Virus record (IMG/VR): IMGVR_UViG_3300032282_005134
Span: 1 to 34,930 of that record
Strand: one strand, 5' to 3'
DNA from: a virus
DNA length: 34,930 nt
The notes below the pieces were generated by a model. That model had not been told where the DNA came from, ran no database searches, and saw only the letters and a list, made by a program, of their open reading frames with translations. This document shows positions 1 to 34,930 of the stretch, in pieces (position 1 is the stretch's first letter; every line of letters starts with the position of its first letter). Made by a program: the position numbers and the translations under genes.

Positions 1-342
1 ATTCTTAGACGGCGTTTCCCCCGTATCTGATTTGTGCTTAACTGCACCCTCACTTTTGAATTGAATGCCCGAAAATGGGATGTATTCAACGCATGCGTAC
101 CATATTAGTGTAGGTTTGATATGGTCATTGATTAAATCCTGATAATAAGCATCTAATGAACCAATTGTGTTATTAGTAATCTTCAATTGTAGGTATTCAA
201 ACAACACAGTACCCAATAGATTAAGCATGTACTTATCTTGCGCAGTACGAACGAATGGTAGTAACCTATCAGCATCAATTGCACCCTGTAAAGGTGAATT
301 TTTGATAATATCGTTTCTTGTTATAAAAAGTGCGTAGCTCAT
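1..342 (-). CDS. Head-tail connector-like protein, N-terminal part (runs off the window)
   Basis: This is an open frame of 114 codons starting at an ATG at 342 and still open at base 1. The protein begins MSYALFITRNDIIKNS and continues with a helical segment around AQDKYMLNLLGTVLFEYLQ. It resembles the small connector or head-completion proteins that follow the portal in Bacteroidota phages (DUF6712-like, from memory). It starts 2 nt after the portal stop codon, so it is co-transcribed with portal and capsid. Family members are usually about 160-180 residues and end in a 'YL...YP(D/E)' segment, which is what the partial gene at the right window edge encodes. Connector identity is inferred from position and resemblance; that it is a real gene is nearly certain. 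Confidence 0.7.
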   Translation of the reverse strand, partial: MSYALFITRNDIIKNSPLQGAIDADRLLPFVRTAQDKYMLNLLGTVLFEYLQLKITNNTIGSLDAYYQDLINDHIKPTLIWYACVEYIPFSGIQFKSEGAVKHKSDTGETPSKN

Positions 343-344
343 TG

Positions 345-1610
345 TTAGTTTTGTTTAAATATTTCAAATTCTTTTGTGAAGTTTGGATTACTTTGTTGTA
401 TAACTACATCGTTTACACTAGTATCTTCAGTAGTTGCAGGGTTTTCACCTTGCTCATTGATATCATCTTCAACTTCGTTAATAGTTTGTCCAGTTTCATC
501 AGCAGTTTCTGAAAGAATCGCTAATGGAGTTAATTGTTCAAAGTATAATTCAGTATTATCATAACCCGATTTCTCAAACATATCATTAAATGCGTTTATC
601 ACTAAATTTTGAAATGGATTGATTGTCATTGTTTGCATAATAGAGAATGCAGTTTTCATTTCCTCTGATTGAGAACTAAATCCATTAGTTTGTGTACGAA
701 TACCAAATAATAATGGAGATGTAATTCTATGTCCTACTAATATTCTATCTTGCGCATATTCTGCTACATATTTGTATTTTTCATGCAAATTATCAGTAGT
801 AATTGTTTCAATTGTTGGTTTTGATTCAACGTTATCGTTAAATGATATCATAAATCTACCAGCATTACGAGTTCCTGTGAATTTATTTTCTATTAAACTT
901 TCAATTGTTTGTCTTTCTTCAGGTGCCGGTACTCCACTATTCATATTAATCATTACTAATGGTAAGAAACCATTCTCAATGTTGTTCATATGTAGGTTAG
1001 ATAACTCAGCTTCTACGAAAGAAAATTGTAATGCACTCATCCAATCAGGTAAACTATAATAGTATTTACCAGGTGTGTAGTTTTTAACATAAAGTAATTC
1101 CATCTTTTCATTAGATGTACCAAATGCAGGTATGATTTTCTTATGCTTTTGTGCTCTTTGGTCGTTCCAATCAGTACAATAGTAGTAATTTTGCACCTTT
1201 GGGTTATCATATATCTTCTCTGCACGAATTGTTTGAACAGGAATATGATACACTTTGATAACTTTAGTGTGTGAATCATCCCAATATACTTGAAATGATG
1301 CGTTACCATATAATTTTAAATCAAAAACACCTCTTTTAAGTTCTTCCTGTGGTAATATTGTATCTAACACCGTTTGGAATGCAGTATCTTTAGAATACAA
1401 CCCCTTTCCAAATATTAAATCAGATATACCCTCAATACAAGCTGCATTAGTTGTTGATGTAGTAAAACTATCAGTTATGTTTTGGAAGAAATCATCAGGT
1501 CCTATTATACCAACAGGCACCCATGTATATCTTGTTTTTGTATCCTCTCTTACGATTGGTATTTCTTGTTGTGTTAAATTCACAACGGAAAAGTTTTGTT
1601 TTCCTTTCAT
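345..1610 (-). CDS. Phage portal protein
   Basis: This 421-aa protein is within the usual portal size range of about 400-500 aa. It would form the dodecameric ring at one capsid vertex through which DNA is packaged and which joins head to tail. It has the typical order: an N-terminal strand-rich part, a central wing (IPVQTIRAEKIYDNPK near residues 125-141), a stem and clip region with long helices, then HRITSPLLFGIRTQ followed by SEEMKTAFSIMQTMTINPFQ, a pattern seen in Bacteroidota phage portals. The C-terminal 50 residues are acidic and Gln/Asn-rich, probably disordered. It follows the 124-aa gene by 1 nt and precedes the connector. The unusual point is order: here portal comes after capsid and the tube-like gene rather than just after terminase. 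Confidence 0.8.
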   Translation of the reverse strand: MKGKQNFSVVNLTQQEIPIVREDTKTRYTWVPVGIIGPDDFFQNITDSFTTSTTNAACIEGISDLIFGKGLYSKDTAFQTVLDTILPQEELKRGVFDLKLYGNASFQVYWDDSHTKVIKVYHIPVQTIRAEKIYDNPKVQNYYYCTDWNDQRAQKHKKIIPAFGTSNEKMELLYVKNYTPGKYYYSLPDWMSALQFSFVEAELSNLHMNNIENGFLPLVMINMNSGVPAPEERQTIESLIENKFTGTRNAGRFMISFNDNVESKPTIETITTDNLHEKYKYVAEYAQDRILVGHRITSPLLFGIRTQTNGFSSQSEEMKTAFSIMQTMTINPFQNLVINAFNDMFEKSGYDNTELYFEQLTPLAILSETADETGQTINEVEDDINEQGENPATTEDTSVNDVVIQQSNPNFTKEFEIFKQN

Positions 1611-1611
1611 A

Positions 1612-1986
1612 TTATTCCATTATTATATATTCGTTATCAGTTATGTTACTCACATACACTTCTTCAACACCTAATTGGTTTACATAAGAATCTTTTATTA
1701 TTGATTGTGATGCAAATACCTCAATACTACCATGCCATATAGATGATGTACCATCGTTTATATATGCTCTATATTGTTCACCCACAATTGCAGATGATAT
1801 AGATGCTGTCCAATTTAGGATACCCTCATATGGTTGATATGTGTAAGGTCTAGTTGATGCACTAACCGAAGATGATGTATTCACTAATGTGTACATATCT
1901 TGCAATTGTAATACAAGGTTAGAAGAACCCGTTGGGGATACTCTCATTGAGTAATTGTTGCTTCCTGATATATAGTATGCTAACAT
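1612..1986 (-). CDS. Small virion-associated protein of unknown function
   Basis: This 124-aa protein is rich in Ser, Thr and Tyr and looks all-beta. A recognisable stretch is GEQYRAYINDG followed by IWHGSIEVFASQ (about residues 68-90). That pattern occurs in small proteins next to capsid genes in Bacteroidota phages, and I know no assigned function for it. It lies 1 nt upstream of the portal gene. A terminator hairpin and a promoter-like pair sit upstream of it, so it may be the first gene of the portal-connector transcript. A structural or decoration role is inference from position only. Confidence 0.7.
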   Translation of the reverse strand: MLAYYISGSNNYSMRVSPTGSSNLVLQLQDMYTLVNTSSSVSASTRPYTYQPYEGILNWTASISSAIVGEQYRAYINDGTSSIWHGSIEVFASQSIIKDSYVNQLGVEEVYVSNITDNEYIIME

Positions 1987-2022
1987 TAAGTTGTATTTAC
2001 GTTTGTTTATCTATACATTTAA

Positions 2023-2056
2023 CAAACTTATCTCATATTATAGTGATAAGCACAAA
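2023..2056 (-). promoter_or_regulatory. Putative Bacteroidota-type promoter for the portal operon
   Basis: On the minus strand a TTTG (2056-2053) is followed after 22 nt by TAAGTTTG (2030-2023), matching the -33/-7 pattern TTTG...TAnnTTTG. It lies just downstream of the terminator hairpin and about 37 nt before the ATG at 1986. Spacing is 22 rather than the 20 seen at the better promoters here, and the -33 part overlaps the terminator T-run, so support is moderate. Confidence 0.4.
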
Positions 2057-2083
2057 AAAAAGGGATAGTTTTACCTATCCCTT
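2054..2083 (-). terminator. Rho-independent terminator after the tail-tube-like gene
   Basis: Read on the minus strand, AAGGGATAG, a 6-nt loop and CTATCCCTT form a perfect 9-bp stem followed directly by a run of eight T (2061-2054). It sits in the 121-nt gap between genes ending at 2108 and starting at 1986, downstream of the abundant capsid-region genes. It probably limits read-through from capsid into portal. Confidence 0.85.
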
Positions 2084-2107
2084 CTAATATTTTAAGCGAA
2101 ATACTGA

Positions 2108-2659
2108 TTAGTTAGTTCCTGCTACTACTGTTGGAGGGTTTGATACTCCAGCAAATGGGTTAGCAAAAGTAGAACCAGAAATAAACGATGCAGGGAATTT
2201 CTCCATACCTGTGAACGTTAATGAATAACCATAAAGGTCACCCAATGCTGCTCCAGTTTGTAAAGTTCCTGCAGTTAAATCTGCTCCTTCTTGTTGTCCT
2301 ATCAATAAACAATCACCATTAATTGTAGCTACGAATATTTGTGGACGTCCGTAAGCAGCAAGTTTAAGTTGAGTTGTCATTTCAGGCGTAAGTTTCTTAA
2401 GATTTAAAACTAATTCTTGTTGAAAGAATGTAGTTCCGTTTTCTCTAGAAGTATTTACAGTTTCAGTATATGCGCTAGTTCCTTTAAGTTCGTATTTGTA
2501 AGCAGTAAGACCCGCTGGTAATGTGGTGATTAAATCATCACTATCACCATCAGTTAAATTAGCTAATGAACCAGTATAGTTTACAAAATAAACTGCTGCC
2601 AATCCACCTACCGATTCTTTACATACTTCGTTACGTCCTGCTGATAAGTTACAAGCCAT
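2108..2659 (-). CDS. Structural protein, probable major tail (tube) protein
   Basis: This 183-aa protein begins MACNLSAGRNEVCKESVGGL and includes YKYELKGTSAYTETVNTSR and ENGTTFFQQELVLNLKKLT (about residues 54-92), AYGRPQIFVATINGDCLLIG and a C-terminal GDLYGYSLTFTGMEKFPASF. I recognise this pattern as a widespread Bacteroidota-phage structural family. Its alternating beta pattern and the 'GxxGxxLTFTGxE' ending fit tail-tube proteins. It lies directly downstream of the major capsid gene with an 88-nt gap and is followed by a strong terminator, as expected for an abundantly made protein. Tube identity is inference; it could be another abundant head or neck protein. Confidence 0.65.
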   Translation of the reverse strand: MACNLSAGRNEVCKESVGGLAAVYFVNYTGSLANLTDGDSDDLITTLPAGLTAYKYELKGTSAYTETVNTSRENGTTFFQQELVLNLKKLTPEMTTQLKLAAYGRPQIFVATINGDCLLIGQQEGADLTAGTLQTGAALGDLYGYSLTFTGMEKFPASFISGSTFANPFAGVSNPPTVVAGTN

Positions 2660-2697
2660 AGTATTTAATTTTTAATTTTAGTTTCATTTTTTAATTT

Positions 2698-2745
2698 GAG
2701 TAAAGGGAGATATAGTTTTTACTTTAATCTCCCTATTACTTACTC
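2698..2745. other. Intergenic hairpin between capsid and tube-like genes
   Basis: GGGAGAT (2705-2711) pairs with ATCTCCC (2727-2733), and flanking GAGTAA (2698-2703) pairs with TTACTC (2740-2745) across an uneven internal loop. On the minus strand no clear T-run follows, so this is more likely an mRNA-stabilising or attenuating structure than a full terminator. Confidence 0.4.
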
Positions 2746-2747
2746 AA

Positions 2748-3701
2748 TTAATAATTTTTGTAGATAGCGATGTCAGAACCGATACCGTATTGTGTTCCTG
2801 CAGTATATCTCATGATAATTCTGAAGTTTTGAGAACCATCTAGGTCTTCCATATCTAACACTTTTACAAGGTTGTAATCACTCATCAAACCTGTTCCGAA
2901 GAATAAGTTAGATTTTTGTGCAGCAACCATAGCAGAAGATGCTAAACCTGGACACCATGCTAATTCAACTCCATTGAAGTTCAATGGTTTTTCACCTACG
3001 TTCATTTGGTTGTTATATCCGTTCGCACCTTGCGCACCACCAGCTAATGCTTGTTGGTATGCTTTAGCTACGTTAGTTGGGATGTAAATTAATACATCTT
3101 CTTTACCATAGATAGTTTGAGGAATTGCATCAACTAAAGAATTTAATCTAGCTAATACGTTTGATGAATCAACTGAACCAGAAAGTGATGCAGTGATAGG
3201 AGCGTTTACTCCACCTGCTACTACTGATGATGATAATGCGTTGTAGATACCACCGAATTGTCCGTTAGTAGCAGCAACACCTTGCCAAATTGATTGTTCA
3301 GTTGCTTCAGCGACCTTTCCCCCGATGTAAGACACCAAGAAATCATTTATGCTCGCCGGGATAGTGTCAAAGGCACTATATCCTAGTTGTAAACTTTCCC
3401 ATGAATTTAAAAATTCAGCTTTACATAATTGTAAGTTTACTTGCAATTCTTTTGGAGTGATTACTCTTTCAGAAAGAGCAACAGTACCAGAAGTTGCGAA
3501 ATCACAAGATGAATCAGTTATAATACTATTCACGTCAATCTTTTGGATTACTGATTTGTACTTAACATTCGGCATGATAGTGATGTAATTTTTATCTAGC
3601 GTAGTTGCAGATAAAAGGGCGCTCGCGATATATTTTCCCGCAAACTCCCCCGCGTACGTACTTGTTACAGTAGGTTGTACGAAGTTTTGATTTTTTCTCA
3701 T
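2748..3701 (-). CDS. Major capsid protein
   Basis: This 317-aa protein is compatible with an HK97-fold capsid subunit, which forms the icosahedral shell. Features are an N-terminal helical arm (YAGEFAGKYIASALLSATTL), a segment with LQVNLQLCKAEFLNSWESLQ (about residues 86-105), an Ala/Gly-rich middle (QSIWQGVAATNGQFGGIYNA), LIYIPTNVAKAYQQALAGG, GVELAWCPGL (about 250) and a C-terminal beta segment FRIIMRYTAGTQYGIGSDIA. This arrangement matches Bacteroidota-phage capsid proteins I know. It directly follows the scaffold-like gene (23-nt gap). GC content is visibly higher than in the neighbouring small genes, as expected for a highly expressed protein. Confidence 0.8.
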   Translation of the reverse strand: MRKNQNFVQPTVTSTYAGEFAGKYIASALLSATTLDKNYITIMPNVKYKSVIQKIDVNSIITDSSCDFATSGTVALSERVITPKELQVNLQLCKAEFLNSWESLQLGYSAFDTIPASINDFLVSYIGGKVAEATEQSIWQGVAATNGQFGGIYNALSSSVVAGGVNAPITASLSGSVDSSNVLARLNSLVDAIPQTIYGKEDVLIYIPTNVAKAYQQALAGGAQGANGYNNQMNVGEKPLNFNGVELAWCPGLASSAMVAAQKSNLFFGTGLMSDYNLVKVLDMEDLDGSQNFRIIMRYTAGTQYGIGSDIAIYKNY

Positions 3702-3724
3702 TTTTTAATAAGTTTTTTTGTTAA

Positions 3725-4411
3725 TTATTTATATAATTTAGATAAGAAAGTATTTTGCGGTGAAGCAGGTACTTTTCTACTAAATTTATTTTTTGTTGGT
3801 TTTGCTAAAGGGTTCTCATCAATTGGAGCACCATCTAACTTTGGAAGTTCTTCTTCCTCATCTGACATTTGAACATCTTCCTCTTTTTTAGGATACATTC
3901 CATCCTGCATAGATTGAATTTTCTTTTCCATCTCCTCGATACGGTATTGTAATTTTTCCATTACTTTACCCATATCTTCAGCGATAGGTTCAGCAGTTTC
4001 ATCTACCTCATCAGTAGATTCACCAATATCTTCACCTGCGATACTTTCAGCATATACTGATTTCTCTTTAGGTACTTTAGTTTGAGGTAATTCTTCAACT
4101 GGTACTTCTTCTGATTTTGCATCCATTGGAGCAGCATCAGCATCTACTACACTAACGATGTTACCTTCTTTAGTAGTTACTTTGATTCTATCTTCATTAC
4201 CTTCTGAATCTTTAACAACAATTTCATGGTCTCCATCAGGAGCTGCTGTTTTAGTACCATCTTCTGATACTATTGATACCTCATCACCTACAATAAAGTT
4301 AGGTGATTCTAAAATCGTTCCATCAGCAGTTTTAGCTGATGCAAATACAACTTCCTCCTTTGATAAAGAAAGAGTTGCTATGATTTTGTTTAATACTTGT
4401 TTTGCGTTCAT
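3725..4411 (-). CDS. Scaffold-like acidic coiled-coil protein
   Basis: This 228-aa protein is very acidic. It has an N-terminal beta-rich part (about 15-90, with GDEVSIVSEDG and NEDRIKVTTKEG), an acidic Pro/Glu-rich middle, a short coiled coil (MGKVMEKLQYRIEEMEKKIQ, about 145-165), and a basic C-terminus (TKNKFSRKVPASPQNTFLSK). An acidic coiled coil with a basic tail placed immediately upstream of the major capsid gene is the classic picture of a scaffolding protein, whose tail binds capsid subunits during prohead assembly. The protease is encoded far away (20378-21115). The scaffold assignment is inference; the gene itself is certain. Confidence 0.65.
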   Translation of the reverse strand: MNAKQVLNKIIATLSLSKEEVVFASAKTADGTILESPNFIVGDEVSIVSEDGTKTAAPDGDHEIVVKDSEGNEDRIKVTTKEGNIVSVVDADAAPMDAKSEEVPVEELPQTKVPKEKSVYAESIAGEDIGESTDEVDETAEPIAEDMGKVMEKLQYRIEEMEKKIQSMQDGMYPKKEEDVQMSDEEEELPKLDGAPIDENPLAKPTKNKFSRKVPASPQNTFLSKLYK

Positions 4412-4461
4412 ATTTGTGTATTTGATTATTTAACAACTATTAAGTTGTTTGTAGTTATTTT

Positions 4462-4770
4462 TTAAGGAAACATTGTTGTTGAGGTAGTACTACTTGGTGG
4501 TATATACATCGTTGTAGATGTTGTTGTACCTGGGTCGTAAGTAGTTGATGTTGTACTGCTAGGAGGTATGTACATCGTTGTAGATGTAGTACTGCTAGGT
4601 GGTATATACATTGTAGTACTGCTAGTTGTAGTTGTACCTGGGTCGTATGTTGTAGAAGTAGTACTGCTAGGAGGTATGTACATCGTAGTAGTAGTTGTTC
4701 CAGCATTAGTAGTACTTGTTGTACTGCTAGGTGGGATATACATCGTAGTTGTTGATGTTGTTCCACCGGT
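4462..4770 (-). repeat. Tandem repeat coding MYIPPSSTTSTT at the fibre C-terminus
   Basis: The 12-residue unit MYIPPSSTTSTT occurs five times, separated by short Thr/Ser or YDPG/NAG spacers. At the DNA level the plus strand shows recurring blocks such as GTACTGCTAGG(A/T)GGTAT(G/A)TACAT. The protein ends on a truncated copy (MFP). This suggests unequal crossing-over or slippage at this end. Confidence 0.85.
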
Positions 4771-7700
4771 AGTAGTTGAAGTACTGCTAGTTGAAGTTGA
4801 TGTAGAAGTTGTTGTAGTTGCTGCTAAACATCCACTGCAATCAGCGTAATAAGTTCCTGATTGTACTAATGAGCCACCAAATTCTGGTCCATTTTCACTA
4901 ATTATAGCCCAACATCTAGAACCATCGTATTGAGTTACAGGTGGGAATGCTGATGTCATTAATTTATATGCAGGTCCTCCAGTCGCTAATGTACCATATA
5001 TACTAACATAGTAATCAGTTACAGTTCCACACTCTCTTACCGTATAATATTTTAATACAGGTGCAGTTGTTGTAGTTGTTCCTGCAGTTGTAGTTGAAGT
5101 TGATGTTGAAGTACTACTAGTAGTTGTAGTTGGCATCGTTGTAGATGTTGTACTGCTAGTTGAAGTAGATGTTGATGTACTTGTTGTAGTAGTACATAAT
5201 GTTCCACATATACTATTTTGAGCAGTTGTGTTATCTAAATTAATTGTGTAAGAAGGTCCAGCTACTAAAGTAGTTGGTGAGTAGATATATCCATCAGTAT
5301 TTTTATAATATACTGAACTTCCTCCAGTTAATGGAGTTGAACTTCTACCTATTATTGCTCCACCTATATACTGACATGTTCCACCACTACATGTATAATA
5401 TAATAAATCGTAGTAGTAATATCCTGCGCTAGTTGTTGAAGTAGTAGTTGTTATTGGCATCGTTGTAGATGTTGTACTTGTACTAGTTGAAGTAGTAGTT
5501 GTTGTAGGTATAGTAGATGTTGTACTTGTACTTGTTGAAGTAGAAGTAGTTGAAGTACTTGTTGTAGTTGTACCTACACAAGCTGCACAATCAAAAAACG
5601 GAGTTCCCCATGTTCCAGCAGCAAATACTGAACCTGTTGATAATCCTAAATAATTCCAACAATCAACACCATTGAATATAGCAGGTTGTGCTACTGAACT
5701 TATTTTATATGCTGAACCTATTGTTGGTGTAGGAGCATCACTCTTTTCCATTGTATATATTGTTCCACCAGTACATAATTGAACTTGATACTTTCCAGCT
5801 GCAGCAGTTGTTGTTGAAGTAGAAGTAGAAGTAGAAGTTGTTGTAGTTGGCATTGTTGTAGATGTAGTGCTAGTACTAGTTGAAGTAGTAGTTGTATTAC
5901 ATGTATCTAATTGACACCATCCTGTAGGTCCAAAGAACCATAAGTGAGAACCTGATACTGCTATATCACCTATACTACCTGTTGGTAATGGGTTTGATTG
6001 AGCAATATTTAATAATGCGTTGATTGATACGCTACCTGTTATTTGTGTAGAGCCAGATATGTTTAATCCTTTATCTGCTTTAATACCTACTGTATAATCT
6101 TGATAGTAGTTATTAACATTTACATAAGTTTGGTCATCTCCTAAAAATAAATAACCACCACTTGCTGTGATGTGTGTATCTTGCGCTGCAGTGTTATATA
6201 TTTCTAAATACCTAACATCATTAGCATCAGGTTTTAATTTTATATTACCATCTCCTATGATTGCTTCAGTTATAGTTAATGACCCACTAATTGATTGGTT
6301 ACCTATGAATTGGTTTGAACCTGTTGTCGCGTAAGACCCACTATCAAATATAGGGGATATACCCGATGTTCCTGCAGTTCCATTAGAACCATTCAATCCG
6401 CTAGTACCGCTAGTACCATCAAAACCTGAAGTTCCTGGTGCACCATTTATTCCTGATGTACCTGAAGTTCCGTTTGAACCTCCAGCTCCACTTAAACCTG
6501 ATGTACCATTAGAACCATTCAATCCCGATGTGCCTGATGTTCCTTGCGAACCAGCTCCACCATTAACTCCTGAAGTACCATTAGCACCATTGATGCCACT
6601 AGTACCATTAGTTCCATTTAATCCATCTAATCCACTGCTCCCACTAACACCTGAGGTTCCTGATGAACCCGTCAAACCCGATGTTCCTGACGTGCCATTC
6701 ACTCCGCTAGTTCCGTTTACCCCACTAGTCCCATTTACTCCTGATGTACCTGATACACCCGAAGTACCTGAAGTACCATCTCCTCCACTTGCTCCTGCTA
6801 AGTTTACACTCCATGCAGAATATGTTCCACTACCAACTGCTAAAGTAGAATTAACTACCATAGCACCATTAGATGTGTTGTATGAAACTACTGAACCTTC
6901 CATATAGTTTGCACCATCATAAGCAATCAACACAGTTTGTGCTATTGAGTATGATAATCCATTACCTACGGTAATATTCTTTGTTCCTATTCCTATTAAT
7001 AATGATGTAGAAGATGTTGTTACATACTTGTCACCATTTAATCCTGATGTACCATTTGAACCATTAACCCCTGAAGTTCCGTTTACACCCGAAGTACCAT
7101 TAATACCTGATGTACCATTTACTCCTGATGTGCCACTCACTCCACTAGTCCCATTACTTCCGTTAGCACCATTCGTTCCGTTTATACCTGAAGTTCCATT
7201 AGACCCGTTTAAACCTGAAGTACCATTGCTACCATTAACACCATTCGTGCCATTTGTACCATTGATACCGCTAGTTCCATTTATCCCTGATGTTCCTGAA
7301 ACACCTGATGTTCCTGATGAACCCCCAGCGCCTGTGATACCTGATGTACCATTACTTCCGTTTAAACCCGATGTACCGTTTAAACCTGAAGTTCCACTCA
7401 CACCATTAGAACCATTTATTCCACTAGTCCCATTGATACCCGATGTTCCTGAAACACCGCTAGTACCAGAACTTCCACCTGCTCCTGTGATACCTGAAGT
7501 TCCATTAGACCCGTTTAAACCTGATGTACCATTTATTCCACTAGTCCCATTGATACCAGATGTACCTGAAGTACCTCGGGTACCTGATGTACCATTACTT
7601 CCATCAGAACCATTAATACCATCAACACCATCAACACCTGATGTGCCTGAAGTACCTCGGGTACCTGATGTACCATTAACTCCTGAAGTACCTGACGTAC

Positions 7701-7851
7701 CACTAGCACCAGCTGAACCGGTGATAATCATACTATCAATCATATCAGTATTAAAACTTCTTAATACTGCAGGTGTAATTAAACCTGATGAGTTATCTGG
7801 AAAATCTGCCTGATTGGCAGCTTGTAGTTGGGTTTTATTTAATATAGCCAT
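4462..7851 (-). CDS. Collagen-like tail fibre or adhesin with Thr/Ser-linked Cys modules
   Basis: This 1129-aa mosaic protein is the largest gene in the window. Order: a short N-terminal head ending in LRSFNTDMIDSMIITG (1-42); a first collagen-like block of GTSG/GxxG triplets (about 43-275); a beta insert (about 276-356); a second collagen-like block (about 357-500); a domain starting GSYATTGSNQFIGNQSISGS with a Trp-rich end (about 500-650); then three Cys-bearing modules (about 684-760, 808-886, 931-1008) separated by Thr/Ser linkers; and a C-terminal tandem repeat of MYIPPSSTTSTT. Collagen-like phage proteins trimerise as fibres. It lies between the frameshift gene region and the scaffold gene, so it is far from the other fibre genes. 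Host recognition is inference. The ends of modules 1 and 3 (C-A-A-C, C-S-G-C) suggest disulfide or metal-stabilised folds. Confidence 0.8.
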   Translation of the reverse strand: MAILNKTQLQAANQADFPDNSSGLITPAVLRSFNTDMIDSMIITGSAGASGTSGTSGVNGTSGTRGTSGTSGVDGVDGINGSDGSNGTSGTRGTSGTSGINGTSGINGTSGLNGSNGTSGITGAGGSSGTSGVSGTSGINGTSGINGSNGVSGTSGLNGTSGLNGSNGTSGITGAGGSSGTSGVSGTSGINGTSGINGTNGTNGVNGSNGTSGLNGSNGTSGINGTNGANGSNGTSGVSGTSGVNGTSGINGTSGVNGTSGVNGSNGTSGLNGDKYVTTSSTSLLIGIGTKNITVGNGLSYSIAQTVLIAYDGANYMEGSVVSYNTSNGAMVVNSTLAVGSGTYSAWSVNLAGASGGDGTSGTSGVSGTSGVNGTSGVNGTSGVNGTSGTSGLTGSSGTSGVSGSSGLDGLNGTNGTSGINGANGTSGVNGGAGSQGTSGTSGLNGSNGTSGLSGAGGSNGTSGTSGINGAPGTSGFDGTSGTSGLNGSNGTAGTSGISPIFDSGSYATTGSNQFIGNQSISGSLTITEAIIGDGNIKLKPDANDVRYLEIYNTAAQDTHITASGGYLFLGDDQTYVNVNNYYQDYTVGIKADKGLNISGSTQITGSVSINALLNIAQSNPLPTGSIGDIAVSGSHLWFFGPTGWCQLDTCNTTTTSTSTSTTSTTMPTTTTSTSTSTSTTTAAAGKYQVQLCTGGTIYTMEKSDAPTPTIGSAYKISSVAQPAIFNGVDCWNYLGLSTGSVFAAGTWGTPFFDCAACVGTTTTSTSTTSTSTSTSTTSTIPTTTTTSTSTSTTSTTMPITTTTSTTSAGYYYYDLLYYTCSGGTCQYIGGAIIGRSSTPLTGGSSVYYKNTDGYIYSPTTLVAGPSYTINLDNTTAQNSICGTLCTTTTSTSTSTSTSSTTSTTMPTTTTSSTSTSTSTTTAGTTTTTAPVLKYYTVRECGTVTDYYVSIYGTLATGGPAYKLMTSAFPPVTQYDGSRCWAIISENGPEFGGSLVQSGTYYADCSGCLAATTTTSTSTSTSSTSTTTGGTTSTTTMYIPPSSTTSTTNAGTTTTTMYIPPSSTTSTTYDPGTTTTSSTTMYIPPSSTTSTTMYIPPSSTTSTTYDPGTTTSTTMYIPPSSTTSTTMFP
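6356..7725 (-). repeat. Collagen-like GxxGTSG repeat blocks
   Basis: There are two runs of Gly-X-Y repeats dominated by Gly-Thr-Ser and Gly-Xaa-Asn (about 7725-7030 and 6790-6356), interrupted by a non-repetitive beta insert. The same longer units recur, for example a unit reading LNGSNGTSGITGAGGSSGTS appears at least twice at 7300-7540, showing recent internal duplication. Synonymous third bases differ between copies, which breaks exact DNA identity. Confidence 0.85.
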
Positions 7852-7863
7852 GCTAAACTATGT

Positions 7864-8073
7864 TTATTGATTTTGTGTTTGTGAATATGGAACTTCGGTA
7901 GAACCTATACCTTGCTCTAATAATGCACCATTACAACACTTACGTGAGTATGTATTGGAGTGAATGCATAAGCATGCTCTCCTATTATTCTTTGGTGATG
8001 ATTTACCCTGTGTAGGTCCTATGTAAACACCTGATGTTGCTACGAATCTTGCTAAATAAGATGGGTTTGGCAT
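7864..8073 (-). CDS. Small Cys-rich phage protein
   Basis: This 69-aa protein contains RRACLCIHSNTYSRKCCNG followed by LLEQGIGS (about residues 32-58). The pattern CLC-x-YS-x-CC-G-x-QGIG is one I know from small proteins next to fibre genes in Bacteroidota phages; its function is unassigned. Four Cys in a 16-residue stretch suggest a zinc- or disulfide-stabilised knuckle. The collagen-like fibre starts 12 nt downstream, so the two are surely co-transcribed. It could be a fibre chaperone or fibre attachment piece, which is speculation. Confidence 0.65.
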   Translation of the reverse strand: MPNPSYLARFVATSGVYIGPTQGKSSPKNNRRACLCIHSNTYSRKCCNGALLEQGIGSTEVPYSQTQNQ

Positions 8074-8122
8074 TTATTTATTTATTTGCTATTTTAACAA
8101 TCAATAACCTAAATGTAGTTGA

Positions 8123-8386
8123 TTATTTTACTTTTGCTAACATTTCATTATGCATAAGTGTTTGTAACCTATTATAATCACTATCATGCGCTAGGAATAG
8201 TAAGCATGTTTCTAATGGTAGTTTAACCACATCTGCTATTGCTCTTATATCTCCTCCGGCGAGTTGTATAATTGAGCTATAACTTTTCCATTTTCTTCCA
8301 AAATTGATTTGATGTTGTGAGGTATCCCCGGCGTATCCTTCAAAGATTTCAGGATAAAATTCGGTAAGTCCTCTAATAAATGTACA
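8123..8386 (-). CDS. C-terminal extension read by -1 frameshift from the 8889-8245 gene
   Basis: This frame (87 codons from the slip point to the TAA) contains a convincing protein ending: FGRKWKSYSSIIQLAGGDI, then RAIADVVKLPLETCLLFLAH and NRLQTLMHNEMLAKVK. The pattern 'KW-x-Y-x-x-I-x-x-LA-GDI' is familiar from small proteins that follow this kind of gene in Bacteroidota phages. There is no ATG in the frame before the last 12 codons and no GTG before a mid-domain one; the only early start is a TTG at 8407 inside the other gene. The frame overlaps the upstream gene in the -1 phase from the T9 run onward. A slip there would give a fusion of about 255 aa. The likely role is the long form of a tail-assembly chaperone-like protein, analogous to lambda gpGT; that analogy is inference. 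Confidence 0.6.
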   Translation of the reverse strand, partial: CTFIRGLTEFYPEIFEGYAGDTSQHQINFGRKWKSYSSIIQLAGGDIRAIADVVKLPLETCLLFLAHDSDYNRLQTLMHNEMLAKVK

Positions 8387-8889
8387 AAAAAAAACAATGC
8401 ACCCCAATTGATATCCATACCTAAACCTAAAAACTTATCTCCATCTATGTTACCATCGTATGCTTCTATCTCATATAAATCACCTACCTTCTTTGTGATA
8501 GGACGATATAAGATACTCATCACCTTCGCCCAGTTGTTATCTATCTGAAAGGTTTCGTATTTTGCTATATCTAAATAAGCACCATAAGCAATCTTACTTA
8601 AATTAGGTTCAAACCCATACTCCTTTCCATCTATTGTTATAATCCTTTGCAGGGGTAGGTCACAACGTTGCATAAACCCATCTAAATCCCCTTTAATCTT
8701 TGAGAAGGTATCTACATCCAATCCCATAAGATAATCCGCAGGTAAATCGCATAGGTGGTAAAACAGGCATGCCGTTTGAGCATTTGATTCACCCTCATAG
8801 GATTTTAAATCGTTATGTAGTTTAAGGTATTTCTCTAGGGTTATAGCACTCCAATCGGTGGGTACTGTAATTTGGATTGTTTGTTTCAT
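8245..8889 (-). CDS. Phage assembly protein, tail-chaperone-like, zero-frame product
   Basis: This 214-aa protein begins MKQTIQITVPTDWSAITLEKYLKL. Proteins of this type (start of 'P-x-x-W-x-x-ITL-x-x-Y', then a 'NLSKIAYGAYLDI' segment, a 'VMSILYRPI' segment near 138-146, and an 'FFF-x-x-LLEDL' end) occur widely in Bacteroidota phages without a firm function. Codons 166-168 are three consecutive TTT, giving a nine-T slippery run. After it the zero frame continues plausibly (HLLEDLPNFILKSLKD) to a TAA at 8245, while the -1 frame carries a separate conserved-looking tail. It follows the coiled-coil gene by 1 nt. Unlike lambda G/GT, the tape measure gene is not next door. Confidence 0.65.
   Translation of the reverse strand: MKQTIQITVPTDWSAITLEKYLKLHNDLKSYEGESNAQTACLFYHLCDLPADYLMGLDVDTFSKIKGDLDGFMQRCDLPLQRIITIDGKEYGFEPNLSKIAYGAYLDIAKYETFQIDNNWAKVMSILYRPITKKVGDLYEIEAYDGNIDGDKFLGLGMDINWGALFFFVHLLEDLPNFILKSLKDTPGIPHNIKSILEENGKVIAQLYNSPEEI
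8386..8394 (-). other. T9 slippery run for -1 frameshifting
   Basis: Nine T on the minus strand fall as TTT TTT TTT in the zero frame, so they include the ideal slippery heptamer T TTT TTT. Slipping back one base lets the ribosome continue into the open -1 frame (next codon TGT). The same run could also cause transcriptional slippage. I did not find an obvious downstream pseudoknot by eye. Confidence 0.6.
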
Positions 8890-8890
8890 A

Positions 8891-9202
8891 TTATCTTTGG
8901 TTTTTCTTTTCTCTATATTGTTCAGGGTTGATTAACTCAATGGTATCAAACGCTGATTTAATTATTGGTTGTGATGTTATATCAATTACTTTCTTACTCT
9001 CTAAACGATGTTGTAGTTCTCTCACCTTACTCTCTGCACTTGCTCTTTGATGTATGGTAGCAGATAGGAATGCTTTCGCTTGTGTTAGTTCTTCCAATAA
9101 TCCCTTTTGCTCTTTCTCTAAATGCGCAATGTATGCTGCCATCTCCATAACACCCTTCTCATCTATTTGTGCTTCTCCAATTTGTAGGTAGTTTGTTTCC
9201 AT
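8891..9202 (-). CDS. Coiled-coil protein of unknown function
   Basis: This 103-aa protein has a long heptad-rich helix (about residues 20-72, through IAHLEKEQKGLLEELTQAKA and KVRELQHRLE) followed by a short C-terminal tail. It lies between the large terminase (4-nt gap) and the frameshift gene (1-nt gap), so it belongs to the packaging-morphogenesis operon. No family was recognised. A coiled coil here could serve assembly or DNA packaging; nothing in the sequence decides. Confidence 0.65.
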   Translation of the reverse strand: METNYLQIGEAQIDEKGVMEMAAYIAHLEKEQKGLLEELTQAKAFLSATIHQRASAESKVRELQHRLESKKVIDITSQPIIKSAFDTIELINPEQYREKKNQR

Positions 9203-9206
9203 ATTA

Positions 9207-10367
9207 TTATCTTATTGTTATAACGTATTTCCCTTTTGCTGTTGCAACATTAGATAACTTCATCATACATGCGTAACGTGCTGCATCAATAAGATGGTCT
9301 AACCCACCTTCTGGTTTATCCGTAACGTGTTGGTGTTTATCTACTCCCCATTGGTATGAATAAAACTCATTCACTAGGTTGTTGCATGTTTTAGGTATGT
9401 TGATTGTGTAGTTCTGCATAACCTGTATTCCAAAGTTAATACTATCCTTACCTTTAACAACAGGTTTCGTATTAAACCCTGCTCTATATAATTCCTCTAT
9501 TAAACGTGGTTCAGCACTATCACAATATATTTCCTCTCTACCTTTCACACAACCTTTGAAGTGTTTAATCAAATCATCGGTTACCATACCCTTCTCATAT
9601 AAGCTTTCCACAAAATATAAATCCTTTGCACCATACTTAAACACTGCTACTAATGCGGACGGGTCAGCACTATATCCTGCATCAAATCCCCAACACACAA
9701 ACTCTGCATCATCAGGTACCCAATCAACTAAATTGAATTGGAACACTGCTCTCTCATTAGTGGTGAATTCTCCTAACCCATATGTTTTCCATGCTTTAGG
9801 GTTGGTGTGTTTAAGTTCCTTAATTGCTTCTACTACTGATTGTTCTAGGTATGGGTTATCCTTATATGTGGTAAAGTATTGTTGTGCTTCTAATCCTCTT
9901 ATCCAATGGAAGGGGCTGATGGTTGGGTTGAGGGAAAGGATAATCGTTTGAGTAGTTCTAATTTGTAGCTGGAAGTAACTCTCACTATCTATCTCATTTG
10001 CTTCCTCCAACCATAAGATGCTACTCTTTAATCCTCTCAACTTCTCCGCATCATCGGTAGATATAAATTGTATGATACTCCCACTTTGAAACTCATACAC
10101 TCTATCAGTGCTATTAAACGCATGGTCCTCCCACAATCCTAATACACCCATAACATCTTTAAAATCTTTCATTACCGTTCTCTTAAGGGATGGTACTGTT
10201 TTACGAACGATTGTTATGTTATGCTTACCCGTTAGAGCTTGTACGATACACCATTGTAGTAAAGCATAACTCTTACCACTTCTAGTTCCACCATAATGTA
10301 TTGTTACTCTATGTGTACTATCGTTTTGGTTTGAATAAGTTTTGGTTGTATTAATCTCTAGGTTCAT
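9207..10367 (-). CDS. terL: Terminase large subunit (packaging ATPase/nuclease)
   Basis: This 386-aa protein drives ATP-dependent DNA translocation into the prohead and cuts the concatemer. Visible motifs: Walker A GGTRSGKS at 26-33; Walker B with ILWLEEANE around 117-125; coupling motif SLNP at 145-148; RNase H-like nuclease acidic residues in FDAGYSADP (D229), YCDSAEP (D283) and GGLDHLIDAARYA (D357). This is the Terminase_3/PBSX-type layout, and the length is slightly short for the family (about 400-450). Its start overlaps the small-terminase-like gene by 17 nt, indicating translational coupling. This is one of the safest calls in the window. Confidence 0.93.
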   Translation of the reverse strand: MNLEINTTKTYSNQNDSTHRVTIHYGGTRSGKSYALLQWCIVQALTGKHNITIVRKTVPSLKRTVMKDFKDVMGVLGLWEDHAFNSTDRVYEFQSGSIIQFISTDDAEKLRGLKSSILWLEEANEIDSESYFQLQIRTTQTIILSLNPTISPFHWIRGLEAQQYFTTYKDNPYLEQSVVEAIKELKHTNPKAWKTYGLGEFTTNERAVFQFNLVDWVPDDAEFVCWGFDAGYSADPSALVAVFKYGAKDLYFVESLYEKGMVTDDLIKHFKGCVKGREEIYCDSAEPRLIEELYRAGFNTKPVVKGKDSINFGIQVMQNYTINIPKTCNNLVNEFYSYQWGVDKHQHVTDKPEGGLDHLIDAARYACMMKLSNVATAKGKYVITIR

Positions 10368-10668
10368 CTATAACCTTTTGCGTTATGTTTACTGATATCT
10401 GCTGAATCTTTTGGTTTATCTCACCACTCATCTCCGTTCTACTTAATTTCGGCATAACATATTCTAATAGCTTAAATGCTAACTCCATTGCTTTCTCTGG
10501 GTTCTTCTTCTTTATCTCCTCCAAATCCGTATTGATTGTGGATAGCACATTGTTTGTGGCACGTGCAATTGTTAGTTTCATCTCCTCCGTACTTCGGTTG
10601 AGTGCTCCTGGTTTCCTCCCACCCATCTTATTGCCTGGTTTAAATAAATGCTCTCTGCTCTTTTCCAT
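10351..10668 (-). CDS. Terminase small subunit-like DNA-binding protein
   Basis: This 105-aa protein begins with FKPGNKMGGRKPGALNRST (about residues 9-27), a motif typical of DUF5681-type proteins that sit upstream of large terminases. The rest is helical (LSTINTDLEEIKKKNPEKAM, ELAFKLLEYVMPKL) and ends with a short polar tail. Position immediately upstream of and overlapping terL strongly suggests it recognises phage DNA for packaging. Small terminases diverge fast, so the name rests on the N-terminal motif plus context. Confidence 0.75.
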   Translation of the reverse strand: MEKSREHLFKPGNKMGGRKPGALNRSTEEMKLTIARATNNVLSTINTDLEEIKKKNPEKAMELAFKLLEYVMPKLSRTEMSGEINQKIQQISVNITQKVIDEPRD

Positions 10669-10715
10669 ATTCGTTTTTGATACGATATTTAATCGTTTCT
10701 ATATATTATAACACA

Positions 10716-11474
10716 TTACCACCATATTGTATTTATCGTTAAATGCTGAGGAGATATGCTACCTCTACAATGATTCTCTGCTATCAACTGGGATACTTTA
10801 TCCCATAAGGGTTTAGGTCCTTCCCAGTTAGCATCTAATATCTCTATGTAATTTTTTAAATCCCTTTGTTTAGGGTATGGTAATTTTGGTAGTGTGAGGT
10901 TATTAACTTCCCCTTTGTGTATAAAATAAAAGTAACGGAATTGTCCACCCACTACTCTATATAAAGGTTTACCATATATGCTCTCTAACGTTTCTCTCTT
11001 AACATCTTTAAATCCTTTTGAGTATAGGGTTAGCGAGTGTATCATCTTACCTTCCTTTGTTACCCAAAACCCTCCTACCTTATTGTATCCTGTATATATC
11101 CAATTGCTCGCTTGATATTGTATTCCTACATGTCCTGCTGCTCCGTTTGCGAATGTTACTACCCATTTGATATGTGGTTGATTCACTCTTAACCATTGGA
11201 ACATTAAACCCATTACCTTACTCTCTGAATTGTGTGGTAAATCTTCTGCTAACCAATTTCGGTTTAGTTCTACCCACTCTCCCTTATTAGTTCCTTTAAC
11301 CCATTGCTCCGTTGCTCTAGGTTGTACTCCTGTCCCTAATTGTATAATACCTTTTATCTCTCCATTTATTATTACACCTAGTGTCCACTTTGTTCCGGTG
11401 CATACCTTATGTGTGTAGTGATATATCTTTATATATTCGTTTCCTATATTGCGTGGTATCTCTCTTAACTCCAT
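10716..11474 (-). CDS. Mom-like GNAT-fold DNA base modification enzyme
   Basis: This 252-aa protein resembles phage Mu Mom and its phage relatives, which add a carbamoylmethyl group to adenine in DNA and protect it from many restriction enzymes. Matching features: an N-terminal YHYTHKVCTGTKWTLGVIIN with a GNAT-like strand pair, ELNRNWLAEDLPHNSESKVMG (about 69-89), VVTFANGAAGHVGIQYQASN (about 105-124) ending in the W-x-Y-x-G of the family, and a later FRYFYFIHKG. Its ATG overlaps the stop of the upstream sigma-like gene by 1 nt, and the terminase pair follows after a 47-nt gap. It would act on phage DNA before packaging. The family call is strong; the exact chemistry here is unknown. Confidence 0.8.
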   Translation of the reverse strand: MELREIPRNIGNEYIKIYHYTHKVCTGTKWTLGVIINGEIKGIIQLGTGVQPRATEQWVKGTNKGEWVELNRNWLAEDLPHNSESKVMGLMFQWLRVNQPHIKWVVTFANGAAGHVGIQYQASNWIYTGYNKVGGFWVTKEGKMIHSLTLYSKGFKDVKRETLESIYGKPLYRVVGGQFRYFYFIHKGEVNNLTLPKLPYPKQRDLKNYIEILDANWEGPKPLWDKVSQLIAENHCRGSISPQHLTINTIWW

Positions 11475-12034
11475 TAACGGAAAGGATTTACTTTGGTGTT
11501 TCTTATGTGTTGCTTAATCTTGCGTACATTTAAGAACGAAGTAGATTTGCTTATACCAATCTCTTTAGATAGTTTGTCCAACGTCATCTCATCGTTAAAC
11601 AGGTATAACTCTGCTAACCTTGCTGAACCCCACATTTTTGTTTTTTGTAATTGTTGTATCTCATCTACTACTTCATCGTATGTAGATTGTATCTTCTCAT
11701 CTAAATCTATATCATACTCCTCATCAATGGTATCCCAATCATCTGATATCTTTTCAGTTTTAGATGCTTTCTTAATTAGGTTTATCCAACGTGTACGCAA
11801 GTAAGAATGCAGATACATCATATTGAATTCGTTCTTACCATACCATATATTTTGATTACCCCTCTCCGCAATATATAAATAAAGTTCAGAAACTAAATCA
11901 TCTGATACATCTGCATTCTTCGTTATGTTGTATGCTGCTTTAAGCAACCAGGTGTGTTTAGTTTTACATAGTATATCTAATCTCCTGTTGTTCTCTTTTA
12001 ATATTTGCTCTAAAGTTAATTTACTTTCGTGCAT
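11474..12034 (-). CDS. Sigma-70-like RNA polymerase sigma factor (phage type)
   Basis: This 186-aa protein has a region-2-like part (about 28-92: LLKAAYNITKNADVSDDLVS, then ELYLYIAERG and YLRTRWINLIKKASK) and a C-terminal helix-turn-helix, region-4-like (about 145-180: LYLFNDEMTLDKLSKEIGIS and SFLNVRKIKQHIRN). An acidic linker joins them, much like ECF-type sigma factors. Small sigma-like genes next to packaging genes occur in Bacteroidota phages. It could direct host RNA polymerase to middle or late phage promoters. It overlaps the preceding 77-aa gene by 14 nt and the Mom-like gene by 1 nt. DNA specificity is unknown. Confidence 0.72.
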   Translation of the reverse strand: MHESKLTLEQILKENNRRLDILCKTKHTWLLKAAYNITKNADVSDDLVSELYLYIAERGNQNIWYGKNEFNMMYLHSYLRTRWINLIKKASKTEKISDDWDTIDEEYDIDLDEKIQSTYDEVVDEIQQLQKTKMWGSARLAELYLFNDEMTLDKLSKEIGISKSTSFLNVRKIKQHIRNTKVNPFR

Positions 12035-12254
12035 TTACAAAGTTTCTAATATCTTCTACACATTTTCCCCATAGAGGACCGGCACTCCCACAACTGCATG
12101 GACGTGGTTCAGCTTTTGCTCTAATACGTGTACATCTTTCCCAAAAAACATTTAACTTATCTTCAGGTAAATAAGCACCTACTGATTCTAAATCAGCTGC
12201 CATTGATTCAAACTCAACCTGATTGAATGGTGAGTAATCTTTTACTTCTTCCAT
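12021..12254 (-). CDS. Small Cys-motif phage protein
   Basis: This 77-aa acidic protein has a C-terminal CSCGSAGPLWGKCVEDIRNF (about residues 53-72). The pattern CSCG-S-G-x-W-x-K-x-V-x-x-L-x-x-F is one I know from small proteins of Bacteroidota phages; function unknown. The CxC with a third Cys eight residues on may bind metal. It overlaps the sigma-like gene by 14 nt, so the two are translationally coupled, and it follows the 107-aa gene by 1 nt. Confidence 0.65.
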   Translation of the reverse strand: MEEVKDYSPFNQVEFESMAADLESVGAYLPEDKLNVFWERCTRIRAKAEPRPCSCGSAGPLWGKCVEDIRNFVNARK

Positions 12255-12255
12255 A

Positions 12256-12579
12256 TTAATATAATTTTATTTGGTCACAAAACCCATTGTAGTTTGGATT
12301 AGTTAATCGGTTTAACCACTCCTTTCTTTGGCAACAACCACAACTATTCTTATTGAATACTTTCTTTGCAATCCAAAGTGCAATAGCTTCTCCCTTTCCT
12401 AATGTGAATATCTCTATCAAAAACTCTAACCAAGTTCCTAATTTGATTGAGTATTTAAAACGATACCATTTAATCTTTAGGTGAGTAAACGCCTGATGTT
12501 TAGTAACTCCCATAAAAGAAGTTGCTCCATCGTTCTTACTCATCCCTATTATGTTTTTCTTATTTTGTTTTGTTGGCAT
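12256..12579 (-). CDS. Small basic Cys-cluster protein of unknown function
   Basis: This is 107 aa from the first ATG, which overlaps the HNH gene by 20 nt. A second ATG at 12543 (MSKNDGATSFMG) is preceded by an A-rich leader like those before other genes in the window and would give 95 aa, so it may be the true start. The C-terminal part reads GKGEAIALWIAKKVFNKNSC, then GCCQRKEWLNRL. A 'CGCCxRKxWLN' end is recurrent in small phage proteins and suggests metal binding. The middle (IKWYRFKYSIKLGTWLEFLI) is hydrophobic and basic. No function can be assigned. Confidence 0.65.
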   Translation of the reverse strand: MPTKQNKKNIIGMSKNDGATSFMGVTKHQAFTHLKIKWYRFKYSIKLGTWLEFLIEIFTLGKGEAIALWIAKKVFNKNSCGCCQRKEWLNRLTNPNYNGFCDQIKLY

Positions 12580-12919
12580 GAAAATGAATTATATTTTGTT
12601 TACGAGTAACAATTTCCAAATTATCAACATTGTTATTGTGTTTGTTTAAATCTTTATGGTTCACCTCTAATCCATCAGGGATAGGTCCAATAAAAGATTC
12701 AACAACTAACCTATGAACCCTTCTCCATAATCTTTGTTTGCTACTGCCAACACCTTTAAACAATCCAGCATATAAATATCCTGATGGATGTGTACGTGGT
12801 TTAAGTAGTCTTAATTTACCTTCGTGGTTGTATCTCTTTGAGTATTTGGTACTATAAATTGTACCATCGGGTGAGATATAATAATCATCAAACCCGTCTA
12901 TTAGTCTTAAGTTATCCAT
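12560..12919 (-). CDS. HNH homing endonuclease (NUMOD4 type)
   Basis: This 119-aa protein has an N-terminal NUMOD4-like DNA-binding segment (DGFDDYYISPDGTIYSTKYS, about 8-27) and an HNH_3 nuclease core (about 68-113) with HRLVVESFIGPIPDGLEVNH, KDLNKHNNNVDNLEIV and the closing N-x-x-H. These enzymes cut DNA near their insertion site and spread as free-standing elements. It is inserted tightly in the operon: its ATG overlaps the stop of the 160-aa gene by 1 nt and its end overlaps the next gene by 20 nt, so it is well domesticated. The motif residues look intact. Confidence 0.85.
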   Translation of the reverse strand: MDNLRLIDGFDDYYISPDGTIYSTKYSKRYNHEGKLRLLKPRTHPSGYLYAGLFKGVGSSKQRLWRRVHRLVVESFIGPIPDGLEVNHKDLNKHNNNVDNLEIVTRKQNIIHFHANKTK

Positions 12920-13401
12920 TAATTTGATTTTGGTAATTTAATTGCTTTACCTTCTTTGGTAATTTTGTATCTATCAGCAAATGCTTCCTCAATAACCCTA
13001 TTCATTTCTGCTCCTAACTTATTCTTACTTTCATTTTGTAAGTAACTTTCCAATTGAGCTGGATTAAGTTTATTTAAATCAATACCATTGGGTGTGTTAT
13101 CAAACACATAATCAATAGGGTCTTCCAATGATTTAACTTTGTTATTAACCATTTCCAATTTAGTGCAATCTCTACAAAATGCTGATAATGCTTTCCATTG
13201 ATTGAAAGTGATTTGTTTCATTTCTTCACATTGTGTAATAATGTTACTGATTAGGTAATCTCTATTGCTATCTTCTACTTCAAACTTTGGTAAGAAGTTT
13301 TTACATTTAGCGATTAATCCTTTTAATTCCTGTGACGATAACTCGTCAAACTGAATGAGTAATTCCTTTTGGTAATCCTCATTACTTTTGTACTGTGCCA
13401 T
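12919..13401 (-). CDS. Helical protein of unknown function, possibly replication-linked
   Basis: This 160-aa, charged, mainly helical protein has one Cys-containing stretch (WKALSAFCRDCTKLEMVNNK). The end is basic (YKITKEGKAIKLPKSN). It has its own strong promoter (13424-13455), about 22 nt before the ATG, and follows the winged-helix gene in the same direction. That position, next to the candidate origin, would suit a replication accessory or regulatory protein, but no family is recognised. Confidence 0.65.
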   Translation of the reverse strand: MAQYKSNEDYQKELLIQFDELSSQELKGLIAKCKNFLPKFEVEDSNRDYLISNIITQCEEMKQITFNQWKALSAFCRDCTKLEMVNNKVKSLEDPIDYVFDNTPNGIDLNKLNPAQLESYLQNESKNKLGAEMNRVIEEAFADRYKITKEGKAIKLPKSN

Positions 13402-13423
13402 ATTATATAATTTAATTGTTTAA

Positions 13424-13455
13424 CAAAGATACGAATAAAATCTGAAACTACCAAA
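13424..13455 (-). promoter_or_regulatory. Bacteroidota-type promoter for the 160-aa gene and downstream operon
   Basis: On the minus strand TTTG (13455-13452), exactly 20 nt, then TATCTTTG (13431-13424). This equals the spacing and -7 sequence at the other good promoters in this window. The ATG is at 13401, leaving a leader of about 17 nt. Confidence 0.8.
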
Positions 13456-13459
13456 CTTC

Positions 13460-13909
13460 TTAATAATTATTTAAAATCTTTTTTATATCAGCAAAAGATT
13501 TCTCAATATCAATATCAGCAATACCCTGGGAAGCAGTATCCTGGGAACTGTTAATCTTTTTATTTAAAATATTACCTGGGTTACAATCTTCTTTAATGGA
13601 TATGTTTTGGATGGGTGTAAAACCTATGGGTGTAAAACCTACTGGTGTAATATTGATGGTGTGTTTCCAATTATTAAACTTACCATTTGAAGGTAATCTT
13701 TTTGAAATAATAAAACCTTTTTTCTTTAAACCTTTCCATGCAGTATCTAATTGTGTAACACCAAACCCATATAGTTTGTGCAGTATTTCCTTTCGTATTA
13801 CAAATGTTTTAGGTAACCCATATAGTATAACTAATAAAGATTTTTCAGTAGGAGTTAAGTTAATACACCTCATTAACTCATTAGGTATTTGTGTAAAGTT
13901 TCCTTTCAT
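13460..13909 (-). CDS. Winged-helix replication-initiator-like protein
   Basis: This 149-aa protein has an N-terminal winged helix typical of phage or plasmid replication and DnaD/RepA_N-type regulators: FTQIPNELMRCINLTPTEKS, LLVILYGLPKTFVIRKEIL and TAWKGLKKKGFIISKRLPS (about 5-73). A small internal repeat TPVGFTPIGFTPIQ (about 90-103) leads into a polar tail ending SFADIKKILNNY. It is divergent from the plus-strand block, and the intervening region carries a DnaA box, so initiation of replication is the best guess. The promoter's -7 box ends only 4 nt before the ATG, so the mRNA is probably leaderless. The alternative is a transcription regulator of the two divergent operons. Confidence 0.6.
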   Translation of the reverse strand: MKGNFTQIPNELMRCINLTPTEKSLLVILYGLPKTFVIRKEILHKLYGFGVTQLDTAWKGLKKKGFIISKRLPSNGKFNNWKHTINITPVGFTPIGFTPIQNISIKEDCNPGNILNKKINSSQDTASQGIADIDIEKSFADIKKILNNY

Positions 13910-13913
13910 TTAA

Positions 13914-13945
13914 CAAAGATACGAAGAATATCTAAAACTACCAAA
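13914..13945 (-). promoter_or_regulatory. Bacteroidota-type promoter for the winged-helix gene
   Basis: On the minus strand TTTG (13945-13942), 20 nt, then TATCTTTG (13921-13914). The gene's ATG is at 13909, so transcription would begin at or within a few bases of the start codon, predicting a leaderless or near-leaderless mRNA. Confidence 0.75.
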
Positions 13946-13985
13946 TAAAATAGGATTTATTTTACCTAATATGTAAATCATTGAT

Positions 13986-14000
13986 TATCAACCAGTTGCA
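13986..14000. repeat. 15-bp repeated operator-like element, copy 1
   Basis: TATCAACCAGTTGCA, one of four copies (consensus TATCAAYCAGTTRCA) placed 50-65 bp upstream of the -7 boxes of the three plus-strand early promoters. The others are at 14451-14465, 14481-14495 and 15983-15997. Likely a regulator binding site; the protein is unknown. Confidence 0.55.
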
Positions 14001-14038
14001 AAAATGTGGATAAAATGTGGAAAATAGTTGATAAATAA

Positions 14039-14070
14039 TTTGGAATATTGAGTAGTTTTACCTATCTTTG
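14039..14070 (+). promoter_or_regulatory. Early promoter P1
   Basis: TTTG (14039-14042), 20 nt, then TATCTTTG (14063-14070). The ATG of the first early gene is at 14118, leaving a leader of about 42 nt. The whole block GGAATATTGAGTAGTTTTAC is shared almost letter for letter with promoter P2 and largely with P3. Confidence 0.85.
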
Positions 14071-14117
14071 TTATATACAAACAATCAAAGGGTGGTTACC
14101 TACAACTACAATCAGTT

Positions 14118-14471
14118 ATGGAAAAGAAAACATTAGATTTACATATCTTCAAAAGTATGAAGGTAGTAACAATTCAGAAGTACATCACACATAAAATATG
14201 GTTAGCCATTCAAAAGAAGTGTGAATTAAAAGAGCAGTATCAAAATGGTGAGTTTGAAACCGATTCAAAGTTCTTTACTCAAATCAATATCCAAAATGGT
14301 ATCATTATGGGATTGAAAGAATTAGGTACTGAATTAGGTAGGGTTCAAAGTGGATTAGAGGTAATCTACCAACAACCTACCAAAGTGTATGAAAAACATA
14401 CTCCATTGGAAATCAATGAGTTAGATTATCATAATTTGCAACCTGCTGATAATCAATCAGTTACAAAATAG
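14118..14471 (+). CDS. Early protein of unknown function
   Basis: This 117-aa protein is the first gene of the plus-strand block. It starts MEKKTLDLHIFKSMKVVTIQ; most is amphipathic helix (LAIQKKCELKEQYQNGEFET, IIMGLKELGTELGRVQSGLE), and the C-terminus is polar and Gln/Asn-rich. The last codons contain the operator-like repeat in DNA. It is transcribed from P1 and, by position, expressed early. No family recognised; a host-takeover or regulatory role is possible but unsupported. Confidence 0.6.
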   Translation: MEKKTLDLHIFKSMKVVTIQKYITHKIWLAIQKKCELKEQYQNGEFETDSKFFTQINIQNGIIMGLKELGTELGRVQSGLEVIYQQPTKVYEKHTPLEINELDYHNLQPADNQSVTK

Positions 14472-14495
14472 TTTATTGAGTATCAATCAGTTACA
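14451..14495. repeat. Operator-like element, copies 2 and 3, spaced 30 bp
   Basis: AATCAATCAGTTACA (14451-14465) and TATCAATCAGTTACA (14481-14495) are direct repeats exactly 30 bp apart (about three helical turns), so a protein could bind both on one face. They straddle the stop codon of the preceding gene and lie upstream of promoter P2. Confidence 0.6.
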
Positions 14496-14535
14496 CATTA
14501 TAAATAAAAATATATTAAAAATAGTTACCAAATAA

Positions 14536-14567
14536 TTAGGAATATTGAGTAGTTTCACCTATCTTTG
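14536..14567 (+). promoter_or_regulatory. Early promoter P2
   Basis: TTAG (14536-14539, a variant -33), 20 nt, then TATCTTTG (14560-14567). It shares GGAATATTGAGTAGTTT with P1. The next ATG is at 14619 after the A-rich leader AAACAAAAAAACAAACAATT. Confidence 0.78.
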
Positions 14568-14618
14568 GTATATAAAGGTTGAGGGTATTCTTCAACTCAA
14601 ACAAAAAAACAAACAATT

Positions 14619-14807
14619 ATGACGAACGTAGAAAAACAATTAGTAGAGTGGTTAAACTTAAGTTTAAGAAAAACCGAAAACATCCTATCTAAAATAGGTA
14701 GTAAAAGAGCTAGTACATTAACCAAAGAGGATAGTGAGCAATGGGCTACTTTAAACTTTAGAAAGAGGTGGTTATTATCACAAATAGATTCAATCATTCA
14801 AAAATAA
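14619..14807 (+). CDS. Small helical early protein
   Basis: This 62-aa protein is two helices (KQLVEWLNLSLRKTENILSK and EQWATLNFRKRWLLSQIDSI) joined by a basic turn. It starts after the characteristic A-rich Bacteroidota leader, downstream of P2, with the next gene following after 6 nt. Too small to assign; a coiled-coil pair of this type can bind DNA or another protein. Confidence 0.6.
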   Translation: MTNVEKQLVEWLNLSLRKTENILSKIGSKRASTLTKEDSEQWATLNFRKRWLLSQIDSIIQK

Positions 14808-14813
14808 ACAATT

Positions 14814-15038
14814 ATGAAAAGGATTACAAAAGATACATTAAGAGCACACTTATATATGAAATATAAAATTGTGGTTAGTACTAAACAAATTACTTTAACT
14901 AAAAGTTACTGCCACGATAGTTTAATGATTGTGGACGGTATAGGTGGTATGGGTATATTTCGTTATGGGCATGATACAACGGGTAAGATACAAATATATC
15001 CAAACAAAGTACATCAATTAAATTTAGATTTAAATTAA
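14814..15038 (+). CDS. Small early protein of unknown function
   Basis: This 74-aa basic protein begins MKRITKDTLRAHLYMKYKIV, then has a beta-rich middle with a Gly-rich loop (DGIGGMGIFRYGHDTTGK). It is preceded by AAACAATT before its ATG, like its upstream neighbour, and lies 6 nt after it. No family recognised. Confidence 0.6.
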   Translation: MKRITKDTLRAHLYMKYKIVVSTKQITLTKSYCHDSLMIVDGIGGMGIFRYGHDTTGKIQIYPNKVHQLNLDLN

Positions 15039-15046
15039 TAAATAAT

Positions 15047-15337
15047 ATGAGTAAATTAACCCCACAAAAATTTAATAGAATATCTCAATATATTAAAATG
15101 TATGAAGGTGATAGAGAAACACTTCAGTTTGCATGGGCTAATACTTGGGACGACGAATCAATGGAAGATTACTATGATTTAGATAATTTTGATATACAAA
15201 CCACTATTACCGATTTAAGAATTTTAATTGATGCTAAAGAAAATCGTTTAAAGATAAATAAAAAATTACTGAATGAGTGTGAAGCAATATATCAACAATG
15301 GATTTTAATTAACGGAAAAATAATTTCAAACAAATAA
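15047..15337 (+). CDS. Small acidic early protein
   Basis: This 96-aa protein is helical with an acidic aromatic stretch (WDDESMEDYYDLDNFDIQTT, about 34-53) and a C-terminal helix with LLNECEAIYQQWILING. It is co-transcribed with its neighbours (8 nt downstream of the 74-aa gene, 21 nt before the next). Acidic, aromatic early proteins sometimes act as DNA mimics that block host defence; here that is only a thought from composition. Confidence 0.58.
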   Translation: MSKLTPQKFNRISQYIKMYEGDRETLQFAWANTWDDESMEDYYDLDNFDIQTTITDLRILIDAKENRLKINKKLLNECEAIYQQWILINGKIISNK

Positions 15338-15358
15338 ATAACAAAAAAAACAAAAGTT

Positions 15359-15853
15359 ATGGCTAAGAAAAAACGCGTGAGCAAAACAACAAAAAACACT
15401 AATCCTAAAGTGTATAAAATGAAAAAGGAATATGTAGAGTTTAGTGAAAACTTACATTCAGTAGCAAAAACAATTAGTGCATCAGATGCTGCAATAGTAG
15501 AGGCGAGAGTATTAACTCAATCAAATGAAAAGATATTTGAACACATCATTGAAATGTTTCAATCAGGCGTGTTAGAATCTTTCATTGACGATACACGCAG
15601 TAAGTTATCAAATACATATCCTATTTTCAAAAAGAAAATTATGGAGAGAGAAATGTTTGTAGTGTGTATGTTCCTTACAAAATCACTAATGGATAATGAT
15701 ACTGAAACGATTAACGATTGGAGCAATAACTTCAAACAAAATCCAATGAATGTTATCATTAAAGCATTAAAGTTCGTAGAGTTCGTAAGAAACGATAAGG
15801 ATATGAGTAACAAACTATCCAAATTAGATAACATAGTGGATTGGAATGCATAA
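15359..15853 (+). CDS. Early helical protein of unknown function
   Basis: This 164-aa protein has a strongly basic N-terminus (MAKKKRVSKTTKNTNPKVYK) followed by a helical body (VEARVLTQSNEKIFEHIIEM, FVVCMFLTKSLMDNDTETIN). A basic tail on a helical core suggests nucleic-acid binding. The ATG follows the A-rich leader AACAAAAAAAACAAAAGTT, nearly identical to the leader before the 16096 gene. It is the last gene before a hairpin and promoter P3. No family recognised. Confidence 0.6.
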   Translation: MAKKKRVSKTTKNTNPKVYKMKKEYVEFSENLHSVAKTISASDAAIVEARVLTQSNEKIFEHIIEMFQSGVLESFIDDTRSKLSNTYPIFKKKIMEREMFVVCMFLTKSLMDNDTETINDWSNNFKQNPMNVIIKALKFVEFVRNDKDMSNKLSKLDNIVDWNA

Positions 15854-15868
15854 TAAATAGGGGTAAAA

Positions 15869-15886
15869 AGGGGTAGAAATACCCCT
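15869..15886 (+). terminator. Hairpin with GAAA tetraloop, probable terminator
   Basis: AGGGGTA, GAAA loop, TACCCCT form a perfect 7-bp stem 16 nt after the stop of the 15359 gene. The U-tract after it is weak (AATTTCCCTTATC), so termination may be partial. A second weaker stem (CCCTTAAAAGGG) follows near 15940. The gap 15854-16095 otherwise holds GGGGTAAAAA repeats, the operator-like copy and P3. Confidence 0.5.
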
Positions 15887-15982
15887 AATTTCCCTTATCT
15901 TTTGGTTTTTAGGGTATCCATCCACCCTAACCCTACCACCCCTTAAAAGGGTTAAAAAGGGGTAAAAACGCAACTAATTGAT

Positions 15983-15997
15983 TATCAACGAGTTGCA
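15983..15997. repeat. Operator-like element, copy 4
   Basis: TATCAACGAGTTGCA, differing from copy 1 at one position. Here it also forms an inverted pair: GCAACT (15970-15975) and AGTTGC (15991-15996). Located upstream of P3. Confidence 0.55.
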
Positions 15998-16023
15998 CTT
16001 TTTTAAAAATAATTGATAAAATA

Positions 16024-16055
16024 TTTGGAAGTTTGAGTAGTTTTACCTATCTTTA
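16024..16055 (+). promoter_or_regulatory. Early promoter P3
   Basis: TTTG (16024-16027), 20 nt, then TATCTTTA (16048-16055). It shares TTTGAGTAGTTTTACCTATC with the P1 region. The ATG at 16096 follows after AACAAAAAAAACAAAGTT. Confidence 0.78.
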
Positions 16056-16095
16056 CATATATCAATTAAATAACAATAACAAAAAAAACAAAGTT

Positions 16096-16848
16096 ATGAG
16101 TAAATCAAACAAAAGTGTTACACCTTTCACTATCAAAAAAGGTACATTTGATTTGAATGAATACAATAAAGATTATTCAAATTATCCCCTATATCGTAGG
16201 GTTGAAGATATGGTTGAGGAGAAAGTAAAAGCTGCTAATATCCCTTCACCAATTTCACAGGTTTTTGAGTACTTCTTTGATAGAAGTGATTTGAGAATAG
16301 CAGGTGAAGTAGAAACATATTACATCGTTGGTTACAAAGATGAATACAATATGGCAGATAATAGAAAACCTTACTTAGCAAAGTTTATCTATAATCGTTT
16401 AATGAGTTATTTCAATCAGTACCTTTCATCTACCTTATATGATATGGGTAATGAAGATACTCAAAAGTTAGTAGATGCACTACACATTGTGTATAGAGAG
16501 AATAGTAGTGATATAAACCAAACCTTTAAGTTAGTAGATAAGTTATGGGATGTGTATTGTGATGATAAAACATTAGAAAGTAATTGGGATGTTAGAGATG
16601 CAATTACCGAAGGTTTCCAAAAGAGTGGATACTACAAACAATTTGTAACTGATACCGAAGAATTAATAATTCGTAAGTTTGATATTAAGAAAGATTTCGC
16701 AACACACTCTTTATTAGAAGCTATGTTAGGTGATAAAGTAAATAGAGTTGATAATGAGTATGGTGCAGAATTCCAAGCTCAATTGAAACACTACAATCAA
16801 CTACAAAGTGAGATTGCAGAATTAAATAACACAATAAATAATTTATAA
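16096..16848 (+). CDS. Early protein of unknown function, helical
   Basis: 250 aa from the ATG at 16096. An upstream in-frame ATG at 16033 lies inside promoter P3 and is rejected; the chosen ATG is preceded by the A-rich leader seen at neighbouring genes. The protein is charged and mostly helical, with YPLYRRVEDMVEEKVKAANI near the N-terminus, FVTDTEELIIRKFDIKKDF in the middle and a Leu/Asn coiled-coil end (HYNQLQSEIAELNNTINNL). It is followed by the next gene after 1 nt. No domain recognised. Confidence 0.65.
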   Translation: MSKSNKSVTPFTIKKGTFDLNEYNKDYSNYPLYRRVEDMVEEKVKAANIPSPISQVFEYFFDRSDLRIAGEVETYYIVGYKDEYNMADNRKPYLAKFIYNRLMSYFNQYLSSTLYDMGNEDTQKLVDALHIVYRENSSDINQTFKLVDKLWDVYCDDKTLESNWDVRDAITEGFQKSGYYKQFVTDTEELIIRKFDIKKDFATHSLLEAMLGDKVNRVDNEYGAEFQAQLKHYNQLQSEIAELNNTINNL

Positions 16849-16849
16849 T

Positions 16850-17245
16850 ATGAATCATAATACACAATATAGAGAATACCTAATTGAAGAAATTAGAGTT
16901 AATAGAAATTTGTTTAACAAATTAAACAATGAGGATTGGGAAGAATTAGGTTATAGTGATGAGGTAGCGTATGAAGGTGATGTTGCACGATGTGGTGGTA
17001 TATTCCACGCTATGGAATGTGCATTAGAAACCTACGATAATATCTTTAACATAGATGATACTGATGATAGGTTATCATTCGCTAACGTAGAAGATGCATA
17101 CGATTACTATTGGGACCAAAGTAGAAACCCAAATGGTAATTGGGAAACTGAGCAAGCGCTTGATGAAGGTGAGTTAAGGTTTTGTGAGAAGATGGGATTC
17201 TCAATAGATGAGTGGATTAAATGTGGTAACCGAAAAAATAAATAA
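16850..17245 (+). CDS. Acidic early protein of unknown function
   Basis: This 131-aa protein is strongly acidic and rich in Tyr and Trp (EDAYDYYWDQSRNPNGNWET, about 84-103). It begins MNHNTQYREYLIEEI, and a similar MNHN start occurs in two minus-strand genes. It starts 1 nt after the upstream stop. High negative charge and small size would fit a DNA-mimic type inhibitor, but that is speculation. Confidence 0.62.
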   Translation: MNHNTQYREYLIEEIRVNRNLFNKLNNEDWEELGYSDEVAYEGDVARCGGIFHAMECALETYDNIFNIDDTDDRLSFANVEDAYDYYWDQSRNPNGNWETEQALDEGELRFCEKMGFSIDEWIKCGNRKNK

Positions 17246-17248
17246 GTT

Positions 17249-17413
17249 ATGAAAACAATTAAGTTAAATATCAATTCAATTAGTGATGAGTGTTACATAC
17301 AATTACTAAAGGAATTCAAAAAGAAAGCAAAGGAGGAAGGTATTGATTGGGATGAGGTTGAAGAAGATTACCTTCAAATTTGGGAAATTAAATGTGAGTT
17401 ACAAAAAAATTAA
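17249..17413 (+). CDS. Very small acidic/helical early protein (54 aa)
   Basis: ATG at 17249, TAA at 17411-17413, giving MKTIKLNINSISDECYIQLL continuing with KEFKKKAKEEG and EDYLQIWEIKCELQKN. It is preceded by AAATAAATAAGTT, the same leader as the next gene, and lies 3 nt after one gene and 6 nt before the next, all in the same direction. Its lysine/glutamate helix and tight spacing support a real gene although it is short. Function unknown. Confidence 0.7.
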   Translation: MKTIKLNINSISDECYIQLLKEFKKKAKEEGIDWDEVEEDYLQIWEIKCELQKN

Positions 17414-17419
17414 TAAGTT

Positions 17420-17782
17420 ATGGAAGATAGATTAAAAGAATTAGAAGAAAGGATTGTATCCGTTGAACGTAGGTTTCAGGCCCTATGGAATACATTAAGT
17501 GATGATGCTCATAAAGAGATAGAGGGTGAGACCCGTAGGATGATTGAGAGTGACCCTAACTCATTCGTATATAAACTTAAGTTTGTAATTGAAACGGATA
17601 AGGGTAACAAAGAGTTTCCTACATTTGAGATTAAAGCATGGAGTGAGAAGCAAGCATTCTATTTAGGGTTTCAGGATATAATATATCCAGCGTGTAAGAA
17701 AGCGCAAGATGAAGGTAAGATAAGATACTTCAAAACATTCTCCAAAGAAGTGGATGATGTTAGGTTAAATAAAAATGGTTAA
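17420..17782 (+). CDS. Early protein with N-terminal coiled coil
   Basis: This 120-aa protein has a short coiled coil (MEDRLKELEERIVSVERRFQ, residues 1-20), then an alpha/beta part with FVYKLKFVIETDKGNKEFPT and FEIKAWSEKQAFYLGFQDII. It is the last gene of the plus-strand block and is followed by strong hairpins. No family recognised. Confidence 0.65.
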   Translation: MEDRLKELEERIVSVERRFQALWNTLSDDAHKEIEGETRRMIESDPNSFVYKLKFVIETDKGNKEFPTFEIKAWSEKQAFYLGFQDIIYPACKKAQDEGKIRYFKTFSKEVDDVRLNKNG

Positions 17783-17801
17783 GTGTTTGCATAAAATGTA
17801 T

Positions 17802-17855
17802 GGGGAGAGGAATGGTTTGTTATTTTAAGTTTGTAATATACTCTCCCCTCATTTT
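17802..17855 (+). terminator. Long-loop hairpin after the early block
   Basis: GGGGAGAG (17802-17809) pairs with CTCTCCCC (17841-17848) over a 31-nt loop, followed by TCATTTTTAATT. It lies 20 nt after the last early gene. The loop is long for a classic terminator, so this may be a first, weaker stop before the one at 17910. Confidence 0.45.
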
Positions 17856-17909
17856 TAATTAGGAATTGTTTACTCACAATAGTTGGGGTTTGTCATAATC
17901 CTCAATGTT

Positions 17910-17942
17910 CCCCCGGTGTTTCGCAGCATCGGGGGTTTTTTA
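17910..17942 (+). terminator. Rho-independent terminator, plus strand
   Basis: CCCCCGGTG and CATCGGGGG form a GC-rich stem (one mismatch) with loop TTTCGCAG, followed by TTTTTT. This is the clearest plus-strand terminator in the window and ends the early block, facing the minus-strand terminator next door. Confidence 0.85.
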
Positions 17943-17970
17943 TAATAAAAAATCCCACCGAAGTGGGATT
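17943..17970 (-). terminator. Rho-independent terminator, minus strand, UUCG tetraloop
   Basis: On the minus strand AATCCCAC-TTCG-GTGGGATT is a perfect 8-bp stem closed by a C(UUCG)G tetraloop, followed by a run of six T. It ends the long minus-strand operon 92 nt after the stop of the 96-aa gene at 18062. The remaining gap to 18061 holds no gene I can support. Confidence 0.88.
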
Positions 17971-18061
17971 AGTGTTGGATACTATACGGAAAATATAAAT
18001 GGCAATTTAGATAATAGAATATAGCGTATCCAACAGGTTATATATATAGGGTATATATGAT

Positions 18062-18352
18062 TTATGATTTAATTGGTACACAATTTGGAACTTCTTTACC
18101 GTCCAAAATCTTTGTACCAATAGCTTCGTATCCCGTCCAACATGCTCCTTCCAATCCTTCTAACAAATATATACCTGATAACTTATCAGCTACTCTTTGT
18201 TCTTTGGTTTTACTCATTGTACCTTTTTGGTAGGTGTTAATGCAAATAGCAACTGCTTGCTCATTAGTATCGTATTCAGTTCCTATCTCATGCATACATC
18301 TTCCCACATAATCATTTTGGGTTTCACCACCGCTCGGTTTTGGTATTGGCAT
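18062..18352 (-). CDS. Small protein with prohead-protease-associated domains
   Basis: This 96-aa protein begins MPIPKPSGGETQNDYVGRCM and continues with YDTNEQAVAICINTYQK. That 'MP-x-P-x-x-GE-x-x-x-x-(F/Y)-(V/I)-x-RCM' head and 'QAVAIC' are familiar from the front of phage prohead protease polypeptides. The end, ACWTGYEAIGTKILDGKEVP followed by NCVPIKS, matches a short domain common in phage head-morphogenesis proteins. Here both sit in a free-standing small gene about 2 kb from the protease gene. It is the last gene before the strong minus terminator, separated from the structural operon by the convergent sigma-like gene. Role unknown. Confidence 0.65.
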   Translation of the reverse strand: MPIPKPSGGETQNDYVGRCMHEIGTEYDTNEQAVAICINTYQKGTMSKTKEQRVADKLSGIYLLEGLEGACWTGYEAIGTKILDGKEVPNCVPIKS

Positions 18353-18357
18353 ATTAA

Positions 18358-18389
18358 TTTGGTTTTATCAGATATTTTTCGTACCTTAG
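18358..18389 (+). promoter_or_regulatory. Promoter-like pair for the gp55-type sigma gene
   Basis: TTTG (18358-18361), 20 nt, then TACCTTAG (18382-18389). The -7 element differs from TAnnTTTG at one position, but spacing is exactly that of the other promoters. The ATG is at 18449, about 60 nt downstream. Confidence 0.5.
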
Positions 18390-18448
18390 CACTTACATAT
18401 ATAACAACCATAAGTTTGTTTGTTATTAATATATAAACTAATAGTTAC

Positions 18449-19318
18449 ATGCCACGCAAAAAGAATCCTGCCAACAACTACTTCCATGAAGGGGTTGAAT
18501 CCGCAATCCACCAATATAACATTGTGGAAAGTGAAAGGGAAAAGAATCAATTATTTGGTATAATATATCCAGCTCTATCTAAAATAGCGGAGGTGTATTA
18601 TAATAAGATTAAACCTGAATACATAGATGGTGAACCAATTGATATCCAAATGGATTGTATTGCATACCTAACTGAAAGGTTATACCGAATCAAAGAAGGT
18701 AAAGGTAAAGCATTTTCTTATATGACAATATGTGCTAAAAACTATTATATCTTTCATAATATGAGAGGATATAGTGGTGTAAAGAAAACTCTTAAGTTAG
18801 ATGTACTAAATGAGGATTGGGATATAGAAGATGTAGATACTGGTAGAGTAGAAGAAATGGAAGATAAAGCAAAACTATTATCCGCATTTGCTGATTATTT
18901 AGAAGCTAACAAAGATAAATTAACTACCGCAGCTGCTAGGAAATTTAAACCTGTAATTAATGAAGTTATTAAATTGATGAGAAATATAGATTCTATTGAA
19001 AGTTTTAATCGTAGGGATTTAATGAATAACTTAACCCTAATAGATGGTAAGGAAATAGATAGACATTATATCACTAAAGTATTTAATAGAATTAGTTCTC
19101 ACTATGATACTTTTAAAAAGGAATGGGATAAAACAGGAGCTGGTATTCCCTATTTAAATAAGGAAGAATTAACCGAAGAAGAAATACAATTTTGTATTGA
19201 AAACTATTCTCCTCTAACTAACAGAAGATTTAGTGTAGCAGGATTCGCTAGAATATTTGGTGTTGATGAATATAAAGTTAGAAAACAATTAGCTGAAGTT
19301 GGGTTATGTAAAGTTTAA
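18449..19318 (+). CDS. Sigma-like factor for late transcription (gp55-type)
   Basis: This 289-aa protein resembles phage late sigma factors distantly related to T4 gp55. The diagnostic part is in the first third: SKIAEVYYNKIKPEY, then IQMDCIAYLTERLYRIKEGK and AFSYMTICAKNYYIFHNMRG (about 93-112), corresponding to sigma region 2 ('AFSYFTTIAKNY' in relatives). The rest is helical and ends with an HTH-like segment (FSVAGFARIFGVDEYKVRKQ). It is alone on the plus strand, surrounded by minus-strand structural genes, and its stop overlaps the facing gene's stop by 4 nt with no terminator. It would direct host RNA polymerase to late promoters. Family call moderate. Confidence 0.6.
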   Translation: MPRKKNPANNYFHEGVESAIHQYNIVESEREKNQLFGIIYPALSKIAEVYYNKIKPEYIDGEPIDIQMDCIAYLTERLYRIKEGKGKAFSYMTICAKNYYIFHNMRGYSGVKKTLKLDVLNEDWDIEDVDTGRVEEMEDKAKLLSAFADYLEANKDKLTTAAARKFKPVINEVIKLMRNIDSIESFNRRDLMNNLTLIDGKEIDRHYITKVFNRISSHYDTFKKEWDKTGAGIPYLNKEELTEEEIQFCIENYSPLTNRRFSVAGFARIFGVDEYKVRKQLAEVGLCKV

Positions 19319-19641
19319 CCTATACGATACGCCTTACCTTTCCAACTAAAACGTGTTACGGTATTGGTATCTAATGTTCTCCAATCTCCGCTAGGATAAT
19401 CACCCTGTAAGTTCCACATACCTTCTGCAGCTTTTGTATCACTACCTCCAGCATTACCACCTACATACGCAGCACTATCCCAATACATAGAATATCTTCT
19501 ATTGTTACCTTCGTTTGTTCTCCACCAAATATACATAGGTTCGCTAGATGATGTTTCACCTAACCACAATTCAAATTGATTAAGTGATACTTCGTTTATA
19601 GCAAACTTAAGAATGTTTTTATGTACTATATTATGATTCAT
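19315..19641 (-). CDS. Small protein of unknown function, MNHN-type start
   Basis: This 108-aa protein begins MNHNIVHKNILKFAINEVSL, has an aromatic beta-like middle (MYIWWRTNEGNNRRYSMYWD) and ends with TVTRFSWKGKAYRIG. Its first nine residues closely match those of the next upstream gene (MNHNLVHKK), also at DNA level, although the remainders differ. The ATG overlaps the upstream gene's end by 11 nt. The fold is unknown; the Trp-rich middle could be a small carbohydrate- or peptide-binding domain, which is a guess. Confidence 0.6.
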   Translation of the reverse strand: MNHNIVHKNILKFAINEVSLNQFELWLGETSSSEPMYIWWRTNEGNNRRYSMYWDSAAYVGGNAGGSDTKAAEGMWNLQGDYPSGDWRTLDTNTVTRFSWKGKAYRIG

Positions 19642-19990
19642 TTAGTAATCCTAATTCTTTTAATTTATTATGAGACCAACCTAATGCTGCTTTTCCACCC
19701 CATGCATCATACATAAGTTTACCACAACCATCTCCATAAGATTTAGATGATACTAAATCACCTTCATGTCTACTTAAAAAACTATACATTCTTTGGATTG
19801 TATCTACTGAAATAGGTTCTCCGTTAGCTAATTGATTTGCTCTTTGTTTACCAACAGGAGTTCCACAACTACCCCAACCATTCTTTTCTGCATACTCTAA
19901 TGCTCTCTTTGCATTTCCCTTTACACCATCAGGGTAATCAGAATAAGATTCAAATTGTTGTAATTTTTTATGTACTAAATTATGATTCAT
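19631..19990 (-). CDS. Isolated protease-associated domain protein
   Basis: This 119-aa protein has, after the MNHNLVHKK start, YPDGVKGNAKRALEYAEKNG, then CGTPVGKQRANQLANGEPIS, RMYSFLSRHEGD and YDAWGGKAALGWSHNKLKEL. I recognise this as a domain often fused to the C-terminus of phage prohead proteases or head proteins ('YPDGVKNNAKRG...CGT-x-VGK-x-RA-x-QLA-x-GEPIS...KRMYSYLSR'). Here it is a separate gene four steps below the tape measure and two below the protease. The function of the domain is not established. Confidence 0.68.
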   Translation of the reverse strand: MNHNLVHKKLQQFESYSDYPDGVKGNAKRALEYAEKNGWGSCGTPVGKQRANQLANGEPISVDTIQRMYSFLSRHEGDLVSSKSYGDGCGKLMYDAWGGKAALGWSHNKLKELGLLNES

Positions 19991-20008
19991 ATTATAATGT
20001 TGCGTACA

Positions 20009-20374
20009 TTATTTAAGAGTTAATCTATAAAGTGTTTGTCCTAACAATTGTGCAATCTCATCTAATTGGTTTTGAATCCAACTATCTTGCGGTGCTGATG
20101 CTCTTTCAGTTTGTAACCAACTATAACAATTTTTATAATATGTAATTGTATCTTCAGTTGATGTCCAATCTGCTAAATCATGTACATCGTATCCTTTTAA
20201 TCTACCATATATGCCGGCATAACTTTCACTTAATTCATCTAATAAATCTACAATTTCATCATAAAATTTTTCTAAAGCTTCATGCTCTCCTAATTCAGTT
20301 GTTTGTTGATGCCATACAATTGCTTGTTGTTTAGCTGAATTAAAATATGATACGATTTCTACTATGCTTGCCAT
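20009..20374 (-). CDS. Dps/ferritin-like small helical protein (DUF5856-like)
   Basis: This 121-aa, all-helical protein includes AIVWHQQTTELGEHEALEKF, then YDEIVDLLDELSESYAGIYG (about residues 18-58). The spacing 'H-W/Q...H-x-AL-x-x-FYD-x-I-x-D-x-x-D-x-x-x-E-x-x-x-G-x-x-G' matches DUF5856-like phage proteins and recalls Dps ferroxidase helices, with conserved H and D/E available for metal. Dps proteins bind iron and protect DNA. It lies 3 nt after the protease stop. Whether it binds metal or sits in the virion is unknown. Confidence 0.6.
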   Translation of the reverse strand: MASIVEIVSYFNSAKQQAIVWHQQTTELGEHEALEKFYDEIVDLLDELSESYAGIYGRLKGYDVHDLADWTSTEDTITYYKNCYSWLQTERASAPQDSWIQNQLDEIAQLLGQTLYRLTLK

Positions 20375-20377
20375 ATA

Positions 20378-21115
20378 TTATTTTTTTGTTCCCACTAATG
20401 CAGGATGTGTGTAATCTTTTTTATTTTTCTTTTTATCATCAGGTCCCTCTCCTGCATAACTACTATCAACTGAAGGTTCTGCTAATTCAACACCATCCAT
20501 TAAAAGAGAGTGTATAGTTGTTAATATCTTCTTAGCTTCATCATCAGTTAAATCTTTTATTTCTTTTTGTAAGTACGCAGGTTCTTTTGAGTTCTTAACT
20601 AACTGATGGGAAAATATCCCTTCAATTGAGAATCCCGATAAAATTCCTGTTTTTACATAATCATTCCACACCTGCTCATTCTTAACGTGCATCGTACCCG
20701 CCCAAGTTCCTTTAGGTAATGATAAACCATAAACTGCTGATTTATCTCTTTTAGTATCTTCTACTATCCATGATTCAACTAATGTGATATCATCAACAGG
20801 TCTTTCATGCTCAATAGTTACTGCATCAGTATATTTCTTTTCCAAATATATTTCTGATAATCTTTTGATTGTTTCTGGTTTTATAAACACATGATAAGGG
20901 TTTCCCTCACCGTCCAACCTCAGGATATTTTTATTCGGTATAAGGATTGCACCTAATACTAATCTCTTTTCATCATCTAATTTAGCTAACTGAACTTTCT
21001 CCTTACCAAAGTAAATCCAATTACTTTCAATAGCGGGTTCAGTAACCATTGATATTGCATAGATAAAATCATTTTCATCTTCTATCGTTAGCTCATATAG
21101 TAAATCTTCTTTCAT
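20378..21115 (-). CDS. Prohead (head maturation) protease, XkdF type
   Basis: This 245-aa protein fits the XkdF-like phage serine protease family, which cleaves scaffold or capsid subunits during head maturation. Order: MVTEPAIESNWIYFGKE (about 23-39), RLVLGAILIPNKNILRLD (51-68), TIEHERPVDD with candidate catalytic H103, LVESWIVEDTKRDKSAVYGL and PKGTWAGTMHVKNE (112-147), and GFSIEG with candidate nucleophile S163. The C-terminus is a Lys/Asp-rich tail. Unusually it lies downstream of the tape measure and far from capsid and scaffold in this window; on a circular map it is still at the far end of the morphogenesis block. Confidence 0.8.
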   Translation of the reverse strand: MKEDLLYELTIEDENDFIYAISMVTEPAIESNWIYFGKEKVQLAKLDDEKRLVLGAILIPNKNILRLDGEGNPYHVFIKPETIKRLSEIYLEKKYTDAVTIEHERPVDDITLVESWIVEDTKRDKSAVYGLSLPKGTWAGTMHVKNEQVWNDYVKTGILSGFSIEGIFSHQLVKNSKEPAYLQKEIKDLTDDEAKKILTTIHSLLMDGVELAEPSVDSSYAGEGPDDKKKNKKDYTHPALVGTKK

Positions 21116-21163
21116 AATACTTTAACAATTTAGTTAGGTTATTTAGTTATATATATGTATATA

Positions 21164-23020
21164 TTAGTACCCACCAAAGGTAGCAGAGTTTGATGTTCTT
21201 CTATCAAGCGCCTGTTGTGAACTTATATCTCCTGAAACTACATACGCCTTAACGGGTTTTCCTGATGTTTGAGCAAGTGTTGATGCAATTTGTGCACCTG
21301 GTGTTGCAGATTGTGTTCCCTGTATTATCGGTGCAGCAGCTCCTGCTACTGATGGTGCGGTTGGTGGTGTCATAGCATTAGTTTTTAAACTTGCTCCTCC
21401 TCCACTAACTGATGTTGCGTTATCACTACTATTAATTTGTTGTATTGATTTTGCTGCACTAGCTATTGTTGATGCAACACCTAATGCTGCCGATATTGTA
21501 TTAATGGTTACCCAAGGTTGTCCTAATGTTAAAGGAAACGCTGCGGCTGCTTTTGCATTTGCAATTGCAGTATTTGCAATAATAGAACCAATAGCTGCAG
21601 CTTGTTGTACGATAACACCTGCGATTGCTAACTTCTTATTCTTACCTGCAATTTGTTGCATCAATGAACCAAACTGTCCAACTAAATCAATTTGTGCTAA
21701 TAGTATTTCTGCTTTCGCATCTCTCTCAGCTTCATCAATTGCTTTTCTTTGTTGAGCAGCTTGTTGTTGAATTTGAGTTCTTTGGTTTTCAGTAAGTTCC
21801 TGATTAGATAATAATACTTGCTCTTGCGCAGTTATTAAATCTTTCTTTTGTTGGAATGTGTTATTCTCAAAATCTAATTTATTTTGTAAACCTAATAAAT
21901 CATCTTCTCTATCTTTCTCTATTTTTGCTTTCTTATCATCCTCTGCTTTCTTATCATCATCTGCTTTCTTCTTTTTAAAATCCTCAACCTTTTTAGCAGC
22001 CTCATCATCATATTTCTTATTAATATCTGCAACCTCTATTTTATATTGTTCTAATACGGATGTTGGGTCATCATCTACTCTTAAAGCACGTAATCTTTCA
22101 TTTTGTTTTAAACCAGCGTTATATATTTCCTGGTCTCTTTGAGATAGGGTAGCTATATATGCATCAACTAATACCTTATTTGCAGCATCATCTACCTTTT
22201 GCTTTTCAGCATTCTTCTTTTTTTGTTCTTCTTTTAATTTATCTGATTTCTCCTGATATGCTTTTTGTCTAGCTAATGCTTCTGATTTCTTTTTCTCATC
22301 AATTGCTTTATATACATCAGCTACACGTTTTGCTTCCTCTAAATCTTTCTCAGCTTGGTCATAGAATGCTTTGTTTGCTGCAGCTGCTGATTCATTAAAT
22401 CCATCTATTGATTTTTTAGTAAATCCTAATTTAACTGCAACCCATTCAGCAGCATCTGCTACTTTATTAATTACCTTTGCAAAGAATTCAAATGTAGGAA
22501 TTGCTACCGCAGAAACCATTGTTAATAATGGTGCTAATAGTTTAGAGAATGCATCAGTTACTTTATTTAATGTAGCCTGTCCTTGCTCACTCTTACCTAA
22601 CGCATCTTTCATTGCGATTATTGCACCAATGATAAGTGTTATACCACCTGTTGCAATTGCTAATCTTACACCAAAGGTATCAACTGCACTTTTAGCACTT
22701 TGAAATCCTTTACCAATTGCACCAATAGGACCTGGTAGAGCAGCTAATTTATCTTCAATTTGTCCTGATTGGAACGCAACTTTCTTTTGTTGGTCTCCCA
22801 ATTCATCTAATTGATTAGATAACTTTTTAAACTCTTTAGTACCCTCCTGTCCTTTATCTGCTAACTCCTGAAGTTTGATTGTAGTTTCTCTAATTTGGGT
22901 ACGAAGGGATTTAAACTTCCCATCAGCTTTTTCAGCTTCATCACCCAATTGTTCTACCTCATCAGTACCTTTTACTTCGGTTTCAATTACGGCGGTGTAT
23001 GTGGTTGTATTATCTGCCAT
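21164..23020 (-). CDS. Tape measure protein
   Basis: This 618-aa protein is the ruler that sets tail length and helps DNA entry. Order: a helical N-terminus (FKSLRTQIRETTIKLQELAD), two hydrophobic segments (about 115-140 with FGVRLAIATGGITLIIGAII, and about 162-185 with LLAPLLTMVSAVAIPTFEFF), a long Lys/Glu/Asp-rich helical middle (about 225-440), then an Ala-rich segment (LAIAGVIVQQAAAIGSIIAN, about 465-530) and a small Ser/Thr/Ala-rich end. A tape measure of this size would predict a rather short siphovirus tail (about 90 nm at 1.5 angstrom per residue). It follows a 49-aa gene by 2 nt. Confidence 0.8.
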   Translation of the reverse strand: MADNTTTYTAVIETEVKGTDEVEQLGDEAEKADGKFKSLRTQIRETTIKLQELADKGQEGTKEFKKLSNQLDELGDQQKKVAFQSGQIEDKLAALPGPIGAIGKGFQSAKSAVDTFGVRLAIATGGITLIIGAIIAMKDALGKSEQGQATLNKVTDAFSKLLAPLLTMVSAVAIPTFEFFAKVINKVADAAEWVAVKLGFTKKSIDGFNESAAAANKAFYDQAEKDLEEAKRVADVYKAIDEKKKSEALARQKAYQEKSDKLKEEQKKKNAEKQKVDDAANKVLVDAYIATLSQRDQEIYNAGLKQNERLRALRVDDDPTSVLEQYKIEVADINKKYDDEAAKKVEDFKKKKADDDKKAEDDKKAKIEKDREDDLLGLQNKLDFENNTFQQKKDLITAQEQVLLSNQELTENQRTQIQQQAAQQRKAIDEAERDAKAEILLAQIDLVGQFGSLMQQIAGKNKKLAIAGVIVQQAAAIGSIIANTAIANAKAAAAFPLTLGQPWVTINTISAALGVASTIASAAKSIQQINSSDNATSVSGGGASLKTNAMTPPTAPSVAGAAAPIIQGTQSATPGAQIASTLAQTSGKPVKAYVVSGDISSQQALDRRTSNSATFGGY

Positions 23021-23022
23021 AT

Positions 23023-23172
23023 CTATTTTTTACTTTTCCAAACTCGTTTAAGTAACAATTTAATATGATTTAAAGTTGAAGGATATTGATGTCTACCTTT
23101 GGCAAAATCAATACTTTCACTCATTCCATAATAATCACCAACATTCAATAAATCAATTACTACCTTTATCAT
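23023..23172 (-). CDS. Very small basic protein upstream of the tape measure (49 aa)
   Basis: ATG at 23172, TAG at 23023-23025, giving MIKVVIDLLNVGDYYGMSES, then DFAKGRHQYPSTLNHIK and a basic end (LLLKRVWKSKK). It lies 2 nt before the tape measure ATG and 15 nt after the preceding stop, in the same direction, so it is probably translated. Position just upstream of the tape measure is where tail-assembly chaperones usually sit, though it is far too short for one. No family recognised. Confidence 0.6.
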   Translation of the reverse strand: MIKVVIDLLNVGDYYGMSESIDFAKGRHQYPSTLNHIKLLLKRVWKSKK

Positions 23173-23187
23173 AACTATATAACACTT

Positions 23188-23826
23188 TTATAGGGGTTTG
23201 TTAGTGGGTGGTGGGATTCTTAATATGTAATATGTAGGTAATTCGTGAGAATACCAGCTTCCATCAACCATAAAATTGTAATCCGTAAAGGATTTGTGAT
23301 AATTGTGTGCAGATATGTTTTCAGGAATCGTTTCTATGGTATCATAGAACCCTTTTAAGAGGTGTTTCGGCATGAAGTAGAAGTTGTCATCCACTAGGTT
23401 AAAATCAGGTCCGCATTTTGCTCCGCATAAGAAATTCAATTTATCAGTTTTTATATCTAAACTACTAAAATGTTGTTTAAAGTGTAAATCAAATCTGCTT
23501 AGTATTACATAATCGTAATCATCAGGAGAATCTAACATTAATTTAACTGTATTCTTAAAAATTTTATTGCGTTTAACAACTGGGTCTGATTCCATGCTAT
23601 TATCAATTTCACTAAATGTTACATTAGTAAACTTATAATCATCTATTAATTCATTCTCAATTGGAGAATGATATGTACATGCAAAATATTTTATATCATG
23701 ATTACAATACATGTGGCTGAATTGATTATGAAATGTTTCTCTATAATCAACACCATGTTTCCAACCCATCCAATGATTTAGATTATCTAAATAATGTATT
23801 CCAAATAAACCTACTCCTATTTTCAT
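23188..23826 (-). CDS. Putative glycosyltransferase-like protein
   Basis: This 212-aa protein starts MKIGVGLFGIHYLDNLNHWM. A central YDYVILSRFDLHFKQHF (about 104-120) resembles the metal-site region of GT-A-like transferases found in sugar-decoration loci ('YDYVI-x-x-R-x-D'), followed by DDNFYFMPKHLLKGFYDTI. The ATG overlaps the stop of the methyltransferase gene by 1 nt, and these two plus the 314-aa gene form a three-gene sugar-modification cassette between fibre genes and the tape measure. Substrate unknown: it could modify a virion protein or host surface sugar. Confidence 0.55.
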   Translation of the reverse strand: MKIGVGLFGIHYLDNLNHWMGWKHGVDYRETFHNQFSHMYCNHDIKYFACTYHSPIENELIDDYKFTNVTFSEIDNSMESDPVVKRNKIFKNTVKLMLDSPDDYDYVILSRFDLHFKQHFSSLDIKTDKLNFLCGAKCGPDFNLVDDNFYFMPKHLLKGFYDTIETIPENISAHNYHKSFTDYNFMVDGSWYSHELPTYYILRIPPPTNKPL

Positions 23827-24527
23827 TAGATTAAAGTTTTATTTCCTCTAGAATATGCATACAAGTTAAATCCAGTATGATAGTTTTTTTCATTTATAAA
23901 ACCATTATATCTTATAAACTCTTTTGTTTCTTCAGATACATCAACATGGTCGTGAAATAATAATATAGAATCATCTGCTAAATGCGGTAATACAACTTTA
24001 ACATCAGCATCAATTTGAGCTTGTGTATGTCCACCATCTATAAAAGCAAAATCTAATTTGGTATTTCCAAAATTTCCTAATATTAATTCAGTAGTATTAT
24101 CAGGAGACCAACCAATTTCTAATTTAACATTATCATCTATACCTAATTGGTTAATTAATGCACTTGCCATTCTATAACCATCAGAATCTAAACCAGAAAT
24201 TAATCTAGTATTAATATCATATCCACCTGAATAGTTAAAATTTTCTTCAACATATGCATCCATAGTAACTAACTTTCCATCAGTTATTTTAAGTGCTTGT
24301 CCAATTACTGATGCTGATATACCAAATGCAGTTGCTATTTCAAATGCAGCTTTGATATTATTTTGTATAATCAAATCATAAACAATTTTTGCTTCATGCT
24401 CTCTCATAGACCATGGGTGATAGTGATTTGATAATTTTAATGAATCATCTATTGATGGTTCTAAATTAAATCCTAAATTGAATTCATTTGATAATTCAAT
24501 TAACTTTGAGTAACTTGCTAATTCCAT
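23826..24527 (-). CDS. Class I SAM-dependent methyltransferase
   Basis: This 233-aa protein has the Rossmann methyltransferase pattern: motif I FEIATAFGISA (62-72), LVTMDAYVE (86-94), then KLDFAFIDGGHTQAQIDADV (157-176) and LLFHDHVD (189-196). The 'DFAFIDGGHT' signature is typical of the Methyltransf_24 type used in sugar and cell-wall decoration pathways. It is sandwiched between two glycosyltransferase-like genes (3 nt after one, 1-nt overlap with the next), so O-methylation of a sugar is more likely than DNA methylation. The substrate is not known. Confidence 0.75.
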   Translation of the reverse strand: MELASYSKLIELSNEFNLGFNLEPSIDDSLKLSNHYHPWSMREHEAKIVYDLIIQNNIKAAFEIATAFGISASVIGQALKITDGKLVTMDAYVEENFNYSGGYDINTRLISGLDSDGYRMASALINQLGIDDNVKLEIGWSPDNTTELILGNFGNTKLDFAFIDGGHTQAQIDADVKVVLPHLADDSILLFHDHVDVSEETKEFIRYNGFINEKNYHTGFNLYAYSRGNKTLI

Positions 24528-24530
24528 ATT

Positions 24531-25475
24531 TTATATTTTTGTTTTTAATATTGTTTTAAGTGCGGTTTCTTTAACTTCATTCCAATAATATGATGATGCT
24601 CTATTAGAATCTACTTCCAATATCTCATCATAAGGTAATTTATTAATATACGCACCTTTAAAAAATAATCTTTCATCAGATGAGGTAACACCCGCATTAT
24701 GTAAAATCCAGTGCTTCTCAACTCTATCAATCGGGTCAGTACTCCAACCAAAAGAAATTCGTTCATCAACTTTAGTTTCGTGTCCTGCTAACCAAGCGTT
24801 CCATAACAAACTCCACATACCTGCTGTCCACTTTTGTATTGGGTAATCTCCTTCATATTTTTTAACATAATCAGGTTCTACTTCACAAAAGTAATCATAC
24901 ATTCTTATTGCATCTTTCTCTACCTTATCCCAAAATTCCCAACCTTCTCCATTAACAATGTATTGTGCTCCACCTGAATGTGAGTTCATTAATTTAGGAA
25001 TTCTTTCATCAATTCCAACAATCTCACACATCTTTAGGTAAACATCATTACTCTTTTGTTGTATATAATCGTAATTGATATATGAGTTAGTATCACTTAC
25101 ACTCCACATATTATTTTTACGAACCCAATCTAATTCAGGTTTACGTGTAAAAATGATATCGCTATCATGTAGGAAAAGAACCTCATTACGGAGCTCAGGA
25201 TGTTCTTTAAGGTGATTCTTCATTAAATTGAAATAAATGGCAGGAATGTACTTAAAATCACTCCTGGTGTCATTGTAGAAGAAGAACCTAACGTTGTTGT
25301 AATGATTTTGTAGTTTTCTCCAATCATCAGGTACACTATCATTGTTTATTGCACATAAGATATCAATCTGGTTAGGATTAACACCATGTTTAATAAAGTT
25401 ATTAATTACTACTTCTACCTGCCAAGTATAATATGAGTTAGCAGGTTGTGCGCAAATGAATCGTATATTTTCCAT
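24531..25475 (-). CDS. Putative glycosyltransferase (GT-A-like, DxD)
   Basis: This 314-aa protein has an N-terminal Rossmann-like start (NIRFICAQPANSYYTWQVEV), a candidate metal-binding DxD in FLHDSDIIFTRKPELDW (101-117, with D104 and D106), then SGGAQYIVNGEGWEFWDKVE (about 178-197) and a C-terminal WILHNAGVTSSDERLFFKGA. This layout is typical of nucleotide-sugar transferases with a 'DSDIIF' metal motif. It heads the three-gene sugar cassette, just downstream of the Thr/Ser-linked fibre at 25522. Glycosylation of the Thr/Ser linkers in the fibres would fit the context well, but this is inference. Confidence 0.7.
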   Translation of the reverse strand: MENIRFICAQPANSYYTWQVEVVINNFIKHGVNPNQIDILCAINNDSVPDDWRKLQNHYNNVRFFFYNDTRSDFKYIPAIYFNLMKNHLKEHPELRNEVLFLHDSDIIFTRKPELDWVRKNNMWSVSDTNSYINYDYIQQKSNDVYLKMCEIVGIDERIPKLMNSHSGGAQYIVNGEGWEFWDKVEKDAIRMYDYFCEVEPDYVKKYEGDYPIQKWTAGMWSLLWNAWLAGHETKVDERISFGWSTDPIDRVEKHWILHNAGVTSSDERLFFKGAYINKLPYDEILEVDSNRASSYYWNEVKETALKTILKTKI

Positions 25476-25521
25476 AACATATTGTTTTATATAGTTTTAA
25501 CAAATTATAATGATTTTGTGA

Positions 25522-26619
25522 TTAATATGTAAATGTATTAGCAGGTGTTCGTGGTTGAGGTACTAATGAACCTGTAAATGTATGAGTTGTTAAATTTACA
25601 TTACTACCAAATGGTCCTTGTTGAGTAATAGTTCCACCTGTTGCGTATGGACCTGATGGGTCTTTACTCCAATATGATATTGAACCTGAGAAATTAGTAT
25701 ATGGAGTTGAAAATGTTCCTAATGTCCAATATCTACCAGGGTAAATCCACATTGTTTGTAATGGTTGTCCTACTGCATTTACATAAATTAACAATGGTTT
25801 ACCAACAGTACCAACAGTGCATCCAAATGGAAATGGTGTTGGATTTGGTAAAACAATAGGTGAAGTACCCCATGGAGTTGTACCTATAAAAGTTCTATCA
25901 GGACCTATTGTTGAACCAGGTGTTGCTCTAAAGCTTGAACTAAATGAACCAGTTCCACCTGTTATCATACCACCCTGTGCTTTACCACAAAAATCTGAAT
26001 TTAATGTTATAGTGCCAGGTCCATCTGAACCATTACATGCTATTGTATAACTTCCTGAAATTGTGTACATACTACCTGTTCCCATAAGTTCCCATCCACT
26101 ACATATATTTCCATTAAAAGGAGCTGTAGTAATAGTTGTATAAGGTTTTACTGCATCTCCACTACCAAATGACCCACTAATACAATAGAATGAAACAATA
26201 GTTGTTGGGCTATTTTGTGAAAGTAATCCAACAACTGATGATGACATTGGTGACATAGATGAACCAGATGGTGTATATCCATATTGATATGTATAATTTG
26301 GGTCTAATAATGATGTATCAATTGTTACTTGAATTATTGGTGCAGTTACAGGTGCTGCAGTTGTTGTAGTTGTAGATGTACTTGTTGATGTAGATGTTGT
26401 TGAAGTAGTACTAGTAGTAGATGTTGTTGTAGATGTTGAAGTACTTGTTGTTCCACCACACTCATTTAATTCAACTACTACTCCAAATGCATTAACGGTA
26501 TAGCATATAACTCCATCAGAATATTTTCCAGCTGGTGCAATTATTTGTCCTGAATTATCTAAAAACATTTTACATCCTAAAGATAATACCATGCAATTTG
26601 TATATATATTTTTTACCAT
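25522..26619 (-). CDS. Fibre/adhesin with one Thr/Ser linker
   Basis: This 365-aa protein has a short N-terminal head with four Cys (residues 1-56, ending LNECGG), a 32-residue pure Thr/Ser linker (57-88), then a beta-rich Pro/Ser/Gly/Tyr domain (89-365) with little sequence familiarity, ending QPRTPANTFTY. The layout (anchor, flexible linker, exposed domain) matches the two larger fibres upstream. It is the fourth gene of the fibre group in transcription order and precedes the glycosyltransferase genes by 46 nt. Host binding is inference. Confidence 0.65.
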   Translation of the reverse strand: MVKNIYTNCMVLSLGCKMFLDNSGQIIAPAGKYSDGVICYTVNAFGVVVELNECGGTTSTSTSTTTSTTSTTSTTSTSTSTSTTTTTAAPVTAPIIQVTIDTSLLDPNYTYQYGYTPSGSSMSPMSSSVVGLLSQNSPTTIVSFYCISGSFGSGDAVKPYTTITTAPFNGNICSGWELMGTGSMYTISGSYTIACNGSDGPGTITLNSDFCGKAQGGMITGGTGSFSSSFRATPGSTIGPDRTFIGTTPWGTSPIVLPNPTPFPFGCTVGTVGKPLLIYVNAVGQPLQTMWIYPGRYWTLGTFSTPYTNFSGSISYWSKDPSGPYATGGTITQQGPFGSNVNLTTHTFTGSLVPQPRTPANTFTY

Positions 26620-26629
26620 TTAATAAATT

Positions 26630-27229
26630 TTAAATTAAACATACAGGTGTTACATTCCAACATGATTCTCCATAAGAACCTGAAATTGATATTTGCATAT
26701 TATCATTACCTTGTCCATACCAACGAGCAACCATATCAGCATAAGTTGGACCATAAAAGTTATCATCTTTTAGTCCTTGAGCTTTTCCAACCATACATGT
26801 AGAACTTGCTTCCTGAAATGAACCTGATGGATATTCATAAAATAAACCATCATATAAAGGTTTTGAACTTCTCCAAACATATAATGAACTACCATCAAAT
26901 GAACATGTATTTCTATCCATCGGCTCCATATATGAATAATAAAATCCATCAGTCCAAGGTACTAAACCTGGAGGACCTTCTGGTGTTAAATATTCAATAG
27001 AAAATTCAGTAGGGTCTGCTACATTAACTAATTTTAATCTATTTGAATCAACAGGAATAGTAACAACTGCAGTTGAACCAATTGATGGAAATGTAACTCT
27101 ACTATTAATTAAAGCTTTGTAATAATTTATACCATCCGTAGAGTAAAATATATCAAATGTATTATTTACTGATGTAACTCTGAATCCCATTACAATTTTT
27201 CTATCTTGTGTTTGTAATTTATTAATCAT
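26630..27229 (-). CDS. Virion-associated protein, possible fibre tip or accessory
   Basis: This 199-aa protein has a beta-rich N-terminus with VVTIPVDSNRLKLVNVADP, then a Tyr/Trp-rich half (WTDGFYYSYMEPMDRNTCSF, SSTCMVGKAQGLKDDNFYGP) and a Cys-containing end ESCWNVTPVCLI. There is no Thr/Ser linker, unlike its neighbours. It lies between two linker fibres (7 and 10 nt gaps), so it is surely part of the same structure. It may be a receptor-contact protein; no family recognised. Confidence 0.6.
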   Translation of the reverse strand: MINKLQTQDRKIVMGFRVTSVNNTFDIFYSTDGINYYKALINSRVTFPSIGSTAVVTIPVDSNRLKLVNVADPTEFSIEYLTPEGPPGLVPWTDGFYYSYMEPMDRNTCSFDGSSLYVWRSSKPLYDGLFYEYPSGSFQEASSTCMVGKAQGLKDDNFYGPTYADMVARWYGQGNDNMQISISGSYGESCWNVTPVCLI

Positions 27230-27236
27230 AATTTAT

Positions 27237-28880
27237 TTATTTGAATCCTGCAGGAATATCTGCATAGTTTGATAAGTTAGTACAATTTCTAAATGCATCA
27301 ACACCATAAGGTTGAGTACCACCAGGAGGATATAACCAAATCGCAGGAGCTTGTCCAGTTATTGGACTTGTTGATGTTGCTCCAAATATACGATATGCGT
27401 ACATATATCCATCATATTTAGTATTCTTTGCAGTTATTACGTTATCAAATGATGATGAATATAAATAACCCGGATTTCTATAATTAAAAAATGTACCACT
27501 CATATTATAAAATCCAGTATAAGAACCTGATGCAAAGAATCCTGAACCTGATGGGAACGTAGTAAATGAACCTGATATTAAACCATCTCTATTAGCACCA
27601 GAAAATGCACTACCAAATGCAGAACCTGCATAACATCTATTAAACATATTTTCAGGTAAGCTATCTATTTTACTATTTGCTTGAAATATACTAGTAAAAG
27701 TTCTAACATTTGTACAATAATATAATAAATCTTCTTTAATAGTATTATTTGGAGCTTTACCACCACCCGCAGCACCACTAAATAAAGAACCTGCATCGGT
27801 CCATGTAAATTGACCTGGTTGTCCATAAACCATATCCATATTAATTTTTTGTACAGTTCTACCAAAATTAACTTTTGTAGCTCCTGTATTTCCAAATTGT
27901 TGCACACCATTTATTACTGCTCTAGCAGATACTCCACCATTATTAGCAGTGTTACAATCAAAAGATTGATATAATCCTGATATTGAAGCAGTATAACTAC
28001 CAGTTGCATAAGTATGATTAAGATTAGCACTATTTGAACCTGATATAATACTAGTAGTACCATCACCCCAATCAACACTGCAGCTATAATACCTATTATT
28101 ATTTGTTGGTAGTGTGAAAGTATATGTTGGAAAATTATCAACATAAGGTGGCACTGCATTTATTGTAAATATTAAATCACTTACGTTAGTTGAACTAAAT
28201 TGGAATGTTGGACATGGAGGATTACACTCACAATATGAATAACATGCTATACTACAATCGGTAGTGTCATAACCTAAACACATAGGATATAAATTAGGAT
28301 TTATAGTTGTTGTAGTAGTACTTGTTGAAGTAGTACTTGTAGTTGTTGTACTAGTAGTAGGAGCTGGAATAATAAATGGTAATGCATCAGGTAAAATAGG
28401 TCCTAATAATTGTATTGAACATTCTCCATTACTTAAATTATAATCATTAATTGCTCTTAAGTGATAATAGTTACCTCTAAATTCAATAATATCATTTTGA
28501 GAAATTTTAAAATAGTTAGCTAATGGAATTATAGCTGATGCATTTAATAATTTAGTTCTAGGATTATATAATAATTGAACATATTTTTCCCAATAATCTG
28601 AATATAATGTATTAGTTGGAGTTTGTCCATAAACAGATTCCTCATTATAAAATAAAAGAGATTTAGAATTTACCGTTGGAAAGTTACCATTAACTACATT
28701 GTAATTATCAAAATAAGGGAATTGACTAACTCCTCTAGAAGAATTATTTTCATCATGTACATAAAATTTCTCACAATCTACTTGTCCATTATAAAATAAT
28801 AATCTAGGTAATACTTTAGTAGCCGCGTAAGATTGATTACTTATATAAGTTGGTATGTATATTGGTATAATTTCTGACAT
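27237..28880 (-). CDS. Fibre/adhesin: shared anchor, Thr/Ser linker, PKD-like and DUF285-like domains
   Basis: This 547-aa protein has three parts. Residues 1-173 are an anchor domain nearly the same as in the next upstream gene (IPIYIPTYIS, then VLPRLLFYNGQVDCEKFYVH and FPYFDNYNVV). Residues 174-193 are a Thr/Ser linker. The tail starts with a Cys-rich stub, then a PKD-like beta sandwich (SCSVDWGDGTTSIISG, about 266-281, and LNHTYATGSY), then a segment like the DUF285/BspA-type surface repeat (FTSIFQANSKIDSLPENMF, and near the end FRNCTNLSNYADIPAGF). DUF285-type repeats are usual on bacterial surface proteins. The tail is unlike the paralog's, so the exposed part was exchanged. The anchor probably attaches to the tail tip. 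Confidence 0.72.
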   Translation of the reverse strand: MSEIIPIYIPTYISNQSYAATKVLPRLLFYNGQVDCEKFYVHDENNSSRGVSQFPYFDNYNVVNGNFPTVNSKSLLFYNEESVYGQTPTNTLYSDYWEKYVQLLYNPRTKLLNASAIIPLANYFKISQNDIIEFRGNYYHLRAINDYNLSNGECSIQLLGPILPDALPFIIPAPTTSTTTTSTTSTSTTTTTINPNLYPMCLGYDTTDCSIACYSYCECNPPCPTFQFSSTNVSDLIFTINAVPPYVDNFPTYTFTLPTNNNRYYSCSVDWGDGTTSIISGSNSANLNHTYATGSYTASISGLYQSFDCNTANNGGVSARAVINGVQQFGNTGATKVNFGRTVQKINMDMVYGQPGQFTWTDAGSLFSGAAGGGKAPNNTIKEDLLYYCTNVRTFTSIFQANSKIDSLPENMFNRCYAGSAFGSAFSGANRDGLISGSFTTFPSGSGFFASGSYTGFYNMSGTFFNYRNPGYLYSSSFDNVITAKNTKYDGYMYAYRIFGATSTSPITGQAPAIWLYPPGGTQPYGVDAFRNCTNLSNYADIPAGFK

Positions 28881-30516
28881 ATATTATTTCTATATTGCGC
28901 AAGTTCCACTACAATCAGTTCCAGCTGATGCTGAACCATCTAAATCTATATCATAATATGCACCTGAATTATATCCATCAATTCTATATACATACCCATC
29001 ACCATTATTATAATAATGATTAGTTGTTAATGTTCCGCCTGTTGTATTATTTCTTGCAATTAATCCACTAGTTGCACCACTGCAATTTGGACAATTATAT
29101 CTTGTTACACTATAATAGTTGTATGTAGGTGCGGAAGTTGTTGTAGTTGTTGTAGTACAAGGATATGTTCCACAATTATAGTTATATAATATTACTTGAC
29201 CTGCTCCTGGTTCTTTTGTTGGAGTTGTACGTGAACAAACATAAAAATTTTTACCACCACCAACTAATGCGTAAGCTGGATTACCTGTTGAACAATCAGT
29301 CCAATAGAAGTAACCACCTCTAGTTGCAGCTAATCTCCATTGGTTACATTGTAAAACACATTCGGTTGTTGTTGTAGTTGTTGTTGTAGGACATACCGTA
29401 CATCCACCACCTCTAACTGTTGCAAATCCTTGTCCAAATGTATGTGATACATCCTGATAGTTTCCATTATAAGATACCACATAATTTCCTGTTGCAACTG
29501 AATTCCATGTAGCACTTGTAAATGTTGTTGAATTACAAAATGTTGTTCCATTACCAGTCATAGGGAAATATGATATTGGAGAATAACAAGCATCAGTTGC
29601 GTTTGCACCATAATCAACAATTTCATAGAAACGTGCAGCAGTTGTTGTAGTAGTACTTGTAGTGGTAGTAGGTGCTTCCGTAGTAGTCGTTGTTGTAGTT
29701 GGAGCTTCAGTTGTAGTAGTTGTAGTTGCAGCAGTTGTTGTAGTTGTAGTTGCTGGAGGACATGTTTCTGTTTTACAATTTCCAACAGGTGATATAGTAC
29801 CAGTTCCATATATAAATTCTGCCTGTATTAATCCACCGATTCTTGCAGCACATAGGTAATATGTACCAGCATTCATATAAACATAGTTCTCATTTCTACC
29901 ATAGCAATTAAATGTTTGAACTTCACCACCAGCTGATGTTATTACAACTTCAACACAAATACATGGGTTATTACTAAATGTAGTTGTAGTTGTACCCGAT
30001 GTTGTAGTTGATGTAGAAGTTGAAGTACTTGTAGTTGTTGTAGTTGGTATTGGTGTAGGACCTGGTGTTACCGCAAATGGTAAAGCATCAGGTAAAATAG
30101 GACCTAATAGTTCTATATTACACTCACCATTTTTTAAATTATAATCGTTTATAGCACGTAAGTGATAGTAATTACCTCTTAACTCAACTATATCATTTAA
30201 TTCCATTTTAAAATAATCAGCTAATGGAATTATTGTTGATGCATTTAATAAACGTGTACGTGGGTTATATAATAACTCAACATACTTTTCCCAATAAGTT
30301 GAATATAATGTTTCAGTAGGTATTTCACCATATACACCTGTTTCATTTAAAAATAAAAGAGATTTGCTATCGCTAGTAGGAAATGAACCTGATACAACAT
30401 TATAGTTGTCAAAATATGGGAATTGATATACTGAACGTGATGAGTTATATTCATCATGTACATAAAATTTCTCACAATCTACTTGTCCATTATAAAATAA
30501 TAATCTAGGTAATACT
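28749..30516 (-). repeat. Dispersed duplication of the fibre anchor (67-nt identical core)
   Basis: 28749-28815 and 30450-30516 are identical over 67 nt and lie at the matching place in the two anchor domains. The rest of the two anchors (30581-30055 and 28880-28360) is clearly similar but diverged. This marks a gene duplication with recent gene conversion or strong constraint on this core. Confidence 0.8.
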
Positions 30517-30581
30517 CTACATGGATTGTATGATGCATCTGAAATGTAAGTTGGTATGTATATTGGTATCTTCTGACCCAT
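28890..30581 (-). CDS. Fibre/adhesin: shared anchor plus four Cys modules on Thr/Ser linkers
   Basis: This 563-aa protein has an anchor at 1-176 (paralogous to the next gene), linker 177-201, module A 203-276, linker 277-315, module B 316-398, linker 399-406, module C 407-475, linker 476-484 and module D 485-563. Each module is 70-80 residues with several Cys and ends in a Cys pair such as C-T-V-C or C-S-G-T-C. Module D (YNYYSVTRYNCPNC through DLDGSASAGTDCSGTC) is clearly related to a module of the collagen-like fibre at 4462-7851. The first modules carry NxT/S-rich, Tyr-rich surfaces. It starts 10 nt after the 678-aa tail gene. Probably a multi-headed host-binding fibre. Confidence 0.72.
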   Translation of the reverse strand: MGQKIPIYIPTYISDASYNPCRVLPRLLFYNGQVDCEKFYVHDEYNSSRSVYQFPYFDNYNVVSGSFPTSDSKSLLFLNETGVYGEIPTETLYSTYWEKYVELLYNPRTRLLNASTIIPLADYFKMELNDIVELRGNYYHLRAINDYNLKNGECNIELLGPILPDALPFAVTPGPTPIPTTTTTSTSTSTSTTTSGTTTTTFSNNPCICVEVVITSAGGEVQTFNCYGRNENYVYMNAGTYYLCAARIGGLIQAEFIYGTGTISPVGNCKTETCPPATTTTTTAATTTTTTEAPTTTTTTTEAPTTTTSTTTTTAARFYEIVDYGANATDACYSPISYFPMTGNGTTFCNSTTFTSATWNSVATGNYVVSYNGNYQDVSHTFGQGFATVRGGGCTVCPTTTTTTTTECVLQCNQWRLAATRGGYFYWTDCSTGNPAYALVGGGKNFYVCSRTTPTKEPGAGQVILYNYNCGTYPCTTTTTTTSAPTYNYYSVTRYNCPNCSGATSGLIARNNTTGGTLTTNHYYNNGDGYVYRIDGYNSGAYYDIDLDGSASAGTDCSGTCAI

Positions 30582-30591
30582 AGTTATTTAT

Positions 30592-32628
30592 TTAAACACA
30601 TCCTCCCCATTGAGCACAACGTTCTCCACTATAATTTATAACAGTACCATTTATAGAACTTAATTCCCATATTTTACAATTATTTCCACTATCAACAACA
30701 TTATTATATCCTGTTACTAAATTAGTTCCATATGCATCATAATATAATACTGCACTTTCTTCAATTAATCCAGTTGTAGAATAAACAATTCTTTGTGGTG
30801 AGTAGTAACTACTACATACATCATAATAATTGTTAGAAGTTGATAGTTGAACTAATCCATCACCATTTACAGGGTATGCTACTACATTAGGATTTAATCC
30901 ACCAACACTACCTGATAAACCTGTTCCAGCTATCTTAATTAATGGAGATGATGCTAAAGTTGTTTTAACCTCAAACTTACCTTGCGAAAAGAAATTTTGT
31001 GTATCAGTATAATATTGTTTACCAAATTCTCTATTAGCTAATTTACTAAATTGCTGAGATATATAATCAGTATCTAATGTATCACCAAAGTTTAATTCGT
31101 TTACTGCAAAGTTATTAGCTGGAATTACTTCTATCTTTTCATTTAAATTTATGTATTTGTTAAAATCTTTTATTTCACCATTTTTATACCAATTATTAAA
31201 TGTTTCAACTATGAATTCATTTTTCCTTGTTTTAGATGGATATATTACTAAATTAAATTTCTTTTGTATTCCTTTAATAAAATCAATTAACTTAATTCCA
31301 TTAGTACCAAATGGCATATTCAATGCAATATCCATAACTCTACCATCAGCAGCTTGTGTTACCTTTGTTATCTCTAAAGATGATTTAGGTTTACCACCCG
31401 GGTCTAACACAAATGAGAAGTTATCATATGGTGGAGAATATTGGTCGTACCAATTTACACCAAAATAATATGTTCCTGCATTTAATTTAGAAGTTACAAA
31501 TTCAGTTTGAATTGTATATGTTTGATTTTGTCCTGTATCTCCATTTGCATATGCTGCATTTAAATTATTTTCAAAGTATTTATTAAAATTTACTAATTGT
31601 GTATATGCATTTGATGGTGATGAACCAGTAGGCCAGTAATATATTTGTGTTGTAGGAGCACCTAATGAACCTGATAGTTTAACTTCTAATGTTAATATAC
31701 CTTTTAATGCTGAAGCTTTTTCTAAATTATACGAAGAATTTGTTCCAACAACATTTTGTGGGTCTTTATCAACACTATACCAAGGTAAACGTGTTACTGT
31801 ATTTTGAGGTACATTTAAATCAGTTTGATTGCTACCTGAAAGAGGTGATATCTTCATAGTACCATATCCTTCTAAATCAACTCCAGCAAATTCAGGATAT
31901 TTTAATGAATTATTACATAGTAAGTAAATATCATTTAAAAATGGTTCATTAAAAAAAGAACCTGAGTAAGTGTATCCAGCATAATCAAATATTGCATCCC
32001 ATACTGTTTTCATACGGATAGATGGTTTAAAATCCTGCACTGCTAATCCACCTTCACTATCATCTATACCAAAAAAATCATCACCTGATGTATATTTATA
32101 CCCAGTGCCATAATCTGCTAATGGATAAACAATATCTCCATTAAATAAGTTACCACCCCAACTTGCTGAAATATTATCAAACGAAGCAGTGTGATTATAT
32201 ATTGAAAGATTAGTTAAATCAGTTAAATATGTTTTATTAATCTGAATACCAAATGAGGATAACGCACCAAATACTGATACAACATAAGAATCAATAAATT
32301 TATTTGCATAAACATTAACCTTATTAAGTTGTAGATATCCCTGTGCTAAATACAATCCATCAAAATCCAAATAACATGGAACTTTGATATTTGTAGCAAA
32401 TGTATCAGGGTTTTGTACACTAATATCATAGCAGTGCTCAAAGAAAGCATTATTTTTTTTTGAACCTGGTAAATTAATTTGTCGTGTAAAATCAGTTGGC
32501 AAAACACCTAAATCAAATAAACCTGTTACATTATCAGATAGTTTAATTTCCTCATCTGCAAATAGGTCTAAAATTTGTCCATCTGCTACTAATTTAAATA
32601 CGAAACCTTGTGTACTAACTATACCCAT
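30592..32628 (-). CDS. Large tail protein, probable baseplate/tail-tip hub
   Basis: This 678-aa, beta-rich protein begins MGIVSTQGFVFKLVADGQIL. It includes DFTRQINLPGSKKNNAFFEH (about 41-60), a pattern I know from Bacteroidota phage tail-tip proteins, and a later LIDFIKGIQKKFNLVIYPSK with NEFIVETFNNWYKNGEIKDF (about 430-470) resembling phage tail-hub domains that contact the tube end. It follows the 407-aa tail protein with the ATG/stop sharing 1 nt, and precedes the fibre genes, which fits a hub that anchors fibres. No Thr/Ser linkers. Assignment rests on position and pattern. Confidence 0.6.
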   Translation of the reverse strand: MGIVSTQGFVFKLVADGQILDLFADEEIKLSDNVTGLFDLGVLPTDFTRQINLPGSKKNNAFFEHCYDISVQNPDTFATNIKVPCYLDFDGLYLAQGYLQLNKVNVYANKFIDSYVVSVFGALSSFGIQINKTYLTDLTNLSIYNHTASFDNISASWGGNLFNGDIVYPLADYGTGYKYTSGDDFFGIDDSEGGLAVQDFKPSIRMKTVWDAIFDYAGYTYSGSFFNEPFLNDIYLLCNNSLKYPEFAGVDLEGYGTMKISPLSGSNQTDLNVPQNTVTRLPWYSVDKDPQNVVGTNSSYNLEKASALKGILTLEVKLSGSLGAPTTQIYYWPTGSSPSNAYTQLVNFNKYFENNLNAAYANGDTGQNQTYTIQTEFVTSKLNAGTYYFGVNWYDQYSPPYDNFSFVLDPGGKPKSSLEITKVTQAADGRVMDIALNMPFGTNGIKLIDFIKGIQKKFNLVIYPSKTRKNEFIVETFNNWYKNGEIKDFNKYINLNEKIEVIPANNFAVNELNFGDTLDTDYISQQFSKLANREFGKQYYTDTQNFFSQGKFEVKTTLASSPLIKIAGTGLSGSVGGLNPNVVAYPVNGDGLVQLSTSNNYYDVCSSYYSPQRIVYSTTGLIEESAVLYYDAYGTNLVTGYNNVVDSGNNCKIWELSSINGTVINYSGERCAQWGGCV

Positions 32629-33851
32629 TATATTATTAATTTATATGCTTGTCCCCAATCAAAATCAAATTGATATTGAATTAATTTATCATTTACACCT
32701 GTTTTAAACACAGTGCTATCAGTTCTAATAGTAATAGGTCTAACTACTTCAGTTGTTGTTACTCCTGCTGCAAATCCATTACTATATCCATTATTATATC
32801 CTTGTCCAACCGAATCCTGTCCATAAACCCAATATATCTCATCTGAAACTAATAATTGTTTCCATATCTCATTATAATCTTCACTAATATATGGTGTATT
32901 TACACTTAACGTTTGTTTACTATCTGATATATAATTTAATGTTGAACTTTCATAATCTTGATAACTTAAAGATGTACCTTGCCATGTTCCTAATTGCGGT
33001 TGATATGTTCGTTTTGTTGATGAGAATCCCTGACGGTTTACCATATAGAAATTCATATAATCAAACTGTCCATATCTATTTTTCCATTTGATTCTTACAT
33101 TTGGATATTTTTGAATACAATCTTTTGTAAAATATATTGATGCACCTAATGGTGTATTGCCATTAAACGCCTGCACACTAAACCATTCACTATTTTCACT
33201 TAAAGGAAAATCATCACATGTCATTCCAATTGGAAAATAACTAATTTGTCCTGATGATGATGGACTAGTTGTTAATGTATAATTTGCATTACCAAATGAA
33301 CCTGAGTAAACTAATTTTGTAGGTTGTGTTGAACCAACATCACCTGTATAAACTGACATCCAACCCAAAGTATCTTCTAAAAACGATTGAGTTACAGGAC
33401 CATCACTCATAATAGGCCAGTAAGCTGATTTAGATACAATTTGTTGATTTATTGGTTCCTGAAATAGTGCATAACCATCTAATGCTTTATATGTTCCACT
33501 ACGAACTTTAGATGATGATACAATTATATTATTAGTATCAGTATATTGCCAATAGAAATCACATTTATAGTATTTTACGTTTGATGTATCATCAAATGCT
33601 AAATTAGTTAGTGTTGAGTTTATAATTCTACTAACATCAAACATTCCAACCAAACTGGTATTAGGATACTTTGTTAATGTATAATCTCCTGTGGAACCTG
33701 ATTGATTTGGTGCACCCTCCCAATAATACAAATCTGCATAATATTGAAATGATGAACTATATACTACCCCTGTATTCTCCGCAACAGTAAAAACCATAGG
33801 AGATTGTGCTAAAGAGCAGGTAGCTGGATATTGGGTTATGCTTAATGACAT
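32628..33851 (-). CDS. Tail protein, tail-tip/distal-tail-like
   Basis: This 407-aa beta-rich protein has a recognisable segment PNVRIKWKNRYGQFDYMNFY with MVNRQGFSSTKRTYQP (about 250-290), familiar from Bacteroidota phage tail proteins. The rest is Ser/Thr/Tyr-rich. It is the first long tail gene after the neck genes (45-nt gap) and overlaps the hub-like gene by 1 nt, so a distal-tail or baseplate position is likely. No enzymatic motif was seen. Confidence 0.6.
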   Translation of the reverse strand: MSLSITQYPATCSLAQSPMVFTVAENTGVVYSSSFQYYADLYYWEGAPNQSGSTGDYTLTKYPNTSLVGMFDVSRIINSTLTNLAFDDTSNVKYYKCDFYWQYTDTNNIIVSSSKVRSGTYKALDGYALFQEPINQQIVSKSAYWPIMSDGPVTQSFLEDTLGWMSVYTGDVGSTQPTKLVYSGSFGNANYTLTTSPSSSGQISYFPIGMTCDDFPLSENSEWFSVQAFNGNTPLGASIYFTKDCIQKYPNVRIKWKNRYGQFDYMNFYMVNRQGFSSTKRTYQPQLGTWQGTSLSYQDYESSTLNYISDSKQTLSVNTPYISEDYNEIWKQLLVSDEIYWVYGQDSVGQGYNNGYSNGFAAGVTTTEVVRPITIRTDSTVFKTGVNDKLIQYQFDFDWGQAYKLII

Positions 33852-33896
33852 AAGTTTGTTTATTATATAACCACAAAAAGCAATGTTGTATTGGGG

Positions 33897-34316
33897 TTAC
33901 TTTAACAACTTTATAAACGATTTATCAATTCTAGCACGTATTTGTGGTAAAACCTCATCATTTATTATACCTTTCATAGCATCGTTAATGGTTTTCTGCA
34001 TAACTCTATCGTTAGCAGCTTCTTCTGCGAATGGACGTGGTATTGAATTTCTACCCAATCCTGTACCCTCATGAACTATTGCTCCATAACGTGCACCAGG
34101 AGGAGCAAATGATAGAGATAGATTAACTGAAGGAATATCTAATTTAAATTTAGTAGTTGATTTGGATGGTCTTATTGTTACCATCTTCTCATAAGTGTTA
34201 TACAAACCAACCCTATCGTATAAGTTTCCTGTTTTATAAGCAGGAACACTTCTATTAACAATATATAATTGAGCTAGTTCTGCATATACCTGTGCTACTT
34301 GTCTGAACTCTTTCAT
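33897..34316 (-). CDS. HK97 gp10-like head-tail/neck protein
   Basis: This 139-aa protein includes PPGARYGAIVHEGTGLGRNS followed by IPRPFAEEAAND (about 72-105). That 'YG-x-x-V-x-E-GTG...RPF-x-x-A' core is the signature of HK97-gp10-like neck proteins, which complete the tail top and join it to the head. It lies 2 nt downstream of the tail terminator-like gene, the usual arrangement. Size matches the family (about 110-150). Confidence 0.75.
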   Translation of the reverse strand: MKEFRQVAQVYAELAQLYIVNRSVPAYKTGNLYDRVGLYNTYEKMVTIRPSKSTTKFKLDIPSVNLSLSFAPPGARYGAIVHEGTGLGRNSIPRPFAEEAANDRVMQKTINDAMKGIINDEVLPQIRARIDKSFIKLLK

Positions 34317-34318
34317 TG

Positions 34319-34840
34319 TTAAGATAATAAATTATATAAGCATCTAGGTCTATCGTTATGAGTTGTTAAATCAAATGTAGCTACCCATCCACCTAAACCA
34401 TTTTCAAACTTATCTTTAAATGCTTCACAATTTATATCAGCATTTATTTCAAAATTATCCACTGCGTATTGAGTGTAAGATGTTAAATCATTTATTATAC
34501 TTAATGTATTTGCATGAATGTCAACGGTATCATCCGTACCAAAGTAAGGAATAGTTTCTTTATTATGAACACCAACTGATTCATTATTCTTTAATTTAAT
34601 TTTATCAGCAATTGTAAGCTGGCATCTATAAACTGTCTTTGAATCACTAAATGTTGAGTTAGTTATTAATATATTACCTAATGGATATGCTGGAAATTCA
34701 TTATCATCTATCTCATAGATATCACCCTGACTAACTGATTGAATCGCTGGGTGATTTGTCATTATTGTTTTAAAATAATTTAAAACATTATAGTACAATG
34801 AATAGTTTGTACCTACTTTATTTACTACATTTAATCCCAT
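34319..34840 (-). CDS. Tail terminator-like protein
   Basis: This 173-aa protein has FKTIMTNHPAIQSVSQGDIY (about 23-42), FPAYPLGNILIT, CQLTIADKIKLKNNE and a C-terminal FKDKFENGLGGWVATFDLTT with NDRPRC. This pattern ('NHP-x-x...GD-x-x-E-x-D...YPL...NGL-x-GW-x-x-x-x-x-L') occurs in Bacteroidota-phage proteins between connector and gp10-like genes and fits tail terminator/completion proteins. It precedes the gp10-like gene by 2 nt. The name is by context and pattern. Confidence 0.65.
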   Translation of the reverse strand: MGLNVVNKVGTNYSLYYNVLNYFKTIMTNHPAIQSVSQGDIYEIDDNEFPAYPLGNILITNSTFSDSKTVYRCQLTIADKIKLKNNESVGVHNKETIPYFGTDDTVDIHANTLSIINDLTSYTQYAVDNFEINADINCEAFKDKFENGLGGWVATFDLTTHNDRPRCLYNLLS

Positions 34841-34844
34841 AATA

Positions 34845-34930
34845 TTATAATTGGATACCTCCGAAATATTGGTTAGTAAAATCAGGATAAACCTGAGTTA
34901 GGTTACCAACACTCTCAAGGTATTGTGGTA
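34845..34930 (-). CDS. C-terminal end of a connector-like protein (runs off the window)
   Basis: The last 27 residues before a TAA at 34845-34847 read PQYLESVGNLTQVYPDFTNQ then YFGGIQL. A C-terminal 'YL...N...(Y/F)P-x-(F/Y)' is typical of the connector family whose N-terminal part is at 1-342. It lies 4 nt upstream of the tail terminator-like gene. Direct end-to-end joining of the window is out of frame (a stop appears after 10 codons), so 3k+1 bases are missing if the two parts are one gene. Confidence 0.55.
   Translation of the reverse strand, partial: PQYLESVGNLTQVYPDFTNQYFGGIQL

Follow-up and report, generated by a model that had tools for sequence, protein, structure and literature searches.

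Can one late gene of a tailed phage, located next to the gene for the terminase large subunit (terL), make two proteins whose C-termini are read from two overlapping frames, and if so, is the frame changed by the RNA polymerase or by the ribosome? The question is raised by a gene in the window, which here means the whole stretch of 34,930 nucleotides of viral DNA that was analyzed.

A gene with a run of nine Ts beside terL

The gene lies on the minus strand at 8245..8889 and encodes 214 amino acids (aa) in its own frame (the 0 frame), consisting of an N-domain (8889 to about 8395), which would be shared by both products, and a 0-frame tail of 47 codons past a T9 run at 8386..8394 (minus strand). 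The run is read as TTT TTT TTT in the 0 frame and holds the in-phase heptamer T_TTT_TTT. An earlier reading of the DNA from its letters alone (the sequence-only reading) had placed the gene and its T9 run exactly; it had also described the -1 frame as open for 87 codons from the run. The frame is indeed open from the run to 8123, and from stop to stop it extends over 8434-8123 (minus strand). The C-domain encoded in the -1 frame (8126..8392, minus strand) is predicted to be attached to the N-domain via a frame change. Based on family-wide tests of codon positions and stop avoidance, the stretch at 8245..8385 (minus strand) is predicted to be dual-coded, serving the short product in the 0 frame and the long product in the -1 frame. 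The same gene, with 99% identity and the same T9, is found on three contigs of other metagenomes (L001-L003), and the run is therefore not an assembly error of the window contig. In the AlphaFold model of the 214-aa protein (pLDDT 84), a long helix (residues 158-184) spans the run into the 0-frame tail and a second helix (191-207) lies in the tail, both at lower confidence; the N-part and the -1 part were folded separately.

Upstream of the frameshift gene are a small open reading frame without a confident family (8891..9202, minus strand) and terL (9207..10367, minus strand; Pfam Terminase_3, 1.3e-25; phrog_2, 2.3e-42). At 10716-11474, just upstream of the packaging genes, is the gene for a Mom-like DNA modification protein (phrog_1384, 3.7e-46). 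A 1129-aa collagen-like tail fibre with GTSG repeats and Thr/Ser-rich linkers is encoded at 4462-7851, and a 296-codon open frame antisense to it (6923-7813) is probably a by-product of the repeats. Two adjacent paralogous genes at 27237-30581 encode proteins of 547 and 563 aa that share IPIYIPTYIS close to the N-terminus, contain Thr/Ser-rich linkers and lack a PHROG match. The window also contains a second run of nine at 32453-32461, which is T9 on the plus strand and A9 in the sense of the gene at 32628-30592, a large late gene assigned to phrog_38559.

Frame relation, run length and dual coding among homologs

IMG/VR and GTDB contigs were scanned with the N-domain, the C-domain and progressively more distant members, which yielded several hundred loci; after removal of duplicates, 331 distinct sequences with both domains were retained, and thinning reduced these to 147 clusters. 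In all 331 sequences, the frame of the C-domain is -1 with respect to that of the N-domain, with none fused and none in the +1 frame. The junction carries T9 in 248 sequences, T10 in 81 and T7 in two that belong to one clade (109, 36 and 2, respectively, of the 147 clusters), and neither T8 nor a run longer than T10 is found there among the 331 distinct sequences. At the level of the sequences, the arrangement is thus far from chance. The sequence-only reading had proposed a programmed -1 change that yields a fusion of about 255 aa beside the 214-aa product, next to the terminase, and this proposal gains strong support from conservation: a T run is kept in the relatives (T9 or T10 in 329 of 331), and the search for homologs that are already fused returned none among the 331, all of which share the same overlap.

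The homologs come from hundreds of tailed phages, mostly uncultured, with a GC span of about 28-56% and hosts that, where indicated, are mainly Bacteroidota. The Nonlabens phages P12024S and P12024L are isolates in which both the N-domain and the -1 domain are present; their genes 38 and 39 (phrog_32199 and phrog_38404) are direct homologs with T9, read at the junction of P12024S, and were deposited as two separate hypothetical genes with the frame change unannotated. Bacterial genomes gave no match to the close N-domain profile; with the distant profile, five contigs in metagenome-assembled genomes (MAGs) were matched, in which the arrangement is identical. Two contigs that carry the gene with T9 and were binned as Pseudooceanicola and Euryarchaeota MAGs (L256 and L257) are probably misbinned phage contigs. 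The gene of Flavobacterium phage 6H, found by structure match, lacks both a long T run and a match to the C-domain and was left out of the count.

T9-T10 runs are highly mutable, and replication slippage could in principle alter the run length in the DNA so that the gene toggles between forms. With such a switch, populations should contain both states, but none of the 331 sequences is a DNA variant that has the two domains in frame, which makes phase variation a most improbable explanation.

Another way to obtain the C-domain is translation of a separate protein from its own start, for which P12024S_39, annotated from an internal ATG, may be cited, as may the TTG at 8407 and a mid-domain GTG in the window. 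When homologs with a start of their own for the downstream protein were sought, however, 247 of the 331 sequences were found to have no ATG, GTG or TTG in the -1 frame from the preceding stop to the 20th codon after the run, so that expression of the C-domain needs a frame change rather than a separate start. Conservation of the -1 frame also begins at the run itself. Judged from these sequences, a separate start can be regarded as already refuted as a general mechanism, and it is very unlikely to account for the -1 domain. The claim that the -1 frame lacks a normal start holds for those 247 relatives; for the window itself it has to be qualified, since the frame is open from 8434 and the TTG at 8407 lies upstream of the run.

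Across the 331 sequences, the median length of the open 0 frame beyond the run is 49 codons. When synonymous codons were resampled with only the -1 protein constrained, the predicted 0-frame length was about 8 codons for the near clades to 15 for the far clades. Across the overlaps of the 147 clusters, 0-frame stops number 0 in 6,793 codons, with about 460 expected (0.068 per codon simulated); since the overlap is itself defined to end at the first 0-frame stop, the appropriate test is the comparison of lengths. The stop densities observed and simulated are 0.113 and 0.119 in the third frame, 0.133 and 0.125 after the 0-frame stop, and 0.119 and 0.122 in the N region, and the simulation is therefore calibrated. 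In 72 sister pairs, changes at the -1 wobble position drop 2.3-fold, from 0.202 per codon after the 0-frame stop to 0.086 in the overlap. The drop and the long stop-free 0 frame together indicate that the 0-frame tail is a real C-terminus under selection. The evolution of these sequences establishes the frame relation, the run length and the dual coding, and it suggests that two proteins are produced that have a common N-domain and alternative, dual-coded C-termini, both of which are selected.

Homopolymers are prone to sequencing and assembly errors, and several BFVD proteins of 240-267 aa among the distant relatives (including A0A516L611 and A0A6J5N0W0) are hit by the N model as well as by the C model, as apparent single-frame fusions known at the protein level; the true gene might accordingly be a single fused frame. 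Against this stand the agreement of 331 of 331 sequences across independent metagenomes and the isolates P12024S/L, and the selection on the 0-frame tail, which a false frame would not experience. For practical purposes, this explanation is already refuted.

Probable slippage by the RNA polymerase or the ribosome

Outside the T7 clade, members have two or three Ts beyond the in-phase T7. Their placement differs, in that they precede the heptamer in phase 0 T9, flank it in phase 1 and follow it in phase 2, and the total run stays at 9-10 in all three phases. Loci of >50% GC, in which long T runs are otherwise rare, supplied 11 sequences, and all 11 keep T9. TTT accounts for only 69% of the Phe codons of the N region, and codon preference therefore does not force T9. 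No conserved RNA structure after the run was detected by RNAalifold in 87 representatives (pseudoknots lie outside its model), and single-sequence folding after the run gave a z of about -0.3, with no stimulator structure. Bacterial frameshift sites do not all need a stem-loop or pseudoknot as stimulator.

The RNA polymerase of E. coli slips on runs of at least seven Ts, increasingly so with length, and T7 gives only about 5% slippage (PMC6260861). The threshold for transcriptional slippage is placed at a homopolymer of about 8 or more (PMC3711429), a length exceeded by the T9 or T10 found at 329 of the 331 junctions. These runs also hold a heptamer of the form X_XXY_YYZ, on which -1 ribosomal frameshifting is programmed, with no conserved stimulator: T_TTT_TTT is in phase in every member (listed for 185 and implied by the phases for the rest), as it must be with a long run. 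Programmed -1 ribosomal frameshifting on U_UUU_UUU inside the run, with the mRNA faithful, would fit this heptamer, which all members keep, and would fit the precedent of lambda G/GT and related chaperones, which slip on the ribosome (PMC5009743). The main counter-evidence to polymerase slippage is the T7 clade (L026, 3498-3504, and L051), in which the junction reads GGT TTT TTT ATC, a perfect U_UUU_UUU and no more.

A ribosome needs only T7, however, and ribosomal slippage does not account for a total of 9-10 whichever side the additional Ts are on, for the absence of T8, for the retention of T9 in GC-rich genomes or for the absence of conserved downstream structure. We thus consider it unlikely as the sole cause. 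Slippage by the polymerase is favored by a good measure over slippage by the ribosome because the run is strictly 9-10 in any phase, never T8, is kept at >50% GC and is followed by no RNA structure; both processes may act. Of the mechanism put forward in the sequence-only reading, the -1 frame change stands, while the run-length pattern points to the RNA polymerase more than to the ribosome.

Based on these patterns, we propose that faithful transcription and reading would give the 214-aa product with its 47-codon 0-frame tail. When the RNA polymerase slips on T9 and inserts an extra U (or omits two), the ribosome would enter the -1 frame and make a product of about 255 aa, which would share the N-domain of about 165 residues and differ in its C-domain. 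Other slippage products would be short-ended because the third frame closes with a stop within 14 codons after the run. The rate of slippage would set the ratio of the two products, which most likely form a tail assembly chaperone set of the G/GT type. Taken jointly, this explanation (polymerase slippage, two products, dual-coded C-termini and a chaperone-like pair) has in our estimate a probability of about 0.68.

Relation to tail assembly chaperones and known slippage systems

The N-terminal helices resemble Phage_TAC_7 at best with 1.2e-4 and 22.5 bits, below the curated cut-off of 25, and 22 of 33 members match phrog_166 'tail protein' (best 2.1e-7). Among viral structure models, the N-domain matches one protein named 'Tail assembly chaperone' (E 4e-3, probability 0.99); fold and sequence searches of the PDB returned nothing credible. 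The gene, at 8.2-8.9 kb, follows terL rather than lying upstream of the probable tape measure gene at 21.2-23.0 kb (21164..23020, minus strand; phrog_1538, 2.3e-7). When the frames beside that gene were read, no frameshift pair and no rival chaperone gene were seen. In distant relatives, the gene is followed by a module that includes a tail completion/Neck1-like protein. Two products by a -1 change are predicted for all 331 sequences, and the short product does not end soon after the slip. The weak but consistent similarity to Phage_TAC_7 and phrog_166, the lack of a rival by the tape measure gene and the position after terL make a tail assembly chaperone of the G/GT type our preferred reading; the usual position and the short tail are both missing, so we call the pair chaperone-like, i.e., probably working like such a chaperone rather than a proven member.

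Lambda gpG/gpGT and related tail assembly chaperones were reportedly treated by Xu, Hendrix and Duda in 2004. In both lambda and the family described here, a single gene among the late genes of a tailed phage encodes a common N-part and a -1 extension with an added C-domain. The likeness to lambda drawn in the sequence-only reading thus applies to the extension and the shared N-part, but not to a simple early stop of the short product, whose 47-codon tail is selected and overlaps the extension. The family also differs from lambda in having terL rather than the tape measure gene as neighbor and a T9/T10 run rather than a minimal heptamer.

Shigella mxiE/spa13, Thermus dnaX and some IS elements likewise have a conserved A/T homopolymer of about 9 that leads to a trans-frame product. 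In the present family, no RNA structure is evident with the homopolymer. In contrast to the Shigella, Thermus and IS systems, the slippage proposed here concerns a phage late gene, probably for tail assembly, with hundreds of diverged members and dual-coded C-termini. In the open-access literature, to which our search was largely confined (most subscription papers lie outside it), we found neither a description of transcriptional slippage in the tail chaperone of a phage nor one of a frameshift in this gene family.

Annotation pipelines overlook or split the protein in many phages. The family provides a natural data set for telling polymerase from ribosome slippage, with three phases, runs of T7, T9 and T10, about 28-56% GC and cultured phages, and in it the T7 clade of L026 and L051 is a natural test between the two. 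On balance, we lean towards the view that a large and widespread lineage of tailed phages may set the ratio of its chaperone isoforms by polymerase slippage on T9/T10, with alternative C-termini read from two frames over one stretch of 40-80 codons, both functional. If true, programmed transcriptional slippage would be deeply conserved here in a gene for phage assembly, and tailed phages would provide a case of long dual coding maintained by selection.
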